Notes under the pieces: model-generated
Database searches by the model: none
Seen by the model: the letters and a program-made list of their open reading frames with translations, nothing else
Told to the model about the DNA's origin: nothing
Shown: positions 1-64,000 of the stretch, in pieces
Layout of the letters: every line of letters begins with the position of its first letter
Numbering within the stretch: the first letter of the stretch is position 1
Program-made: the position numbers and the translations under genes
DNA from: an uncultured Anaerolineae bacterium
GTDB lineage: Bacteria > Chloroflexota > Anaerolineae > Aggregatilineales > Phototrophicaceae
Assembly: GCA_938022205.1 (NCBI GenBank)
Contig: CALIEB010000001.1
Location: 434,001 to 498,000, forward strand
Direction of reading: 5' to 3'
Length of the DNA stretch: 64,000 nucleotides

Positions 1-1187
1 ACAACATCCCTTGCACTATTGGCACGGCAGCTGTGCGCGACGAAGCTGCCGCGCGCCAAGAGAACATCGAAGCTACCGCGCGCCGCCTGCGCTATGGTTT
101 TCTTGCCGCCACCGCACGCACGCAAGGCGCGACCGCGCTGGTGACCGCTCACCACGCCGACGACCAAGCCGAAACAGTGTTGTGGCACGTCGTGCGCGGC
201 ACAGGGCTGGACGGTTTGGGCGGCATGGCGGAGGCTGCACCCTGCCCGTTCGCGCCCGACCTCACGCTCTATCGCCCGTTGCTGTCGCTGGCGCGCGCCG
301 ACCTACACGCCTATCAGCAGCGGCACGCCGTGCCTTTCCGCGAGGATAGCAGCAACGCCGACCTCGCTTACACGCGCAACCGCCTGAGGCACGAGGTGCT
401 GCCCGCGCTCGCCCAGCTCAACCCCAGCGTGACGCAAGCCCTGGTTAGACTGGCGGCAAACGCGCGCGATGCCCAGCACGCCGTCGACCAACAGCTTGAG
501 CAAGCACTACGCATACATGCGGTGTGCGCACAAGACGGCTGGCGTGTGCCGCGCCGCGTCTTCCTCGCGTGGGCGCGCGCTGTGCAAGCGCGTTTTGTCC
601 AACGTGCCTTTTACGCGCTAGCACCGGATGCCGAGCTAGGGCATGAGCGCGTCCAGCGTGCGCTCGCGCTGGCGGCACAAGGGCGCGGCGACCGCGTCGT
701 CGAGCTACCAGCAGGCGTGCGCGTGCGCGTGCGCGCAAGCATGTTCTGTGTCGAACGCACGCCGCCTGCGTTTGCAGCGGTGCTGCTTCCCGAAGGACAC
801 GCGCCGCAGGAGCTGACGTATGGCGCGCCTGTGCGCTTGGCGGCACACACGCTGACCATGCACGCCGCGCCGCAGCCCAACGCCATCGCACAGCTACATC
901 TGCCCGCAGGGGTGACGGTGCGGCTGCGCGCCCGCCAAACGGGTGACGCTTGGCAACCTAAAGGCTTGGGCGGACATAAACAGACGCTGAAAAAGTGGTT
1001 TATCGACCACAAAGTGCCGCTAGCAGTGCGCGCGCGCGTGCCGCTGCTAGAAGTCAACGGGCGCATTGCGGCGGTGATTTTGCGCGAAGGGTGGCACATC
1101 AGCGACGCGGCAGCGGTTACAGCAGACGCGCCCGCCACCGCGTTTTTTACGCTAGAGGAGCAGCCTACAAACCGTATATGCTCTTGA
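1..1187 (+). CDS. tilS: tRNA(Ile)-lysidine synthase, 5'-truncated by window edge
   Basis: Converts the wobble cytidine of the tRNA-Ile CAU anticodon to lysidine, using ATP and lysine. The reading frame is open from base 3, so the N-terminus with the SGGxDS PP-loop lies outside the window. Visible are the segment after the PP-loop (REN-IEATARRLRY-FL, THHADDQAETV-L-RGTGL-GL-GM) and the C-terminal TilS domain near the end (LRARQTGDAWQPKGLGGHK followed by KKWFIDHKVP). Both are typical of the family. The 3' end overlaps the convergent carboxypeptidase gene by 23 bases. About 395 residues are present, consistent with a 450-480 residue protein missing its first part. Confidence 0.9.
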   Translation, partial: NIPCTIGTAAVRDEAAARQENIEATARRLRYGFLAATARTQGATALVTAHHADDQAETVLWHVVRGTGLDGLGGMAEAAPCPFAPDLTLYRPLLSLARADLHAYQQRHAVPFREDSSNADLAYTRNRLRHEVLPALAQLNPSVTQALVRLAANARDAQHAVDQQLEQALRIHAVCAQDGWRVPRRVFLAWARAVQARFVQRAFYALAPDAELGHERVQRALALAAQGRGDRVVELPAGVRVRVRASMFCVERTPPAFAAVLLPEGHAPQELTYGAPVRLAAHTLTMHAAPQPNAIAQLHLPAGVTVRLRARQTGDAWQPKGLGGHKQTLKKWFIDHKVPLAVRARVPLLEVNGRIAAVILREGWHISDAAAVTADAPATAFFTLEEQPTNRICS

Positions 1188-2652
1188 ACTTGCGCTCAAG
1201 ATAGTCCATATAGGGCGTGCTGTCGATGTCGCCGCCGGTGATGCGCTGGGTCAGCTCGGCGGCAGTGTACTTGCGCCCGTGCTGGTGAATGTTAACGCGC
1301 AGCCAGTCCAACAGCGTGTCAAACTTGCCCTGCGCGATGTCATCAGGAATGCTGGGATGCGCCGCCAACGCCGCGTTATAATACTGCACCGAAAGCAAAT
1401 TGCCCAGCGCGTAGGTGGGGAAGTAGCCCATCAAGCCCGACGACCAATGCACATCTTGCAGCACACCTTGCGCGTCGTCGGGCGGCGTGATGCCTAAGTA
1501 TTCCTCAAAGCGACCATTCCACTCCTTAGGCAGGTCTTGCACACGAATTTTGCCCGTCAAGATGTCCTTTTCTAGGTCAAAGCGCAGCATAATGTGCAAG
1601 TTGTAAGTAGCTTCGTCCGCCTCCACGCGGATAAACGACCGCTGCACTTTGTTAATGCCCTTCACAAAGGCTTCTAAAGAGACACGCGCCAGCTGCGGAA
1701 AGGTTTGCTGCAGCTGGGGCAACGCCCATGACCAGAAGCCTGCGCTGCGCCCGACGATGTTCTCCCAAAGGCGCGACTGCGACTCATGCACGCCCAACGA
1801 CGTGCCGCCCGCTAGCGGCGTGCCGTCCAGCTCTTGCGCACTGCCTTGCTCGTACATGGCATGACCCGCCTCATGCATCATGCCAAACAACGCCGGATTA
1901 AGGAAGTCGTCGTAAAAGCGCGTCGTGATGCGCACGTCGTTCACGCCAAAGCTGGTGCAGAAAGGATGCACCGACACCGCTTGCACGCCGCGCGACATGT
2001 CAAAGCCAAACTTCTGCACGATGTCGAGGGCAAAAGCACGCTGCTTGTCCCTGTCAAACGGCTGGTGTAGGAAGCTGTCGTCGACCTGTGGCTGGCGGCT
2101 GAGCGTGTCCACCAATGCCACCAAACGCGCGCGATGCCCGTCAAAGATGCGCGTCACGTCGGCGGTGGTCATGCCCCGCTCATAGCGTTTGAGCAACCCG
2201 TCATAGGGGTGTTCGTCATAGCCCATGTACTCCGCCGCTTGCTGCATCTTCGCGACAAGCTGCGCCAGCACGGGGGCAAACTGCGAAAAGTCGCTCTCGG
2301 CGCGCGCTTTCGCCCATATTCCGTGCGACATGGCAACCAGCTGGGTAAGCTCCGCCACAAACGCCGCAGGAAAGCGCGTCGCACGGTCGTAGTCCTCTTG
2401 CAAAACCGCCACCGCGCGCGCCTCGTCGCTGGCAGGATCCGCCGCATCACGCGCCGCCTCCAGCAAGCGCGCGGTCGTCTCGCTAGTGTGCAGCTCATGC
2501 TCCATGCGCGATAGCGTGGCGAGCTGGCGCGCGCGCCCTGCCGCCCCGCCCGGCGGCATTTGCGTTTGCTGGTCCCAACGCAGCACTGACGCAGCAGCGC
2601 GCAGGTCAACAAGCGTGCGGTAGTGCTGAAGAAGCGTTTGGTAAGGTGTCAT
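1165..2652 (-). CDS. M32 family carboxypeptidase Taq
   Basis: Zinc metallocarboxypeptidase of family M32, a cytoplasmic enzyme removing C-terminal amino acids from peptides. The 495-residue length is the family norm. The zinc motif HEAGH is at residues 260-264 and the third-ligand segment HESQSRLWEN at 289-298. The HPF motif (229-231) and the DxRITTR-like stretch (VNDVRITTRF, about 238-247) are also family hallmarks. The start ATG is supported by an extended -10 promoter about 45 bases upstream (TGC-TATGAT on the minus strand). It is transcribed divergently from the antiporter gene and converges on tilS. Confidence 0.95.
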   Translation of the reverse strand: MTPYQTLLQHYRTLVDLRAAASVLRWDQQTQMPPGGAAGRARQLATLSRMEHELHTSETTARLLEAARDAADPASDEARAVAVLQEDYDRATRFPAAFVAELTQLVAMSHGIWAKARAESDFSQFAPVLAQLVAKMQQAAEYMGYDEHPYDGLLKRYERGMTTADVTRIFDGHRARLVALVDTLSRQPQVDDSFLHQPFDRDKQRAFALDIVQKFGFDMSRGVQAVSVHPFCTSFGVNDVRITTRFYDDFLNPALFGMMHEAGHAMYEQGSAQELDGTPLAGGTSLGVHESQSRLWENIVGRSAGFWSWALPQLQQTFPQLARVSLEAFVKGINKVQRSFIRVEADEATYNLHIMLRFDLEKDILTGKIRVQDLPKEWNGRFEEYLGITPPDDAQGVLQDVHWSSGLMGYFPTYALGNLLSVQYYNAALAAHPSIPDDIAQGKFDTLLDWLRVNIHQHGRKYTAAELTQRITGGDIDSTPYMDYLERKFKSIYGL

Positions 2653-2692
2653 GCAAAAATCCTTAAATGCTCAAAACAATGCAACAGACCCC

Positions 2693-2701
2693 ATCATAGC
2701 A
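2693..2701 (-). promoter_or_regulatory. Extended -10 promoter of the M32 peptidase gene
   Basis: On the minus strand the bases read TGC-TATGAT, an extended -10 element about 40 bases before the start codon. No convincing -35 is seen. Confidence 0.5.
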
Positions 2702-2703
2702 CG

Positions 2704-2734
2704 CGCAAACCCCCAATAAAAAGGGGTATTTGCG
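2704..2734. repeat. Interrupted palindrome between divergent genes
   Basis: CGCAAA (2704-2709) pairs with TTTGCG (2729-2734), and inside it CCCC pairs with GGGG around an A-rich loop. It lies between the two divergent -10 elements (2693-2701 minus; TATACT at 2750-2755 plus). It could be an operator or an RNA hairpin; the sequence does not decide. Confidence 0.4.
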
Positions 2735-2827
2735 AGAGCAACAGTTGTATATACTAATGCCCGCACAGCGGCATACGCCGTTTTTTTCTTTATCCAGCCT
2801 CGTATTTATATCAGAAGGTTTGCACCT

Positions 2828-3802
2828 ATGGAAAACGTACTGTTGGTGATAGGTGGTTTGTTTGGCTTGTTTTTTGGGGGCGAATTCCTCATTAAAGGGG
2901 CAGGACGCATCGCGCTGCGGCTGCGCGTGCCTTCACTCATCATCGGGCTGACGATCGTCTCGGTCGGCACATCGATGCCCGAGCTGCTGGTCAGCGTGCA
3001 GGCGGCACTGCGCGGCATCCCCGAAATTGCAGTCGGCAACGTCATCGGCTCAAATATCGCCAACATCGGCTTGATTTTAGGCATTGGCGGCGTACTGCAC
3101 GCCATCAACGTCAAACGAACGTTGGTGCGCCGCGAAATCCCCATGATGATCGGTGTGACCGCACTGGGAACGCTGTTCATCTTAGACGGGCAGCTGCAGC
3201 GACTAGACGGGCTCATTTTGGTAGCGGGCTTTGTCGCCATTTCGGGCTTGTTCTACTGGCTAGCGCAGGACGCACGCAAAGGCGGCGAATTAACCGACGA
3301 AGACCCGCACGAAAATATTGACCCCGCCAAAATCAACGTGCCGCTGGAGCTTGCGCGCGTGGGGGTGTCGATTGTCGCGCTCTTCATCGGGTCAGAAGCC
3401 TTAATTAACGGCTCGACAGCAATTGCCCGCGCCCTCTTCATCCCCGAGTTTCTCATAGGCTTGACGATGGTCGCTGTTGGCACGTCGCTGCCCGAGCTCG
3501 TGACGACCATCGTGGCTTCACGACGCGGCGAAAACGACATCTTGGTGGGCAACATCGTCGGCTCGAACATCGCCAACCTGCTGCTGGTGCTGGGCATGAC
3601 CACCGTTATCCAGCCGTTTGCGGTCACGGGCGTGGGCGCACTTGAGATTGCCGTCATGAACGGCTTCGCGCTGCTGCTGCTGCCCTTCGCCATCAACAAC
3701 CACATCTCGTTCAGAGAATCCGCCCTGCTGTTAGGGGCTTACACCGCCTTCGTGGTCTACAGCTTCGTGGCAGTGAGCGGCGCGGGCGTGCTACCAGCTT
3801 AA
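2828..3802 (+). CDS. Calcium/sodium antiporter, CaCA superfamily (YrbG-like)
   Basis: Integral membrane cation exchanger that exports calcium in exchange for sodium or protons. The 324-residue protein has the two inverted alpha repeats of the family. GTSMPE at residues 47-52 is followed by GNVIGSN at 70-76, and GTSLPE at 218-223 is followed by GNIVGSN at 241-247. The acidic residues in these repeats form the ion site. About ten hydrophobic segments are visible, with a hydrophilic loop at about 148-170. It is a single gene with a TATACT -10 at 2750-2755. Confidence 0.93.
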   Translation: MENVLLVIGGLFGLFFGGEFLIKGAGRIALRLRVPSLIIGLTIVSVGTSMPELLVSVQAALRGIPEIAVGNVIGSNIANIGLILGIGGVLHAINVKRTLVRREIPMMIGVTALGTLFILDGQLQRLDGLILVAGFVAISGLFYWLAQDARKGGELTDEDPHENIDPAKINVPLELARVGVSIVALFIGSEALINGSTAIARALFIPEFLIGLTMVAVGTSLPELVTTIVASRRGENDILVGNIVGSNIANLLLVLGMTTVIQPFAVTGVGALEIAVMNGFALLLLPFAINNHISFRESALLLGAYTAFVVYSFVAVSGAGVLPA

Positions 3803-3819
3803 GTTTATCCCACAAGGTG

Positions 3820-3828
3820 TGTTATACT
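3820..3828 (+). promoter_or_regulatory. Extended -10 promoter for the HhH protein and SH3b lipoprotein genes
   Basis: TGT-TATACT lies about 77 bases before the chosen start at 3905. It fits the extended -10 type seen throughout the window. Confidence 0.55.
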
Positions 3829-3904
3829 GTAAGCACTCACAGGGCAAAGGGAGGCGAGTTCCTCGATGACAGCGCAGGAAACACACAAGAGGGAGGGTGA
3901 CGGC

Positions 3905-4396
3905 ATGTTCTGGTTTTTCGCGTTCGTCGTGGCGGCAGTGGTCATTTGGTGGTGGCTAAGCCGTAACGATAGCCAAACGCCAAATGAGTTTGCCAGCAAA
4001 GCCGAAGACCGCTTGCGTCAAGCGCAGCACAACCTTGAGCAAGCGGCACAAAAAGCCCGCGAAACGCTGGCACACACGGCGGAAGTCGCACAAGAAGCCG
4101 CCGAAACCGCGCGCGAACGCCTCGAGCAAACAGCACAGGAAGCCGCCGAAGCAGTACTAGACACCGCACAAAGCGAAGACGCGCCAACGGTCTATGATGA
4201 CTTCACGCGCATTAACGGCATTGGCGAAGCCTCACAAGCTATTCTGTACGCGGCGGGCATCACGACCTATCGCCAGCTTGCCGCGCTGAGCGAGGACGAA
4301 CTGCTGGCGATTATCCGTGCGGGCGGCGGGCGCAAGTCACCGAGCATGGCGACATGGGCGGCGCAAGCACAAGCTCTTTTGGACAACGAGGCGTAG
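3905..4396 (+). CDS. Membrane-anchored coiled-coil protein with C-terminal helix-hairpin-helix domain
   Basis: A single N-terminal transmembrane helix (MFWFFAFVVAAVVIWWWLS) is followed by about 75 residues of Ala/Glu/Gln-rich heptad-like helix. The C-terminal 60 residues carry an HhH_5-type fold (FTRINGIGEASQAILYAAGI, then TYRQLAALSEDELLAII). HhH domains usually bind DNA non-specifically, but in this short membrane-anchored architecture the role is unknown. The start at 3905 has a GGGAGGG ribosome site 7 bases upstream. An ATG at 3866 would add 13 residues, with a weaker site. The lipoprotein gene follows after 2 bases, so the two are co-transcribed. Confidence 0.7.
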   Translation: MFWFFAFVVAAVVIWWWLSRNDSQTPNEFASKAEDRLRQAQHNLEQAAQKARETLAHTAEVAQEAAETARERLEQTAQEAAEAVLDTAQSEDAPTVYDDFTRINGIGEASQAILYAAGITTYRQLAALSEDELLAIIRAGGGRKSPSMATWAAQAQALLDNEA

Positions 4397-4398
4397 GC

Positions 4399-5913
4399 AT
4401 GGTGGTAACGACATGGGGCGTGCGCGCCACGTGCGCGCTAGGCGCGTTGCTGGCGGCATGCGTCCCCCAAGCTCCTGCGCCGAGCGTGCGCCTCGTGGAT
4501 GACCAACCTGCCCGCACGCCTGTGGTCATTTTCGTCACGCCCACGCCCCAGCCCACCGCTATTCCCACGCTAGAGCTTTTCGTGCCGAGCAGCACGCCCA
4601 CACCTGCCCCCAGCCTTACGCCCACGCTCGACAGCGCGCAGCTGCAAGCGCAGTGCAAGGCGCGCCTTGACGAACTATTCAGTGCCGCCTCGCAGGCGTG
4701 TCTCGGCGCGCCGAGCGGATACTTTTGCAACGGCGGGCTGCCGCCCCAAGTCGAGCCAGCGGGCGCAATTGCCCATTCGTTAGCCAACGTCGGCGCGCTG
4801 GTCGAAGCCGAGCTTATCGACGCGGTCAACCCGCCGCCCCTGATGACGCACAACAGCGGCGGCGTGATGTGGCTGCACCTGCGCGACCGCGTGGTGATTA
4901 ACGCGCTGCTGGTGGGCGATGTGCTGATGCGCGACGTTACGCCGCTTGATATGGGCTTCCCTAAGTGGAAGTCCTTCACGGTTGAGACACGCCCACAGCA
5001 ACATCCCTGTCAGGGCTTACCTGAGAGCCTGTTTGTGGCGCAAGGCTTATACGGGCAGCCGACAAACTTTGTCATCAACGGCGTGTCGGTCGACTTAAAC
5101 GGCACAGTCGTGGTCGAAACCGTCGAGCAGACCACGCACTTTGTCGCCATCGAGGGTTTGGTGCGCCTGACTGTCAACGGCGTGCCGCGCAGCCTTTTCC
5201 CGGGACAGCAGCTGAACGTGGCGTACAACGCCGGCGATTGGACGCGACCGCTCGGTATGCCGCCCGACCCCGTGCCGCTTACGTGGTCGCTCATCGCGCA
5301 CCTGCCGGTCGCTATCATGGACAGACCGGTCTTGCTGCCCCAAAGCGGCTACGTGACCACCAGCGTCAAAGTCAACATGCGCGCCGCGCCGTCGGTATCG
5401 TCGCGCTTGCTCTTTCAAGTGCCGCCCAACGAAGTCTTAAGCGTGCTGGCGCAAAACAGCGCGGGCGATTGGTATCACGTGCGCTTGGGCAATGGCGAAA
5501 CGGGTTGGATGTCCGCTGAGCTGCTCAACAAGTTTCTCGGCAGCATTGAAATAACCTACGATGCTACGCCACTGCCGCCCCAGCGTTACGGCGGGCTTGG
5601 CACGCGCGCTAAGGTGATTAGCCCGCAAGGCGGCAACTTGCGCCAAGCTCCCGACACATCTTTCGGGGTCATCACCACGCTGCCCAGCGGCACGGAAGTC
5701 CAACTGTTGGAGCGCAGCCCTTACAGCGCGTGGGTGAAAGTCAACGCCAACGGCACAGTAGGCTGGCTGGCGTTGGTGACGCTCGAGACGCAGTCGGTCA
5801 TCAGCTTCTTGCCGGTGGATTATGAGGTGCCGCTGCCGCCGCGCCCCACCGCCACGCCCTTCTTAGGCTATGGCGGCGGACACGCCTATCCCAACCCCAG
5901 CGGCGGGCAGTAA
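4399..5913 (+). CDS. Secreted lipoprotein with tandem SH3b domains
   Basis: The start at 4399 gives a signal peptide ending in the lipobox LLAAC. A Thr/Pro-rich linker of about 60 residues (TPTPQPT, STPTPAPSLTPT) follows, typical of Chloroflexota cell-surface proteins. The middle part has paired cysteines and a FecR-like segment ending in VNGVPRSLFPGQQLNVAY. Two bacterial SH3 domains lie near the C-terminus: VNMRAAPSVSSRLL with GDWYHVRLGNGETGW, and GNLRQAPDTSFGVI with AWVKVNANGTVGW. SH3b modules usually bind peptidoglycan or cell-surface ligands. The cysteine and FecR-like parts resemble the genes at 40168 and 44777. The gene ends 1 base before the convergent radA. Confidence 0.8.
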   Translation: MVVTTWGVRATCALGALLAACVPQAPAPSVRLVDDQPARTPVVIFVTPTPQPTAIPTLELFVPSSTPTPAPSLTPTLDSAQLQAQCKARLDELFSAASQACLGAPSGYFCNGGLPPQVEPAGAIAHSLANVGALVEAELIDAVNPPPLMTHNSGGVMWLHLRDRVVINALLVGDVLMRDVTPLDMGFPKWKSFTVETRPQQHPCQGLPESLFVAQGLYGQPTNFVINGVSVDLNGTVVVETVEQTTHFVAIEGLVRLTVNGVPRSLFPGQQLNVAYNAGDWTRPLGMPPDPVPLTWSLIAHLPVAIMDRPVLLPQSGYVTTSVKVNMRAAPSVSSRLLFQVPPNEVLSVLAQNSAGDWYHVRLGNGETGWMSAELLNKFLGSIEITYDATPLPPQRYGGLGTRAKVISPQGGNLRQAPDTSFGVITTLPSGTEVQLLERSPYSAWVKVNANGTVGWLALVTLETQSVISFLPVDYEVPLPPRPTATPFLGYGGGHAYPNPSGGQ

Positions 5914-5914
5914 G

Positions 5915-7285
5915 CTACACGCCAATGACGCGCAGCGCGTCGGCGATACTGCGGCACTCGATGAGCTGCACGCCTTGCGGCACGTCCTCAAGGCGGCGGC
6001 GCATCTTGGGCAACACAACCTTGCGAAAGCCAATTTTGGCGGCTTCGTTGACCCGTGCGCTGAGCTGTGACACGGCGCGCAGCTCGCCGCTCAAGCCAAT
6101 CTCGCCCAAGACCGCGCAATCCGCCGGCATAGGCTTGTCAAAGTAACTGCTGGCGATCGCCATCGCCATCGCCAAGTCGTTGGCGGGTTCGGTGATTTTC
6201 ATGCCGCCCACCACGTTGACGAAAATGTCATGCTCGAACAGCCGCAACCCCATGCGCTTCGTCAGCACCGCACTAATCAGCAGCAAGCGGTTGAGGTCAA
6301 CGCCGTTGGGCGTGCGGCGCGCGTTGCCGAAGGTGGTCGGGCTAGTAAGTGCCTGCACTTCGACCAACAGCGGGCGCGTGCCTTCCATCGTCACGGCAAT
6401 CGCCGAGCCCGACGCATTGAGCGCGCGCTCAGCAAGGAACGCCTCTGATGGGTTCGGCACTTCGACCATGCCCACGCCTTGCATCTCAAACACGCCGACC
6501 TCGCTAGTCGCGCCAAAGCGGTTCTTAACGCTGCGCAGCAGCCGAAACGACTGGAACGGGTCACCCTCTAGATAAAGCACCGTGTCCACAATGTGTTCCA
6601 GCACACGTGGTCCCGCAATCGCGCCCTCTTTGGTGACATGCCCAATCAAAAACACGGTCACGCCGCTGGTCTTGGCGAACTGCTGTAGGCGGCTGGCGCA
6701 CTCGCGCACCTGCGACACCAGACCCGGCGAGGCATCCACGCTGTCGCTGTGAACGGTCTGAATGCTGTCGACAATCAAAATCACCGGCTTAATGCGCATG
6801 ACATGCTCAAAAATCGCGTCAAGATTGGTCTCGGTAAGCAAGAACAAATCCGGCGCATCAATTTTCAGGCGGTCGGCGCGCATCTTGATTTGGCGCGTGC
6901 TTTCCTCGCCGCTAACGTAAAGCACCGTGCCATGCACGTTCGCTAGCAGCGCGGAGGTTTGCAGCAAAAGCGTGGACTTGCCCGCGCCCGGCTCGCCGCC
7001 AATCAGCACGATGCTGCCCGCCACCAAGCCCCCGCCTAGCACGCGGCTGAACTCCTCGATTGGCACAAAGAGACGGTCTTCTTGCTCGGTGCCGACCTCG
7101 TGCAACCGCTGCGGCGTGCTGGTGAAACTGTGCGGGCGCAAGGTGGCACGCGGCGCGGCTTTTGTCGCCACTTCAACGACCTCGACCATTGTGTTAAACG
7201 CGCCGCAGTTCGGGCAGCGTCCCATCTTCGCGGGAGCTTGCCGCCCGCACGCTGTACACTGGTAGATAACCCGCGCCTTCGCCAT
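5915..7285 (-). CDS. radA: DNA repair protein RadA/Sms
   Basis: RecA-like ATPase and branch-migration helicase acting on recombination intermediates. At 456 residues it has full family length. An N-terminal zinc finger has cysteines 10, 13, 24 and 27. Walker A (GEPGAGKST) is at 97-105, the RadA-specific KNRFG motif at 254-258, and a Lon-protease-like C-terminal domain follows (GGMKITEPANDLAMAMAI). A GGAG ribosome site precedes the ATG. A palindrome GAAC-AAGT-GTTC of the LexA-box type lies 16 bases upstream of the start, next to a TAGAAT -10, which predicts SOS control. Confidence 0.97.
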   Translation of the reverse strand: MAKARVIYQCTACGRQAPAKMGRCPNCGAFNTMVEVVEVATKAAPRATLRPHSFTSTPQRLHEVGTEQEDRLFVPIEEFSRVLGGGLVAGSIVLIGGEPGAGKSTLLLQTSALLANVHGTVLYVSGEESTRQIKMRADRLKIDAPDLFLLTETNLDAIFEHVMRIKPVILIVDSIQTVHSDSVDASPGLVSQVRECASRLQQFAKTSGVTVFLIGHVTKEGAIAGPRVLEHIVDTVLYLEGDPFQSFRLLRSVKNRFGATSEVGVFEMQGVGMVEVPNPSEAFLAERALNASGSAIAVTMEGTRPLLVEVQALTSPTTFGNARRTPNGVDLNRLLLISAVLTKRMGLRLFEHDIFVNVVGGMKITEPANDLAMAMAIASSYFDKPMPADCAVLGEIGLSGELRAVSQLSARVNEAAKIGFRKVVLPKMRRRLEDVPQGVQLIECRSIADALRVIGV

Positions 7286-7300
7286 GCCCTATCTCCTTTT

Positions 7301-7312
7301 GAACAAGTGTTC
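7301..7312 (-). promoter_or_regulatory. LexA-like operator (GAAC-N4-GTTC) before radA
   Basis: The perfect palindrome GAACAAGTGTTC matches the Gram-positive-type LexA/DinR half-sites GAAC...GTTC. It lies just downstream of the minus-strand -10 (TAGAAT, 7315-7320), so a bound repressor would block radA transcription. Confidence 0.65.
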
Positions 7313-7395
7313 TTATTCTAACGGGGCAAAAGCCATAAGGAAAGACTGAAAGAGCTTCAACTTGGTTAAAAATGCCCAATTTGTCCGTATAGACT

Positions 7396-7424
7396 TTGGT
7401 GAAAACGGTTATTTGCGCTACAAT
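7396..7424 (+). promoter_or_regulatory. Promoter of the peptide ABC importer operon
   Basis: TTGGTG (7396-7401), a 17-base spacer and TACAAT (7419-7424) form a sigma-70 type promoter, leaving a leader of about 85 bases before the start codon at 7516. Confidence 0.55.
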
Positions 7425-7515
7425 ACGTGTGACCTATATTAGTCTAAGACGTGTTCGCTCCGCATAAAGTCGGCATGTCTTATTTACCCAAACTATAGTG
7501 TTTAGGAGTTGAGTT

Positions 7516-9201
7516 ATGTTCAAAGCAACACACCGCATCGTTGCGCTCGTGGTCATCCTCACGTTTGTGATGATGGGCGCAGTGCAAGCACAAGGCAAGA
7601 AGGTCATTTACTCTTCGCGTCAGATGGGTCCGGATGACATTCCCACGCTCGACCCCGCCGTCGCCGAAGACGTGCCTTCTATTCAGGTCATCAGCCAAAT
7701 CTTCCCCGAACTCGTCCGCGCCAACGAGCTGACTTCAGCCAACGAGGACGGCATGGCGACCGTCTCCATCAGCGACGACGGCTTAGTGTTCACCTTCAAC
7801 ATCACGCCCAAAGTGCCTTGGGTGCGCTATGATGCCGCCAGCGACAGCGTCGTCGTGGTGACCGACGAGAACGGCAACCCGCGCTATGTCACCGCCGCCG
7901 ACTTTGCCTATGGCATGATGCGCTCGCTTGACCCCGCCCTCGCCAGCTACTACGGCGGCGTGTTATCGAAGTGGGTCGCCGGCGCGAAAGAGTACAACAC
8001 AGCGGGCGAAGGGGCTGACCTAGAAGCTCTCAAGGCAGCCGTTGGCATCAAAGTGGTCGACGACTACACGCTCGAAGTGACCGCCAGCAAGCCCTCGCCC
8101 ATCGTGGAATCCATTTTTGCCATGTGGATGACAGTGGCACAGCCGCAGTGGGTGATTGAAGAGTTCGGTGACTTCTGGATTGAGGCGGAAAACATCGTGT
8201 CCTACGGTCCCTTCGCCATCAAGTCTTGGGACAGAAACGCAGGTGGCAGCCTTGTGATGGTCAAGAACCCGCACTTCCCGGGCAGCAACGCCATCCCGCA
8301 AGCCAAGATTGACGAAGTGGTCTTCCGCTTCCTCGACGTAGAAGCACAGTTCACCGCCTATGAAGCTGGCGAGTTGGACGTTTCGGAAGTGCCGCCGTCG
8401 GCAATTGCCCGCATCCGCAGCGATGCCGAACTCAGCAAGCAGTTGCACGTAGACCCCGGTTCAGGCACCTACTACTACGGCTTTAACGTGCGCATTGAGC
8501 CGTTTAACGACCCGCGCGCAGTTCTAGCCTTCTCGCTTGCCATTGACCGCGAAGCTATCACCACCAATATCACCGGTCGTGGTGAAATTCCAGCTGGTTT
8601 CTTCAGCTCGCCCACGCTCGTCGCCGCACCCACCAGCGAAACGCACCCGGACATCGCCGTAAGCTACAACCCTGAAGAAGCTAAGGCACTGTGGGAAGCG
8701 TACCTTGCCGACACCGGCAAGAAATCCAGCGACTTCGCGCTCAATATCCTGCACAACAACAGCAGCTTGCACGCGGCGATTGCGCAGGCAATCCAACAGA
8801 TGTGGAAAGAGACCTTAGGCGTGTCGGTCAACATCACCGCGCAGGACTTCGGCACGTATCTCTCGACGCGCCGCGACGCTGACATCTTCCGCGCCGGCTG
8901 GCTGTACGACTATCCCGACACGAACAACTTCCTGTTCGACGTGTTCCACAGCTCCAACGACCCGGACACCGGCTTTAACAACGCCGAGTTCGATGCCCTC
9001 GTCGAACAAGCGCAAGTGTTGTCCGACACCGACGCGCGCCGTGAGCTGTACGCCCAAGCAGAGAAGCTGCTCATCCGCGATGCGGCAGCTATCGCCCCCA
9101 TCTACTACTACGTCGCGCTGAACATGACCAAGCCCTACGTTGAGCGCACCTACAGCGTTATCGGGCGCGAATACTACGAAAAGTGGGACATTAACCGCTA
9201 A
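7516..9201 (+). CDS. Peptide ABC transporter substrate-binding protein (SBP_bac_5)
   Basis: Secreted solute-binding protein of the OppA/DppA family, 561 residues. It has an N-terminal signal peptide (hydrophobic VALVVILTFVMMGAVQAQG, cut near VQA). Family segments include DIPTLDPAVAEDVPS near the N-terminus, VSYGPFAIKSWDRNAGGSLVMVKNPHF in the middle (shown here only as markers of the fold) and an NxxFN-EFDALV-A region near the C-terminus. It captures oligopeptides or related substrates for the two permeases downstream. A hairpin follows the stop, which would allow the binding protein to be made in excess of the permeases. Confidence 0.92.
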   Translation: MFKATHRIVALVVILTFVMMGAVQAQGKKVIYSSRQMGPDDIPTLDPAVAEDVPSIQVISQIFPELVRANELTSANEDGMATVSISDDGLVFTFNITPKVPWVRYDAASDSVVVVTDENGNPRYVTAADFAYGMMRSLDPALASYYGGVLSKWVAGAKEYNTAGEGADLEALKAAVGIKVVDDYTLEVTASKPSPIVESIFAMWMTVAQPQWVIEEFGDFWIEAENIVSYGPFAIKSWDRNAGGSLVMVKNPHFPGSNAIPQAKIDEVVFRFLDVEAQFTAYEAGELDVSEVPPSAIARIRSDAELSKQLHVDPGSGTYYYGFNVRIEPFNDPRAVLAFSLAIDREAITTNITGRGEIPAGFFSSPTLVAAPTSETHPDIAVSYNPEEAKALWEAYLADTGKKSSDFALNILHNNSSLHAAIAQAIQQMWKETLGVSVNITAQDFGTYLSTRRDADIFRAGWLYDYPDTNNFLFDVFHSSNDPDTGFNNAEFDALVEQAQVLSDTDARRELYAQAEKLLIRDAAAIAPIYYYVALNMTKPYVERTYSVIGREYYEKWDINR

Positions 9202-9221
9202 GTTTTAGCGGGTATCTTCTT

Positions 9222-9253
9222 GGGGTGGTGACGCAAACGCCACCCCATTTTCT
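9222..9253 (+). terminator. Hairpin between binding protein and permease genes
   Basis: GGGGTGGTG (9222-9230) pairs with CGCCACCCC (9238-9246), 9 pairs with one G-U, around a 7-base loop. It is followed by ATTTTCT. It fits a partial intrinsic terminator or mRNA stabiliser. Confidence 0.65.
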
Positions 9254-9286
9254 ACCCTACGCCGTGTTATAGAAAGCAAGTCAAAG

Positions 9287-10303
9287 ATGGGCGTTTATAT
9301 TGCAAGACGTTTTTTTTGGATGTTTTTTGTGCTTTTTGCGATTAGTGTGGTCACGTTTGTGCTGATGCGCCTCGTGCCGGGCGGGCCCTTTAACACCGAA
9401 CGCGGCGTGCCACCCGCCATCGTCGAAGCTCTCAACAAACGCTACAAGCTCGATGCCCCGTTGGTTGAGCAATACATCGATTACATGCAAGGGCTGCTCG
9501 TGCCGCGCCTGACAGACCGCACCTATCGCCGCAGCGTCGTCGAAGATTACATCATCAACATCCCGATGGACTTCTTGGGCGAAGGGGTCGCGCTGCGCTG
9601 GATTAACTTCGGACCCTCGCTGGCCAAGCGCAACCAAACCGTCACCGGCATCATCCGCGACGGCTTGCCCACGTCCATGCAGCTGGGAATTGCCGCGCTG
9701 CTGGTAGGGGTCGTCATCGGCGTTCCCATTGGCACCATCGCCGCCCTGCGCCAGAACACAGGCTGGGATTACCTCAGCATGAGCGTCGCGATCTTAGGCG
9801 TTTCCATCCCCAGCATCATTCTGGGTCCGCTGCTGCAATACATCTTCGGCGTTACCCTAAAAGTGCTGCCCACAACAGGCTGGGGAACAATTAATCACCT
9901 CATCCTGCCGGCGTTCGCGCTGGGCTTCACCGAGTCCGCGCTGATTGCCCGCTTGACGCGCGCCAGCTTGCTGCAAGTGCTGCGCGAGGATTACATCCGC
10001 ACCGCGCGCGCCAAAGGGCTGTCCGAACGCGTCGTCATTGGCGTTCACGCGCTAAAGAACGCCATCATCCCGGTCGTGACCGTGCTGGGTCCACTGGCGG
10101 CAGCCTTGCTCACGGGAACGTTCGTTGTCGAGACGCTGTTCGGCATTCCCGGCTTGGGCAGGTCGTTCGTGCTTTCAATCGGCAACCGCGACTACACGCT
10201 CATCATGGGAACAGTTTTGCTGTACGCCATGTTCCTCGTGGTCGCCAACTTAATCGTTGACTTAACCTATGCGCTGTTCGACCCGCGCATTCGCTTACAC
10301 TAG
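9287..10303 (+). CDS. Peptide ABC transporter permease, DppB/OppB type
   Basis: Inner-membrane permease of 338 residues. The N-terminal transmembrane helix (YIARRFFWMFFVLFAISVV) is followed by the OppB signature FVLMRLVPGGPF. The EAA loop that contacts the ATPase is near residue 235 (RTARAKGLSERVVIGVHALKN), and the C-terminus ends in DLTYALFDPRIR, as usual for DppB. An insertion of about 60 residues between the first helix and the core (EQYIDYMQGL to the IRDGLP segment) is common in the OppB branch. It pairs with the DppC-type permease 9 bases downstream. Confidence 0.93.
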   Translation: MGVYIARRFFWMFFVLFAISVVTFVLMRLVPGGPFNTERGVPPAIVEALNKRYKLDAPLVEQYIDYMQGLLVPRLTDRTYRRSVVEDYIINIPMDFLGEGVALRWINFGPSLAKRNQTVTGIIRDGLPTSMQLGIAALLVGVVIGVPIGTIAALRQNTGWDYLSMSVAILGVSIPSIILGPLLQYIFGVTLKVLPTTGWGTINHLILPAFALGFTESALIARLTRASLLQVLREDYIRTARAKGLSERVVIGVHALKNAIIPVVTVLGPLAAALLTGTFVVETLFGIPGLGRSFVLSIGNRDYTLIMGTVLLYAMFLVVANLIVDLTYALFDPRIRLH

Positions 10304-10312
10304 GGGGCGCGT

Positions 10313-11347
10313 ATGGCAACCAAAAGCTCGCACAAAATCGCCTATCTTGAAGCCGCCGACCTGCCGAAGCCACAAAGCCTCTGGCAATCCGCGTTCAAGC
10401 GTCTCATACGCAATCGCCTCGCCGTCATGGGCATCTTTGTGATTTTGTTCTTCGCGCTGCTAGCTATTTTCGCCGAGCAAATCGCACCCCGCGACTTCCG
10501 CACGCAAGTCCTCGCCGCCTCTAACAGTGCGCCGCTGTGGGTCACCAAGCTCTTTCCGACCATGATTCCCATCAGCGAAGGTGGCTACGTCAAGATTAAC
10601 GAAGACTTCTTCTTTGGCGCAGATAATTTGGGGCGCGACATCATGACGCGCGTCATCTACGGCACGCGCGTGTCGTTGCTCGTGGCAATCGTCGGTCCTA
10701 TCGTCGCGCTGCTGATTGGTGTCACGCTTGGGCTTATCTCCGGCTATCTCGGCGGCTGGGTCGATAACATCATCATGCGCCTAACCGACGTGTTCTACGC
10801 TTTCCCGACGCTGCTGTTCATCATCCTGCTGATGGCGTTCTTCCGCCCGACAACCGGACGCTTCGAGCCGGGCAGCATCGGCGACTTCTTCAACCGCCTC
10901 GACGGCAGCACCGGCGGCATGCTCTTCATCTTCGTCGGCATCGGCATCACCAGCTGGATGCAGATGGCGCGGCTAACGCGCGGGCAAGTGCTGAGCGTGC
11001 GCGAGATGGAGTACGTGCTGGCGGCGCGCTCGCTAGGCGCATCCCCCACGAAAATCATGTTGCGCCATATCCTGCCCAACATTTTGGGCCCCATCATCGT
11101 GGCGGAAACGCTCACCATCCCACGCTACATCTCCTACGAAGCCTTCTTGAGCTTCATCGGACTCGGTGTCAACCCGCCCACACCCAGCTGGGGCGCGATG
11201 ATTAGCGAGGGCGCGGTCGCCATTCGTGACTATCCCAACCAAGCCCTTTTTCCCGCGCTGGCGTTGTTTCTCACCATGTTCGCCTTCAACTTCGTCGGCG
11301 ACGGCTTGCGCGACGCGCTTGACCCACGCATGCGCGGCGCAGAATAA
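10313..11347 (+). CDS. Peptide ABC transporter permease, DppC/OppC type
   Basis: Second permease of the importer, 344 residues. The N-terminus has the OppC_N pattern (SAFKRLIRNRLAVMGIFVILFF). Family motifs are FGADNLGRDIMTRVIYGTRVS, the EAA loop YVLAARSLGASPTKIMLRHILPN, and a C-terminus ending DGLRDALDPRMRG. No ATP-binding subunits (DppD/DppF) follow: the next gene is convergent. The ATPases must be encoded elsewhere. Confidence 0.93.
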   Translation: MATKSSHKIAYLEAADLPKPQSLWQSAFKRLIRNRLAVMGIFVILFFALLAIFAEQIAPRDFRTQVLAASNSAPLWVTKLFPTMIPISEGGYVKINEDFFFGADNLGRDIMTRVIYGTRVSLLVAIVGPIVALLIGVTLGLISGYLGGWVDNIIMRLTDVFYAFPTLLFIILLMAFFRPTTGRFEPGSIGDFFNRLDGSTGGMLFIFVGIGITSWMQMARLTRGQVLSVREMEYVLAARSLGASPTKIMLRHILPNILGPIIVAETLTIPRYISYEAFLSFIGLGVNPPTPSWGAMISEGAVAIRDYPNQALFPALALFLTMFAFNFVGDGLRDALDPRMRGAE

Positions 11348-11353
11348 CCGCCG

Positions 11354-13633
11354 CTAGCCCGCCACGCCTGCGGGCGGCTGCAGCGGCACATACGGCTCTT
11401 CCCACCACTTGGGAAACGGCTCGACGCGGGCGTTAAAGTAAAAGTCAAGGATGCGGCGCGTAATCGGTGCCGCCACTTCCGAGCCTTCGCGGCTGTTGGT
11501 CACCACCACCACAGTGGCGATTTGTGGGTTTTCGGCAGGCGCAAAGGCGATATACCAGGCATGCGGCGGGCTGCCGCTGCCGCGCACGCCGGTCTCCGCC
11601 GTGCCGGTCTTGCCGCACGAGCTGTAGGGCGCGTTGCGAAACACGCGAAACGCCGTGCCAAACGTGCTGTCCGTCGTGACAAGGCACATGCCCTCGCGCA
11701 CCACGTCGAACGAGCGCGGGTCAATCACCTCAATCTGCGTGCGCACGGTAGGCTGAATCGTTTCGATGACCTCCACCCCGTCAAAGCCACCGACTTGCTT
11801 GACAAGGTAAGGCTGATAGAGCGTGCCGCCGTTCGCCACCGCCGCCACCGCGCTGACGAGCTGGAGCGGCGTAAGTTGCACGTCACCTTGCCCAATCGCG
11901 TTGTTAATCGCCTCAGAAGCGTTGCGCGGCACGGTCACGCTGCCGGTCACCTCGCGCCCGAGCGCAGTCAAGCCGGTGCTGCGCCCCAAGCCAAACAAGT
12001 CTGAATAGCGCACCAGCAGGTTGGGGTCGCGCTGGTACATCAGCCCGCCCATCTCCCAAAAGAAGGGGTTGCAGGACGTGGCAAGAGCCTGCGCCGTGCG
12101 TACCTCCCCCGCCGGCGGCAGATTGTCCGCCACGCGCCAATCTTGGCGTAACGCGACGGTATCGCCGAACTTGCGCCCCTCCCACTCCAGTGTGCAGTCA
12201 AAAATGGTCGTGGGCGACCAAATGCCCGTGTCGGTCACCGCCAACGCCGTAAACACCTTGTAGACCGAGCCGGGCGTGTACTGCTCAGCAACCGCCTTGT
12301 TCGCCAGCGGGCGGCGCGGATTGCTGTTGAGCGCGGCAATCAGCGGCAACGGGTCCGTGTAAGAGTTCGACGGATTGAACAAGCTAGGGTCAAAGGTGGG
12401 AAAGCTGTGCAGCGCGAGAATAGCACCCGTGTTGACATCCATGACAACCGCCGCCGCGCCCGTCGCAACGCTCGCCCAGTTCTGCTGTGCATAGTTGAAA
12501 GCGTCGTTCATCGCTTTGGCGGTGACATACTGCAGGTCGCGGTCAATCGTCAGCTGGATAGGCGCAGAAGGCGCGCCCGACGTGCCGCCCAGCTCGCGCA
12601 GCACCACGCCACCACCCTCAATCATGCGCAACGTGCGATTGGGTTTGCCCGCCAGCACGCTCTCGTAGCTAGCCTCCACGCCCGCCAAGCCTATCAGGTC
12701 GCTGGCTTGGTAGCCGCGCGCCTGCCACACCGCTAGCTGGTCACCCGGCACGCGCCCAATGAAGCCTGTGACGTGTGTCATCGCGCTCACGCCCCAATAG
12801 GCGCGCGTGCTATATTCGCCGACCTTACGAAAGCCCGAGCTACTGCTGCCCAGCCCACATGTGTTGTCGAGCGCGTCGCGATAGCGCGCCAACACGTCCA
12901 AATCTAGCTCGCCAACGTGGAACCACGTGTCAGGGTTGTAGTTGGTGAAGAGGCGCGCAATTTCCGCACGCGGTCGCAGCAGCACCTCCGCCAACAGCGT
13001 GATGCATTCGTCGACGTTGCGCATCTCCTGCTTGATGACGGCAATCCACGCCGTGCGCCCACCCTGCTGCACAATCAGGTTGCCGCTGCGGTCATAGATG
13101 TTGGCGCGTGGTGGGAAGCTGTTGCTCACTTCGACGCGCACGTCCGCCGATAACCCCTCTAAGATGTCCAGCGGCGACCACGCCACGCGCCACGCGCCGC
13201 CATGTTGCACAAGGCGCATCGTACGATTGGGGTCAACGATGTTCTCAAACGACGTGGAGCGCAGCGTGGCGTTGTAACGCACTGCCGCGCTTTGTCCCTG
13301 CTGTGTGACTTCTTCGATGGTGTAGGTCACGCCACTAAAGCCCATTGCGTTGTGAGCAACGGCGTAACGGTCTTTGAAGCGTTCTAGTGGGTATTGTTCC
13401 TGCGACAGCGGATGCACGAGCGCGTACATCACCTCGTAGCTTTGCGTGTTCCAAGCGTCCAAAAAGCTGCGCGCCACCTCTTCGGGCGTGTTCATGTTGA
13501 CAACGGCAAAAAGCGGTTGTGCGGGCGCGCCTTCGGCATTGGGCAAAGGCAGCGCGCCACACGCCGCCAGCAACCCTACTACCAGCAGCAGCGCGGCGCG
13601 CCGTCCCCATCCTTGCGAGCTTGTGCATTGCAT
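11354..13633 (-). CDS. Penicillin-binding protein (transpeptidase) lipoprotein with MecA_N-like domain
   Basis: Cell-wall transpeptidase of 759 residues from the start at 13633, which has an AAGGA site upstream on its strand. The N-terminus is a signal peptide with lipobox LLAAC (Cys25), so the enzyme is probably lipid-anchored. Residues 48-160 resemble the NTF2-like MecA_N domain, followed by a PBP dimerisation region (to about 350). The transpeptidase motifs are SVYK (456-459), SCN (520-522) and KTG (675-677). The architecture is that of MecA/PBP3-like low-affinity PBPs, but drug affinity cannot be read from sequence. The frame stays open upstream only because it crosses the antisense of the tRNA gene. 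Confidence 0.9.
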   Translation of the reverse strand: MQCTSSQGWGRRAALLLVVGLLAACGALPLPNAEGAPAQPLFAVVNMNTPEEVARSFLDAWNTQSYEVMYALVHPLSQEQYPLERFKDRYAVAHNAMGFSGVTYTIEEVTQQGQSAAVRYNATLRSTSFENIVDPNRTMRLVQHGGAWRVAWSPLDILEGLSADVRVEVSNSFPPRANIYDRSGNLIVQQGGRTAWIAVIKQEMRNVDECITLLAEVLLRPRAEIARLFTNYNPDTWFHVGELDLDVLARYRDALDNTCGLGSSSSGFRKVGEYSTRAYWGVSAMTHVTGFIGRVPGDQLAVWQARGYQASDLIGLAGVEASYESVLAGKPNRTLRMIEGGGVVLRELGGTSGAPSAPIQLTIDRDLQYVTAKAMNDAFNYAQQNWASVATGAAAVVMDVNTGAILALHSFPTFDPSLFNPSNSYTDPLPLIAALNSNPRRPLANKAVAEQYTPGSVYKVFTALAVTDTGIWSPTTIFDCTLEWEGRKFGDTVALRQDWRVADNLPPAGEVRTAQALATSCNPFFWEMGGLMYQRDPNLLVRYSDLFGLGRSTGLTALGREVTGSVTVPRNASEAINNAIGQGDVQLTPLQLVSAVAAVANGGTLYQPYLVKQVGGFDGVEVIETIQPTVRTQIEVIDPRSFDVVREGMCLVTTDSTFGTAFRVFRNAPYSSCGKTGTAETGVRGSGSPPHAWYIAFAPAENPQIATVVVVTNSREGSEVAAPITRRILDFYFNARVEPFPKWWEEPYVPLQPPAGVAG

Positions 13634-13717
13634 GGTGCGTTGTCCTTCTGTGCTGTGCGTTGGCACAACCATAGCGCGATTTTGTCCGTGCGGGTAGGGC
13701 GCGCTTTGGGTTGCGCC

Positions 13718-13746
13718 TTGACAGCCGCGCCCCGCTCGCCTACAAT
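13718..13746 (+). promoter_or_regulatory. tRNA-Ala promoter
   Basis: TTGACA (13718-13723), an exact 17-base spacer and TACAAT (13741-13746). This is the best consensus promoter in the window; transcription would start a few bases before the tRNA. Confidence 0.85.
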
Positions 13747-13759
13747 GCTGGTCGTTCTT

Positions 13760-13832
13760 GGGCTTGTAGCTCAGTTGGGAGAGCGCGTCAATCGCACTGA
13801 CGAGGTCAAGGGTTCGAATCCCTTCAAGTCCA
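13760..13832 (+). tRNA. tRNA-Ala (anticodon CGC)
   Basis: A 73-base cloverleaf. The acceptor stem GGGCTTG/CAAGTCC contains the G3-U70 pair that marks alanine tRNAs. The D stem is GCTC/GAGC. The anticodon stem CGTCA/TGACG holds loop ATCGCAC, with anticodon CGC at 13793-13795, reading GCG. The T arm is AAGGG-TTCGAAT-CCCTT, with discriminator A. The 3' CCA is not encoded. A promoter precedes it and a terminator follows, so it is a monocistronic unit. Confidence 0.95.
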
Positions 13833-13839
13833 CAGCTAA

Positions 13840-13868
13840 AACAGGCAGCGTGTGCCGCCTGTTTTTTA
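13840..13868 (+). terminator. Intrinsic terminator after tRNA-Ala
   Basis: AACAGGC (13840-13846) pairs with GCCTGTT (13857-13863), with two further inner G-C pairs and a GTGT loop, then a run of T. Confidence 0.8.
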
Positions 13869-13964
13869 TTGTTACCTAACCAAGCAAACGTCACGCCAAG
13901 AGCGTGCTTACTAAGCTCCCGCCAAGCGAGCAAGCAAAATGCCGCGCTCCGTTGCTTGCACCTG

Positions 13965-14492
13965 CTAGCGGGTTTGCGTGCCGTCGTTAAAGATGCCCGT
14001 CGGATGACAGCCGCGCCCCGCCCGTGCCGCCTCGCGCTCCAACGCGGCAAACTCCTCGAAGTAAGCGCGGTCTGGCTCATACAACACGCTCTCGGCGTAG
14101 CCCTGCACGATTAGCTCGCGGTTGACGAACACGTCGCCGACAAACACATAGCGCAGCAACCGCCCAAAGCGGTCGGTCTCGCTCTTGTCCTTGTAGAGCG
14201 CGACGGTCTGTCCGTTTACCAAGCTGCGGTTGGCGGCGGTCGCCTCGCTGTAGCACGCCTCGTCGCGTTCGGGCGTGTTCACGCCTAAGTAACGCACGCG
14301 CACGCGGTCGCCATTGACCTCCACGTCAATCGTGTCGCCATCTATCACCTGCACCACGCGCCCTGTTTCGTTGGGCGCGCCCGCAGGACGCTGCGAGGTC
14401 GTCGTGCCGCCCGTCGTTGTCGGCGTTAGCCCATCACAGCCGCTAAGAACAAGGAGAAGAAACGCAGTAAAAAGCATCTTTGTCAGAGACAT
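13965..14492 (-). CDS. Thermonuclease (staphylococcal nuclease-like) lipoprotein
   Basis: Secreted calcium-dependent nuclease of 175 residues, probably lipid-anchored: the signal peptide (MSLTKMLFTAFLLLVLSGC) ends in a lipobox with Cys19. The SNase fold carries the catalytic set seen in staphylococcal nuclease: IDGDTIDV (Asp51 region), Arg67 and Glu75 in RYLGVNTPE, and Arg111 in DRFGR. The Thr/Gly-rich linker after the lipobox is about 20 residues. The start at 14492 was chosen because it begins directly at the signal peptide; the frame is open further upstream. Likely role is nucleic-acid scavenging at the cell surface. Confidence 0.88.
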   Translation of the reverse strand: MSLTKMLFTAFLLLVLSGCDGLTPTTTGGTTTSQRPAGAPNETGRVVQVIDGDTIDVEVNGDRVRVRYLGVNTPERDEACYSEATAANRSLVNGQTVALYKDKSETDRFGRLLRYVFVGDVFVNRELIVQGYAESVLYEPDRAYFEEFAALEREAARAGRGCHPTGIFNDGTQTR

Positions 14493-14584
14493 GGTCGGTT
14501 TGCCTGTCGGTGAAATAAACGTGCCACAATTGTACGCAAACCATGAGCTTTTCGGGTAGCCACATTGCCCGATTACCCCATCTG

Positions 14585-14593
14585 TGCTATGCT
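14585..14593 (+). promoter_or_regulatory. Extended -10 promoter for the alcohol dehydrogenase/biotin carboxylase genes
   Basis: TGC-TATGCT lies 37 bases before the start codon at 14631. Confidence 0.45.
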
Positions 14594-14630
14594 TTGGCAC
14601 AGTTTAACGCACCAGAAAGCGCAGGAGACC

Positions 14631-15635
14631 ATGAGCATTCAAGCCTACGCCGTTCACGAAGCGCGCCAGCCGCTGGCGTTGTGGCAATACGAGCCACAGC
14701 CGTTAGGCGCGTTGGATGTCGAGGTTGACATCACGCACTGCGGCATCTGCCACAGCGATTTACACCTTGTCGACGGTGAGTGGGGCGGCAGCTTCCCCAA
14801 AGTGGTTGGACACGAGATTATCGGGGTCATTCGCGCGGTCGGCAGCGCGGTCGACCGCGCACGGCTGGGGCAGCGCGTCGGCATCGGCTGGCAGCGCAGC
14901 ACGTGCCTCGACTGTGAGTACTGCCTACGTGGTGAAGAAAATTTGTGCCACGCCGCGCAAGCCACTTGTAAGGAGCATTACGGCGGCTTTGCGCGGGCAA
15001 TTCGCCTTGACAGCCGCTTTTGCCACCCTATCCCCGACGCGCTCGCCAGCGTGAACGCTGCGCCGCTGCTGTGCGCGGGCATCACGGTCTACGCGCCGCT
15101 GCGTCGCTATGGCGCGAACGCCACCACCCGCGTAGGCGTAGTGGGTATCGGCGGCTTGGGGCATCTGGCGATACAATATGCCCGTGCGATGGGCTGCCAC
15201 GTCACCGCGTTCACGACCACGCCCGCCAAAGCCAAAGAGGCGCACGCGCTGGGCGCAGACCGCGCCGTCATCACCACCCGCGAGGGCGCGCTAAAAAGCG
15301 TGCGCAGCAGCATCGACCTGCTGATTGTCACCGTTGCCGTGCCGCTGGATTGGTTGGAATACGCCAAGACGCTGCGCAGAAACGGCACGTTGTGCTTTGT
15401 CGGCGCGTCACCCGACAGCGTCAGCGTGCCGATTGGCTTGCTCATCAGCAACCAATGGCAGCTCACTGGCGGCAGCATCGGCGGGCGGGCATTGATGCGT
15501 GAGATGCTGGCGTTCTCGGCACAGCACGGCGTGGTCGCCCAAACCGAGCTGCTGCCCTTTAGTGAAGTCAACACAGCGTTGGAGCGACTGCGCCGCAACG
15601 ACGTGCGCTATCGCTTCGTGCTGGCTTGGGAATAG
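14631..15635 (+). CDS. Zinc-dependent NAD(P) alcohol dehydrogenase (CAD/YahK type)
   Basis: Medium-chain dehydrogenase/reductase of 334 residues reducing aldehydes or oxidising alcohols. The catalytic zinc site is CGICHSDLH (Cys37) with GHE further on. The structural zinc cysteines lie in CLDCEYCLRGEENLC. The nucleotide fold is GVVGIGGLGHLAIQ, and the pattern matches the cinnamyl-alcohol-dehydrogenase-like group, which usually prefers NADPH. An AGGAG site lies just before the start. The biotin carboxylase gene begins 9 bases after the stop, so they share a transcript; no metabolic link is evident. Confidence 0.9.
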   Translation: MSIQAYAVHEARQPLALWQYEPQPLGALDVEVDITHCGICHSDLHLVDGEWGGSFPKVVGHEIIGVIRAVGSAVDRARLGQRVGIGWQRSTCLDCEYCLRGEENLCHAAQATCKEHYGGFARAIRLDSRFCHPIPDALASVNAAPLLCAGITVYAPLRRYGANATTRVGVVGIGGLGHLAIQYARAMGCHVTAFTTTPAKAKEAHALGADRAVITTREGALKSVRSSIDLLIVTVAVPLDWLEYAKTLRRNGTLCFVGASPDSVSVPIGLLISNQWQLTGGSIGGRALMREMLAFSAQHGVVAQTELLPFSEVNTALERLRRNDVRYRFVLAWE

Positions 15636-15644
15636 GAGAAACAC

Positions 15645-17150
15645 ATGCTCAAGAAATGTTTGATTGCCAATCGCGGCGAAATTGCCGTGCGGATTATGCG
15701 CGCCTGCCAAGAGCTGGGCATCCGCACGGTGGCGGTTTACAGCACCGCCGACCGCAACGCCCGCCACGTGCAGCTTGCCGACGAAGCATATCTTATCGGT
15801 GAAGCCCCGCCCCAGCAGAGCTATCTCAACAGCGACGCGCTGCTGAGCGTGGCACACCAAGCGGGCTGCGACTGCGTGCATCCCGGCTATGGCTTCCTGA
15901 GCGAGCGCGAGATGTTCGCGCAAGCCGTGCTGGACGCGGGGCTGGTATGGGTGGGTCCGCCGCCGTTTGCCATCGCGCAAATGGGCGTAAAGACCACCGC
16001 GCGCGCCCTCATGCAAGCGGCAGGCGTGCCTGTCGTGCCGGGTTATCAAGACGACCACGCCACGCTAGAAATGTTGCAAGCCGCCGCCCAGCAAGTCGGT
16101 TTCCCGCTCATGGTTAAGGCGGCAGGCGGCGGCGGCGGCAAAGGCATCCGCATCGTGCGCGAGGTAGCCGCGCTGCGCGACGCGCTGGAGGGCGCGCGCA
16201 ACGAAGCGCAAAAAGCCTTCAATGACCCGCGCCTGTTCTTGGAACGCTACATTGAGCGCGGACACCACATCGAGGTGCAAGTGTTGGCGGACGCGCACGG
16301 CAACACTGTTCACCTCTTTGAGCGCGAGTGCAGCGCGCAGCGTCGCCACCAAAAAATTATCGAAGAGACCCCCTCGCCGCTGCTCACGCCCGCGCTGCGC
16401 GAGCAGATGGGGCAAGCCGCCGTCAACGCCGCCCGCGCTGTGGGCTATGTCAACGCCGGCACGGTCGAGTTCATCGCCACGCCCGCAGGCGAGTTCTTCT
16501 TCCTCGAGATGAACACGCGCCTGCAGGTCGAACACCCCGTCACCGAGCTAGTCACAGGTGTTGACCTCGTCAAGCTGCAGTTTGCTATCGCGGCGGGCGA
16601 GCCGCTGCCGTTCACGCAAGCCGACCTGCGCCAGCAGGGACACGCCATTGAGTGCCGCGTTTACGCTGAAGACCCGCGCAACGGCTTCTTGCCCGCTATC
16701 GGCACAGTGGCGCACTTCGCCCCGCCACACATGCCCAATGTGCGCGTCGACAGCGGCATCCAGTCCGGCGACAGCATCACCATTCACTACGACCCGATGA
16801 TTGCCAAAATCATCGCCTACGATAGCACCCGCGCGGGTGCTATCGCCCGCATGGTGCAAGCATTGCGGCACACGGTCATTCTCGGCACGACGACCAACCT
16901 TGATTTCTTGCTGGCGTTGTTACAAAGCGAGGCGTTCGCGCGCGGCGAAATTGACACCACGACGATTGACGCGCAGCTCGACACGCTGCTGCCGCCGCTG
17001 CCTGCGCTTGACGATTTCGCTATCTTGGCGGCGGCTTTGCACGACCTCAACGGGCAAGGCACAGCGTCCAAGCCAGCGGTCAGCACGCCGCACGACGGGG
17101 ACCCTTACAGCCCGTGGAACGCCACCGACAGCTTTCGCTTGGGCGGCTAA
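15645..17150 (+). CDS. accC: Biotin carboxylase subunit
   Basis: ATP-dependent carboxylation of biotin on its carrier protein, the first half-reaction of acyl-CoA carboxylases. The 501 residues show the complete ATP-grasp enzyme: KCLIANRGEIAVRIMRA at the N-terminus, HPGYGFLSE, the glycine-rich loop AAGGGGGKGIR, ERECSAQRRHQKIIEE, and MNTRLQVEHPVTE. Beyond the usual 450 residues there is a C-terminal tail of about 45 residues with no recognised motif. A biotin carrier gene lies 3 kb away at 20282, but no carboxyltransferase is present, so acetyl-, propionyl- and methylcrotonyl-CoA carboxylase all remain possible. The stop overlaps that of the convergent recD2 by 4 bases. Confidence 0.93.
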   Translation: MLKKCLIANRGEIAVRIMRACQELGIRTVAVYSTADRNARHVQLADEAYLIGEAPPQQSYLNSDALLSVAHQAGCDCVHPGYGFLSEREMFAQAVLDAGLVWVGPPPFAIAQMGVKTTARALMQAAGVPVVPGYQDDHATLEMLQAAAQQVGFPLMVKAAGGGGGKGIRIVREVAALRDALEGARNEAQKAFNDPRLFLERYIERGHHIEVQVLADAHGNTVHLFERECSAQRRHQKIIEETPSPLLTPALREQMGQAAVNAARAVGYVNAGTVEFIATPAGEFFFLEMNTRLQVEHPVTELVTGVDLVKLQFAIAAGEPLPFTQADLRQQGHAIECRVYAEDPRNGFLPAIGTVAHFAPPHMPNVRVDSGIQSGDSITIHYDPMIAKIIAYDSTRAGAIARMVQALRHTVILGTTTNLDFLLALLQSEAFARGEIDTTTIDAQLDTLLPPLPALDDFAILAAALHDLNGQGTASKPAVSTPHDGDPYSPWNATDSFRLGG

Positions 17151-19420
17151 TACCGCGTGTCGTTTTCGTCAAAGAGCTGGGGCTGCGCCTGTTCGTCAAC
17201 TTTGTTGAGCAGGCGCGCCAGCAGCCCACTGTAGCGCGTGGCGATTTTGTTGTTTTGCACCGCTATTTGAATGGCGCGACGGTCGCCGACCAGCACGACA
17301 ATCTTGCGCGCTCGCGTAATCGCCGTGTAGAGCAGGTTGCGCTGTAGCATCATGTAGTGCTGCGTCAGGATAGGCATGACGACCACCGGGTACTCTGCGC
17401 CTTGCGAGCGGTGCGTGCTGATGCAGTAGGCGTGGATGAGCTGCTCGCGCGCCTCTTCCAGCGAATACTCCACCGCGCGCCCGTCAATGAGCGCAGCCAA
17501 GCCGTCGTTGCCAATGCTGTAAATTCTGCCGATATCGCCGTTGAACACCTCTTTTTCGTAATTGTTCTTGGTCTGCATGATTTTGTCGTTCTTGCGGAAG
17601 ATACGTTCGCCAATGCGTTTCTCCGCCAGCCCATAGCCGCTGTTCAGCTCCTGCTGCAACGCGGCGTTCAGCGCGTCCACGCCGCCCGCCCCCCTGTACA
17701 TTGGCGCGATAACCTGCACGTCGTCCAGTGGGTTCACGCCAAACTTGTTGGGCAGGCGGTTCTTGACGATATCGACCACCAAGGCGGCGGCTTCTTGGGC
17801 GGAAGACGCGCTGAAGAAAAAGAAGTCATCGCTTTGGTTATCGGTAAAGGGCATCTCGCCGTCATTGATGCGGTGCGCGTTGACCACGATGTAGCTTTTC
17901 TTGTCTTGGCGGAAGATTTGCTTGAGGCGCGTGACGTGTGCCACGCCGCTTTGAATGACATCACGCAGCACGTTGCCCGCGCCTACACTGGGCAGCTGGT
18001 CAACGTCGCCCACGAGCATGAGGTGCGTCGTGGGTTTCAACGCCTTTAGCACGTGATGAAACAAAATCAGGTCGAGCATGGACGTTTCGTCGAGAACGAG
18101 CATGTCGACGGGCAGTGGGTTTTCATGGTCATGCTCAAAGCCCTCTGAGGTCACGCCGAGCAAGCGATGGATGGTGCTGGCTTCTTCGCCGGTGGCTTCA
18201 GCGAGACGTTTGGCGGCACGACCGGTGGGAGCTGCCAGCGCGTAGCTACATTTAAGTGCCTCTAGCGCGTGAATGACCATTTGCAGCGTGGTCGTCTTGC
18301 CGGTGCCGGGGCCACCGGTGAGGACGCTAACTTTGCTGGTGAGGGCAGCGCGCACCGCGTCTTGCTGTTGCTCGGACAAGCTCACGTTGTTCTTTTGGCT
18401 TAGGTGTGCCAGCAGCTTGCGCCAATCGCGTTTGGTCGCGATTTCCATCAACCGTGATGGTACTCGGCTAAGCTGACGCAGCCTGTACGCCACCATCGTC
18501 TCGCAATGATGATACATGGGCAAGTACACCGCGTCGACCTTGCGGTCTTGATAGAACAGCGTTTCCACGCGCAGTGTCTCTTGTTGCACTTGCTCGCTGA
18601 GCAGCTCAGCCAACGTGTCGGTCTCTTCCACGTCGAGCAGTTCGGCGGTATGGCGCAGCAGTATCTCACGCGGGACGAACGTATGTCCGTCCAACGCCAG
18701 CTGTGCCAGCGTGTAGCGCAAGCCGGCGCGTAGCCGTTTGGGCGAATCGTGTGGAATGCCCACGCTGCGTGCGATAGCGTCGGCGCGTTTGAAGCCGATG
18801 CCCTCCACACCGTCTTCGCTGTCTGCCAGTTGATAGGGGTCGTCGCGGACAATCGCGATGGCTTCCAGCCCATAATGCTCGTAAATTCTGCGCGCGAAGC
18901 TGCTGCTGATGCCATAGCCTTGCAGCGCGACCATCACGCGCCGCCGTTCACGTTCGCCTTGAAATGCCTCGATGATGTTCTCGCGGATGTTGGGCTTGAG
19001 CGAGCGCATCTCGTGAATGCGTTCGGGGTTGTTTTCGAGAATGTAGAGCGTGTTGCTGCCGAAGTGGTCGTAGATGCGCTTAGCGGTCGCTTCGCCCACG
19101 CCAAACACGGTATCTGCCAAGTAGCGCACGATGCCGTAGGCGGTCTCGACTGGCAGCGGCACAGCGGTTTCACACTTGAATTGATACCCATAGCGCGGGT
19201 CTTCCACCCAACGTCCGCCGAACTGAGCGCGCTCGCCCTCGTTGAACTGGGGCATGACCCCCACCACCGTGACCACGTCGCCGCTGCGGGCGAACATCGG
19301 CACCTGTCCTTCAGGGAGCAGCCGCAGCACCGTATAGCCGTTGTCATCGTTATGGTAGGTAATGCGGTCAATCATCCCCGTAAGCTGCTCAACTTGCTTG
19401 TTGGTCATAAGCGTTGACAC
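17147..19420 (-). CDS. recD2: RecD2-type ATP-dependent DNA helicase
   Basis: 5'-3' superfamily 1B helicase of the RecBC-independent RecD2/YrrC group, 757 residues. The N-terminal OB-like and helix-hairpin-helix region is visible (VFGVGEATAKRIYDHFG near 105-120, GIGFKRADAIA near 207-217). Walker A is GGPGTGKT (369-376), Walker B is MLVLDETSM, and the C-terminal motifs include AYCISTHRSQGAEYPVVV and YTAITRARKIVVLVGD. It acts in replication-fork and recombination repair. A TATAAT -10 on the minus strand at 19486-19491 is followed by a leader of about 60 bases. Confidence 0.95.
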   Translation of the reverse strand: MSTLMTNKQVEQLTGMIDRITYHNDDNGYTVLRLLPEGQVPMFARSGDVVTVVGVMPQFNEGERAQFGGRWVEDPRYGYQFKCETAVPLPVETAYGIVRYLADTVFGVGEATAKRIYDHFGSNTLYILENNPERIHEMRSLKPNIRENIIEAFQGERERRRVMVALQGYGISSSFARRIYEHYGLEAIAIVRDDPYQLADSEDGVEGIGFKRADAIARSVGIPHDSPKRLRAGLRYTLAQLALDGHTFVPREILLRHTAELLDVEETDTLAELLSEQVQQETLRVETLFYQDRKVDAVYLPMYHHCETMVAYRLRQLSRVPSRLMEIATKRDWRKLLAHLSQKNNVSLSEQQQDAVRAALTSKVSVLTGGPGTGKTTTLQMVIHALEALKCSYALAAPTGRAAKRLAEATGEEASTIHRLLGVTSEGFEHDHENPLPVDMLVLDETSMLDLILFHHVLKALKPTTHLMLVGDVDQLPSVGAGNVLRDVIQSGVAHVTRLKQIFRQDKKSYIVVNAHRINDGEMPFTDNQSDDFFFFSASSAQEAAALVVDIVKNRLPNKFGVNPLDDVQVIAPMYRGAGGVDALNAALQQELNSGYGLAEKRIGERIFRKNDKIMQTKNNYEKEVFNGDIGRIYSIGNDGLAALIDGRAVEYSLEEAREQLIHAYCISTHRSQGAEYPVVVMPILTQHYMMLQRNLLYTAITRARKIVVLVGDRRAIQIAVQNNKIATRYSGLLARLLNKVDEQAQPQLFDENDTRY

Positions 19421-19579
19421 TCTCTCGCTAATTTGTGGTGATTGTTGCGGGGCGCGAGCTTGTGTTGTATCGGGGTGTCCCTTGTATTATAGCGGAACTT
19501 TGCGACTTGTGGGTGCGTATATTAAACTAGAAACGTGTGCGGTAAACTGGCTTCCCCACGACCGCCAAGCCGGTGAAAG

Positions 19580-19631
19580 CCTTGCGCGCGTAGACACCGC
19601 GCCTTGCGCGCGTAGACACCGCGCCTTGCGG
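19580..19631. repeat. 22-base tandem repeat, 2.4 copies
   Basis: Two exact 22-base units starting CCTTGCGCGCGTAGACACCG occur at 19580-19601 and 19602-19623, with a partial third at 19624-19631. There are no spacers, so it is not a CRISPR. Confidence 0.85.
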
Positions 19632-19701
19632 CTGTGAGGCAATTTAAGCGCGTAATAGACTTAACAACTGAAGAAAGTATACACCTTCGGCGCGTAAACC
19701 G

Positions 19702-19710
19702 TGTTAAACT
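19702..19710 (+). promoter_or_regulatory. Extended -10 promoter of the biotin carrier operon
   Basis: TGT-TAAACT lies 20 bases before the start at 19731. Confidence 0.5.
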
Positions 19711-19730
19711 AACCGAAAAGGCGGCAAGCT

Positions 19731-20279
19731 ATGGGCGATGAAATCACCGTTTGGAAGGTTCTTTTTACCGTTGGCAAGGGCATCGGTAAGACGATTGAGC
19801 TTATTGGACAAGGTGCAAGTGTCACCGTCAACGCTGCTAGCAACAGCGTATCATCTGTGAGGAACGCTATGCCAGTGACTGAAATTGCGAGCGTATTTAA
19901 CACGACAGACAAGGTAGTGGAGTTTATCAACCGCGAGACACCACAAGACAACCGCCGCATTTTGGCGCAGTCGGCGGTGTCGCTGAAGACGGCGCAAACA
20001 GCAGGGGCGTGGATTCCTTGGTTTGACCCGCCACTTTACGATGGGTTTGACCGCCGTCACCTCGAGGTCATCATTGATGGCGTGCCGGTGCTGTACATTT
20101 GGCAGCGCGGCGACTTTGTCTATTGGTCAAATCGGCTGGACAGCGAGGGCAAACCTGCCAAAGCCTACAAAATTGGCGGGGTAAACCACGTTGGCGGGGC
20201 GCGCGTGTTGGTGATTCGCAACGACCCCGAGACCGGCTACAGTGCCTTCTTGTCACACACGCTGCCTACAGGGGAATAA
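19731..20279 (+). CDS. Protein of unknown function, first gene of biotin carrier operon
   Basis: A 182-residue protein that I do not recognise. The first 55 residues are low-complexity Gly/Ser/Val-rich, with an amphipathic pattern (GKGIGKTIELIGQGASVTVN). The rest is globular and rich in aromatic residues (GAWIPWFDPPLYDGFDRRH, VLYIWQRGDFVYWSNR), ending in a beta-like segment (GARVLVIRNDPETGYSAFL). There are no transmembrane helices, cysteines or known motifs. The biotin carrier gene starts 2 bases after its stop, so it is co-transcribed and may belong with the carboxylase, but this is inference. Confidence 0.6.
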   Translation: MGDEITVWKVLFTVGKGIGKTIELIGQGASVTVNAASNSVSSVRNAMPVTEIASVFNTTDKVVEFINRETPQDNRRILAQSAVSLKTAQTAGAWIPWFDPPLYDGFDRRHLEVIIDGVPVLYIWQRGDFVYWSNRLDSEGKPAKAYKIGGVNHVGGARVLVIRNDPETGYSAFLSHTLPTGE

Positions 20280-20281
20280 GC

Positions 20282-20779
20282 ATGCAGTACGTATACGACT
20301 ACGACGGGCGGCAGGTAAACGTGCGCATCACGCGCCGCCCTGATGGACAATATGAAGCGGACATTGACGGGCGCACCGTGCTGTTTTCCGCCAGCCCTAT
20401 CGCGCAAAACGGCTGGCTGCTTGTCAAGGACGACGCGCGGGCGGTGGCGACGGTGGTAGGTGATGCTGGGGCGCGCCACGTTCACGTGCGCGGGCAGCAC
20501 TACGCGCTGGGCGTGGCGGAACGCGGCGGACGCGCGCGGCGGCGCGGCGGTGGTGGCGGCGATTTAACCGCGCAAATGCCCGCCCAAATCCTTGAAGTGC
20601 GCGTCAACGTTGGCGACCGCGTGCAAGCCGGACAAGTGCTGGTCGTCATGGAAGCGATGAAGATGGAGCTGCGCGTGACCGCCCCCAGCGACGGCGTGGT
20701 CAAGCAGGTGTTGGTGCAAAAGGGGCAAGTGGTCGAGCGTGGGCAGCGGCTGCTTGAGTTCGGTGAGGAGGTATCCTGA
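20282..20779 (+). CDS. Biotin/lipoyl carrier protein (BCCP-like)
   Basis: Carries biotin between carboxylase and carboxyltransferase. The protein has 165 residues. The N-terminal 85 residues form a beta-rich domain, followed by an Arg/Gly-rich hinge (ERGGRARRRGGGGGD), then a 70-residue biotinyl domain. The biotinylation motif EAMKMEL is preceded by V-AGQVLVVM and followed by the VxVxxGxxVxRGQ pattern. The hinge differs from the Ala/Pro hinge of AccB, and the layout is closer to carriers of propionyl/methylcrotonyl-type carboxylases. Its stop and the next start overlap by 1 base (TGATG). Confidence 0.87.
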   Translation: MQYVYDYDGRQVNVRITRRPDGQYEADIDGRTVLFSASPIAQNGWLLVKDDARAVATVVGDAGARHVHVRGQHYALGVAERGGRARRRGGGGGDLTAQMPAQILEVRVNVGDRVQAGQVLVVMEAMKMELRVTAPSDGVVKQVLVQKGQVVERGQRLLEFGEEVS

Positions 20780-21006
20780 TGCAAACGTCGTGGATTTGGC
20801 AAGACGAAGCCAGCGGTGGCGTGTTAGGAGCGCAGCTTGACCCTGACACGCGCACGTTTTACTGGTTTGACCAGCCGGGTTGTGCCTGTGAGGACACGCC
20901 GTATCGCCAAAGCGCGGCGGACTTCTTGGCGCGGGGGGCGCGCTTCTTCGACCCGCCCGCTGACGTGCTGGCAAGCATGGCGCAAAGCGCAAAGGCACTT
21001 GGCTGA
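20779..21006 (+). CDS. Small uncharacterised protein in biotin carrier operon
   Basis: 75 residues, no recognised family. It contains a C-x-C pair (PGCACEDTPYRQ) and many aromatic residues near the N-terminus (TSWIWQDE, TFYWFDQ). The gene has a strong ribosome site (GAGGAGG) and 1-base overlaps on both sides, so it is almost certainly translated as part of the operon. A short metal-binding or carboxylase-accessory role is possible but unsupported. Confidence 0.65.
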   Translation: MQTSWIWQDEASGGVLGAQLDPDTRTFYWFDQPGCACEDTPYRQSAADFLARGARFFDPPADVLASMAQSAKALG

Positions 21007-21767
21007 TGCCGCCCGTCACGGTCACGCGCAGCGGCGCGGCTTTCATCGTTCACATCAATCGCCCCGAAGCGCGCAACGCGGTCAACCTTGAGACCGCCAA
21101 CGCGCTGCGCGAGGCATGGTTAGCGTTTGATGCCGACGACACCGCCAAAGTCGGCATTCTCACAGGCGGCGATGCCGTGTTTTGCGCCGGTGCCGACCTC
21201 AAAGCCGCGCACGAGCTTACGCCGCACGTGTTAGGCGAAAATGGCCCCTTAGGCTTCACGCGCTTGCAAGTCAGCAAGCCGACCATTGCCGCCATCGCCG
21301 GCTACTGCGTGGCGGGCGGGTTGGAGCTAGCATGCTGGTGTGATTTGCGCGTTGCCGACGACACGGCAGTGTTTGGCTGCTTCGAGCGGCGGTTTGGCGT
21401 GCCGTTGATTGACGGCGGCACGGTGCGCCTGCCACAAATTATCGGCGTTGGGCGCGCGCTTGAGATGATTTTGACGGGGCGTGCGATTGCCGCCGAAGAG
21501 GCGTACCGTTGGGGGTTGGTGAACGCGCTGACCCCACGCGGCGAGCATTTGGCGCACGCGCTTGCGCTTGCCGAGCAAATCGCACAGTTCCCGCAAGTGT
21601 GCTTGCGCAACGACCGCGCCGCGCTGTACGCCGCGCTCGGGCAGCCGCTGACGGACGCGCTGCGAATTGAAGCGCAGTACGGCGCACAGACCATCGCCAG
21701 CGGCGAGACGTTGGCGGGCGCGCAGGCTTTTGCGCAGGGCAAAGGGCGCGGAGGCAGCTCGGCATGA
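21006..21767 (+). CDS. Enoyl-CoA hydratase/isomerase family protein
   Basis: Crotonase-fold enzyme of 253 residues. The oxyanion-hole motifs are visible: [11 protein letters not shown] near residue 57-67, and [23 protein letters not shown] near 97-119. The catalytic glutamate region reads [21 protein letters not shown]. The substrate cannot be assigned; in an operon with a biotin carrier, a methylglutaconyl-CoA hydratase or short-chain enoyl-CoA hydratase would fit. It starts with a 1-base overlap (TGATG) and overlaps dtd by 4 bases (ATGA). Confidence 0.9.
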
Positions 21768-22225
21768 GAGCTGTGCTACAGCGCGTGACCAGCGGGCGCG
21801 TGCTAGTGGCAGGCGAGGTCGTCGGCGCGATTGGACAAGGCTTCGTGGCATTGGTCGGCGTGACCCACAGCGACACCGCCGCCGAAGCTGACAAGCTGGC
21901 ACACAAGACGGCGCATTTGCGCGTCTTCAGCGATGCTAGCGGCAAGATGACGCTTTCGCCCCTAGACATTGGCGCGGGCGTGTTGGTCGTCTCGCAGTTT
22001 ACGCTGTATGCTGACACGCGGCGCGGGCGCAGACCCGATTTCACCCAATCCGCCCCGCCCGAACTTGCCGCGCCGCTCATCGACCGCTACATCAGCGCGC
22101 TGCGCGCGGCGGGTGTGGCACACGTCGCGGCAGGTGTTTTCGGCGCGATGATGCACGTCGACATCCAAAACGACGGCCCCGTGACCATCCTGCTCGACAC
22201 CGCCGATTGGGCTGCTTCCCCCTAG
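21764..22225 (+). CDS. dtd: D-aminoacyl-tRNA deacylase
   Basis: Hydrolyses D-amino acids (and Gly-tRNA-Ala) from tRNA, protecting translation. The 153 residues carry both family signatures: [17 protein letters not shown] and the C-terminal [15 protein letters not shown], matching the (N/D)GPVT motif whose cis-peptide forms the chiral filter. It is the last gene of the biotin carrier operon, translationally coupled to the hydratase by an ATGA overlap. A REP-like hairpin follows its stop. Confidence 0.95.
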
Positions 22226-22229
22226 CGAG

Positions 22230-22268
22230 CCTCATCCCGCACCCTTCGCCACAGCGTTGGCGAGGGGA
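22230..22268 (+). repeat. REP-like palindromic element, copy A
   Basis: ACCCTTCGCCA and TGGCGAGGGG form a 10-pair hairpin with loop CAGCGT, preceded by CCTCATCCCGC. A degenerate inverted relative lies at 60271-60322. It may also end the dtd transcript. Confidence 0.6.
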
Positions 22269-22316
22269 CAAGGCGGCAATCCTCTCCGCTTTTCTACCGC
22301 GTTTTGCCCATTCCTG

Positions 22317-22325
22317 TGGTAAGAT
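22317..22325 (+). promoter_or_regulatory. Extended -10 promoter of the E2-JAB-E1 cassette
   Basis: TGG-TAAGAT lies about 64 bases before the GTG start of the E2 gene, separating the cassette from the upstream operon. Confidence 0.55.
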
Positions 22326-22388
22326 GGAAACAGCTTGCAACCATCGCAGCCAAAAAACGTATGAATGATTGAATGTGGAGAGTGTGTC

Positions 22389-22850
22389 GTGACCAATTGG
22401 TGGGGGACACGTCAAGAAGTATCCGCGCGTTTGATTTGGGAAGTTGAGGCGATGAAAGCCACATTTGGTAGCACATTTAAGCTGATTGTGCCGCCGTTTA
22501 GCGGACTGCTCTATTGGGAAGGCACGGTAGAGATTAACCTGTCGGTGCTGACCACGCCCGAACACACGCTCAAAATCGTCTATCCCAAAGACTACCCCAA
22601 CCGTCCCGCCGAAGCATACTGCGTGCGCCCGCGCATCTACAGCGAAAAGCACCAATATGAGGACGGGCAGCTGTGTTTATTCAACCCCAAAGACGGCGAA
22701 CAGTACGGCTGGAATCCCAGCAAGTCCACCGCCGTCACGGTGACAGGTTGGGCGGTGCAATGGCTCTATGCCTACTACACGTGGCGCGCGACGGGCGTTT
22801 GGCCCGGCATCGAAGAGCGCATTTTGCCCGATTCAGACAAACGCAGGTAA
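22389..22850 (+). CDS. Bacterial E2-like ubiquitin-conjugating enzyme
   Basis: E2/UBC-fold protein of 153 residues, expected to carry a ubiquitin-like modifier as a thioester. The fold order is visible: a beta-meander (TFKLIVPPFSGLLYWEGTV, INLSVLTT), the YP motif HTLKIVYPKDYPNRPAE, then HQYEDGQLCLF with the catalytic cysteine at residue 96 (codon 22674-22676), and a tryptophan-rich C-terminal helix region (YGWNPSKST, WAVQWLYAYYTWR). The QLCLF context is characteristic of prokaryotic E2s found with JAB and ThiF-type genes. The GTG at 22389 has a GGAG site 8 bases upstream; an ATG at 22365 would add 8 residues. The JAB gene follows after 12 bases. Confidence 0.85.
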   Translation: MTNWWGTRQEVSARLIWEVEAMKATFGSTFKLIVPPFSGLLYWEGTVEINLSVLTTPEHTLKIVYPKDYPNRPAEAYCVRPRIYSEKHQYEDGQLCLFNPKDGEQYGWNPSKSTAVTVTGWAVQWLYAYYTWRATGVWPGIEERILPDSDKRR

Positions 22851-22862
22851 GAATAAGCAACC

Positions 22863-24044
22863 ATGAACGAGCCACGCTTCTGGCAAAACGTCCTTGAGGG
22901 ACTAGACATTATCGGCAAACGTATCAGAGGATTAGCCATGATTAGTCGCGGTATCGTACCTAACCTCATCGTGTCGCAGCAGGTGGTTGACCGCGTGCTG
23001 GAAGCCGCCAAGCAGCACCTTGAGGACGAAACAGGCGAAACAATGGTCGGCTTGCTGCTGGCAGCCAACGACGCGCCCGAAGCCATGCCGACCATTGTCG
23101 TGCTAGACACCATCGCGCCCGACGAAAGCAGCATCCGCCGCTCACACATGTTCGAACAAGGCGACGACCTGCAAGGCGACATCTTCGTGTGGCTGCTGGA
23201 AAACTGGGAAGCGTACTTGAAGCTGGGTAAGGACATGAAAGGCGCGCCCATCCGCCCCGAATGGCGCGTGCCGCTGCGCCACGTCGGCGACTGGCACAAG
23301 CAGCCCGGCTACATGGTTCAGCCTAGCGGAGGCGACTTGATGACCGCGCTGCAGTTTATGGCGGACGAGGAAAACGACCTTGAGTTCTTGCTCGTGCCGA
23401 TTGTGACGCTGGGGCATGACAATGTCACCCAAGAGGCGGGCGTGCGCGTCAACTATTTTACCGTGCCACAGCCCGACGGCACCAGCTTGCGCATGGATTG
23501 GTGGTACATCCATCGCGACAGCCGCTTCTTTCAGCCGATTATCCCGCAAATCGTCCCAGCCAAAGACCTGCCTGCCCTCACGCCCTACCCTTGGCACATC
23601 GTCGACAGCCAACTCTTGGACGAAGAACGCGGCATTCTCGAAGAAGAGGGCTTCTTCCTCATTGGTGACACCAACGTCATCATTGAGCTTGACGGCGATT
23701 TGCCGCTGGAAATTGGCTTTATCGTGGCGCACAAACAAACGCGCAAGGTGCTGCTGCTCGCCACCGACTGGGACCATCCTAAGCGTGCGCCAAAGGTACG
23801 CGTGGCAGAGTTCGCCAACGTGCGCGCCGACATGTACATCTTCGACATCTTCAAGATGCTGTGGGAACACGGCACGCCCGTGCCGCTGCCCGCAAACTTC
23901 ACGTGGAATGACCAGTCTTTTCTCGCTGACGCGGTGAAGGCAGTGGCGCACGTGTTAGATATTCCTCCCGCTGTGGTCAAAATCCCTGTAGAGGTTGACA
24001 GCGAAGACCAGCCCGAACCAAAACCCGAAGGAGACACGCCATGA
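22863..24044 (+). CDS. JAB/MPN-family putative deconjugase with C-terminal E2-like domain
   Basis: 393 residues. The N-terminal half is a JAB (Mov34/MPN) metalloprotease-like domain: ETGETMVGLLL (56-66) supplies the acidic residue, and HKQPGYMVQPSGGD (145-158) matches the JAMM spacing HxHx7Sx2D, except that the second histidine is Gln147. Active relatives cleave ubiquitin-like tails or conjugates. Residues about 255-367 look like a second E2/RWD fold: beta strands, then LLLATDWDHPKRAPKV (the YPxxPPxV-type motif), then FTWNDQSFLADAVKAVAHVL. This domain has no cysteine, so it cannot act as an E2. The last 25 residues are acidic and Pro-rich. The stop overlaps the E1 start (ATGA). Confidence 0.78.
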   Translation: MNEPRFWQNVLEGLDIIGKRIRGLAMISRGIVPNLIVSQQVVDRVLEAAKQHLEDETGETMVGLLLAANDAPEAMPTIVVLDTIAPDESSIRRSHMFEQGDDLQGDIFVWLLENWEAYLKLGKDMKGAPIRPEWRVPLRHVGDWHKQPGYMVQPSGGDLMTALQFMADEENDLEFLLVPIVTLGHDNVTQEAGVRVNYFTVPQPDGTSLRMDWWYIHRDSRFFQPIIPQIVPAKDLPALTPYPWHIVDSQLLDEERGILEEEGFFLIGDTNVIIELDGDLPLEIGFIVAHKQTRKVLLLATDWDHPKRAPKVRVAEFANVRADMYIFDIFKMLWEHGTPVPLPANFTWNDQSFLADAVKAVAHVLDIPPAVVKIPVEVDSEDQPEPKPEGDTP

Positions 24045-24940
24045 CATGGCAGCGCGTAGAAAAACTGTTTGGCAAAGACAACTTGCAGCTCTTGCGCGAA
24101 AAGCGCGTAGGCATAGTCGGCTTGGGCAGCGGCGGTGGCTTCGTCGCGCTCAGCCTCGCCATGAGCGGCGTAGGACATTTCGTGCTGGTCGATGACGACG
24201 TGCTGGAAGAGGTCAACATCGTGCGCCACGTCGCCGACCGCCGTTATTTGGGGATGAACAAGGCGGAGGCGGTCGCTGACCTCATTCGCCAGCGCAACCC
24301 CAACGCCCAAGTGACCGTCATCCCCGAGCGCGTACAGGCTCACGAGGACGCGCTTAAAGGGCTGGACATCTTGGTCGTGGGCGTGGACGGCGAAAACACC
24401 AAGTACATCCTCAACGAGATGTGCTTGCGGCTGCGGCTGACGGCGGTCTACGCCGGCGTGTATGAGCGCGGCGAAGGCGGCGATGTCGTCATCATCCGCC
24501 CTTACGACGGACCGTGTTACGCCTGCTGGTCAGAAGCCCTGCGCGGCGGCGCGCGCATCACCAAAGACCCCAACACGCAAGAGCTAGACTACGGCATGAT
24601 TGGCGCGGACGGCACGCTAGAAGCCGAGCCCGGACTTTGGACGCACGTCGTCAAGGTAGCTAGCGTGCAAACCGACCTCATCCTCAACGAGCTACTGCGC
24701 GGCACGTCCGTGCATGAGGTCATGCCCGCCAACACGCTCATCTTGGCGAACAACGCGCTAGAAATCATGGAGGGCGAAATCAATGCCCCGCACACCGCGC
24801 TGTGGGTGAACATTGAGCGCAACCCCGATTGTCTGGTGTGCGGCGACCGCATGCGCCTCGCCGATGAATCCGCGCAACGCTTAAGTCTCGACGCGCTAGC
24901 GGACAGCAGCGGCGTTGTCTTTGAGGAAGATGAGGCTTAG
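24041..24940 (+). CDS. ThiF/MoeB-family E1-like adenylating enzyme
   Basis: Activates the C-terminus of a ubiquitin-like protein as an acyl-adenylate. The 299 residues show the ThiF fold: VGLGSGGG (26-33) for ATP, VDDDVLEEVNIVRH (50-63) with the acidic and Asn/Arg residues, and GVDGENT (114-120). The structural zinc site is CYAC (159-162) with CLVC (264-267). Between these pairs there is no cysteine, where E1s that form a thioester usually carry one, so it resembles MoeB in chemistry, or passes the modifier straight to the E2 cysteine. It is the third gene of the cassette. A new promoter follows, so the operon ends here. Confidence 0.87.
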   Translation: MTWQRVEKLFGKDNLQLLREKRVGIVGLGSGGGFVALSLAMSGVGHFVLVDDDVLEEVNIVRHVADRRYLGMNKAEAVADLIRQRNPNAQVTVIPERVQAHEDALKGLDILVVGVDGENTKYILNEMCLRLRLTAVYAGVYERGEGGDVVIIRPYDGPCYACWSEALRGGARITKDPNTQELDYGMIGADGTLEAEPGLWTHVVKVASVQTDLILNELLRGTSVHEVMPANTLILANNALEIMEGEINAPHTALWVNIERNPDCLVCGDRMRLADESAQRLSLDALADSSGVVFEEDEA

Positions 24941-24949
24941 CGCGCTTGA

Positions 24950-24978
24950 TTGACGCGAGTTGCTATCTCTCTTATACT
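24950..24978 (+). promoter_or_regulatory. Promoter of the 89-aa protein/PCMT/Nudix operon
   Basis: TTGACG (24950-24955), a 17-base spacer and TATACT (24973-24978). It starts within 10 bases of the E1 stop codon. Confidence 0.75.
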
Positions 24979-25016
24979 GAAACTAGTAGCAACAATGGCT
25001 TAAGGACAAGCACACC

Positions 25017-25286
25017 ATGAGCGAAAGAAACCGATTTCCCTACGACGACGATGACAAGTTTGACCGCTTAACCAGCCAAACACCCGACGACGCACAGGGC
25101 ATGACCAGCCGCCTTGAGCGGTTGGGCGGCGAACCCGCACCGATGATAACGCCCGAAGAGTTCGCGCGGCTGCAAAAGGCTGGGCAAGTTCACATCGACG
25201 CGCGCGGGCGCGTGCGCACCGCCAGCAGCAGCGGGCCCAACGCGGGCGTATCGCTGCGCAAACGGCGTGCTTGGTATGGACGATAA
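25017..25286 (+). CDS. Small charged protein of unknown function
   Basis: 89 residues, not recognised. The N-terminal 40 residues are acidic and probably disordered (YDDDDKFDRL, TPDDAQ) and contain RLERLGGEPAP. The C-terminal half has a short helix (TPEEFARLQKAGQ), then a basic Ser/Gly-rich tail. It sits between the E1 gene and the methyltransferase, under its own promoter. The internal RLGGE recalls modifier tails, but only 38 residues precede it, too few for a beta-grasp fold. The gene overlaps the next by 11 bases. Confidence 0.6.
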   Translation: MSERNRFPYDDDDKFDRLTSQTPDDAQGMTSRLERLGGEPAPMITPEEFARLQKAGQVHIDARGRVRTASSSGPNAGVSLRKRRAWYGR

Positions 25287-26457
25287 GACGCGGCAGCTGC
25301 GCAGTCAAATGATTCGCGCTATATGGAAGGAAGGCACAGTGCCCACCCCTAAGCTGCGTGATGCCTTCCTCGAAGTGCCACGCCACGTCTTCTTACCCAA
25401 CTTGCCGGTCGAGAAAGCCTATGAGGACACCTCCGTGCCGCTTAAGACCAACGCCAGCGGCATGGTCACCGCCTCCGTCAGCCAGCCTACTATGATGGCG
25501 ATCATGCTCGACCAGCTACAGCTTAAGGCGGGTGACAACGTGTTGGAAATTGGCACCGCCAGCGGCTACAACGCGGCGATTATGCAGTATCTGGTGGGCG
25601 ACAGTGGACATGTCACCACCATAGAGATTGACAAAGAACTCGCCGAGCAGGCGGAGCGCAACCTTATTCGTGCCAACATGGGGCAGGTCAAAGTTGTCCA
25701 CGCCGACGGCGCGGTTGGCTACGCGCCGCGCGCCGCCTATGACCACATCATTGCCACTGTCGGCGTGTGGGACATCCCGCCGCTGTGGACAAAACAGCTC
25801 AAGGACAGCGGGCGCATCGTCGCGCCGATTTGGATTGACGGCGTGCAGATGAGCGCGTGCTTCACCAAGCAACCCGACGGCACGCTGCTGAGCAAGGACA
25901 ATCGCGGCTGCGCGTTCGTGTACATGCAGGGCGCGGACGCTATGCCCGACATGCGCCGCCAAGTCGCTAGCAGCGCGCTGACAATTATCTCCGACGCGGT
26001 CGAAGCTATCGACACCGTGCGCTTGCACACCTTGCTCAGCGACGACAGCGGCATCTGTAACCTTGACAGCCGCCTTAGCCCGCGCCAGTATTGGGACGGC
26101 TTCCAACTCTATTTGATGCTGAACATCCCCCCCAACACGCACTTTGTGCTGTACGCGGTGCGCGAAGACCGCAACGCCTATGGGCTAGAAAAACGCGGCG
26201 TGGCGTTGATTATGCCCACCGCCGCTGCTTTTGTCCCCTACCATGAGATGGGCGTATGCCACTGCTTCGGCGGCTCGGACGCTTATCTGCACATGCAAGA
26301 GGCACTTGATGCGTGGGATGCCAGCGGTCGCCCCAATGCCCACCTGCTGCGCCTGCGCCTCATTCCTAAAACACAGCCTAAACCCGACATCACACACGGC
26401 AAGCTCTACGAACGCCGTCATCACTACTTACACGCATGGTTAGAAACATCACCCTAG
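25276..26457 (+). CDS. Protein-L-isoaspartate O-methyltransferase-like protein, extended
   Basis: SAM-dependent methyltransferase of the PCMT family, which repairs isoaspartyl residues in aged proteins. 393 residues from the ATG at 25276. The PCMT domain covers about 1-215: FLEVPRHVFLP, YEDTSVPL, the substrate segment SQPTMMAIMLDQLQ, the SAM loop VLEIGTASGYNAAIM, and DHIIATVGVWDIPPLW (family: T-x-GxxxIP). Ordinary PCMTs have about 210 residues. Here about 180 extra residues form a second domain that I cannot assign. A GTG at 25267 is an alternative start. The end overlaps the Nudix gene by 22 bases. Confidence 0.85.
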   Translation: MDDKTRQLRSQMIRAIWKEGTVPTPKLRDAFLEVPRHVFLPNLPVEKAYEDTSVPLKTNASGMVTASVSQPTMMAIMLDQLQLKAGDNVLEIGTASGYNAAIMQYLVGDSGHVTTIEIDKELAEQAERNLIRANMGQVKVVHADGAVGYAPRAAYDHIIATVGVWDIPPLWTKQLKDSGRIVAPIWIDGVQMSACFTKQPDGTLLSKDNRGCAFVYMQGADAMPDMRRQVASSALTIISDAVEAIDTVRLHTLLSDDSGICNLDSRLSPRQYWDGFQLYLMLNIPPNTHFVLYAVREDRNAYGLEKRGVALIMPTAAAFVPYHEMGVCHCFGGSDAYLHMQEALDAWDASGRPNAHLLRLRLIPKTQPKPDITHGKLYERRHHYLHAWLETSP

Positions 26458-27083
26458 ACGACATTCGCCGCGCCCTCGCGCTGCCGGACGCACAGGTGCA
26501 AACTATCCGCCAGCGCATGACCCCGCGCCCCAACGGTCTGGCGCAGTCCGTGCCGCCGCGCAAGGCGGGCGTGCTGGTGCTGCTGTTCCCGCAAGGCGCG
26601 CCTGACGCTTGGCACGTGCTGCTCACGCGCCGCACCGACCACCTGCGCGGACACAGCGGACAAGTCAGCTTCCCGGGCGGGCAGTACGACGACAAAGATC
26701 CGGACTTTGCCTACACTGCGCTGCGCGAAACTTGCGAAGAGCTGGGCATTTGCCAGCCCATTCCCCTGCTCGGGCAGCTGAGCAAGGTCTATATTCCCCC
26801 CTCTAACTTCGACGTGTACCCCAGCGTGGGCTGGCTCACGACGCTGCCGCCGCTGTGTCCCAACCCTGATGAGGTAGCAGAAGTGTTCAGCATGTCGCTG
26901 CAGGCTCTGCTCGACCCCACCACTAAACAGCACGAGGTGCGCACGATACAAGGCTACAGCGTGCAAGTGCCGTACTACGCCGTGCAAGGTCATAAGGTGT
27001 GGGGCGCGACCGCCGCCATGCTCGGCGAGCTTGAGGGCAGGCTGCGGCTCGCGCTGGGACTGCCGCTCGACGAGCGCACCTAA
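26436..27083 (+). CDS. Nudix hydrolase, CoA pyrophosphatase (CoAse) type
   Basis: Cleaves CoA or related nucleotide diphosphate derivatives. The 215 residues show the CoAse layout: LLTRRTDHLRGHSGQVSFPGG with the UPF0035-type segment before the Nudix box, and the box itself GGQYDDKDPDFAYTALRETC-EELGI. The REXXEE helix residues that bind magnesium are present. Substrate assignment is by family resemblance only. It is the last gene of the operon, followed by a strong bidirectional hairpin. Confidence 0.88.
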   Translation: MVRNITLDDIRRALALPDAQVQTIRQRMTPRPNGLAQSVPPRKAGVLVLLFPQGAPDAWHVLLTRRTDHLRGHSGQVSFPGGQYDDKDPDFAYTALRETCEELGICQPIPLLGQLSKVYIPPSNFDVYPSVGWLTTLPPLCPNPDEVAEVFSMSLQALLDPTTKQHEVRTIQGYSVQVPYYAVQGHKVWGATAAMLGELEGRLRLALGLPLDERT

Positions 27084-27086
27084 ACA

Positions 27087-27118
27087 AAAAAGCCCGTGAG
27101 GCACGCTCACAGGCTTTG
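27087..27118. terminator. Bidirectional intrinsic terminator
   Basis: AAGCC-c-GTGAG pairs with CTCAC-a-GGCTT around loop GCACG (27090-27116), flanked by A-run and TTT. It lies between the convergent Nudix and SPFH genes. Confidence 0.8.
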
Positions 27119-27139
27119 TCAGCATTACGCCGCGTCGGC

Positions 27140-28222
27140 TTAGTTGCCGCCCCCGTCCTGTTGGCGGTCGCGGATGCCCTCGATTTGCGGCACGGCAGGC
27201 GCGCTGAAGTCTTCGCCCAGCTGCACAAACGTCGACGGGTCAAACAAAAACGGCGAGTTCGACGGAATCATAATCAAACGCACGTTGTCGGAAAGCTGCT
27301 GAATGTAGGTGTATTGAATGAGGTTGGGATTGGCGGCGATTTGCTCGCTAATCAGGCGCAGTGCCTCTGCCTCTGCCTGCGCGCGGATGAGGATGGCTTG
27401 CGCTTGCCCCGTCGCCTCTTCAATAGCAGCGTTGGCGCGACCCGTCGCCTGCGTTCTCACGCGGGTCGCTTCGGTCTGGGCGCGCTGCAGCTCTTGCTGC
27501 TCGATTTGCTTACGCTCAATCGCGTCAGTAAACTGTTCGGTGAAGTTCACGTTGCGCACGAGAACCTCGCTGACGTTGATGCCCGCGCGCCCTAAGCTGG
27601 TCGTCAAGCGTTCGCTGATGTCTTGTTGCATGCCCTCACGCCCAATGCCGTAGATGCTCTCCGCTTCCAGCCGTGCCACCACGTCGCGCACAATGCTGCG
27701 CACGGCAGGGCGGATTAAGCCTTCGATGTAGCCGCCGGGCTGCGCGCTCCAATCGCGGTGAATTTGGTTGATGCGGTCACCGGTCGCGTCAAGGCGGAAG
27801 ATAATCGTCAAATCGACTTCCACCTGCTGACCGTCCACCGAGCGCGCTTGGATGGCACTATCGCTGAGCGTAGACGCAACACCTTCACGGGTGGAAAACG
27901 TTAGCGTTTGCTGGCTGATGGGGTAGATAAACGGCTGCTGCACGCCGGGAATAACAATCGAGATGCCGGGTCCACGCGGTTGCTCCAGCTCACCCGTCAG
28001 CACGTTGAAGATAACGGCGCGCTGCGTCGTGTCGACAATTAGCAACCCCTGTGCGATAATGCTAAAGACAATGCCAGAAACGATGCCAACGAACGCCAGC
28101 AGCGCGCCGCCGCGTGCGTTGCGCCCTTGCGAGCTTGCGCCTATCGCTAGCGCAATGCCCAGCACGCCCAGCACAAAGCCGCCAAGCGCGAGCAGTTGTA
28201 AAATCGAGTTAAAAGCGTTCAT
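27140..28222 (-). CDS. SPFH/prohibitin-family membrane protein
   Basis: 360 residues. Two N-terminal hydrophobic segments (about 5-27 and 38-66) are followed by an SPFH/band 7 domain (VDTTQRAVIFNVLTGELEQ, RGPGISIVIPGVQQPFIYPI, SVDGQQVEVDLTIIFRLD). A long Gln/Glu/Ala-rich coiled coil comes next (about 240-310, ERKQIEQQELQRAQTEATR and onward). Such proteins oligomerise into membrane scaffolds and often control proteases or membrane fluidity. This one is nearest in look to prohibitins. An extended -10 (TGG-TATACT, minus) lies about 45 bases upstream. Confidence 0.88.
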   Translation of the reverse strand: MNAFNSILQLLALGGFVLGVLGIALAIGASSQGRNARGGALLAFVGIVSGIVFSIIAQGLLIVDTTQRAVIFNVLTGELEQPRGPGISIVIPGVQQPFIYPISQQTLTFSTREGVASTLSDSAIQARSVDGQQVEVDLTIIFRLDATGDRINQIHRDWSAQPGGYIEGLIRPAVRSIVRDVVARLEAESIYGIGREGMQQDISERLTTSLGRAGINVSEVLVRNVNFTEQFTDAIERKQIEQQELQRAQTEATRVRTQATGRANAAIEEATGQAQAILIRAQAEAEALRLISEQIAANPNLIQYTYIQQLSDNVRLIMIPSNSPFLFDPSTFVQLGEDFSAPAVPQIEGIRDRQQDGGGN

Positions 28223-28262
28223 GCGTTTGCTCCCAAGTCATAATCGATTAAAAACTACTCTG

Positions 28263-28271
28263 AGTATACCA
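28263..28271 (-). promoter_or_regulatory. Extended -10 promoter of the SPFH gene
   Basis: Minus strand reads TGG-TATACT. Confidence 0.5.
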
Positions 28272-28296
28272 TAGGGATATTAGAAAGATGTTTAAT

Positions 28297-28314
28297 CCCC
28301 CATGAATTAGGGGG
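28297..28314 (+). repeat. Small hairpin in the leader of the DUF4139 gene
   Basis: CCCCC pairs with GGGGG around ATGAATTA, followed by CTTT. Short; function uncertain. Confidence 0.35.
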
Positions 28315-28384
28315 CTTTGCGGAACAAACTACACCGCTGCGTCGTCTACACAATGTCCATCATCATATTTTAAGGAGCGTTTCT

Positions 28385-29812
28385 ATGCGTCGTTTACTTA
28401 GCCTACTAGGAAGTTTGCTTGTCATGACCTTTGTCGGTACTGCCCAAGAATCCCCGTCGTCGGACAGCCTTGCACTGGCTATCTACAATCAAGGCACAGC
28501 ACTCGTGCGCGATAGCCGCACCTTCACGCTGGCGCAAGGCATTGTGCCACTGAACTTCATTGACGTTGCCGCCACCATCGACCCCACGTCGGTGGGTTTT
28601 AAGAGCGTGACCGACCCCGCGACCACCGTCCTCGAGCAAAGCTACAGCTATGACCTCGTCGACAGTGCCGCGCTGCTGGCGCGCTACATCGACCAGAGCA
28701 TTCGCGTCACGACGACAGACGGCACCGTCTTCGAGGGCGTGCTGCTCAGCGGCGTGGGCAATAGCGTGATTTTGCGCCTCGCAGGTGGCGAAGTCGTCAC
28801 CACCACCACCGCCAACATCCGCAACATCCAATTTCCTGAGCTGCCCGACGGGTTGATTACGCGCCCAACACTGCGCTGGCTGCTCAACGTGCCAAACGGC
28901 GGCGCGCAGCAAGTCGAGCTGACCTACCTAGCGGGTGGTATCAACTGGTCGGCAGATTATGTCGTGCTGCTGGGGCAAGGCGCGCTTGACCTCAACGGCT
29001 GGGTGACAGTGACCAATCGTAGCGGCACGACCTACCGCGACGCAACCATCAAGCTCATCGCCGGCGATGTCAACCGCCTGCCCGAAATCTCCGTGAAGCG
29101 GGAGATGATGGCGATCGAACAGATGGCGGCAGCCGCTGATAATATGGGGGTGGAACAGCGCGACTTTTTCGAGTATAAGCTATATGAAGTGGCACGTCCG
29201 GTCACGTTGGGCAACAACGAAACCAAGCAAATTGAGTTCGTGCGCGGCGTAAACGTGCCAGCCAACACTTACTACGTCTATCAAACTGTGCCGTATTTCT
29301 ACGGCTACTACAACCCGATCACAGACCAATACTACGGACAGACCGACATCACCACAGTGCAAACCTACATCGAGTTCAGCACGGGCGAAGAGAACGGCTT
29401 GGGCGCGGATTTGCCCGCCGGGCGCGTGCGTGTCTATCAGCAGGACGTGGACGGCAGCGCGCTGCTCATCGGCGAGAACGCTATCCGACACACGCCCAAA
29501 GGTGAAACGGTGAGCTTCTTGCTGGGCAATGCGTTTGACCTTGTCGGCGAGCGCACACAAACCGACTTCCGCATGATTGCCCGCGACGTTATCCAAGAGA
29601 GCTACAGTATCACGCTGCGCAACCGCAAAGCAGCCGAAGCCGTCGAAATCCGCGTGCCGGAAGTCATGCAGCGGTGGAGCAATTGGGAAATTCTCAGAGC
29701 TTCGCACGATTACACCAAGACCAACAGCTACACCGCCGAGTTCCGCGTCACCGTGCCAGCCGGTGGTGAGGTGACCATCACCTACACCGTACAATACAGC
29801 TGGACACGCTAG
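28385..29812 (+). CDS. Secreted DUF4139 domain protein
   Basis: 475 residues with a signal peptide (MRRLLSLLGSLLVMTFVGTA). The body matches DUF4139-type proteins: an N-terminal domain starting LALAIYNQGTALVRDSRTF, VTTTDGTVFEGVLLSG, and the hallmark LTYLAGGINWSADYVVLL followed by DLNGWVTVTNRSGTTY. The C-terminus ends in a beta-sandwich pattern (FRVTVPAGGEVTITYTVQY). The function of the family in bacteria is unknown. It is monocistronic, with an AAGGAG site before the ATG. Confidence 0.8.
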   Translation: MRRLLSLLGSLLVMTFVGTAQESPSSDSLALAIYNQGTALVRDSRTFTLAQGIVPLNFIDVAATIDPTSVGFKSVTDPATTVLEQSYSYDLVDSAALLARYIDQSIRVTTTDGTVFEGVLLSGVGNSVILRLAGGEVVTTTTANIRNIQFPELPDGLITRPTLRWLLNVPNGGAQQVELTYLAGGINWSADYVVLLGQGALDLNGWVTVTNRSGTTYRDATIKLIAGDVNRLPEISVKREMMAIEQMAAAADNMGVEQRDFFEYKLYEVARPVTLGNNETKQIEFVRGVNVPANTYYVYQTVPYFYGYYNPITDQYYGQTDITTVQTYIEFSTGEENGLGADLPAGRVRVYQQDVDGSALLIGENAIRHTPKGETVSFLLGNAFDLVGERTQTDFRMIARDVIQESYSITLRNRKAAEAVEIRVPEVMQRWSNWEILRASHDYTKTNSYTAEFRVTVPAGGEVTITYTVQYSWTR

Positions 29813-29878
29813 CATATGAGGCGGGGCGCGTGTTTGCTGCTTAGCGGCACGCGCCCCTACGTTTTTGTGCGGGCATGC

Positions 29879-29887
29879 TGCTATAAT
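29879..29887 (+). promoter_or_regulatory. Extended -10 promoter implying a leaderless transcript
   Basis: TGC-TATAAT, a perfect extended -10, ends 7 bases before the ATG at 29895, so transcription should begin at or next to the start codon. Confidence 0.6.
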
Positions 29888-29894
29888 GGCGCGC

Positions 29895-31649
29895 ATGGCA
29901 CGCAAATGGCTTTACCTCACGTTCGCTTTTATCTTGGCGGCAGGCGTTGGTTTGTCGCTTGATTTGGCATTTCGCGGCGCAGTCTGGTGGTTCTTTTGGT
30001 CGCAAACGGGCGAAGAGCAGCCGCTTGGGCAAGTGCGCGGCATGGTCGAGCTACTCGGCAACCTCATTCGCCCACAGCTCAACACCGCCCCGCTCGCGCC
30101 TATTCAACACGCGCACGACTACCCCTTTGGCATCAACACCTTCTTGCAAAAAGAGGTTGAAGAGGACAAGCTGCGCGCCATGCTGGCGATGATACGCGAC
30201 GCGGGCTTTGTCTGGCTGCGCCAAGAGTTCCCTTGGGAGGATTTGGAAGTCGACGGACGCGGACAGTTCACCGACACGCGCAACGACTACGACGGCGACG
30301 GCGTGAAAGACACCATCGATGCTTGGCTAAAATATGACCGCATCGTCGACTTGGTAGAAGCGCACGGCTTGCGGCTGCTGGTGCGCCTTTCTAACCCGCC
30401 CGCGTGGTCGCGCGCCAACCCCGACATCGGCGACCTTGCGCCGCCCGACGACTTACAAGACTTCGTCAACTACGCGACGGCAGTGGCAACACGCTACAAG
30501 GGGCGCATCACCCACTATCAAGTGTGGAACGAGCCGAATATCTACCCGGAGTGGGGCAACCAGTTTGTTTCCCCCGCAGGCTACGCCGAGATGCTTTGCC
30601 GCACCTACGACGCGCTGAAAGCGGTTGACCCGCACATCGTCGTCGTCAGCGCGGCAATTGCGCCGACCATCTCGCTGGACGGTTACTTTGGCTATCAAGA
30701 CCTCGTCTACTTGCAAAATTTGTACGACTTGGGCGCGGGACGCTGCTTTGACGTGCTGTCGGCGCAAGGCTACGGGCTGTTCAGCGGACCCACCGACCGT
30801 CGCCTGCGCGCCACTACGGTGAACTTCGCGCGCCACACCTTCTATCGCGACATCATGGTCAGCAACGGTGACGCGCACAAGCCCATCTGGATTAGCGAAT
30901 TCGCATGGAACGCCGTCGAAGATGCCGCGCTGCCACCCGAACATATCGCCGACTACGACCGCTTTGGCATCGCCACCCGTGACGAAGCGGCGCGCTGGCT
31001 GCCGATTGCTTTCCAACGCACCCAAGAAGAGTGGTCGTGGGTGGGCGGCGTGTTTTATTGGTTCTTCACCCGCGCCGACCCCTCCGAACAAGGGCAGTCG
31101 TTCTACTATTTCCGCATGGTTGAGCCAGACTATCAGCCCGACAAGCCGACATTCACGCCGCTGCCCGTCTACGAGAGCGCGAAGGCATACCTGACGACGC
31201 TCACGCCGACGCTCTATCGCGGCACACATCAGGCTGAGCATTGGGCAATCGACAGGCAAGACGGGCAGCCCGTCCCTATCGACGGCGCGCAGTTCGACAC
31301 CGCCTTGCGCCTCACGCGCGCCAGCTGGCTAGCGCACGGGTCGACGGTAAGCGCGCGCATCAAAACAGCCGGCGGGCGCATCACGCTAACGGTTGGTGAC
31401 GCGCCGCCGCAGCCGCTAGACGTGCCGTCGGGCGCGTGGGTCAGCGTGCCGCTCGTTGCGGGACGCACCGCTGCGGCGCACGCCATCACCCTGACCAGCG
31501 ACGCGCCTTTTTGGCTGGACAGCGTGCGTGTCGAAGACAACACGTGGGCGAACGTAGGGCTGCCAACTTTTGTCTTGGCGGCGTGGGGCGTGTTTGCTGT
31601 GGGCGTGCTGGCGTGGGGATGGCACACGCGCCGCCCGCGCGCGCTTTAG
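29895..31649 (+). CDS. Membrane-anchored glycoside hydrolase-like protein (clan A, GH39-like)
   Basis: 584 residues with one N-terminal and one C-terminal hydrophobic helix (about residues 550-575). The central TIM-barrel shows WLRQEFPWEDLEVD, then YQVWNEPNIYPEW with the acid/base glutamate of clan GH-A (NEP), and KPIWISEFAWNA with a candidate nucleophile glutamate. Residues about 430-540 look like a beta-sandwich module. The exact substrate is unknown; cell-envelope polysaccharide is plausible because a GT-C glycosyltransferase gene follows 13 bases downstream. ATG 29886 overlaps the -10 element and is not a likely start. Confidence 0.75.
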   Translation: MARKWLYLTFAFILAAGVGLSLDLAFRGAVWWFFWSQTGEEQPLGQVRGMVELLGNLIRPQLNTAPLAPIQHAHDYPFGINTFLQKEVEEDKLRAMLAMIRDAGFVWLRQEFPWEDLEVDGRGQFTDTRNDYDGDGVKDTIDAWLKYDRIVDLVEAHGLRLLVRLSNPPAWSRANPDIGDLAPPDDLQDFVNYATAVATRYKGRITHYQVWNEPNIYPEWGNQFVSPAGYAEMLCRTYDALKAVDPHIVVVSAAIAPTISLDGYFGYQDLVYLQNLYDLGAGRCFDVLSAQGYGLFSGPTDRRLRATTVNFARHTFYRDIMVSNGDAHKPIWISEFAWNAVEDAALPPEHIADYDRFGIATRDEAARWLPIAFQRTQEEWSWVGGVFYWFFTRADPSEQGQSFYYFRMVEPDYQPDKPTFTPLPVYESAKAYLTTLTPTLYRGTHQAEHWAIDRQDGQPVPIDGAQFDTALRLTRASWLAHGSTVSARIKTAGGRITLTVGDAPPQPLDVPSGAWVSVPLVAGRTAAAHAITLTSDAPFWLDSVRVEDNTWANVGLPTFVLAAWGVFAVGVLAWGWHTRRPRAL

Positions 31650-31662
31650 GCGAGGAGAACGC

Positions 31663-33645
31663 ATGCGCAAACTAGGGTTAACGCTTTTTGTAACGCTGAT
31701 TGTGCTGGCAGCCGGCGCAGCGCGCTGGCACGCGCTGGGTGCGCAGTCGTTGTGGTATGACGAGGGCGTTGCCTATCGCCACAGCCTGCGCAGCCTAGCC
31801 GAGATGATTCCGCTGCTACAAAACAACGTCCACGTGCCGGCATACTTTGGCGCGCTGGCGTTGTGGGAGGATTTGGTTGGCGCGTCCGAGTTCAGCCTGC
31901 GCGCGCTCTCCGTGCTGTTCAGCTTGCTGAGCGTGGCGTTTAGCTTTGCACTAGGCAAACGACTGTACGGTAACGTGGCGGGCGTGGTCGCGGCGGGCGT
32001 GGTCGCGCTCAACAGCTTCAGCGTTTACTACGCACAGGAGGCGCGCATGTACGCCATGCTCGCCGCCATCAGTGCCTGCGCAATGTGGGCGTTTGTCGGC
32101 TTCATCCAAGCCTATCACCGCCAAGAGGACAGCTTCGCGCCGGCTATTTTGCTCGCCGCCACCAACACGCTAGGCATGTACACACACTTCAGCTACGCGC
32201 TCACGATGGTGGCACAAGGCGTGTTGGCGGTATTGTGGCTGCTGGCGGTGCTGGTCGGCAGCTGGCGTGTGGCGAGCGTGCCGCGCCGTGCGCCAAAGGG
32301 CGCGCTCTTTGCCCCCGCCCCGCCGCTAGAAGGCTTTCAGCCTGTCTATACGCTGGGGACTGCTCTGCGCGCCTTGCTGCTATACGTCGTCGTCAACCTC
32401 ATCACCATCGCGCTCTTCTTCCCTTGGCTGGAGATTGCCATCCGCCAAACGGGCGCGCAGCCTAACATCAGCGACGCGCTCTCCACGCCGGACTACGTGC
32501 GCCTGCTCTTCGGCTGGCTCACTTTTGGCAAGACCTACGAAGTCAACGCGGGCGGCATGACCATCGTCGCCTATTTCTTCCTGCTGTTTGGGCTAACGCT
32601 GCCGCCTAGCCAGCGCAAAGCTAGCTGGTGGTACATGCTCGTGCCGGTCGTGTGGGTGCTGGTGGCGGTCGCGCTGTACAGCTGGCAGGAACTTTACGCG
32701 CGTTATTTACGCTTCTTGCTGCCGGCGCAGCTAGCGGTTGCGCTGTGGATTGGGCGCGGCGCGTGGGTACTGTGGCACATTCAAACGCGCGAACGGCGCG
32801 GCGTGGCGCACTTCTTGCCACGCGTGGCAGTGGTTTTCTCGGTAGCAGCGTTCTGGGTGGTGATGGCGCAAGGCTTGCCGCCGCTTTACGACGACGCACG
32901 CTATCAGCGCGACAACTATCGCGGCTTGGCGCAGGTCATCGCCACCCAAGCCACGCCCTCAGACAGCGTCATCTTGAGCGCGGCGGGCTTGCGCGACGTG
33001 TTCGGCTACTACTATCGCGGGCTGGCGACGGTTTACGGGCTGCCTGCCAGCGGTGACCCACGCGAAAACACCCTCAGCGTCATCAGCAACAGCCGCCGCG
33101 TCTTCGCCGTCTTTTACGGCGAGCAAGAGCAAGACCCAAACCGCGTTATCGAGCGCACGCTCAACATGCACGCCTACCCGATTGTTGACACATGGTGGGG
33201 CGATTTGCGCGCGGTGCGCTACGCCAACCCGCCGCTGGGCGTGACGATACAGCCGCACGGTGCGCGCTTTGGCGACCACATCACCCTGCAAGAGGCGGGC
33301 GTGTCTGCTACGACGCTTAAGCCCGACGACACGTTGTTTGTCGCGCTGCACTGGCAAACCGACGCGCCGCTGGCAACGCGCTACAAAGTGTTCGTGCAGC
33401 TGCTCAACGCCGACGGCGCGCTCGTGGCGCAGCGCGACAGCGAGCCGATGGGCAACCTCGCGCCGACCACAACGTGGCAACCCAATACGACCGTTATCGA
33501 CCACCACGCGCTGGAGCTGGGCAAGCTGCCTGCTGGCGCGTATCGTTTAATTGTCGGACTTTATGACGCAAACAATCCCGCCCAGCGCTTGCCCACCACA
33601 GGCGGCGACTTCGTGACGCTCGCCACGCTGCAGCTGGAGAGTTAG
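31663..33645 (+). CDS. GT-C fold membrane glycosyltransferase (PMT_2/ArnT-like)
   Basis: 660 residues with about ten transmembrane helices in the first 430. The first external loop has LGAQSLWYDEG, whose acidic residues are the catalytic site in GT-C enzymes using lipid-phosphate sugars. The C-terminal 200 residues are soluble: a beta-sandwich-like region from about VTIQPHGARFGD, with LFVALHWQTDAPLATRYKVFVQLL. It probably transfers a sugar onto an extracytoplasmic acceptor. GAGGAG precedes the start at 31663. Its stop overlaps the convergent response-regulator gene by 4 bases. Confidence 0.85.
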   Translation: MRKLGLTLFVTLIVLAAGAARWHALGAQSLWYDEGVAYRHSLRSLAEMIPLLQNNVHVPAYFGALALWEDLVGASEFSLRALSVLFSLLSVAFSFALGKRLYGNVAGVVAAGVVALNSFSVYYAQEARMYAMLAAISACAMWAFVGFIQAYHRQEDSFAPAILLAATNTLGMYTHFSYALTMVAQGVLAVLWLLAVLVGSWRVASVPRRAPKGALFAPAPPLEGFQPVYTLGTALRALLLYVVVNLITIALFFPWLEIAIRQTGAQPNISDALSTPDYVRLLFGWLTFGKTYEVNAGGMTIVAYFFLLFGLTLPPSQRKASWWYMLVPVVWVLVAVALYSWQELYARYLRFLLPAQLAVALWIGRGAWVLWHIQTRERRGVAHFLPRVAVVFSVAAFWVVMAQGLPPLYDDARYQRDNYRGLAQVIATQATPSDSVILSAAGLRDVFGYYYRGLATVYGLPASGDPRENTLSVISNSRRVFAVFYGEQEQDPNRVIERTLNMHAYPIVDTWWGDLRAVRYANPPLGVTIQPHGARFGDHITLQEAGVSATTLKPDDTLFVALHWQTDAPLATRYKVFVQLLNADGALVAQRDSEPMGNLAPTTTWQPNTTVIDHHALELGKLPAGAYRLIVGLYDANNPAQRLPTTGGDFVTLATLQLES

Positions 33646-34025
33646 GCAGGGATATAGGGTTCGAGGTGACCACCTACAACTGCAAGGAAATGAGCTGCGC
33701 GAACGGGTTTGGTGAGGTATTCGTTGCAACCTAGCTGTTTGGCGCGCTGAATGTCGCTCGGCGAAGAGAACGCGCTCACGACAATAATAGGTGTGCGTGC
33801 CAAGGCGGGATAGCTGCGCAAGCGCGCGGTGAGCTGCCAGCCGTCCAGCTCGCCGGGCAAGCGTAAATCCATGATGACAAGCGCGGGGGTAATGCCATTC
33901 AGCAACTTAAGCGCACTGTGCGCGTCATGCGCTACCACCACTTCCGTATCCAATCTGGCGAGCATGGTGCGCATGAGCTGAGCGTTTTGTCTGTCGTCTT
34001 CAACAATGAGCGTCAAAGGTTTCAT
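33642..34025 (-). CDS. Single-domain response regulator (CheY-like)
   Basis: 127 residues made only of a receiver domain: acidic pair Asp10/Asp11, phospho-acceptor Asp53 (VIMDLRLPG), conserved Ser84 (IIVVSAF) and Lys106 (YLTKPV). With no output domain, it must act by binding another protein. No kinase gene is adjacent; the nearest are at 46434 and 56440. It is transcribed convergently to the glycosyltransferase gene. Confidence 0.9.
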   Translation of the reverse strand: MKPLTLIVEDDRQNAQLMRTMLARLDTEVVVAHDAHSALKLLNGITPALVIMDLRLPGELDGWQLTARLRSYPALARTPIIVVSAFSSPSDIQRAKQLGCNEYLTKPVRAAHFLAVVGGHLEPYIPA

Positions 34026-34169
34026 AGAACAAGCACTATTTTTAGGAACTATCTTATATTATCGCCCCATCCGCCGCTTCAGGCAAGTCACATCGTGTTA
34101 AGAATTCGTTATACAACAGAGAGGTAAGCCGTTAAAACACAGTTTACCCCGTCAAAATGAGGCGCAGCA

Positions 34170-34178
34170 TGGTATGAT
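34170..34178 (+). promoter_or_regulatory. Extended -10 promoter of the mscS-like gene
   Basis: TGG-TATGAT lies 34 bases before the start at 34213. Confidence 0.55.
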
Positions 34179-34212
34179 AGGGGCACGCCAAAGCCGTGAG
34201 AAGGAGTGTCTT

Positions 34213-35367
34213 ATGGACATCAGCGAACAACTGCCCCTGCTCAGCCAGCTCCCGCCTGAGATACGCAACATCATCCTCCAGCTGCTGCTGTTGGTCATCG
34301 CGCTGATTATCATTTGGATTTTGCGCAACGTCATCAAGTGGGTCATCTTTCAGCCCATCCGCAACCTGCTCAGCTACAGCCAGTCGCCGCTAACGCCGGT
34401 GGTGCTGGATGCCATTCAACGCCCCTCGCGGCTGGTGGTCTTGAGCATCGGCATCTCCATCACGGTGACGCTGTTTGAGTTCGGCGCGGTGGAAGCCTTC
34501 GCGCTGGCAGTTGCGCGCGCCATCTTGTTCGTCGCGGCGTTCGTCGCACTCTATGGCATCGTCGACGTGCTGTTTGACAACGTGAAGACATTGGAAGCAC
34601 TCACCGGCATTGAGGTCGAAAAGCGGCTCTTGCCCTTCATTCGCACGATTATCAAGGGCGCGATTTTCGTGGTGGGCGCGCTGATTGTGCTGCAAGAGTT
34701 CGGCGTGGATGTCACCGCGCTGATTGCTTCGTTGGGCGTGATTGGTCTTGCGCTCTCGCTGGCAGCCAAAGACACCGCCGCCAACTTTTTCAGCTTTGCC
34801 GCCATCGTCAGCGACAACCCCTTCCAAGTCGGCGACTACATTAGCACGCAGGGTTTCGACGGCACGGTAGAACACGTGGGCGTACGCACCACGCGCATCC
34901 GCAAGCTCGACCAGTCGCTGGTGATTATGCCCAACAGCAAGCTCACCGACAACGCCGTTGTCAACTGGTCGCGCTTGAGCAAACGCCGCCTTGATTTTAC
35001 GGTGCAAATGACCTACGGCACCAAGCTCAGCCAGCTGCGGCGGCTTATCGCCGAAATCAAAGCCATGTTGATGACACGCCCGCTGGTGGAGAAGAACTCT
35101 ATCACCGTGTACATGGTCAAGCTCAACGACAGCTCGCTGGACGTGCGCGTCATCTGCAACGTTCTCATCCGCGATTGGACAGCGTTTGCGATGGAGACAG
35201 AAGCGATTAACCTCGCCGTGATTGAAATTGTCGAGCGGTTGGGCTTACAATTCGCTTTCCCCTCGCAAAGCCTGTACATCGAAAACCGCAGCGGTGAAGA
35301 GGCATTCCGCCGCGCCATCGGCGACGACGAAGAGGACGTTACTGAGGACTTTTTCGGCAAGAAATAG
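34213..35367 (+). CDS. Small-conductance mechanosensitive channel (MscS family)
   Basis: Membrane channel of 384 residues that releases solutes on hypo-osmotic shock. Several N-terminal hydrophobic helices are followed by the pore-helix/beta-domain junction IASLGVIGLALSLAAKDTAANFFS and the beta domain FQVGDYISTQGFDGTVEHVGVRTTRIRKLD. A Cterminal alpha/beta region follows (LDVRVICNVLIRDWTAF), then an acidic tail. AAGGAG lies 7 bases before the ATG. The mono-gene unit is followed, after 36 bases, by two small membrane proteins on the same strand. Confidence 0.92.
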   Translation: MDISEQLPLLSQLPPEIRNIILQLLLLVIALIIIWILRNVIKWVIFQPIRNLLSYSQSPLTPVVLDAIQRPSRLVVLSIGISITVTLFEFGAVEAFALAVARAILFVAAFVALYGIVDVLFDNVKTLEALTGIEVEKRLLPFIRTIIKGAIFVVGALIVLQEFGVDVTALIASLGVIGLALSLAAKDTAANFFSFAAIVSDNPFQVGDYISTQGFDGTVEHVGVRTTRIRKLDQSLVIMPNSKLTDNAVVNWSRLSKRRLDFTVQMTYGTKLSQLRRLIAEIKAMLMTRPLVEKNSITVYMVKLNDSSLDVRVICNVLIRDWTAFAMETEAINLAVIEIVERLGLQFAFPSQSLYIENRSGEEAFRRAIGDDEEDVTEDFFGKK

Positions 35368-35403
35368 CCCATAACGCGCGTGCCTTACAAGAAAGATTAG
35401 CCT

Positions 35404-35910
35404 ATGACGCAAGTTCCAACGCTGTACGACGCGCTAGCGTTTAGCAAGGACGACCTCGCACACAACCGCGCCGCCGCGCTCAGCCCCGCACAACGCAACC
35501 GCCTAAAGGCGCAAGCAACCCGCACGTTGTGGGTGGGTGGCGTACTTTTCTTAGCGTTGGCGTTTGCCGCCACGCTGTGCTTTTTCGGCGCACAGCAGAA
35601 CCATTCGCCGATTTTGTTCTTGATTGGCGTGTTCTTGACGATGTGCAACGCGCTGCTGCTAGGCTACAGCGCGCGGCAGTGGCTGCGGCTTACGGCGGAT
35701 TTGCGCGATGAAGCACCTGTACAGTGCGTCGAGGGCAGCGTAGAGCGCGTTGTTCGTCCCTACGGGCGCGTAAGTAACTACGTGCTGCGCGTGGGAGAGC
35801 GGGCTTTCTCGGTAGAAAAAGAGACCTTCAAGGCGTTCACACACCAAGCGCGCTACCGCCTGTACTATACAGCGCACACGAGCGCGTTGCTGGCGGCGGA
35901 ACGCCTTTAG
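35404..35910 (+). CDS. Small two-helix membrane protein, paralogue 1
   Basis: 168 residues. Two transmembrane helices (about 43-63 and 70-90) are followed by a small soluble domain ending YVLRVGERAFSVEKETFKAF and YRLYYTAHTSALLAAERL. The tail pattern is shared with the next gene, although overall similarity is low. No known family is recognised. A weak hairpin (AAAACCCT/AGGGGTTT, 35917-35940) follows the stop. Confidence 0.65.
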   Translation: MTQVPTLYDALAFSKDDLAHNRAAALSPAQRNRLKAQATRTLWVGGVLFLALAFAATLCFFGAQQNHSPILFLIGVFLTMCNALLLGYSARQWLRLTADLRDEAPVQCVEGSVERVVRPYGRVSNYVLRVGERAFSVEKETFKAFTHQARYRLYYTAHTSALLAAERL

Positions 35911-35992
35911 ACGCGCAAAACCCTGCAAGATTAGGGGTTTCTCCCGCGCGCGCTTTGCGTCATCATGAAGACAAAAGCATGAGGAGGACACC

Positions 35993-36664
35993 ATGAGCGA
36001 CCTAGAGATCTTGCCAGAACTCGCCAACCCGGAAGGCAAGCCACACAGCGCACCACCCGTCACCAACGCCCTGCTGCGCGACGTGTTCGACTACGGCATC
36101 AGTGACCTCAACCAAAACGTCATGGGGCGCGCCTCCACTGCCCAACGCGAACGTTACGCCAGCACGCTGAAAAACGAAAACGACGCGCTTTGGCTGATGA
36201 TGATGATTTTCTTGAGCATGACGCTGGTCATTGCTATCATCACGCTGGGGTCGACGCGCTTTCAGAGCTTCTATCTGGCGGTCGGCAGCGGCGTGATGCT
36301 GGGCTTGCTGTGGCTCTTCAGCACACGCCGCACGAACAAGCTGCGCGCCGCGTTAGACAACCCGCGCGCGCGCCGCGTGGTTGGCGAGGCAAAGCTAGCG
36401 GTGAGCGGCGGCTGGGCGCGCACGCCCCTGCTGATTGTCAAAGACCAAGCCTTTAAGCTCACGCCTGAGCAAGCCAACGCGCTCAAAGACTACGCGCTGG
36501 GCAAGCTGCGCGTCTACTATCTCGAGAACGTGCAGCACATCTTGGCGGTAGAAACCGTCGACGGCGCGTCGGACAACGAGAGCGACGATGACGAAAAGCG
36601 CAAGAACGAAGAAATACTGCTTTTAGATGACGACGCGCCAGCAATGCAGCAAAACACCCGCTAA
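35993..36664 (+). CDS. Small two-helix membrane protein, paralogue 2
   Basis: 223 residues. Two transmembrane helices (about 63-84 and 89-104) follow a hydrophilic N-terminal region. The soluble C-terminal part has LLIVKDQAFKLTPEQANALK and LRVYYLENVQHILAVETV, matching the order of motifs in the gene before it. The tail is very acidic (DNESDDDEK, LLLDDDAP). An AGGAGG site precedes the ATG. Function unknown; the tandem copies suggest an ancient duplication. Confidence 0.68.
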   Translation: MSDLEILPELANPEGKPHSAPPVTNALLRDVFDYGISDLNQNVMGRASTAQRERYASTLKNENDALWLMMMIFLSMTLVIAIITLGSTRFQSFYLAVGSGVMLGLLWLFSTRRTNKLRAALDNPRARRVVGEAKLAVSGGWARTPLLIVKDQAFKLTPEQANALKDYALGKLRVYYLENVQHILAVETVDGASDNESDDDEKRKNEEILLLDDDAPAMQQNTR

Positions 36665-36692
36665 TTTTGCCCATTTGCCCCGAAAACAGGCG

Positions 36693-36698
36693 TATACT
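36693..36698 (+). promoter_or_regulatory. -10 element of the secreted glycosidase gene
   Basis: TATACT lies 7 bases before a 10-pair stem-loop (36705-36736), placing the predicted transcript 5' end at the base of the stem. Confidence 0.5.
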
Positions 36699-36704
36699 CA
36701 ACGC

Positions 36705-36736
36705 TAGGCTGCGCACACACGTTTAGGCGCAGCCTA
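36705..36736 (+). promoter_or_regulatory. Perfect 10-bp stem-loop at the predicted mRNA 5' end
   Basis: TAGGCTGCGC (36705-36714) pairs exactly with GCGCAGCCTA (36727-36736) around a 12-base loop. It may stabilise the mRNA or be an operator. Confidence 0.6.
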
Positions 36737-36768
36737 CAAAGTATTGCGCCACAATAAAGGGGGATACG

Positions 36769-38124
36769 ATGAAACGCCTTGTTGGGTTCGTGCTGATGTG
36801 CTTTGTGCTGGGGGCAACTGTTGTGGCGCAGACGGCTAAGCCTGCGCCACAGTTCGGGCTTAATTTTATCGGCTTCTTCGTCAACGACGACGTGCAGGCG
36901 GCACGGCGCGGCGTACTCGACACGACCACGCCACACCGCCAGCCCGAATGGATTTTGTCGGATTTCGCCGCGCTCGGCGCGCAGGTCATGCGCCAGCTCA
37001 CCACCGCTGATTTAACGTGGGACAACCTTGAGCCGCGCCCAAACCAGTGGAAATTCACGGCGGCGGACGCGGTGCTGCTGCGCGCGGACTTGCCCGTCAC
37101 GCCAATTGTGACGCTGTTCGCCCTGCAATACGCCTCGCCCACGCCGCCTTGGGAACAACGCCCAGAAGCCTTCCAGCGCACGCTTGGCGACGACGCGCGC
37201 CGCTACCTTGAGACGGTTATCGCCCGCTATGGACACGTCGTCACCTATTGGGAGCTTGGCAACGAGATGGATCATTGGCGCGCCGCCGACCCCAACAGCG
37301 GCAGACCGCAAGGCGCGCCCGCCGAACGCTTGCCCATCGCGCCCATCGGCGGCTATAGCCCAAAAGAACAAGGCGCGTTCCTGCGCGAGGCTGCCGCGTT
37401 CATTCGCCAACGCGACCCCGACGCGGTGATTGTGCTGCCCGGCATGAGCGGGCTGGACGACGACATCCTCAACACGTGGTTCGCGGGGGTTATCGAGGGC
37501 GGCGGCACCGACTGGTTCGACGTGGTGAACTACCACCATTACAGCTCGTGGGAAAGTTTTGACCGCCAGCGCGAGAGCTTAAACGCCTTTTTAGCTCGGC
37601 ACGGCATCGCGGACAAACCCGTGTGGCTAACCGAAACAGGCGTGACACGCGACGCAACGCTCACACAGCGCACGAACTACCCCAACAGCGCGCAAACACA
37701 AGCCGCCGACGTGTTTCGTCGTTCGCTTCTGGCGTATGGCTATGGGGATAGCCTCGTGCTGTGGCACACGTTCGTCGATTCGCCCAACGTTCCTGCCAAC
37801 GCTTGGCGCGGCTATGGCGTTCGCCAGTTTGACAGCACGCCGTCGCTGGCTTACCACAGTTACAAGCTATTCGCGCAAGAGCTTATTCCGTTTGCGCGCG
37901 TTGAAGCTCTCAACGTCGACCCGCGCGGGGTGAACGCCTACCGCATCACCACCGCCAACGGCGCAACCAAGTACGTCGTGTGGGGCGGCGGCGGCTACGT
38001 CGTGCCGTCAGGCGTAAGCCAGTACGCGCGCGTCGTCGCCAACACAAGCGGCGCGTTCGCGTGGCAAACCGCGCAAGCTGGCGAACGGCTCGCGCTTAGT
38101 CCTGTGCCGCTGCTGCTCAAATAG
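36769..38124 (+). CDS. Secreted glycoside hydrolase-like protein
   Basis: 451 residues with a signal peptide (MKRLVGFVLMCFVLGATVVA, cut after AQT). A TIM-barrel of clan GH-A type is suggested by VVTYWELGNEMDHWR (candidate acid/base Glu in the NE pair), YHHYSSWESF and KPVWLTETGVTRD (candidate nucleophile Glu). The C-terminal 70 residues are beta-rich. Family and substrate are not assignable. It shares the general design of the protein at 29895. A bidirectional terminator separates it from the convergent pepF gene. Confidence 0.72.
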   Translation: MKRLVGFVLMCFVLGATVVAQTAKPAPQFGLNFIGFFVNDDVQAARRGVLDTTTPHRQPEWILSDFAALGAQVMRQLTTADLTWDNLEPRPNQWKFTAADAVLLRADLPVTPIVTLFALQYASPTPPWEQRPEAFQRTLGDDARRYLETVIARYGHVVTYWELGNEMDHWRAADPNSGRPQGAPAERLPIAPIGGYSPKEQGAFLREAAAFIRQRDPDAVIVLPGMSGLDDDILNTWFAGVIEGGGTDWFDVVNYHHYSSWESFDRQRESLNAFLARHGIADKPVWLTETGVTRDATLTQRTNYPNSAQTQAADVFRRSLLAYGYGDSLVLWHTFVDSPNVPANAWRGYGVRQFDSTPSLAYHSYKLFAQELIPFARVEALNVDPRGVNAYRITTANGATKYVVWGGGGYVVPSGVSQYARVVANTSGAFAWQTAQAGERLALSPVPLLLK

Positions 38125-38134
38125 TCGCCCCACT

Positions 38135-38166
38135 AAAGGGCGCGACGCGCTCGCGCCCTCTTTGTG
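38135..38166. terminator. Bidirectional intrinsic terminator
   Basis: GGGCGCGA (38138-38145) pairs with TCGCGCCC (38151-38158) around CGCGC, flanked by AAA and CTTT. Confidence 0.75.
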
Positions 38167-38171
38167 TCGGT

Positions 38172-39992
38172 TTAAGCGAACTTTTCGGGGTAAAGCTCGC
38201 GGGCGAGGCTCTCCTCTTGGCTGACCAACGCCTCGAGCAGCTTAATGCCTTCCGCCCAGAAGTTGGGGTCGTTGAGGTCAACGCCGACGCGCGCCAGCAG
38301 CTTGTCGGGATAGTCGCTGTCGCCTGCCGCTAGCACCGCTTCATAGTTCGGCACGAAGCTCTCGCCTTGCTGCTTGTAGATGTTGTATAACGCCAGCACG
38401 AGCAGCTCGCCGAAGGCATAGGCATAGACATAGCCGGGCGTGTGCAGCATGTGTGGGATATACGACCACCACAAACCATAGTTGTCGGTCATGGTGACGC
38501 TGTCGCCGAACATGGCGCGCTGCGTTTCGAGCCAAAGCGCGTTCAGGCGTTCGGTGGTCAACTCACCCTCACTGCGGCGCGCCGTGTGCATGGCATCCTC
38601 AAAGCGGTTCATGGCGATTTGGCGGAAAATCGTGGCGAAGCTGCCCTCGACCTTGCCAACCAGCATCGCCAGCTGCGCCTCGCGGTCGCTCTCCCGCGCC
38701 ATGAGGTCATCGAATACGACCATTTCAGCGAAAGTGCTCGCCATCTCGGCGGTGGTGAGCGGCGTGAACATGCTCGTGAGCGGCTGCGCCTCTTTGGCAA
38801 GGTACATATGCACGCCATGCCCCAGCTCATGTGCCAGCGTCTCGACATCGCGCGCCTTGCCATCGTAGTTGACAAACACAAACGGGTGCGTGGACTTGGT
38901 GCCATAGCTAGCGTACGCGCCGCCGCGCTTGCCCAAGATAATCGGCGCGTGAATCCAATTTTCGTCGAAGAACTTGGCAGCGACCATTGCCATGCGCGGG
39001 CTAAAGCGTTGGAAGGCGTTCAGCACGATGCCGCGCGCCTCTTCCCACGTGTAGAACTTGTCGCTATCTTTTAGGTTGAGCGGGGCGTAGCGGTCGTAGT
39101 CAAACAGCTCATCCAAGCCCAACAGCGCGCGCTTGAGGCGATAGTGGCGCGCCACCAGCGCATAATTGGCGGTCACCGCTTGAATGAGGGCGTTGACAAC
39201 GCTATCAGGGGCTTTGTTGCTGATGTTGCGCGGCGTAATCCACGAGGGATAGCCACGCCGCTTATCGTCGCTGGCTTTGTCCGCCGCTAAGACGTTAAAA
39301 ATGTAAGTCAGCTCCATCTTTTTGGCTGCCAGCGCGTCGGTGATAGCTTGCTGCGCACGCGCGCGCACGCTGCGGTCGTTGTCGTAGAGGCGGGTTAACG
39401 CCTGCTGCAGCGGCAGCTGCGCGCCTTCCCACGCCACGCGCAGCGCGCCCATCAGCTGGTCAAAGAAGCGCGTCCACGCGCTGCTGCCGGTCACGCTCTT
39501 CTCAAGCAGCAGCTGCTCCTCAACCTCGCTGAGTTGGTAGGGCTTGTTGAGGCGCGCGACTTCGAGATGATAGCGATAGCCGCCAAGCGCGGGGTCTGCT
39601 AAGATGCGCGCGGCGTGGTCGTCGTCGAGCGCGTTCCATTCCAACTCAAAGAACACCAGCTGCTGCTGAATTTGTGAGGCAAACTCCTGCATCTTTTGCA
39701 AGAAGCCGCCCCACTGAGGGTCGGTGGAAAACGTGGAAAAGTTCAGGCTGGCGTAGGTCGTTTGCTTGAGCATCAGGTCGTAGAGAGCTTCCATCTCATG
39801 ATACGCCTGTACGAATTGCGCCGCCGTGAGAGTGGCAACCTTGCCGCGATACGCCGCCACAAACGCCTGTGTCATCGCCTTGACGGCTTCGGTGTCTTGG
39901 GCAATCTGGGGGTCATCAATGCCGCTGTAAAGCACGCTTAAATCCCAAACTACTTGTTCTGCGCCCGTCGAGCGCGCCGGGGCTTCTGTCAT
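38172..39992 (-). CDS. pepF: Oligoendopeptidase F (M3 family)
   Basis: Zinc endopeptidase that degrades peptides in the cytoplasm, 606 residues. The active-site motif is HELGH within ETLAHELGHGVHMYLAKEAQP, and the downstream zinc ligand lies in TPLTTAEMASTFAEMV. The family signature GKRGGAY precedes the motif. The start at 39992 has GGAG 8 bases upstream; the ATG at 39998 is only 2 bases from it. An extended -10 (TGC-TACAAT, minus, 40031-40039) lies just upstream. Confidence 0.93.
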   Translation of the reverse strand: MTEAPARSTGAEQVVWDLSVLYSGIDDPQIAQDTEAVKAMTQAFVAAYRGKVATLTAAQFVQAYHEMEALYDLMLKQTTYASLNFSTFSTDPQWGGFLQKMQEFASQIQQQLVFFELEWNALDDDHAARILADPALGGYRYHLEVARLNKPYQLSEVEEQLLLEKSVTGSSAWTRFFDQLMGALRVAWEGAQLPLQQALTRLYDNDRSVRARAQQAITDALAAKKMELTYIFNVLAADKASDDKRRGYPSWITPRNISNKAPDSVVNALIQAVTANYALVARHYRLKRALLGLDELFDYDRYAPLNLKDSDKFYTWEEARGIVLNAFQRFSPRMAMVAAKFFDENWIHAPIILGKRGGAYASYGTKSTHPFVFVNYDGKARDVETLAHELGHGVHMYLAKEAQPLTSMFTPLTTAEMASTFAEMVVFDDLMARESDREAQLAMLVGKVEGSFATIFRQIAMNRFEDAMHTARRSEGELTTERLNALWLETQRAMFGDSVTMTDNYGLWWSYIPHMLHTPGYVYAYAFGELLVLALYNIYKQQGESFVPNYEAVLAAGDSDYPDKLLARVGVDLNDPNFWAEGIKLLEALVSQEESLARELYPEKFA

Positions 39993-40030
39993 AATCATCG
40001 CTCCATTTGCAATTTGTTGAACGTCCGCCC

Positions 40031-40039
40031 ATTGTAGCA
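40031..40039 (-). promoter_or_regulatory. Extended -10 promoter of pepF
   Basis: Minus strand reads TGC-TACAAT, about 39 bases before the chosen start. Confidence 0.55.
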
Positions 40040-40167
40040 CGCCCGCGCGCGGTTGGGCAATTGCAATGCTTGGTATCGTCCAAACCGTCAAGCAATCGTC
40101 ATTTCACAACGCAAAATTTGTCTATAATACCTTGTTAGACGCTTATATATTCTAGGGAGAACACAAC

Positions 40168-41454
40168 ATGAAACGTTGGTTATGGACGCTGTGGGTAGGC
40201 GTGCTTTCGCTAGCGGTCAGCACGGCACAAAACAGCTGCCCCGCCATCGTCAACGCGGCTTTAGACGCGGTCGATGCCTTTTGTCAAGAGGCGGGACGCA
40301 ACGAAGCGTGCTACGGCAACATACAAATCCTCGCGCAAGCACGTGATGGCACATCCAACTTTCAATTTACGCAGGTTGGCGACATCGTCAGCGTGACCGA
40401 CATTGCCCGTCTTGACCTTGCGCCCATGAACGAAGCGGAAGGCGTGTGGGGCGTGGCGTTGATGCGCTTGCAAGCCAATTTGCCCGACAGCGCGCCCGGG
40501 CAAAACGTCACTTTCTTGCTCTTCGGTGATGTTAGCATCGCGCCCAACCCTAACGCAGGCGACGCGTACAGCGCGCCCATGCAAGCCTTTTACTTGCGCA
40601 CAGGCATTGGCGACGCACCCTGCGCCGAAGCTCCCTCCAGCGGGCTAATTGTGCAAACGCCGCAAGGCGCGCAAACGGTGGCGTTCAACGTCAACGGCGT
40701 GGACGTGCAAATGGGGTCTACCATCCTGTTCCGCGCCGAAGCCGGCGCGGAAATGACCGTCAGCGCGCTGGAAGGCGCGGCAGTCATGCAGCTTGGCGAC
40801 ACGCTGTTCCCTGTGATTGCCGGCACCTGGGCGCGCATGAAAATGGACGAGAACTTACAGCTCATCAACGCGCCCGACTTGCCCGTAGCATATCGCTCGG
40901 AAGTGCTAAGCGCGCTGCCCCTGCGAGCGTTGCAACGTCGCATTGAGGCGCGTCCGCCGCTCAACGAAGAAGAACTCGCCGAGCTGCACAAGCTGCTGCG
41001 CGAGGGCAAGCCGCCCTGTGCCGAAGACAGCCCGCTCTTGCCGCGCTGCGAGACGCTGCCCCTTTACCACCGCGCGCAAGAGCTACGCGACAACCTGCGC
41101 TGGGCGAGCGGCGCGCACTGGGGGCAAAACGCCCACGAGCTAATCCGCGAAGCGCGCGAGCGGATGGGCGAAATCCGCGAGAACCTGCAAGACCTGCGCG
41201 GCACACTGGGCGCACCCATCAACCCGCTCGCCACGCGCCCAGCATTCTTGCCCACCCGTGAGCCGCGCCTTATACCAACCGTAATGCCGCCGCGACCTTT
41301 GCCAACCCTTATGCCGCCGCGACCTCTGCCAACCCTTATGCCGCCACAACCTCTGCCAACCCTTATGCCGCCGCACCGCGAATCGCCTCACACGCCGCGA
41401 CATCCTTCCGCAAGTCCAACAAACGACGATGATGACGATGACGATGACGACTAG
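40168..41454 (+). CDS. Secreted FecR-like protein with Pro-rich 9-residue repeats and poly-Asp end
   Basis: 428 residues with a signal peptide (MKRWLWTLWVGVLSLAVSTA). The N-terminal domain has paired cysteines (NSCPAIV, DAFCQEA, EACYGN) and SNFQFTQVGD, and is shared with the protein at 44777. A FecR-like segment follows (GLIVQTPQGAQTVAFNVNGV). Residues 265-340 are Glu/Arg-rich helix. From 41276 a 27-base repeat encodes RPLPTLMPP about four times, and the last nine residues are aspartates. The acidic tail and linker suggest an extracellular, calcium- or wall-associated role, but this is only inference. Confidence 0.72.
   Translation: MKRWLWTLWVGVLSLAVSTAQNSCPAIVNAALDAVDAFCQEAGRNEACYGNIQILAQARDGTSNFQFTQVGDIVSVTDIARLDLAPMNEAEGVWGVALMRLQANLPDSAPGQNVTFLLFGDVSIAPNPNAGDAYSAPMQAFYLRTGIGDAPCAEAPSSGLIVQTPQGAQTVAFNVNGVDVQMGSTILFRAEAGAEMTVSALEGAAVMQLGDTLFPVIAGTWARMKMDENLQLINAPDLPVAYRSEVLSALPLRALQRRIEARPPLNEEELAELHKLLREGKPPCAEDSPLLPRCETLPLYHRAQELRDNLRWASGAHWGQNAHELIREARERMGEIRENLQDLRGTLGAPINPLATRPAFLPTREPRLIPTVMPPRPLPTLMPPRPLPTLMPPQPLPTLMPPHRESPHTPRHPSASPTNDDDDDDDDD
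41276..41372 (+). repeat. 27-base in-frame tandem repeat (PLPTLMPPR/Q)
   Basis: About 3.5 near-identical 27-base units code for the 9-residue unit PLPTLMPP with R, Q or H variants. It is a coding repeat inside the gene above. Confidence 0.85.
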
Positions 41455-41587
41455 CCTTTTATAAGCCTCGCACTCGGCACTACGGCAAACGCGGCAAATG
41501 CGCTATACTTTGGCGGGCGTGACGACCTCACGCCTGCCTAAATAGATTGTGTGTGTTTGTTGAAAAAATCCCTTAGGAGCTTTTGAC

Positions 41588-43369
41588 GTGGTTACGTATG
41601 CCGACAAGCCTTGGCTGAAACATTATGACGAGGGCGTGCCGTATTCGCTGGGCGGCACGCCCGAACGCACCGTACACTCCTACCTGCAAGAGACTGCCAA
41701 ACGTCGCCCGCGCCGCGCCGCGCTGGTCACCAGCGTGCGCTTGCCGATGCTCGGGCACCAAAAGCACGTCATCACCTACGGCGAGCTTGACCGCTTGAGC
41801 GACGCTTTTGCCTGTGCGCTAGTCGATTGGGGGCTGCAGAAGGGGCAAACGGTGTGCTTGCTCATGCCTAATATCAGCGCGTTTGTCATCGCCTACTACG
41901 GCATCCTCAAGGCAGGTGGTGTCGTGGCGGCGGTCAACCCCGCCTATCCCCCCAGCAAAATTCAGTACCAAGTCAACGATTGCGACGCGGTCATGGTCAT
42001 CACGATTACCGCGCTCTACCAAACGTTCAAGGACGTGCAAAGTGGCACCAAAGTGCGCGCTGTCGTCGCCACCAACATCAAAGAGTACCTTGCGCCACTG
42101 GCACGCGCCGCCTTTACCGCCACACAAGAGAAGAAAGGCGGACACGCCCTTGATGCCTTGCAAGAGGGAGACCTGTGGTTTCAAGACATGCTCAAGCGGT
42201 TTAGGGGCAAGAAGCCCGACGTTGAGGTGCTGCCGGATGACATCGCCTTCTTACAATACACAGGCGGCACCACCGGCTTGCCTAAGGGGGCGATGGCGAC
42301 GCACCGTATGCTCGCGTTCAGCACCGAGCAAGTTGCCGCGTGGACAGACGTGCAATACGCCCAAGTCTACAAAGACCGCACCGACCGCAGCAAGTTCACC
42401 TCGCTGGTCGCGCTGCCGATGTTCCACGTCTTCGGGTTGGTGATTGTGCTGAATCAGTCGATTGTTTGCGGCTGGGAAATTGTGCTGGTGCCCGATGCCC
42501 GCGACACCAACACGCTGGTCGACATCCTCGACGTGTACAAGCCGGAGGTGCTGTGCGCCGTGCCGCTGCTATGGTATTCACTGGTCAACCACCCGCGCTT
42601 TAAGTCCGGCGAGATGAACTTTAGTTGGGTGCGCATCGGCATCAGCGCAGCGTCGCCTTTGCACCAAACGGTTTGGCAGTCGGTGCTAGATGCCGGCATG
42701 CGTAACCTTGTCGACGCTTATGGCATGAGCGAAGTGCCGATTGGCAACCACGCCAACACCATCCTCAAGCCCGCGAAGATGAACTCCATCGGCGTGCCAA
42801 TGCCTGATGTAGAGGTGCGCGTCGTCGACCTTGAGACTGGCACGCGGGTGCTGCCGGTCGGCGAAACAGGGGAAATCATCCTCCACACGCCCAACGTCAT
42901 GCTCGGCTACTACAATAAGCCCGAAGAAAGTGCCGAAGTGCTGCGCTACTTAGAGGGCAAGCGTTGGATGTACACCGGCGATGTCGGCTACATGGACGAA
43001 GAGGGCTATTTTTACTTGGTCGACCGCAAGAAAGACATGGCAATTATCGGCGGCTTCAACGTGTATCCGGCGGTCATCGAGCGCGTGCTAAAGACACATC
43101 CCGCCATTGCCGACGCGGGCGTGTGGCGCGTGCCGCATCCCAAAGTCGTCGGTGAAGAGGCGGTACAGGGCTGGATTGTGTTAAAAGAGGGCGAGAGCGT
43201 GAAAACCGCCGACCTCGTCAACTACTGCAAGCCGTATCTGGCAGCCTACGAAATTCCGCGCAAGTATGTCATCGTCGACAAGCTACCCTACAGCGAGGCG
43301 GGCAAGCTGTTGCGCCGCGAGCTGCCCAAGCTCAAAGCCAGCCGCAAAAGCACCAACGCAGAGGAATAG
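41588..43369 (+). CDS. fadD: Long-chain acyl-CoA synthetase (AMP-binding)
   Basis: Activates fatty acids to acyl-CoA through an acyl-adenylate; peripheral to the membrane. The 593 residues include the P-loop-like AMP motif LQYTGGTTGLPKGAMATHR, VDAYGMSE, and the hinge YTGDVGYMDEEGYFYLVDRKKDMAIIGG, with the catalytic lysine region near the C-terminus (PYSEAGKLLRREL). The GTG start has AGGAG 8 bases upstream. It is a single gene; the convergent lipoprotein gene ends 2 bases after it. Confidence 0.92.
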   Translation: MVTYADKPWLKHYDEGVPYSLGGTPERTVHSYLQETAKRRPRRAALVTSVRLPMLGHQKHVITYGELDRLSDAFACALVDWGLQKGQTVCLLMPNISAFVIAYYGILKAGGVVAAVNPAYPPSKIQYQVNDCDAVMVITITALYQTFKDVQSGTKVRAVVATNIKEYLAPLARAAFTATQEKKGGHALDALQEGDLWFQDMLKRFRGKKPDVEVLPDDIAFLQYTGGTTGLPKGAMATHRMLAFSTEQVAAWTDVQYAQVYKDRTDRSKFTSLVALPMFHVFGLVIVLNQSIVCGWEIVLVPDARDTNTLVDILDVYKPEVLCAVPLLWYSLVNHPRFKSGEMNFSWVRIGISAASPLHQTVWQSVLDAGMRNLVDAYGMSEVPIGNHANTILKPAKMNSIGVPMPDVEVRVVDLETGTRVLPVGETGEIILHTPNVMLGYYNKPEESAEVLRYLEGKRWMYTGDVGYMDEEGYFYLVDRKKDMAIIGGFNVYPAVIERVLKTHPAIADAGVWRVPHPKVVGEEAVQGWIVLKEGESVKTADLVNYCKPYLAAYEIPRKYVIVDKLPYSEAGKLLRRELPKLKASRKSTNAEE

Positions 43370-43371
43370 CC

Positions 43372-44592
43372 TCACCAACCGCCGTCTAGCCAAACCGGGC
43401 TGGCGATAGTGCCTTCGGTGTTGCGCGTCAATTGGCGTGGGCGGCGCGTGGTCGTGTCGACAACAAAGAGCTGCATGATGCCTGCCGCGTTGGTCAGGCT
43501 ATAGACCGCCTGCGCGCCGTTGGGGCTTACCGCTGCTTCGGGCGTTTGCGTCAGGTCGCTCACCAGCTCGATGAGATTGCCCGTGCGATTGTTGCGCCAG
43601 AACAGCGCGTTAGGATAGCGTAGCAGCATCACCTCGCCGTCCAAGCTGTAGGTCACGCCTTGCAAGCCGTCCAGCACGCCCAACGCAATCGGCTGTGGCG
43701 ACGCGCCGCGCGTCGTGTCCGCTAGCAAGCGCGCAGTGGTGGTGATGCCCGTGTCCGTGCGACGAAACGACATGAACACCAACTCATCGGCGTTGGGGCG
43801 GGCTTGAGGGCGGCTGTTTGCGCCAAAGCTGCGCGTAAACGCTGCCACGCGCACGGTGTCATCGGCAAGGTCATACGCCATCAGGTCATCGCCCTCGCTA
43901 TAGTAGAGCGTGTCAGCGAGGCGATTGAAGGTAAACCCGCTGTAAAGCGGCGTGCTAAAGGTCAAGACAGCGCGTTGGTTGTTAGCGGTCGGGCAGAGGT
44001 TGCTGCCGACAAAGCTGGCGGTGTAAATCGCGCCTGCCGCCGTCAAGGTGGGCGCAGCATACCACGCCAGCAGTACGCCGTCACCCAACCACTGCGGGTC
44101 ACGCACGTCAGCAAAGCCCAAGCAAGAAATTTGCTGCAAGTACGTGCCGTCGCGGTTCATCACGTACACTTCAGAGGTCACGCCGTCGGCCGCGCCCACA
44201 AACGCCAGCAGCTTGCCGTCCGGTGAGGGCGTAAGCTGGGCAATGCGCCGCCCCACGCCAAACGTGAACACCAGCTCACTGCGTTCACCGTCGTTGGTCA
44301 CGGCGACAATCGCGTCGTCGTTGTAAATGTAGTAGATGCTGCTGTTGGCACGCGGGGTGAGCGTGAACGTGGCGGTCGGTGGCTCGGTTGGCTCGGGCGT
44401 AAACGTGGCGGTCGGCGTAAACGTCGGCGGCAGCGTGGCGCGCGCGCTGGTGGCGGTAGCGGTCGGGGCGCGCTCGGTGCTAATCGCTTCGAGGTTGGCA
44501 AGCGTTGGCAGCGGCGCGTCACTTGTCGGTTGGCACGCACTCGCGCCCCACAGCAACATCGCTACCACGCAACCCTTGAGCCACTTGTTCAT
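43372..44592 (-). CDS. Beta-propeller lipoprotein (TolB/PD40-like)
   Basis: 406 residues from the ATG at 44592, with signal peptide and lipobox-type end (LLWGASAC). A Thr/Pro-rich linker (PTATATSARATLPPTFTPTATFTPEPTEPP in pieces) joins it to a PD40-type beta-propeller with repeated blades such as AQLTPSPDGKLLAFVGA and ARPNADELVFMSF. It is an extracellular protein of unknown ligand. The linker style matches the lipoprotein at 4399. A -10 (TATAAT, minus, 44633-44638) lies 40 bases upstream. Confidence 0.78.
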   Translation of the reverse strand: MNKWLKGCVVAMLLWGASACQPTSDAPLPTLANLEAISTERAPTATATSARATLPPTFTPTATFTPEPTEPPTATFTLTPRANSSIYYIYNDDAIVAVTNDGERSELVFTFGVGRRIAQLTPSPDGKLLAFVGAADGVTSEVYVMNRDGTYLQQISCLGFADVRDPQWLGDGVLLAWYAAPTLTAAGAIYTASFVGSNLCPTANNQRAVLTFSTPLYSGFTFNRLADTLYYSEGDDLMAYDLADDTVRVAAFTRSFGANSRPQARPNADELVFMSFRRTDTGITTTARLLADTTRGASPQPIALGVLDGLQGVTYSLDGEVMLLRYPNALFWRNNRTGNLIELVSDLTQTPEAAVSPNGAQAVYSLTNAAGIMQLFVVDTTTRRPRQLTRNTEGTIASPVWLDGGW

Positions 44593-44632
44593 TGCCGCGC
44601 CCCCTTGCTTGTTGTCCTCGCCGATGGTGTTC

Positions 44633-44638
44633 ATTATA
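44633..44638 (-). promoter_or_regulatory. -10 element of the propeller lipoprotein gene
   Basis: Minus strand reads TG-TATAAT. Confidence 0.5.
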
Positions 44639-44726
44639 CATGAGTGCGCAACGGTTGCACTACGCTGGGCTGTCTGTCAGCGGTATTCTGCAGCCACGAT
44701 TGCCCTGTGTTTGTTTTGACAGGCGT

Positions 44727-44735
44727 TGTTATAAT
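44727..44735 (+). promoter_or_regulatory. Extended -10 promoter of the secreted SH3b protein
   Basis: TGT-TATAAT lies 41 bases before the start at 44777. A TTGACA at 44716-44721 is only 8 bases away, so it is not its -35. Confidence 0.6.
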
Positions 44736-44776
44736 ACAGTCAAACAATCACCGCAATCAGCAGAGAGAAGGCAAAG

Positions 44777-46357
44777 ATGCGCCAACAAATCGTTCAACTA
44801 GGCTGTGCGCTGCTGTTAGCAAGCACCGCCGTCGCACAAAGCGTCCCCACCCTTTCTGATGTGACCCCTGTTGCGCCCGCCGCCGCTGGCGCGCAGATAA
44901 CCTTGAGCCAACGCTGCCCCGTGCAAGTCGACAGCGCGTTTACCGCCACCGAGCTTATCTGCACCAACGTAGGTGACAACACCGCTTGCATCGGCAACGG
45001 CGTGGTGGAAGCTACGCCGCACAGCAACATCGCCAACTTTCAGTTCAGCCAGCCCGCCGACCGCGCCAACCTCAGCACGCTGGCGGAGCTGCGGCTGCGC
45101 ACGTTGGACACCGAAAACGCCATTTGGGCGGTGGTGCGCGCGCGCCCTGAATATCGCTCGTCGGGCGGACGGCGGTTCATCGCGCACATGCTGGTCTTCG
45201 GCGATGTGACGCTGGTGGACGACGGCGAACGCCCGCAGGCGTTAGACACAAAAGGACAGCGCACAGGGCGCGTCTTGGCGGAGCGCGGGCTGGTCGTGCG
45301 GCGTACGCCCGACCCAAGCGGCGTGGTCGTCTGGCAACTGAGCGCGGGCGAAGAAATCCAAGTAACGGGCATCACCGCTGATAGAACGTGGCTGCGCATC
45401 GAAATCCCCAGCTTTTACGGCGGCGCGGGCTGGGTGTACGGCTACTATGTCGACGTGGCGGGCGGCGCGGAGACGCTGCCGATTGTGGACGTGAACACGC
45501 CGCGCCCCACTGTGCCACCGCCGCCGCAAGTGGAATACGCTACCATGCAAGCCTTTAAGCTCGTCAGCGCGCCCACCAACCCCGCTTGTCCGAACACCCC
45601 TGACAGCGGCGTGCTTATCCAATCGCCCGACAACGAGATTGAGGAGATGCTTTTCAAGGTAAACGGCGTGCGCTTCGTCATGAGCGGCACGCTTTTCATT
45701 CAAGCGCAAGCCTCAGGACGCATGACCGTGCGCGTCATCGAGGGGTACACCACGCTAGAAACGCCGCAAGGGCGCGTCAACGTCTCTGCTAACGAAAACG
45801 GCATCGTGCAGATGAGCGACAACCTCACGCCGCTAGGCGCGCCTATCGCTGACTTTACCAGCTCACCGCTGCTAGCGTACTTGCCCGCCCGCCTGCTGCC
45901 GCGCCTCGTGCTGCTGCCCACGCCCGCCGCTGGCACGGATACAGGTGCCGTGCCCGCCGACAGCTCTGACGTGAGTGCCGCGCCCGCCGAAACACCGCAG
46001 CCTACGTCCGCCGCACCCGTCGTTAGCGGCAGCATGGTGTCGTCGGTGTATGGCGAAATTTGCACCGACGAGGGGTTGAGTGTGAGCGAGAACGCTGCGC
46101 CGGTGGGCATCTCAACGGACGTTGGCGGCGTGTGGACAGCTACCGCTGGCACGCGCGTGACCATCACCGTCTTGGGCGGCACGTTCCAGCCCACTATCGG
46201 CAGCTTCATCAAGCTCAACAGCCTGCAAGGCGTAGTGGCGCAGTCGGGCGACAACGCCAGCCTCACACACACGTTTGAGCAAGAGACGCGCTTCTCGGTC
46301 ACGCTTAGCTCGCGGGCGGGCGAAACGCTGATTGTCACGATGCGCTGCGGGGGATAG
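44777..46357 (+). CDS. Secreted SH3b/FecR-like protein
   Basis: 526 residues with signal peptide (QLGCALLLASTAVAQ). The N-terminal cysteine domain (QRCPVQV, ELICTNV, TACIGNGVVE, NFQFSQPAD, AIWAVVRARPE, LVFGDVTLV) is homologous to that at 40168. An SH3b domain follows (LVVRRTPDPSGVVVWQLS, WLRIEIP, GWVYGYYVD). Next come a FecR-like segment (IQSPDNEIEEMLFKVNGVRF) and a C-terminal beta domain. It is monocistronic. Probable role is at the cell surface; the binding partner is unknown. Confidence 0.78.
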   Translation: MRQQIVQLGCALLLASTAVAQSVPTLSDVTPVAPAAAGAQITLSQRCPVQVDSAFTATELICTNVGDNTACIGNGVVEATPHSNIANFQFSQPADRANLSTLAELRLRTLDTENAIWAVVRARPEYRSSGGRRFIAHMLVFGDVTLVDDGERPQALDTKGQRTGRVLAERGLVVRRTPDPSGVVVWQLSAGEEIQVTGITADRTWLRIEIPSFYGGAGWVYGYYVDVAGGAETLPIVDVNTPRPTVPPPPQVEYATMQAFKLVSAPTNPACPNTPDSGVLIQSPDNEIEEMLFKVNGVRFVMSGTLFIQAQASGRMTVRVIEGYTTLETPQGRVNVSANENGIVQMSDNLTPLGAPIADFTSSPLLAYLPARLLPRLVLLPTPAAGTDTGAVPADSSDVSAAPAETPQPTSAAPVVSGSMVSSVYGEICTDEGLSVSENAAPVGISTDVGGVWTATAGTRVTITVLGGTFQPTIGSFIKLNSLQGVVAQSGDNASLTHTFEQETRFSVTLSSRAGETLIVTMRCGG

Positions 46358-46433
46358 TCACGTTAGACTTGCGCATTTGTGCCTTAAGGCTATCATTAAT
46401 TAAGGACGTATATCAGCGCATAGGACAGCGGGT

Positions 46434-47573
46434 ATGGCAAAAGCCAAGGTGTTAGTTGTCGAAGACGATGTGAACTTGCTCTCGGGCATTTACGACATTT
46501 TGAAGCTGGAAGGCTACGAGGTTCTTACAGCAATCAACGGCACAGAAGGGTTAAAAGTGCTGCAAACGCAGTCAATGCCGCCCGACCTAATTATCTCCGA
46601 CATTACCATGCCGCTGATGGATGGCTTTACCTTCTTGGAACACGTGCGTGCCAATGACGCTTGGGTCAAAGTGCCGTTTATCTTTCTTACTGCCAAAAGC
46701 GAACGCCACGACCGCCATAAGGGCAGCCTCATGGGCGCGGATGTCTATCTGACCAAGCCTTTTGAGGCACCTGATTTGATTGTCACTGTCGAAGCGTTGC
46801 TCAAGCGCAACCGTGACATCCAGCGTGTGACCGAAACCGAAGTAACCGATGTCAAGCGCAAGATTATGACCATCCTCAACCATGAGTTTCGCACGCCCTT
46901 GACGTTGGTCGTGGCGTACGCCGAGATGCTGAAAGAGTTTGACCCTGAGAAAATGTCTCCCGAAGAGGTCATAAATTTTCTCAAAGGGGTGAACAGCGGT
47001 GCAGACCGCTTGCGCCGCCTTGTCGAAAACTTCATCATGATTGTCGAACTCGAGAACGCACAAGAGAACAACACGTTTGCCTGGCGGTTTCGCTTGCTTG
47101 AGGGCCCGCACTGGCGGTACTTGGTGGAGGACGCGCACCGCCAGATTGCTATGACAGACATACGCCCGCGCAATTTCTTGTTTGACATTGCGCCTAACTT
47201 GCCCACTATTTTCTGTGATACCGTGTCAGTGACGGTGCTGCTGCGCGAGTTAATGGACAACGCCGCCAAGTTTTCCAGCAAGAACAGCACGATTACCGTG
47301 CGCGTGCTGCCTGCCGAAGGCGGCGTGCTGGTGCGCGTGGAAGACGAAGGGCGCGGCATCCCCGCCAATGAACTAGAAAATATCTGGAAGCCCTTCTACC
47401 AAATTGAGCGCGAACACTACGAAGATCAAGGCGCGGGCAGCGGGCTTGCCATCGTTGCCGCCGTTGCTAAGCTGCACAATGGCAGTTATTTTGTCGAAAG
47501 CACGGAAGGGGTAGGCAGCGTGTTCAGCGTCTTCCTGCCAATTGGTGCAACGCGCCAAGACAAAATCACGTAG
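46434..47573 (+). CDS. Receiver-histidine kinase fusion protein
   Basis: 379 residues. An N-terminal receiver domain (Asp10/11, phospho-acceptor Asp56, Lys108) is fused to a HisKA helix pair (ILNHEFRTPL with His150) and a HATPase domain (ELMDNAAKFSS as N box, VEDEGRGIPANELENIW as G1, GAGSGLAIV as G2). There is no transmembrane segment, so it senses through its receiver rather than an outer domain. Downstream genes on the same strand include pspA, which raises a membrane-stress link, although a separate promoter (47604-47612) lies between them. Confidence 0.92.
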   Translation: MAKAKVLVVEDDVNLLSGIYDILKLEGYEVLTAINGTEGLKVLQTQSMPPDLIISDITMPLMDGFTFLEHVRANDAWVKVPFIFLTAKSERHDRHKGSLMGADVYLTKPFEAPDLIVTVEALLKRNRDIQRVTETEVTDVKRKIMTILNHEFRTPLTLVVAYAEMLKEFDPEKMSPEEVINFLKGVNSGADRLRRLVENFIMIVELENAQENNTFAWRFRLLEGPHWRYLVEDAHRQIAMTDIRPRNFLFDIAPNLPTIFCDTVSVTVLLRELMDNAAKFSSKNSTITVRVLPAEGGVLVRVEDEGRGIPANELENIWKPFYQIEREHYEDQGAGSGLAIVAAVAKLHNGSYFVESTEGVGSVFSVFLPIGATRQDKIT

Positions 47574-47603
47574 AAACAAGTGGCGCAAAAATCACGCGCT
47601 TCG

Positions 47604-47612
47604 TGTTATACT
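47604..47612 (+). promoter_or_regulatory. Extended -10 promoter of pspA
   Basis: TGT-TATACT lies 46 bases before the start at 47658. Confidence 0.6.
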
Positions 47613-47657
47613 AGCGGCAAACTTGTTCATTAGACATCATGAGAGAGGCAGCTCACT

Positions 47658-48344
47658 ATGGCTTCGTTGCTTGAGAAAGTACAGACGTTAATTAGTGCCA
47701 ATCTGCACGGCATTGTCGACCGCGCCCTTGAGGCAAACTCGGTAAAGGTCATGGATGAATATATCCGCCAAGTCGAACGCAACCTTGAGGCGTTGGAAGA
47801 CTCCGCCGCAACGGTTGGTGGCACGGTGCGCACGCTCAAGCGTAAGTACGAAGAGTTTGCTGCCGCCACCGAAAAGCTCGACCGCGACATCGACACGCTC
47901 ATCATCAAGGGCAAGAACGACCTTGCCGCCGCTGCCCAAGCCGAACTCAACACCAAGCAAGAGCTAGCGCAGGAATACTACGAGCAGTGGCAAGTGCAAG
48001 AAAAGCAGTATCAAGCCATGCTCGACATGCGCATGAAGCTAGAAACACGCCTGACGACCATCAAGCAAGAGCGCGAACGCTTGCGCGCCCTCATCGAGCT
48101 GGCGGAAGCCAAGAAGATAACGGTCAAGACCATCAAGAGCCTCGACGGCTTAGCGAACACGGGTGACGCGGAAATCGACAGCCTCAGCCAGCAAATTCGC
48201 GCGCGCCTCGACCGCGAAGACGCACGCCTCGAGTTGGCAACGCGCAAAATCGCCGACGAAATCGCCGATGCTGTTGGCAGCAGCGAAATTGACATGCAGC
48301 TGGAAGAACGCCGCCGTCGTCTGTTGGGTGGCAAACAAGAGTAA
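47658..48344 (+). CDS. pspA: PspA/IM30 family membrane-protective protein
   Basis: 228 residues of almost pure coiled coil with the PspA_IM30 pattern: an N-terminal amphipathic helix (LEKVQTLISANLHGIVDRA), then VKVMDEYIRQVERNLEALEDS and later MKLETRLTTIKQERERLRALIEL. The family binds and remodels stressed membranes (ESCRT-III fold). The gene starts from its own extended -10. A strong hairpin after the stop may lower read-through into the next gene. Confidence 0.9.
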   Translation: MASLLEKVQTLISANLHGIVDRALEANSVKVMDEYIRQVERNLEALEDSAATVGGTVRTLKRKYEEFAAATEKLDRDIDTLIIKGKNDLAAAAQAELNTKQELAQEYYEQWQVQEKQYQAMLDMRMKLETRLTTIKQERERLRALIELAEAKKITVKTIKSLDGLANTGDAEIDSLSQQIRARLDREDARLELATRKIADEIADAVGSSEIDMQLEERRRRLLGGKQE

Positions 48345-48365
48345 GCACGTCGCAACGCGCCCATT

Positions 48366-48403
48366 GCGTAAGGGCAGCCACCGCTTGCCCTTACGCTTGT
48401 TTG
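48366..48403 (+). terminator. Terminator-like hairpin after pspA
   Basis: GCGTAAGGGCA (48366-48376) pairs with TGCCCTTACGC (48386-48396), 11 perfect pairs with a 9-base loop, then TTGTTTG. A weak T-tract suggests partial termination. Confidence 0.7.
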
Positions 48404-48419
48404 AGAGTGGGGAAACGCC

Positions 48420-49235
48420 ATGCAAGAACGTTCAAAAGTGCGTCAACGGGTGTTCGGCACGCTGCTCATGAATGCCCTGCTGCGCTGGGAAACTGCCGTC
48501 ACGCTGGTGGTCACGCTTGTGCTGTTCGCTTTCGTGCCGCTAGAACTTCCCTTTTGGCAGCAGTGGTTTTGGCTGGTCTTAGGCGGTGTGGCGCAAGCCT
48601 CCCTAGTGATTAGCGCGATAACCGACCCCGAAGAGACCGCCGAAGCGATGGCAAAAGAGTTCGAAGCGCAGTATGACCTCGCGCAAATTCGCAACCGCGT
48701 CTCGCGCGAACGCTTAAATGCCGCGCTAGAGTACCGCCGCAACATGCTTAAGTTGGTCAAACGCCACGAAGGTGCGATGCGCGTCAGCCTGCGCCAGACT
48801 GTTGACGACATCAACGCTTGGATTGCGCACATGCACAACCTTGCCTTGCACATCGATGCCTTTGAGGGCAATCAGCTGGTCGAGCGCGACATGCGCGAGG
48901 TGCCGGCACGCATCGAAAAGGTCAAAATTCGCATCAGCCAAGAGAAAGACGAGCGCGTGCGCGAAGAACTTGAGGCACAGCTGCGTCAGCTTGAGCAGCA
49001 GCGGCGCAACCTTGAAGCCACCATCAGCAGCATCAAACGCGCCGAAATTCAGCTCGAAAGCACGCTGTCCTCGTTAGGGACAATTTACGCGCAGATGTCA
49101 CTGCTCGGCACCAAAGAAGTCGACAGCGCGCGCGCCCAACGCCTGCGCCTCGAAATTCAAGATGAGGTGTCGAGCTTGCAGGACACGATCGAAGCGATGG
49201 ACGAAGTGCAGCTGCAGTCCTTCCGCCGGGCGTGA
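48420..49235 (+). CDS. Two-helix membrane protein with long coiled coil
   Basis: 271 residues. Two N-terminal transmembrane helices (about 27-43 and 50-66) are followed by about 190 residues of charged heptad-like helix (EEELEAQLRQLEQQRRNLEAT type). It resembles PspA-like coiled coils anchored to the membrane, but no named family is recognised. It follows pspA on the same strand, so a partner role to PspA is a fair inference. It ends in a 4-base overlap (GTGA) with the next start. Confidence 0.7.
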   Translation: MQERSKVRQRVFGTLLMNALLRWETAVTLVVTLVLFAFVPLELPFWQQWFWLVLGGVAQASLVISAITDPEETAEAMAKEFEAQYDLAQIRNRVSRERLNAALEYRRNMLKLVKRHEGAMRVSLRQTVDDINAWIAHMHNLALHIDAFEGNQLVERDMREVPARIEKVKIRISQEKDERVREELEAQLRQLEQQRRNLEATISSIKRAEIQLESTLSSLGTIYAQMSLLGTKEVDSARAQRLRLEIQDEVSSLQDTIEAMDEVQLQSFRRA

Positions 49236-51148
49236 GCGTAACCATGCGCCGCGTCTTGTTGTTATGCTTATTTTTGTTGGCTACCCTCACCCCTGCTTGG
49301 GCGCAGGATGGGTTAGACCTGCCCACTGAACTTTACGTGCTGCGCAACGACGGCGCGCTAGACCGTTTTGGCTTAGGCAGCAGCGGCGTGCAGCGCGTTA
49401 GCCCCGCCGATGCCTTCTTACTCGACTTTGCCGTTGCGCCCGACGGCAACTTGCTGGCCTATCGTACCCCTGAGGGCTTATTCTTGCGCCCGCTGCATGA
49501 CCCCACCGCTGCCAGCACACTGCTCCTAGACAGCACCATCGCCAGCTTCCCCGAAATACGCGGCAAAGGCGCGACGCTAGCGTGGTCGCACGACGGCGAC
49601 GTGCTGGCGTTCACGGCGTTGGGCAACGGGCGCGTGCGCTTCCGCAGCGGGCGCACGCAAGAGCTAGGCGTGGCGGGCTTACAAGAGCTGCTGTGGTCGC
49701 CCCGCAGCACCTACCTTGCCATCGGCGCGCAGGAAAACGTGTGGTGGATTTTTCGCCGCGAAGGAGAAGTGCTGCGCCTGACGAGTGCTATCCCCAGCGC
49801 ATCCAGCATCTTCTGGGTGCAAGACGCGCTGTTGGCGTTCACTCCCAGCGACGGCGGCTTGATTGCGATGAACCTTGCCGACCGCAACGCGCAAACGCCC
49901 ATTCTCGACGCGCGCCAACGCTACTATCTGCCGTATCAGTGGGAGGATGGGCGCGTGTGGCTGTTCAGCGGCAGCCCAGAAGCTGCCACGCTGGTTGAAG
50001 TGACGATTGTCAACGGCGTGAGCCGCACGCAAACGCTTGGCAGCAGCGCGCTTGACCTCAACGGTTTGCGCTGGTCACCCAACGGCGCGTTCTTGGTCGC
50101 GCTGCGCGGCGGCGTGCTGGCGTTAGTCAATCCCCGCACAGGCGAGGGCTTCACGCTGCCCACGCCGCTCGTTTCGGCGTATGGCTGGGGCGTACGCTAC
50201 CCGCAAGCGGTCAGCGGCGTGCAGCTGCCGCGCGACGCGGGGGTGCTGGGGTATGATTTTGACGGCTTAGCGCAGGTTTGGCGCATCCCCGCCGACGGCA
50301 CACCGCCCAAGCAGCTCACCGAAGTCAGCGAAAGCGTGTCAGCGTTTGCGCTCGCGCCCGACGGACGGCGCATCGCCTACGTCACGGGCAGCCAGCTGGT
50401 CTACCAGCGGCTCGACACAAACGAACGCTACGTGTTGACCGACCAGCTCGGCACGCCGCAAGACAGCGCGCCGGTCTTTAGCGCGGACAGCGAGACGCTC
50501 TACTTTTACGAGGGCGCGGGCGCGGCGCGCGGCATCTTCCGCGTTGAGCTTGCCAGCGGCGTGATTTACCCGTTCTTGAGCGATGACAGCGAGACGCGCT
50601 ACACGCACCCACGTCCCGCCTCGCGGGTCAACGCGCTGCTGGTCAGCAGCAGCAGCCCCGACGTGCCGACCTTTTTAGTGGATGCCAGCACGGGCGAGAA
50701 GTTCGCCATCGCGGGCAATATGGCACGCTGGCTGGACGGCGCGACGGTTGGCTTTGTCACCACGCCGCGCACAGCGCAAGGCTTCGGCTTGTACGGCATT
50801 TACGGGCTAGATGTCACCCAGCTGGACACGCCGCCGCGCCTGCTCGTCAGCCTTGAGACGGGCGCGCCACTGCGCGATTTCTTGCGCCTGCCCGACGGCA
50901 GCGTGCGCCTGCTGCTGCAAGGTGACGCGCCCGCCACCGTGCAGGTCTGGCAAGCCGCCGCCAACAACCCTACGCCGCGCCTGCTTGCCGACGCGGGCTA
51001 CATCAGCGATGCGCACCTCTCGCCTGATGGCGCGTGGGTCGTTGGTTTTAGCCACGTGCTTGGGCATGTCGTCGCGCACAACATCGCCGCACAAAACACC
51101 GTGATGCTGCGCAACCCACAGCGCGCCTTCGCCTTGCGCTGGCGATAA
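49232..51148 (+). CDS. Secreted beta-propeller protein (TolB/WD40-like)
   Basis: 638 residues with a signal peptide (VLLLCLFLLATLTPAWAQ). The body is a series of propeller blades of the PD40 type, with repeated strands such as FAVAPDGNLLAYRT, LAWSHDGDVLAFTALG, FALAPDGRRIAYVTG and AHLSPDGAWVVGFS. The start GTG overlaps the previous stop by 4 bases (GTGA); the in-frame ATG at 49244 is a second choice. The ligand is unknown. Confidence 0.78.
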   Translation: MSVTMRRVLLLCLFLLATLTPAWAQDGLDLPTELYVLRNDGALDRFGLGSSGVQRVSPADAFLLDFAVAPDGNLLAYRTPEGLFLRPLHDPTAASTLLLDSTIASFPEIRGKGATLAWSHDGDVLAFTALGNGRVRFRSGRTQELGVAGLQELLWSPRSTYLAIGAQENVWWIFRREGEVLRLTSAIPSASSIFWVQDALLAFTPSDGGLIAMNLADRNAQTPILDARQRYYLPYQWEDGRVWLFSGSPEAATLVEVTIVNGVSRTQTLGSSALDLNGLRWSPNGAFLVALRGGVLALVNPRTGEGFTLPTPLVSAYGWGVRYPQAVSGVQLPRDAGVLGYDFDGLAQVWRIPADGTPPKQLTEVSESVSAFALAPDGRRIAYVTGSQLVYQRLDTNERYVLTDQLGTPQDSAPVFSADSETLYFYEGAGAARGIFRVELASGVIYPFLSDDSETRYTHPRPASRVNALLVSSSSPDVPTFLVDASTGEKFAIAGNMARWLDGATVGFVTTPRTAQGFGLYGIYGLDVTQLDTPPRLLVSLETGAPLRDFLRLPDGSVRLLLQGDAPATVQVWQAAANNPTPRLLADAGYISDAHLSPDGAWVVGFSHVLGHVVAHNIAAQNTVMLRNPQRAFALRWR

Positions 51149-51167
51149 TCCTCGAAAGGTTTAGCTC

Positions 51168-52526
51168 ATGACACAGGACAAGCTGCTCGCCCAATTAACG
51201 GCGGAGGATGCCGCTGCACGCGCCGAAGCCGCCACCGCGCTGGGCAACTTACGCGAGGCGCAAGCCCTAGACGCGCTGGCACACGCCTTGCGTCACGACG
51301 ACAACGACGGCGTGCGCGAACGCTGCGCGGTCGCCATTGCGCAAATCGGCGGCGGGCGCGCCGTTGACCTCTTGCTCGACGCGCTCGACGGACAGCGCGT
51401 TTGGGTCACCAACCGCATCGCCTACCTGCTCGGCGCAAGCCGCGACCCCCGTGCCGCCGACGCATTGCTCGAGCTTTTGGACGCGCCCGAACCGTCGACG
51501 CAAGGCGTAGCGGCATGGGCATTGGGGGCAATTGGCGCGGTACACGCCGTGCCGTCGCTGCGACGGCTACTACATGACCCCAACCCCGACGTGCGCGGCA
51601 GCAGTGCGTGGGCGTTGGGCGAACTCGGCGGCTTGGACGTGCTGGATGACCTCGTCGCCTGCACCCGCGACGACGCGCCCGACGTGCGCGCCAAAGCCGC
51701 ATGGGCGTTGGGCGCGCTGAGCGAGCGCACAGGCAACACGGACGCACTGCCCGCCTTGTTGGCTTTGTTAGACGACAATGCTGTCGTCAGAGACAACTCA
51801 GCGCACGTGTTCGTCTGCCAATACGCCGCCGAAGCCCTGTGGCAGCTTGGCACGCCTGAAGCCCGCGCCGCCGTTGAGGCGTGGCGACCGCGCGCGCAAG
51901 CCCTGCTCGCGCCCTACCGCACCCGCGAGATGGTGCGCGCTCTCGCTCACCCCGACGCGCAAACACGCCAAGAAGCCGCTAACGCGCTCATGGCGTTGGG
52001 CGAAGAAGCGGTGCCGCACCTGCGCGAAGGGCTGCGTGCCAAGCCCGCCCGCGTGCGTCAGCAGTGCGCCCGCCTACTGGGTGAGCTGCACGCCGCCGAA
52101 GCAGCCGACGACCTCATCGCCGCGCTAGAAGACGCGGACAGCGGCGTGTGGAGCCAAGCCGTCGGCGCGCTCGCCAAGCTGCCCACTGCTGCCAACCGCC
52201 CGCTGTATGCTGCGCTAACCCACGCCAACACGCGCGTTAAACTGGGTGCGGGCATCGCACTTTGGCGGCGCGAACGCAACGAGACAGGCTTCAAGTGGCT
52301 GCTCGTCGCAATGAATCACGAGGACATGCTGGTGCAGAGCAGCGCGATAACGTCGCTGTGGTCGCAGCCCGACGGTCGCGCCCTGCTCGAATTGCAGCGT
52401 GCCTTGACATTTGAGGATACCATGCTCAACCGCTACATCGCGCAAGCCTTGCAAGCCATCGGCACAGACGACGCGCTGGCACTCCTGCAAGCGTGGCTAG
52501 CCCACGTGCATCCTAACACCCACTAA
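51168..52526 (+). CDS. HEAT-repeat protein (PBS lyase-like repeats)
   Basis: 452 residues built of about ten 30-residue alpha-helical HEAT repeats, e.g. ARAEAATALGNLREAQALDALAHAL, RCAVAIAQIGGGRAVDLLLDAL and GVAAWALGAIGAVHAVPSL. No catalytic residues are visible. Such proteins act as protein-binding scaffolds in the cytoplasm. It starts 20 bases after the propeller gene. The AATALG / GAWALG type cores are typical of bacterial PBS-lyase HEAT proteins. Confidence 0.85.
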   Translation: MTQDKLLAQLTAEDAAARAEAATALGNLREAQALDALAHALRHDDNDGVRERCAVAIAQIGGGRAVDLLLDALDGQRVWVTNRIAYLLGASRDPRAADALLELLDAPEPSTQGVAAWALGAIGAVHAVPSLRRLLHDPNPDVRGSSAWALGELGGLDVLDDLVACTRDDAPDVRAKAAWALGALSERTGNTDALPALLALLDDNAVVRDNSAHVFVCQYAAEALWQLGTPEARAAVEAWRPRAQALLAPYRTREMVRALAHPDAQTRQEAANALMALGEEAVPHLREGLRAKPARVRQQCARLLGELHAAEAADDLIAALEDADSGVWSQAVGALAKLPTAANRPLYAALTHANTRVKLGAGIALWRRERNETGFKWLLVAMNHEDMLVQSSAITSLWSQPDGRALLELQRALTFEDTMLNRYIAQALQAIGTDDALALLQAWLAHVHPNTH

Positions 52527-52541
52527 CGCATCGAAACGCCT

Positions 52542-54041
52542 ATGAACGCTCCTCATCTCGTCTTGATTGTGCTGGACACACAGCGGCGCGACCGCCTATC
52601 ACTCTACGGGCATACGGTGAACACGTCGCCGGCGTTGGACGACTACGCCGCGCGCGCCACCGTCTTCACCCGTGCGATTGCCCCTGCCCAATGGACAATC
52701 CCCGCGCACGGCTCGCTCTTCACCGGCTTCTACCCGACCGCACACGGCTTTACCCAAGCGTTCGACGTGCTGAGCGAAACGCACGTCACACTGGCGGAAC
52801 TGCTGCAGCTGGCAGGCTATCGCACAGCAGCGTTTTGCAACAACCCGCTGGTGGGCGTGTTGGACAACGGCTTGCAACGCGGCTTTGCCGAGTTCTACAA
52901 CTACGCGGGCGCGTCGCCCAATCGCCCACGCACACGCCCCGCCACGCTGCTGACCCAAGCCTATGCCGCTTTCAACCGCTTCGCCCGCGCTGTGTCGAAC
53001 CGCTTCGCCCACAGCGCGTTCTTGTTCGAGCTGGGGCTGCAGGCGTGGTTCACGCCGCTTTGGACGCGCTTCGCTAACTACAAGGGCAGCACCGCCCGCA
53101 GCATCGCCGACCTTTGCGCCTATTGGGAAACGCACACGCAGCGCGGCGATGCCCCGCTGTTCGTCTATCTCAACCTCATGGGAACACACATGCCGCTGCG
53201 ACCAGCCGCTGCAACGCTGCGTCGCATTGCGCCCGACATCGCCAAAAGCCGTGCCGCGCTGCGCTGGATGGCACAACACAACGGCGACGGCGCAAGTTGG
53301 ATAAGCCCGCTGCGCGCACCGCTGGCAGATTGGCAGCGCGAGACCGTGCTGGCACACTACGACGCGAGCATTGTCGAACAAGACGCGCACCTTGCGCGCT
53401 ATCTCGCCTTGCTGGCACGCACGCCCAACACCCGCGTGATTGTCACTGCTGACCATGGAGAGGGCTTGGGCGACCACAACCACTTTGGACATAGCTTCGT
53501 TGTCCATCATGAGCTGGTACACGTGCCGCTGCTCGTGCGCGACGAGGAACAGTTCACAGGCGGGCAGCACACGGCAAACGTCTCGACGCGGCGCGTTTTC
53601 CACACGCTCTTGGCGTGGGCGGGACAGCCCGCGCCCGCCAGCCACGACGCGGACGCGCTGCCGTTGGGCATCGACACGCCCGCGCCCGCCTTCAGCGAAG
53701 CTGTGCCGCCGCAAACGCTGCTCACGCTGCTGCACAAACGCGCACCCGACCTCGTCGCCCGCCTCGCGCTGACACAAACGCGCCGCGCTATCTACGACGG
53801 TGACTATAAGCTGCTCATCTGCGGCGAACAGCTCGAGGCACTCTACAACGTGGCGCAAGACTCCACCGAAACGCAAGACCTTGCGCCCACGCCAGATGCC
53901 GCCGCGCACGTGCGCCCGCTTGCCGCCAAGCTCGCGGCGTTTGTGCAGGCACAGCACGCCGCCGCCGCGCCCACCACCATGCCCGCCACCTACGGTGAGG
54001 AGGTGCTAGCCAACCTGCGCGCCTTAGGCTATTTGGAGTAG
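52542..54041 (+). CDS. Sulfatase-fold hydrolase/transferase lacking the formylglycine motif
   Basis: 499 residues of the alkaline phosphatase/sulfatase superfamily. The N-terminal metal site is VLIVLDTQRRDRLSLYGH, and the later one VTADHGEGLGDHNHFGHS. Where true sulfatases have CxPSR, this one has WTIPAHGSLFTG, with Thr as candidate nucleophile, as in LtaS-like phosphoglycerol transferases. The substrate could be a phosphodiester or sulfate of envelope glycans. No transmembrane helix or signal peptide is seen, which argues for the cytoplasm. The last 57 bases have a decayed copy at 55627-55684. Confidence 0.82.
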   Translation: MNAPHLVLIVLDTQRRDRLSLYGHTVNTSPALDDYAARATVFTRAIAPAQWTIPAHGSLFTGFYPTAHGFTQAFDVLSETHVTLAELLQLAGYRTAAFCNNPLVGVLDNGLQRGFAEFYNYAGASPNRPRTRPATLLTQAYAAFNRFARAVSNRFAHSAFLFELGLQAWFTPLWTRFANYKGSTARSIADLCAYWETHTQRGDAPLFVYLNLMGTHMPLRPAAATLRRIAPDIAKSRAALRWMAQHNGDGASWISPLRAPLADWQRETVLAHYDASIVEQDAHLARYLALLARTPNTRVIVTADHGEGLGDHNHFGHSFVVHHELVHVPLLVRDEEQFTGGQHTANVSTRRVFHTLLAWAGQPAPASHDADALPLGIDTPAPAFSEAVPPQTLLTLLHKRAPDLVARLALTQTRRAIYDGDYKLLICGEQLEALYNVAQDSTETQDLAPTPDAAAHVRPLAAKLAAFVQAQHAAAAPTTMPATYGEEVLANLRALGYLE

Positions 54042-54057
54042 TGCCGGGCGCATGGGC

Positions 54058-55518
54058 TTAGCGAACGGTCAACACGGTAATATCACCATCAAAAGCAATC
54101 AAATCAGCCGAAACCCAACCGCCCGCTTCGGCTATATAAACCCAAGTGCTGTTCGCGTTGCGTGCAATCGCAGTGACAGCACCCGAAACGCCATTAATAC
54201 GTCTGCTATTGGGAAATGGGTTGGCACGCACATTAACCCCCGACACGGTAGTTCGCCCAGTGACCGAAGGTAGCGCGGGTTGTTCATCGCTAGCTAAACC
54301 ATAAACGACATTGCCTACTACCAGTTGTTTGAGATTTTCCCATACCGATACATTCAGCGGAAATCTGCGCACTAGCTCGCCCGTCTGTGCGTCAAACAAC
54401 CCCATGCGCAACGCCGGTTCAATTTCAAAATAGCAGAGAACAAGCCTTTCGTTGATAGGAATAAAAAAGTTCCCCCAAATTTCAATATTAGTTTCGATAA
54501 CTTGGTTACTCGCTGGCACATAAATCAACACTTTGGTGTATTGACCTCTGGTGGGTTGTGCGTAAACTAGGTTTTCACCGATAAACTTGAAGCCACCCCA
54601 CCCAATTGGACCAACGTCAACACCATCAACTCGGAAAATCTCTGTTTTGCTGTCTAAATCGTAGACACGCAAATTACCGCGCCTAGAATATGTTGCAATT
54701 TGTGCGCCCGCGGCATACCGACCGCTTGGGCTGATAGTGCCATGCGCCCCCATTCGTGCGTAAAGTTCAATGAGCTGCGTGTCTTGTTCAAGGTCAAAAA
54801 CGCGCCAGGTGCTAGAACCGCTGCTGTAAGGGTCATAGTTGGTGACTACCGACAGTCGTCGCCCATCTGCGCTTAACTCGGCTGTCCGCATGAGTGGGTA
54901 CTTAAGGTTGCCAACTTGGCTCTGAGTTTCTAAATCGTAGATGATGGCACCATTTTGTCCCGCAATCAACAACCGCTTCCCATCGGGAAACTCGACTTGC
55001 GTACCCTGGTAAGACTCGCTGTAATTCAGTCCAGATGCCAGTCGAACGGCTGCTTGGTTCAGGTCAGCGGGTTGATAGAACACCGAAGACCCTTGTATAT
55101 AAAGATAGCCAGAACCCGACGAAAGCAGACTCGGTTTAATGCCCAGCGAGAAGCGTCCTAACTCGCTCGCCTCTGGCAGACGGTAGAGACGTGCCGACTG
55201 AGTGTCTATCGAGCTTAACCATAGCAGTGTGGTATTGTCAACAAAGACAACTTGGGAAGTATTGGGCAGAGTGAGCAGCGTTTCGCCGCTAAGACGGTCA
55301 ATAACGGTCGCGTCAAATACGCTTGGAGACTTCGAGGCTTTAATGACGACAAAACGCCCGTCAGGACTTACGTTGGCATAGTCATCCCCATCGATGAAAG
55401 CGATCGGCACCATCGCACGTATTTCTTCAGGTGTAAGCGACTGGTCTTGCGCCACAGTCAGCTGAACCAGCATCAACAGTGCCATGATAGAAACAACAAA
55501 AAAACGGATAAGAAACAT
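54058..55518 (-). CDS. Secreted beta-propeller/SH3b protein, AT-rich
   Basis: 486 residues with a signal peptide (FFVVSIMALLMLVQLTVAQ). Propeller-like repeats fill most of it (YANVSPDGRFVVIKASK, LSADGRRLSVVTNY, TISPSGRYAAGAQIA), and the C-terminal 60 residues form an SH3b domain (VNVRANPFPNSRRI, WVYIAEAGGWVSADLI). Its base composition is clearly more AT-rich than the genes on either side, and the codon use differs, which suggests recent acquisition. It lies between the sulfatase-like gene and a decayed duplicate of that gene's 3' end. Promoter TGC-TAGAAT (minus, 55564-55572). Confidence 0.8.
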   Translation of the reverse strand: MFLIRFFVVSIMALLMLVQLTVAQDQSLTPEEIRAMVPIAFIDGDDYANVSPDGRFVVIKASKSPSVFDATVIDRLSGETLLTLPNTSQVVFVDNTTLLWLSSIDTQSARLYRLPEASELGRFSLGIKPSLLSSGSGYLYIQGSSVFYQPADLNQAAVRLASGLNYSESYQGTQVEFPDGKRLLIAGQNGAIIYDLETQSQVGNLKYPLMRTAELSADGRRLSVVTNYDPYSSGSSTWRVFDLEQDTQLIELYARMGAHGTISPSGRYAAGAQIATYSRRGNLRVYDLDSKTEIFRVDGVDVGPIGWGGFKFIGENLVYAQPTRGQYTKVLIYVPASNQVIETNIEIWGNFFIPINERLVLCYFEIEPALRMGLFDAQTGELVRRFPLNVSVWENLKQLVVGNVVYGLASDEQPALPSVTGRTTVSGVNVRANPFPNSRRINGVSGAVTAIARNANSTWVYIAEAGGWVSADLIAFDGDITVLTVR

Positions 55519-55563
55519 AGGTTGATTTTCTCCTTAACGGTTATGCACAAAATATTTGAGATT

Positions 55564-55572
55564 ATTCTAGCA
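55564..55572 (-). promoter_or_regulatory. Extended -10 promoter of the AT-rich propeller gene
   Basis: Minus strand reads TGC-TAGAAT, about 46 bases before the start codon. Confidence 0.5.
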
Positions 55573-55626
55573 CTAAATTAACTGTCAACACAACCACATT
55601 TCACAAATGAGACGACACCTAATGCA

Positions 55627-55684
55627 GCCGCCTACAGTGAAGAAGTGCTAGCCAAACCTACACACCTTAGGCTATTTGGGGTAG
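55627..55684 (+). pseudogene. Decayed copy of the sulfatase-like gene 3' end
   Basis: Aligns to 53985-54041 with about eight substitutions and one 1-base insertion, keeping the segments GTGCTAGCCAA and CTTAGGCTATTTGG plus the stop. The insertion breaks the frame. Most changes are G to A. Together the two copies bracket the AT-rich gene at 54058-55518. Confidence 0.8.
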
Positions 55685-55719
55685 ATTACACACTGTTTAC
55701 ACACGGCACGCCCAAGCTA

Positions 55720-55728
55720 TGTCATAAT
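55720..55728 (+). promoter_or_regulatory. Extended -10 promoter of the two-component operon
   Basis: TGT-CATAAT lies 29 bases before the start at 55757. Confidence 0.45.
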
Positions 55729-55756
55729 AAGCATGGCAGCAGCAGGCAGGCACACC

Positions 55757-56443
55757 ATGAGCGAGACGATTTTACTGGTGGAAGACGAACAGCGCATCAT
55801 TGACCTGGCGCGCATGTACCTTGAGCAAGAGGGGTTCACCGTGCGCTTTGCGTTGGACGGCGCAAGCGCGCTCGAAAGTATTGTCCAGCACGCGCCCGCG
55901 CTCATGGTGCTGGATTTGATGCTGCCCGTGCTGGATGGCTGGGAAGTTTGCCGCCGCGTGCGCGCCAACCCTGCCACAAGCGACCTGCCAATTATCATGC
56001 TCACCGCCCGCAGCGACGACATCGACAAAATCGTCGGGCTAGAGCTGGGCGCGGACGATTATTTGACCAAGCCATTTAACCCTCGCGAGCTGGTCGCGCG
56101 AATCAAAGCGATTTTACGCCGCAGTGAGCGCAAGGCTGCGCCCACAGGCGACGCACCGCTGGTCTTCGGCAACTTGCGAATTGATGTTCCCTCGCGGGAA
56201 GTGCGCGTGGATGGACGCATCGTCGAGCTGCGCATGAAGGAGTTTGACCTGCTGCTCACGCTGGCGGAGAACAAAAACATCGTCTTCGACCGCGAGAAGC
56301 TCCTTAACGTCGTGTGGGGCTATAACTTCGCAGGCGAGACGCGCACCGTCGACATGCACATCGCACACTTACGCCACAAGCTGGCAGGTATGACTCCCAC
56401 CATCGAGACCGTGTGGGGCGTGGGCTATAAGTTCGTGCCATGA
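55757..56443 (+). CDS. OmpR/PhoB-type response regulator
   Basis: 228 residues. The receiver domain has Asp10/Glu11, phospho-acceptor Asp53 (LMVLDLMLPV) and Lys near LTKPFN. The winged-helix DNA-binding domain follows (VRVDGRIVELRMKEFDLLLTLAENK, NVVWGYNFAGETRTVDMHIAHLR). It would activate transcription on phosphorylation by the kinase whose gene overlaps it by 4 bases (ATGA). The target genes are unknown. Confidence 0.95.
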   Translation: MSETILLVEDEQRIIDLARMYLEQEGFTVRFALDGASALESIVQHAPALMVLDLMLPVLDGWEVCRRVRANPATSDLPIIMLTARSDDIDKIVGLELGADDYLTKPFNPRELVARIKAILRRSERKAAPTGDAPLVFGNLRIDVPSREVRVDGRIVELRMKEFDLLLTLAENKNIVFDREKLLNVVWGYNFAGETRTVDMHIAHLRHKLAGMTPTIETVWGVGYKFVP

Positions 56444-57918
56444 CGCTGCGCACACGGCTCTTTGCCTCGTACATGCTACTGTTGATTGTGGCACTGCTCG
56501 TGTTAGGCGGCACGCTGCTGTTATTTTTCAGCCGCCAAGCCGCGCCACCGCAAGCCACGTTCCAGCGGCTGGCGGTTCTCGTGCAGGCGTTGAACGTGCG
56601 CGACGTGCTGCGCAGCCTTACGCCCACGCAACAAACTTCGCGACGTGCCGTTGAACAGGTGCGCGACGTGCTGGACGAATTCGCCCAGACGCGCGATGTG
56701 CGCGTGCTGTGGCTCGTGCAAGCGGACGAACGTCAGCTCATCTTACACGACAGCAGCGGCACGTTCGCCGACGATCACCCGCTCGTCATCACCGATGACA
56801 GGTTTTTTAGCACCGCGCTGGAGCGCACGCTGGGTGGCAACGCGCGCCAACTTTACGGCAGCTTTCAAAACCCTGACGGCAGCGTGTGGCTGTTTGGCGG
56901 GGTTAGTCGAACGTTCACCACGCCGCGCCGCCAAGAAGTCATCAACACGTTGCTGCTGGCTGAACCCGCGCCAACCGCCAGCTTGCAAGACGTGCTGAGC
57001 CAGTTTTACGGCGCAATCGTGCCGCCGCTGCTGCAAGCCGCCGGCATCGGCTTGCTGGTGGCGTTTGTGCTGGCACTGCTCATCAGCCGCAGCGTGGCGC
57101 GCCCGCTGCAAAACTTAGTGAGCGCGGTGCGCGCCGTCACGCGCGGGCAGTACGACCACGACGTGCCGGAAGAAGGCGTGCGCGAGGTGCGCGCGCTTGC
57201 CCGCGCCTTCAACCACATGCGTGCCGAAGTCCAGCGCACGCAGAACGCCCAACGCGACTTTCTGGCGAACGTCTCGCACGACCTCAAGACCCCGCTCGCC
57301 TCCATTCAAGGTTACGCGCAAGCCATTTACGAGGGCGTGGCACACGACCCTGCCGAAGCAGCGCGCATCATCCAAGACGAAGCGGCGCGTCTCAACCGCA
57401 TGGTAAGCGAGGTCACCGACCTCATCCGCCTACAAGCGGGCAGCATGCCCTTCCAGCGCGTGCCGCTGAACATTGCCGAGCTGGTCGAGGGCATTGTCAC
57501 ACGCTTGCGCGTTGTCGCCGAGCGCAAGAACCTCACGCTTAGCACCAACCTAAGCAGCGTGCCAACGCTCTACGGCGACGGCGACCGACTGGCGCAGGTT
57601 GTCACCAACTTGCTTAGCAACGCCATCAAGTACACGCCGTCGGGCGGACACGTGCTGGTTAGCCTGGTGCCTGAGGGACAAAGCGTGCGCCTGACGGTGC
57701 GCGACAACGGCGTGGGCATCCCGCCCGCCGAGCTTGAGCGCATCTTCGAGCGATTCTACCAAGTCGACAAGGCGCGCGGCTCACAGCGCGGCACCGGGCT
57801 GGGGCTGGCGATTGCCCGCGAGATTGTGCAAGCGCACGGCGGCACGCTGACCGCCGAGAGCGCAGGCATCAATCAAGGCGCGGCGTTTCACGTTTTGCTG
57901 CCTTTACAATCCGCCTAA
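56440..57918 (+). CDS. Membrane sensor histidine kinase
   Basis: 492 residues. Two transmembrane helices (about 12-31 and 193-216) flank an extracytoplasmic sensor of about 160 residues. Then come HAMP (RPLQNLVSAVRAVTRGQYDHDV), HisKA (NVSHDLKTPLASIQG, His280) and a HATPase domain (NLLSNAIKYTPSGGH, VRDNGVGIPPAELERIFERF, GTGLGLAI). It is the partner of the regulator just upstream. Its end overlaps the convergent mgtE gene by 4 bases. Confidence 0.95.
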   Translation: MTLRTRLFASYMLLLIVALLVLGGTLLLFFSRQAAPPQATFQRLAVLVQALNVRDVLRSLTPTQQTSRRAVEQVRDVLDEFAQTRDVRVLWLVQADERQLILHDSSGTFADDHPLVITDDRFFSTALERTLGGNARQLYGSFQNPDGSVWLFGGVSRTFTTPRRQEVINTLLLAEPAPTASLQDVLSQFYGAIVPPLLQAAGIGLLVAFVLALLISRSVARPLQNLVSAVRAVTRGQYDHDVPEEGVREVRALARAFNHMRAEVQRTQNAQRDFLANVSHDLKTPLASIQGYAQAIYEGVAHDPAEAARIIQDEAARLNRMVSEVTDLIRLQAGSMPFQRVPLNIAELVEGIVTRLRVVAERKNLTLSTNLSSVPTLYGDGDRLAQVVTNLLSNAIKYTPSGGHVLVSLVPEGQSVRLTVRDNGVGIPPAELERIFERFYQVDKARGSQRGTGLGLAIAREIVQAHGGTLTAESAGINQGAAFHVLLPLQSA

Positions 57919-59258
57919 GACCTGCCCAAAATGAGCGTGGCAATCGTAAAGTAGATGAACACGCCGGAAATATCCGAGAGCGTGGTAATCAACGGCGCAC
58001 TGGCGGCAGCCGGGTCAAATTTAAGGCGGCTAAGCAAAAAGGGCAGCAGCATGCCGATGACGCTGCCAAAAATCACCGTGCAGACCATTGTCAGGGAGAC
58101 CGTCAACCCAATCAACGCGCCGCCACGCAGCACCCCAATCACGGACACCGCCAATGCCATTGTCACGCCCAGCATTGCTGCTGTCAGCAGCTCTTTGCGC
58201 ACCAAGTACAGCCAGTCGCTCAGCTTGACCTCGCCCGTTGCCAGCGCGCGTACGGCTAAGGTCGCCGACTGTGACCCCGCGTTGCCGCTACTGTCAATCA
58301 ACAGGGGCAAGAAGAAGACCAACGCCACGTTGGCGGCGATAATATCCTCAAAGCTAGCGATTGCCCCGCCCGAGAACACGTTCATAACGACCAACGCCAC
58401 CAGCCAAACGATGCGCTTGCGGTACAAGGCGAAGATTTTGGCATCACGGTAGTTCTCTCGCAACGGCGAAATGCCGCCAACCCGATGAAAGTCTTCGGTC
58501 ACTTCTTCTGCTGCCACGTCCATCACGTCGTCAAACGTGACAATGCCCAACAGCACGCCGTCACTGTCGATGACTGGCACGCTAGCGAGGTCGTAGCGCT
58601 CCATGACGCGCACAGCTTCCTCGCGGTCTTGCGTCGCTTGCAGCGCGATGTACTGGTAGTCCATCAGGTCGGCAATCGTCTTGGTGGGTTCTGCCAAGAT
58701 GACGCGGCGCAAGCTAATCGCATCGAGCAGTTTCCACGCCTTATCCGTCACGTAGAGCGTGTCGACGGTCTCACTGTCGCGCCCCTTTGTACGGATGTGT
58801 TCGAGAGCCTGCGCAATCGTCCACTCCGGACGCACTGCCACGTAGTCGGGGGTCATCAGCCGCCCTACGCTCTCGGGCGGATAGCCCAACAGCTGGCGCG
58901 CCTCTTTCAAGTCTTCCGGACTAAGCAGGTTGAGCAGCCGCTGTGTCACCTGACCGGGCAGCTCCCCTAGCAAATACGTGCGGTCGTCGGGCGTGAGTTC
59001 CGCCAGCAAGCGGCGCGTCTCCTCTTGGTTAAGAGCCGCCAACAGCGCATTCTGCTGGTCTTTCTCCAGCTGCGCGAACACCTCGCCGGAAAGCTCGCGC
59101 GGCAGCAGGCGAAACAGCACCATGCGCTCGGTGTCGTCAAGGTCAAACAACAGCTCGGCGATTTCGGGTTCAGGCAAATTGATGACCGAATCGCGCACTG
59201 CCTGCCATTTGTGTTCAGAAATCAGCTGCAAAACGCTATCAACTTGATGTGCAAGCAT
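57915..59258 (-). CDS. mgtE: Magnesium transporter MgtE
   Basis: Magnesium-gated channel/transporter of 447 residues. The N domain (about 1-130) has MgtE-type helical repeats (LLFDLDDTERMVLFRLLP, LLAALNQEETRRLLAELTPDDR). Two CBS domains follow (MTPDYVAVRPEWTIAQAL and YDLASVPVIDSDGVLLGIVTFDDVMDV). The five-helix membrane part has GGAIASFEDIIAANVALVFFLPLLIDSSGNAGSQSATLAVRAL in segments. AGAGGAGG precedes the ATG. A leader of about 250 bases with a terminator-like hairpin and a short ORF suggests attenuation by magnesium or a similar cue. Confidence 0.93.
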   Translation of the reverse strand: MLAHQVDSVLQLISEHKWQAVRDSVINLPEPEIAELLFDLDDTERMVLFRLLPRELSGEVFAQLEKDQQNALLAALNQEETRRLLAELTPDDRTYLLGELPGQVTQRLLNLLSPEDLKEARQLLGYPPESVGRLMTPDYVAVRPEWTIAQALEHIRTKGRDSETVDTLYVTDKAWKLLDAISLRRVILAEPTKTIADLMDYQYIALQATQDREEAVRVMERYDLASVPVIDSDGVLLGIVTFDDVMDVAAEEVTEDFHRVGGISPLRENYRDAKIFALYRKRIVWLVALVVMNVFSGGAIASFEDIIAANVALVFFLPLLIDSSGNAGSQSATLAVRALATGEVKLSDWLYLVRKELLTAAMLGVTMALAVSVIGVLRGGALIGLTVSLTMVCTVIFGSVIGMLLPFLLSRLKFDPAAASAPLITTLSDISGVFIYFTIATLILGRS

Positions 59259-59298
59259 GGGTTGCCTCCTCTTTTAGGGTTAGTGATATGCGATTGTT

Positions 59299-59365
59299 AG
59301 AAAAACTTGGGGCATTCGCGCTTGTGCCACACGCTACACTGCTGTGAGCGCGCACAAGCCCAAAG
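59299..59365 (-). terminator. Terminator-like hairpin in the mgtE leader
   Basis: In the minus-strand transcript, GCTTGTGC pairs with GCACAAGC (plus-strand 59352-59359 and 59320-59327) inside an outer stem CTTTGGGC/GCCCCAAG (one mismatch), followed by TTTTTCT. It lies between the promoter and the mgtE start, so it could act as an attenuator. Confidence 0.6.
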
Positions 59366-59385
59366 AGGCGGCTTACAACAGGGGG

Positions 59386-59445
59386 TTAGCGAGGAAGCAC
59401 AGGCACATCTGCCAATAACTTAGGGTGACTACTGTCCACGTCCAT
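59386..59445 (-). CDS. Putative 19-residue leader peptide upstream of mgtE
   Basis: A short ORF in the mgtE leader encodes MDVDSSHPKLLADVPVLPR, rich in Asp and Pro. Some enterobacterial magnesium-transporter leaders encode acidic/proline-rich peptides. The best ribosome site (AAGGAG) lies 15 bases before the ATG, further than normal, so translation is doubtful. Confidence 0.3.
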   Translation of the reverse strand: MDVDSSHPKLLADVPVLPR

Positions 59446-59514
59446 TGAGATGAACCGTTGCTCCTTACAAGGGTCGATAAAAAGCGCGCTTAGGCATCCA
59501 AGCGGCACACGCCA

Positions 59515-59523
59515 ATTATACCA
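59515..59523 (-). promoter_or_regulatory. Extended -10 promoter of mgtE
   Basis: Minus strand reads TGG-TATAAT and overlaps the stop codon of the upstream gene. It leaves a leader of about 250 bases before mgtE. Confidence 0.6.
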
Positions 59524-60232
59524 CATGCTGGCGCAGTGCATAGACCACCCCCACGCCAAAAAGCCAAGCGTCAAGCCATTGGTCGGCGCGTAATCCCGCC
59601 AGCACAGGGTTATAGTCGCCGCGCAAGAAACCTAACGCGAACATCAGCAGCGCAACGCCCGCTAGCCCGATGCCGAAGAGCCTGCCACGCGCGCTGCCAC
59701 GCCACGCCGCCAGCAACAGCAGCGCGCCCCAAAGCCCAGCTGCCGCCGCGCCGACGGTCTGGGTTTGCCAGCGCGGAGCTTCGGCACCGTAGAGGTCAAG
59801 CCCTTCCGCCGCCAGCCATGCCGGCAGCCCAACCAGCGACACAAGCTCTGCGCCCGCCGCACACAAGGCTTGTGCGCAGCCCAGCCAGCCCGCCGCCGCC
59901 AATAGCGGCACACAAGGCGCGAGCCGTTCCAATAAGGCGCGCCCGTCCACACCACGCAAGCGTGCGCCTAAAAGCACACCGCCCACTGCGCCCAACGTTG
60001 CGCCGCGCCAGTCGAGACCGCCCGCCAGCAAGCGCGTGATTTCGTCAGGGTGCGCGACAAAATACACCCAATAGAGAGCCACGTGCAGCGCGCGCCCCAA
60101 CAATACGCCCGCCACCAACCCCAACAGCAGCGCGTCCGCCGTGCGTGCGCGCCTGCCCGCAGGCGCGCTAGCCACGCCCCACAGCAGGCACACCGCCACC
60201 GCCGCGCTCATGATGGTCTGATAGGTGAGCAT
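59516..60232 (-). CDS. Degenerate prolipoprotein diacylglyceryl transferase homologue
   Basis: 238 residues with about seven hydrophobic helices. The Lgt-like order is visible: GRALHVALYWVYF, GGLDWRGATLGAVGG (Lgt: GGLSFHGG) and AGWLGCAQALCAAG (Lgt: GRIGCFLNGC). The histidine and arginine that are critical in characterised Lgt are Arg and Trp here, so it may not transfer diacylglycerol. GGAGG lies 6 bases before the start. Other lipoproteins in this window imply a true Lgt elsewhere. Confidence 0.6.
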   Translation of the reverse strand: MLTYQTIMSAAVAVCLLWGVASAPAGRRARTADALLLGLVAGVLLGRALHVALYWVYFVAHPDEITRLLAGGLDWRGATLGAVGGVLLGARLRGVDGRALLERLAPCVPLLAAAGWLGCAQALCAAGAELVSLVGLPAWLAAEGLDLYGAEAPRWQTQTVGAAAAGLWGALLLLAAWRGSARGRLFGIGLAGVALLMFALGFLRGDYNPVLAGLRADQWLDAWLFGVGVVYALRQHVV

Positions 60233-60270
60233 GCTTATCCTCCATGCGATGGCTGCATGATTGCGCGCGC

Positions 60271-60322
60271 GGGAACTCTCCGTCGCCACAGCGTTGGAGA
60301 GGATTCTGGTGTGAGGGCAGCC
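60271..60322 (-). repeat. REP-like palindromic element, copy B
   Basis: On the minus strand this reads CCTCACACC...CCTCTCCAACGCTGTGGCGACGGAGAG, similar to copy A at 22230 with the loop inverted. CTCTCC/GGAGAG forms the stem. Degenerate. Confidence 0.5.
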
Positions 60323-60459
60323 TTAGAACGCGCTTGCCGCAACACAGCGTGCCATAACCATTAACGATTTGAAAAGTGCGGTAAAATAAGCTAAAGATGG
60401 CGCATCTTATTATAAAACGAAGCGCACGCTTTACCAAATAATCAGGAAGGATACCGCCT

Positions 60460-60762
60460 ATGCCGCTCTATGACTATCGCTGCCTCGATTGTGGGCATGA
60501 GTGGGAAGAGTTCCATGAGATTGACGGCGCGGCGCGCGACTGCCCGCAATGCGAAAGCACACGCCTGCAGAAGCGCATCACCAGCGCGCCTACTATCGCC
60601 GGCGGCATGCTGACCCATGCCGGTGACGGGAAAATCGCCACCAAAGAGCAGCTGCGCGCCAAATGGGCGGAAGAAACGCCCAAGCTGCGCAAGAAGCTCG
60701 TCGCCAAGTTCGGCGAAGACGCTGTCAAAAAGCTACCGACGCTGAACCTTGATAACGACTAG
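60460..60762 (+). CDS. FmdB-family zinc ribbon protein
   Basis: 100 residues. The N-terminus is the FmdB/CxxC-CxxC zinc ribbon: MPLYDYRCLDCGHEWE with cysteines 8 and 11, then DCPQCES with cysteines 29 and 32 (approximate). The C-terminal half is Lys/Glu-rich helix. The family is annotated as putative regulators; the role is unknown. The amidohydrolase start overlaps its end by 14 bases. Confidence 0.87.
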   Translation: MPLYDYRCLDCGHEWEEFHEIDGAARDCPQCESTRLQKRITSAPTIAGGMLTHAGDGKIATKEQLRAKWAEETPKLRKKLVAKFGEDAVKKLPTLNLDND

Positions 60763-61882
60763 CGCGCCGCCGCTGCACCTGCGCGCCGCGCATGTCTGGA
60801 CGGCGGCGGGCGTGCAGATGCGCGACCTCTACGTACAGGGCGGGCGCGTGGTGGCAACGCGCCCGCGTCACGCGCAAACGCTCGCGCTGGCGGGGCTGGT
60901 GCTAGCGGGCGGCGTGAACGCCCACGAACACCTTGAGCTAAACCACTACCCACGCACCCGCTTCGCACCGCGCTACGACAATGCGCACCAGTGGGGCGAA
61001 GCGGTCAACGCCCAGCTCGACAGCGAGCCGTACAAGACGCTGCGCCAACACCCCTATTGGGACAAGATTTTAGTGGGGGCGATGAAGAATCTGCTGGCGG
61101 GCGTGACGACCGTTATCCAGCACGGGCGCGCCGACCCCACGCTCTTCCGCCGCGCGCTACCCGTACGCGTGCTGCGACCCTACGCTTGGGCGCACACTCT
61201 ACACTTTACGCCACACGCCGACATCCAAAAAGCCTATCGTGCTAGCAAGGGGCGGGTGCCGTTCTTCATCCACCTCGCAGAAGGCACGGATGACACCGCC
61301 CGCGCCGAGTACGCCGCGCTCAAGCGGCTGGGGTGCGTGGGCGCGAACACGGTACTCATTCACGCGGTCGGCATGAGTGCCGTCGACCGCGCCGACGCGC
61401 TAGCGCACGGCTGCCGCGTCGTGTGGTGTCCCAGTAGCAACGCCTTTTTGCTAGGCGCAACGCTTGCGCCGCAGGATTGGGGCGCGGCGTTAACGCTGGG
61501 CAGCGACTCGCGCCTGACCGCCGACGGTGACTTTTTGGATGAAGTGGCACACGCCCGCGCGTACGACCCGCGCACGCTGCCGCAGTGGACAGCGCATAAC
61601 GCTCGCGCCTTCGGGCTGCACGATGTGGGACATCTGGAGGTAGGCGCGCGCGCCGACTTCGTCCTATGGGCAGGCACGCCCGACAGCACACCGCGCCGCC
61701 ACGAACTTGCGCTAGTGGTCAAGGACGGCGTGCCGCTGCTAGGCGACCCCGCGCTGATGGACGCGCTCGACGTGCCAAGTCACGCTTGCACGTTAGACGG
61801 CGCGCCCAAGCGGCTGCACGAAGGCTTGGCAAGTTTGTTGGCGCGCAACGCGCTACCTGTCGCAGGCTTGTCGCTGGATTAA
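60749..61882 (+). CDS. Amidohydrolase family metal-dependent hydrolase
   Basis: 377 residues from a TTG start; no in-frame ATG gives as complete an N-terminal strand ([13 protein letters not shown]). Metal ligands of the TRZ/ATZ-like amidohydrolase set are seen: AHEH (His59, His61), [21 protein letters not shown], and [17 protein letters not shown] with the catalytic Asp. It would deaminate or dechlorinate a purine- or triazine-like substrate. It is co-transcribed with the FmdB gene (14-base overlap). Its end overlaps the convergent purE by 4 bases. Confidence 0.8.
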
Positions 61883-62373
61883 TACGCCAGCGTGTCGTTC
61901 TTGGCGCGCGATTCCGCCGCCATGCGCTGCTTGTACGCCACATAGCGCGCCTGCAGCTGCGCGTCCGCCGTCGCCAAGATTTGCACCGCCAACAACCCTG
62001 CGTTCTTCGCTGCGCCAATCGCCACCGTCGCCACTGGCACGCCGTTGGGCATCTGCACAATCGACAACAGCGAGTCTAGCCCATTGAGCTGCCTAGAAGG
62101 CACCGGCACGCCAATCACCGGCAGCGGCGTATAGGCAGCGACCATGCCGGGCAAATGCGCCGCGCCGCCCGCGCCCGCCACAATCACGCGCAAGCCGCGC
62201 ACGTGCGCCGTTTGGGCATAGTCCGCCATATCGGCGGGCGTGCGATGTGCCGAGACGACGCGCACCTCAAACGGCACGGCGAACTCGCGGCAAATGTCTA
62301 TCGCGCCTTGCAGGGTGGGCAGGTCGCTGTCGCTGCCCATGATGATGCCGACTAGCGGCGTGGGGGTGTTCAT
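61879..62373 (-). CDS. purE: 5-(carboxyamino)imidazole ribonucleotide mutase
   Basis: Purine synthesis step converting N5-CAIR to CAIR, 164 residues. Family motifs: [41 protein letters not shown], and [21 protein letters not shown]. It is a single gene here, with no purK beside it. A -10-like TATACT on the minus strand (62412-62417) is just upstream. Confidence 0.96.
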
Positions 62374-62411
62374 GCTGTGTGTCCTTCATGTGGTCTCCAA
62401 CCGTCGCGCCT

Positions 62412-62417
62412 AGTATA
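62412..62417 (-). promoter_or_regulatory. -10 element of purE
   Basis: Minus strand reads TG-TATACT, about 38 bases before the start codon. Confidence 0.45.
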
Positions 62418-62543
62418 CAACACGCACGCGCACGCCGCGAAGACAGGCGCGCAAAAGCTGTCGACAACGCGCAAAAGCTATCATTAGTGAAAGATGAATA
62501 AATTTAGATAGGCTTTGATAGTGCAACATACACAACGGATTGC

Positions 62544-62573
62544 TTGCATAAGCTGGGCGTTTCGCGCTATACT
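62544..62573 (+). promoter_or_regulatory. Promoter of the 2-oxoacid dehydrogenase operon
   Basis: TTGCAT (62544-62549), 18-base spacer, TATACT (62568-62573). Confidence 0.65.
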
Positions 62574-62612
62574 CTTAACAATCAACCGCATCAAACGAAA
62601 AAGAGGGCAACT

Positions 62613-63656
62613 ATGGCTGTAAAAACGCAAAAGGCGCAACAAGCCCCCCCCGTCAGTCCCGAGCTTCAGCGGGAAATGTACTGGTACATGCTGCTGTCGC
62701 GTCGCCTTGACGAGCGCACGTGGATGCTGCACCGACAAGGCAAGATTGCCTTCCACATCAGCGCGATTGGTCACGAGGCGGCACAGGTTGGCGCGGCGTT
62801 CGCGTTTAATCGCGGCGTAGACTACGCTTACCCCTACTACCGCGACCTTGCGATGTGCTTGGTGATTGGCATGACCCCGCTGGACTTTATGTTAGGCGTA
62901 TACGGCAAAGAAGGCGAGCCGAGCAGCGGCGCACGCCAAATGCCTAGCCACTGGAGCAACAAGAAGCTGAACATCGTCTCGCAGTCCGCCAGCGTCGCCA
63001 CGCAAGTGCCGCACGCGGCAGGCAGCGCGTTTGCCATCAAGTATCGCCAGAAGGTCGGCTTGCAAGACCCCAACGACCCCACCCAGCCGCGCCTTGCGAT
63101 TGTCTGTCTTGGTGAAGGCAGCACCAGTCAAGGCGAATGGCACGAGGGCATGAACTGGGCGGGCGTGCATCAGTTGCCCTTTATCTGCATCGTGCAAAAC
63201 AACCACTACGCCATCAGCGTGCCGTTCGACCAGCAGTCCGCCGTTCCCAACGTGGCAGACCGCGCCGCTGCCTATGGGGTCAAGGGCGTGGTTGTCGACG
63301 GCAACGACGTGCTGGCGATGTATCATGTCACCCGTGAGGCGGTTGAGCGCGCCTACAACGGCGAGGGTCCCACCCTGATTGAGGCAAAAACCTATCGCCC
63401 CGTGCCGCACTCGTCGGATGACGATGACCGCAGCTACCGCAGCCGCGAGGAAGTCGAAGAGTGGAAGCGCAAAGACCCCATCCTGCGCTTCCAGAAAGTG
63501 CTAACAGAGGCGGGGCTGCTGACGCAGGCGGACATCGACGAGATGGAAGCGCGCGCCAAGCGCATCGTCGACGAGGCGCAAAAACGCGCCGAAGAAACCC
63601 CCTATCCACCCGGTCACGCCGCGCTTGGCGACGTGTACGCGCCACTGGAGAGCTAA
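62613..63656 (+). CDS. 2-oxoacid dehydrogenase E1 component, alpha subunit
   Basis: 347 residues of the thiamine-diphosphate E1 alpha family, decarboxylating a 2-oxoacid. GHEAAQVGAAFAFNRG is near the N-terminus. The thiamine-binding motif is GEGSTSQGEWHEGMNWAG ... FICIVQNN, and the phospho-loop region has YRPVPHSSDDDDRSYRSREE. The pattern fits branched-chain 2-oxoacid dehydrogenase (BkdA-type) better than pyruvate dehydrogenase, but both remain possible. The start at 62613 has an AGAGGG site. The beta gene begins 2 bases after the stop. Confidence 0.9.
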   Translation: MAVKTQKAQQAPPVSPELQREMYWYMLLSRRLDERTWMLHRQGKIAFHISAIGHEAAQVGAAFAFNRGVDYAYPYYRDLAMCLVIGMTPLDFMLGVYGKEGEPSSGARQMPSHWSNKKLNIVSQSASVATQVPHAAGSAFAIKYRQKVGLQDPNDPTQPRLAIVCLGEGSTSQGEWHEGMNWAGVHQLPFICIVQNNHYAISVPFDQQSAVPNVADRAAAYGVKGVVVDGNDVLAMYHVTREAVERAYNGEGPTLIEAKTYRPVPHSSDDDDRSYRSREEVEEWKRKDPILRFQKVLTEAGLLTQADIDEMEARAKRIVDEAQKRAEETPYPPGHAALGDVYAPLES

Positions 63657-63658
63657 TT

Positions 63659-64000
63659 ATGGCAGAGATGACGCTGATTCAAGCCATCACGCAAGCGATG
63701 GACGAAGAACTAGCGCGCGACAAGCGCGTGTTTATCACAGGCGAAGACGTGGGACCGCGCGGCGGCGTGTTCCGCGCCACAATGGGGTTGTTTGACAAGT
63801 ACGGCGCAGACCGTATCGTCGATTCGCCACTCGCTGAGCTTTCAATTGTGGCGATTGGCATCGGCGCGGCGGTGGCGGGCTTGCGCCCCATCTGCGAAAT
63901 TCAGTTCGCCGACTTCATCCACCCCGCCTTTAACCAGATTGTCAGCGAAGCCAGCAAGATGTACTACCGCTCCAACGGACAGTGGAACGTGCCGATGGTC
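63659..64000 (+). CDS. 2-oxoacid dehydrogenase E1 component, beta subunit, 3'-truncated
   Basis: The open frame from the ATG at 63659 runs off the window. It starts MAEMTLIQAITQAMDEELA, with the E1 beta signatures VFITGEDVGPRGGVFRAT, RIVDSPLAELSIVAIGIGAA and EIQFADFIHPAFNQIVSEA. It forms the heterotetramer with the alpha subunit encoded just before it. Confidence 0.93.
   Translation, partial: MAEMTLIQAITQAMDEELARDKRVFITGEDVGPRGGVFRATMGLFDKYGADRIVDSPLAELSIVAIGIGAAVAGLRPICEIQFADFIHPAFNQIVSEASKMYYRSNGQWNVPMV

Follow-up and report, generated by a model that had tools for sequence, protein, structure and literature searches.

A clade-specific E2-JAB-E1 cassette in Aggregatilineales and its candidate partners in a possible membrane-linked conjugation system

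Within the window, i.e. the whole analysed stretch of 64,000 nucleotides from an Anaerolineae genome, three consecutive genes encode an E2-like protein, a JAB/MPN-domain protein and an E1-like adenylating enzyme (Table 1). E2 and JAB are separated by 12 bases, and JAB and E1 overlap by 4 bases (ATGA). Order, coordinates and both junctions had been given exactly by the initial annotation, and its three protein identities were upheld by PADLOC and Pfam searches and by the MPN fold in an AlphaFold model of JAB; the three genes are confirmed as real. The true E2 start is probably the GTG at 22389, leaving 153 aa, because the E2 proteins of relatives begin with M-(S/A)-x-WWG. The cassette had also been assigned its own promoter, but a consensus scan found no sigma-70-like site upstream of E2, and the sole good match lies between E1 and the following small gene, c6. 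Similarly, the PCMT/Nudix operon downstream is not simply separate, as had been stated: its first gene here is c6, ahead of PCMT and Nudix. In a few relatives (L052, L053, L063, L070) small ORFs lie between the JAB and E1 genes; on reading, these appear spurious or unrelated.

Table 1. Features of the cassette and its downstream neighbours (positions in the window).
Feature	Coordinates	Strand	Remarks
E2-like (UBC fold) protein	22365..22850	+	161 aa as listed
E2 catalytic Cys104	codon 22674-22676	+	within motif KHQxEDGQLCLFNPxDG
JAB/MPN-domain protein	22863..24044	+	393 aa
JAMM motif region of JAB	23028..23336	+	E56, H145, Q147 (replaces second His), S155, D158
JAB C-terminal domain	23580..23960	+	probably Cys-less RWD/UBC-like fold
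E1-like (ThiF/MoeB type) adenylating enzyme	24041..24940	+	299 aa
E1 C-terminal tail, S-L-x-x-L motif	24881..24937	+	LSLDALADSSGVVFEEDEA; motif scan
Sigma-70-like promoter ahead of c6	24950..24978	+	TTGACG-17-TATACT; 10/12 matches in consensus scan; consensus only
c6, conserved small protein	25017..25286	+	89 aa; candidate activated protein or target
PCMT (protein-L-isoaspartate O-methyltransferase)	25267..26457	+	Pfam PCMT 5e-50; neighbour, not attributed to system
Nudix hydrolase	26436..27083	+	neighbour, not attributed to system

Of the features by which prokaryotic E1-E2-JAB systems are recognized, a UBC-fold E2 with a catalytic cysteine, a ThiF-type E1 and a JAB/MPN protein, the last by its MPN fold, are all present; the JAMM (MPN+) zinc motif, E + HxH(x7)SxxD, is replaced in this JAB by a variant with HxQ. 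The E2 matched the PADLOC E2 models (best 2.8e-15), and its profile matched UBCH7 and 8hsb, a bacterial E2 of known structure. Across an alignment of 35 E2 sequences, C104, H96, D100, G101 and the stretch W116-N117-P118 are invariant.

The E1 contains a single ThiF domain (PF00899, 7.3e-34). It carries two CxxC pairs, C159/C162 and C264/C267, whose four cysteines are invariant in all 40 E1 sequences, and no other cysteine, including between the pairs, is conserved among these 40. Its assignment as ThiF-type stands; the apparent absence of a dedicated catalytic cysteine had been overlooked. Among the sequence matches are UBA5 and, as an E1-like homologue of solved structure, MccB, which acts on a non-ubiquitin peptide. 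The claim of a missing cysteine is nevertheless made cautiously, since the predicted E1 site of Cap2 in E. coli, C493/C496, also has CxxC spacing (PMC10097602). An S-L-x-x-L motif lies within the last 60 aa of 39 of 40 E1 proteins and of 20 of 21 c4 proteins (see below), compared to 11 of 333 background ORFs.

The JAB protein gave no match in a Pfam search, and the PADLOC JAB models reached only 3e-6. Its AlphaFold model is confident (pLDDT 88.8), and a fold search with this model recognized residues 31-239 as an MPN fold, the matches to BRCC36 and Caldiarchaeum Rpn11 reaching a Z of about 15. The motif GDWHKQPGxmxxPSxGD preserves the exact JAMM spacing, and E56, H145, S155 and D158 are invariant across the aligned JABs. 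HxQ was found in 34 of 40 JABs (this locus and 33 relatives) and HxH in the other six, which suggests from the residues that the zinc site of most family members is degraded. The earlier family call was correct, but it passed over both the HxQ change and a second, C-terminal domain. For the latter, a helix, a beta meander, a YPxxxP signature and two further helices are predicted with a pLDDT above 90. When 29 JAB homologues were compared with Pfam at E<=10, only two families came up, each in a single member and weakly: UQ_con (0.0087) and RWD (0.12). Profile comparison of this domain with the E2 alignment revealed no similarity, and a PDB sequence search with it gave no match; the fold search of the full JAB model was dominated by the MPN domain. 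Judging from the model, the C-terminal part is probably an RWD/UBC-like domain.

The cassette occurs in 130 of 151 related genomes, and in 83 of the 88 of high quality, and is near-universal in five families of Aggregatilineales, an order of the class Anaerolineae (Chloroflexota). The cassette gene tree recovers the families, which marks the cassette as part of the vertically inherited core and not as a mobile defence island; the likeness to mobile Bil/CBASS operons drawn by the initial annotation was therefore misleading with regard to the biology. Nor is it self-contained, contrary to what had been proposed: in relatives c6 follows E1 and a c4 pair precedes E2, and both track the cassette. 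The pair, c4a and c4b, consists of tandem paralogs predicted to be membrane-anchored. In sister families they lie immediately before E2; in this genome they are on a different contig from the cassette. c4 was found in all 24 cassette-positive and in none of eight cassette-negative genomes, and in operons of sister families c4, E2, JAB, E1 and c6 are directly adjacent. One family (f6) lacks the cassette, c6 and c4 altogether; in the RpoB tree it probably branches inside the cassette-positive clade, which would make the joint absence a co-loss. About one gain and this one probable co-loss underlie the co-occurrence, so that genes of unrelated function would show the same pattern if specific to the clade.

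c6 has a variable, acidic and proline-rich N-terminus, a conserved core (ERLGGEPAPxITPEEFARLQxAGxxxxDxRGRVR) and a C-terminal SLRKRRAWY followed by a short tail. Its model, a helix and a hairpin, is largely disordered and of low confidence (mean pLDDT 65), and neither c6 nor c4 gave a usable match in Pfam, NCBIfam or PDB. In many relatives E1 directly precedes c6 (gap -4 to +15). c6 and cassette are both present in 125 and both absent in 18 of the 151 genomes (phi 0.79), compared to a phi of -0.15 for the Nudix neighbour and the cassette. In seven cassette-negative loci read directly, c6 is missing. Every one of the 21 cassette-negative genomes has the Nudix gene, and 18 cassette-positive ones lack it. 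Since Nudix thus occurs without c6 in all cassette-negatives and a whole genus has c6 without Nudix, a mere operon partnership with Nudix/PCMT was rejected as the main explanation for c6. PCMT adjoins c6 in only part of the order; wherever the two loci are parted, however, c6 adjoins PCMT/Nudix and not E1. Among 59 c6 sequences, the ends vary past KRRAWY, with 0-29 residues after AWY, and a Pup-type GGE/GGQ C-terminus is absent; a fixed C-terminal Gly was not found either. The residue after AWY is G, A or V in 40 of 55 sequences (26% expected), and the C-terminal motif is constrained up to there.

Regarding a modifier, the statement that neither a nucleotidyltransferase nor a beta-grasp gene lies beside the cassette was borne out here and in the neighbourhoods of about 40 relatives; an adjacent beta-grasp gene, which the initial annotation had proposed to look for in relatives, was found in none of those examined. 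A ThiS-family protein (PF02597) is present in 24 of 24 cassette-positive and 7 of 8 cassette-negative genomes tested and, being ubiquitous, was dismissed as a cassette marker. In this genome it is encoded at G000:C38:6015-6272, beside MoeB-rhodanese, and contains an IAGG that is internal, with a membrane domain after it. Prok_Ub (PF14454) matched in six cassette-positive relatives, always within PRTRC-type (plasmid) operons, and not in this genome, and these proteins were rejected as modifier. The ubiquitin profile (PF00240) matched nowhere, controls included, and is uninformative. Among the small conserved genes, only c6 travels with the cassette.

We give about an even chance to the reading that the locus encodes a clade-specific, chromosomally fixed, membrane-linked conjugation system with c6, c4a and c4b as partners, which operates as follows. 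E1 would adenylate the C-terminus of a partner protein. As E1 has no dedicated thioester cysteine, Cys104 of E2 may accept the acyl group directly from the adenylate, or else from a CxxC cysteine, and hand it to a target. Binding, trimming or removal of the conjugate would fall to the JAB/MPN protein and its probable RWD-like domain. Since the S-L-x-x-L motif is common to the tails of E1 and c4, one docking site could bring the enzymes to the membrane. The observed gene content, conservation, co-inheritance, folds and shared motif form the basis, from which we infer the catalytic steps, what c6 does and how the partners are placed in the membrane; the invariant E2 cysteine motif, the MPN fold, the near-universal presence in five families that the gene tree recovers, the c6/c4 co-inheritance, the joint absence in f6 and the common tail motif all argue for such a system.

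The most economical activated protein would be c6, serving as its own modifier as cGAS does in CBASS, and we name it, tentatively and with clearly less than an even chance, as lead candidate. The preference for G/A/V after AWY resembles the end of cGAS in Cap2/Cap3 operons, a Gly or Ala (PMC10097602), and the presence of MccB among the E1-like homologues would fit a non-ubiquitin activated protein. The lack of a fixed C-terminal residue and the position beside PCMT/Nudix where the loci are parted count against c6. Moreover, because of the residues following AWY, c6 would need trimming, yet most JABs have a degraded zinc site. The fuller proposal makes c6 a new kind of modifier or self-conjugating protein without the beta-grasp fold: the cysteine-poor E1 would activate its KRRAWY(G/A) end, E2 would take it over, and it would be joined to targets at the membrane via c4, for housekeeping and not defence. 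This proposal is doubtful at present.

The main rival to c6 is a housekeeping beta-grasp protein of the MoaD/ThiS/CysO type, whose gene lies elsewhere and which the cassette would share with the MoeB pathway; c6 and c4 would then be targets or adaptors. Iyer et al. 2006 (PMC1779556) proposed that systems of this kind make use of the ThiS/MoaD proteins at hand, and every cassette-positive genome tested has a ThiS-family protein. However, nearly all cassette-negatives tested have it too, so that no specific link emerges, no such gene lies near the cassette, and in this genome MoaD is already served by an E1 of its own, the neighbouring MoeB, which leaves this rival unlikely, if credible. A dedicated modifier encoded elsewhere, ubiquitin-like or other, might be too diverged for the profiles used: the Prok_Ub and ubiquitin profiles have low sensitivity, the latter being blank even for controls, and the genome is 93% complete. 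With the Prok_Ub matches of relatives belonging to plasmid operons and c6 alone travelling with the cassette, we consider it rather improbable.

That c6 and c4 are unrelated inventions of the same clade, with the three enzymes acting alone on another target, would fit their origin on about the same branch and the place of c6 beside Nudix/PCMT even far from the cassette. The c4-E2-JAB-E1-c6 operons of sister families, the joint absence in f6 and the motif common to E1 and c4 speak against such coincidence, and its chance appears small. Alternatively, conjugation may have been lost, leaving JAB as a pseudo-enzyme scaffold and E1 only adenylating, e.g. for sulfur transfer or small-molecule chemistry. 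HxQ in most JABs and the cysteine-poor E1 would agree with this; but few residues are as strongly conserved as the catalytic cysteine of E2 and those around it, and the conserved neighbourhood lacks any rhodanese or sulfur-metabolism gene, making such a loss distinctly improbable. An anti-phage defence of the CBASS or Bil type, to which the best defence-library matches of E2, E1 and JAB as CBASS components might point, is very improbable and was rejected on distribution, given the near-universal vertical inheritance; no cyclase, effector or defence neighbour was found in about 40 loci.

Bacterial E1-E2-JAB systems of known biology are mostly mobile and anti-phage. A set kept by nearly every genome of five families in a free-living order indicates a core cellular role for bacterial ubiquitin-like conjugation. 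Ubiquitin-type enzymes with three uncharacterised partners and no recognisable ubiquitin make a case for protein tagging by an unusual tag, and E2, JAB, E1, c6, c4a and c4b provide a short list for finding the activated protein. If c6 is indeed activated, modifiers need be neither ubiquitin-like nor Pup-like.

Pup/UBact offers a similarly small protein, c6 being likewise largely disordered in its model, but c6 lacks the GGE/Q end; Pup-type ligation relies on PafA, not E1/E2, and on a defined C-terminal GGE/Q. For the E1, the UFM1/UBA5 system is a mechanistic parallel, with UBA5 among the sequence matches, although UBA5 possesses a catalytic cysteine and works with a beta-grasp modifier. UBA5 is described as a small single-domain E1 that has no separate Cys domain and carries short linear motifs beyond its adenylation domain (PMC5428781). 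The Iyer classes 6a-6e have similar gene content, and class 6e includes catalytically inactive RWD/E2-like domains (PMC1779556); however, these classes are patchy and mobile, and none is described as three proteins E2-JAB-E1 with c6 and c4, or as fixed throughout a taxonomic order. Bil (BilABCD) and related bacterial ubiquitination operons also combine E1, E2 and JAB in one operon. Bil employs a modifier of two beta-grasp domains and an E1 in which an inactive and an active adenylation domain are combined with a Cys domain (PMC11354881), whereas the E1 here has 299 aa and a single adenylation domain. The beta-grasp gene that Bil/Bub operons include is not seen next to this cassette. Type II CBASS with Cap2/Cap3, and the E2-only type II-short, likewise work without a beta-grasp modifier, and within the defence library the three sequences are closest to type II CBASS. 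What is activated there is not a ubiquitin but the product of a neighbouring gene, ending in Gly or Ala (PMC10097602). However, type II CBASS has a CD-NTase in the operon, compared to no nucleotidyltransferase at about 40 loci here; it fuses E2 and E1 as Cap2 with JAB separate as Cap3, whereas here E2 and E1 are separate with JAB between; and it is patchy, mobile and located in defence islands, in contrast to a cassette held by nearly all high-quality genomes with a tree that follows the families. The present cassette further differs in having no cyclase or effector, an extra, probably RWD-like JAB domain, the HxQ motif and membrane partners. It is best read as a system that works like CBASS Cap2/Cap3 yet is neither CBASS nor Bil.

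The initial annotation was right about the E2-JAB-E1 set itself: the coordinates of its three ORFs were confirmed, with gaps of 12 and -4, the E2, MPN and ThiF assignments hold, and the gene order was constant in approximately 40 neighbourhoods. In an alignment of 35 E2 sequences, H96, D100, G101, C104, W116, N117 and P118 were invariant. The true E2 start is probably GTG 22389, since the relatives open with M-(S/A)-x-WWG.

Features of the cassette and its partners (window positions unless a contig is given)
Feature	Coordinates	Strand	Basis or remark
E2	22365-22850	+	many PADLOC E2 models (best 2.8e-15); human UBCH7 and bacterial E2 8hsb (profile comparison)
JAB	22863-24044	+	MPN domain in AlphaFold model
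E1	24041-24940	+	single ThiF domain, 7.3e-34
S-L-x-x-L motif	24884-24898		E1 tail
c6 (small conserved protein)	25017-25286	+	next gene after E1 in many neighbourhoods
c4 tandem pair (paralogous membrane-anchored proteins)	G000:C24 (window's genome), about 76530-78226		away from cassette; profile search

The JAB protein was barely detected by sequence models. In its AlphaFold model (pLDDT 88.8), the MPN domain was clear at residues 31-239, and fold comparison gave Z scores of about 15 against BRCC36 and the Caldiarchaeum Rpn11 homologue. The JAMM motif has the exact spacing, and E56, H145, S155 and D158 were invariant in the alignment; 34 of 40 relatives, the window's protein included, read H-K-Q instead of H-x-H, while H-K-H is kept by the other 6, indicating from the motif that Gln replaces one zinc ligand in most members. 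Gln-bearing JABs may have lowered or changed activity, for which the HxH proteins at L048 (G012:C19) and the family f7 loci offer a natural contrast to the HxQ forms in the rest of the order. Residues 240-366 were modelled as a second domain of helix, beta meander, YPxxxP and helix, the RWD/UBC-fold order. UQ_con and RWD were the only Pfam families reached, by one member each (29 homologous domains, E<=10), and direct profile comparison with the E2 found no similarity, so that this assignment is only probable.

The cassette had been called self-contained, which does not stand, as c6 and c4 track it across genomes. Both cassette and c6 were present in 125 genomes and absent from 18; five had the cassette only and three, at most 80% complete, c6 only. 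c6 tracks the cassette, as shown by a phi of 0.79 compared to -0.15 for the Nudix gene that follows c6, which was found in 21 of 21 cassette-negative genomes and was missing from 18 positive ones. Where c6 and the cassette have parted (by 150 kb in G096, onto separate contigs in several genomes), c6 remains beside PCMT/Nudix, and in the window's genome a promoter-like site of its own precedes it. The c4 proteins, which have hydrophobic segments at the N-terminus and a domain at the C-terminus, were found in 24 of 24 cassette-positive and 0 of 8 negative genomes, directly upstream of E2 in families f3, f4, f7 and f8; no other gene lies consistently beside the pair at G000:C24. S-L-x-x-L occurs within the last 60 residues of 39/40 E1 and 20/21 c4 proteins compared to 11/333 background proteins, which suggests that one site may dock both E1 and the membrane proteins. 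The E1 tail and both c4 tails bearing the motif look disordered.

Of 151 related genomes, 130 gave a match to the JAB, among them 83 of the 88 of high quality, and the named homologues belong to Anaerolineae/Aggregatilineales metagenome-assembled genomes. A sample of 400 from across the phylum gave close matches to E2 and c6 only in the two genomes of the window's own family. In the concatenated E2-JAB-E1 tree, f3, f4, f7 and f8 are each monophyletic, as is f1 once a single long branch at the midpoint root is set aside; this is a pattern of vertical inheritance. One contig labelled Bacteroidetes (L172, JAPUDW010000137.1) carries a cassette with an E2 75% identical to that of Aggregatilineales and is probably mislabelled or misbinned. 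In the RpoB tree, the positive families group together and the negative f2 and f5 fall outside them; f6, which lacks the cassette, c6 and c4, falls within, its exact position being weakly supported and based on one partial sequence. The co-occurrence thus comes down to roughly one gain plus a probable joint loss, and its P-values overstate independence. Operon adjacency and the shared motif, taken together with the co-occurrence, lift the linkage above coincidence.

With regard to the activated protein, c6 is the first candidate by analogy with Cap2/Cap3, where a neighbour-encoded cGAS with a Gly/Ala C-terminus, not a beta-grasp protein, is activated (PMC10097602); E1 would activate c6 likewise. 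Its N-terminus is variable and acidic/proline-rich, its core reads ERLGGEPAPxITPEEFARLQxAGxxxxDxRGRVR, and SLRKRRAWY plus a short tail end the protein (AlphaFold model: helix and hairpin, low confidence, 65). Conservation continues one position past AWY, where 40 of 55 sequences carry G/A/V (26% expected); the 0 to 4 unconserved residues beyond, rarely more, resemble the tails of precursors that require trimming. However, the C-terminal end is not fixed, and trimming would fall to a JAB with a weakened site. Alternatively, a MoaD-type protein could be activated instead: the window's genome encodes one that adjoins MoeB and continues, behind an internal IAGG, into a membrane domain, but such proteins occur in cassette-negative genomes too. 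This ORF, at locus L002 (G000:C38:5781-9227), is the only ThiS-family protein found in that genome; its neighbours are MoeB-rhodanese and a thioredoxin-like protein, and relatives have comparable longer frames. Separately, PRTRC-type operons of several Aggregatilineales genomes (L248-L253) encode a Prok_Ub protein of 64-79 aa ending in GRKG/GKKG, most with a ThiF-like protein.

By analogy, the cassette appears to work like bacterial E1-E2-JAB conjugation systems. Two CxxC pairs were kept in 40 of 40 E1 sequences with no further conserved cysteine, and LDYGMI stands where MoeB of the same genome has PSCAEGG. The E2 would therefore take the acyl group straight from the adenylate, unless a CxxC cysteine is the nucleophile, as predicted for C493/C496 of E. 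coli Cap2 (PMC10097602). Distant E2 relatives in the phylum sit in other operons. Those at L191 and L192 (other Chloroflexota) are larger E2-JAB-E1 operons with a second JAB protein, TPR/RWD proteins, membrane proteins, HxH JABs and no evident small modifier; at L193 and L194 (two genomes of another Anaerolineae family), E2 adjoins a nucleotidyltransferase in a CBASS-like setting, and the region also holds large helicase- or methyltransferase-like genes. For the S-L-x-x-L docking, the E1 tail motifs that dock in the UFM1 system (PMC5428781) provide a parallel only. The comparison with defence systems drawn initially fails, as the cassette is inherited vertically, unlike the mobile prokaryotic systems of Iyer et al. 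2006 (PMC1779556). It belongs to neither CBASS nor Bil and is best placed within the prokaryotic E1-E2-JAB class as a new variant, with a candidate modifier only.
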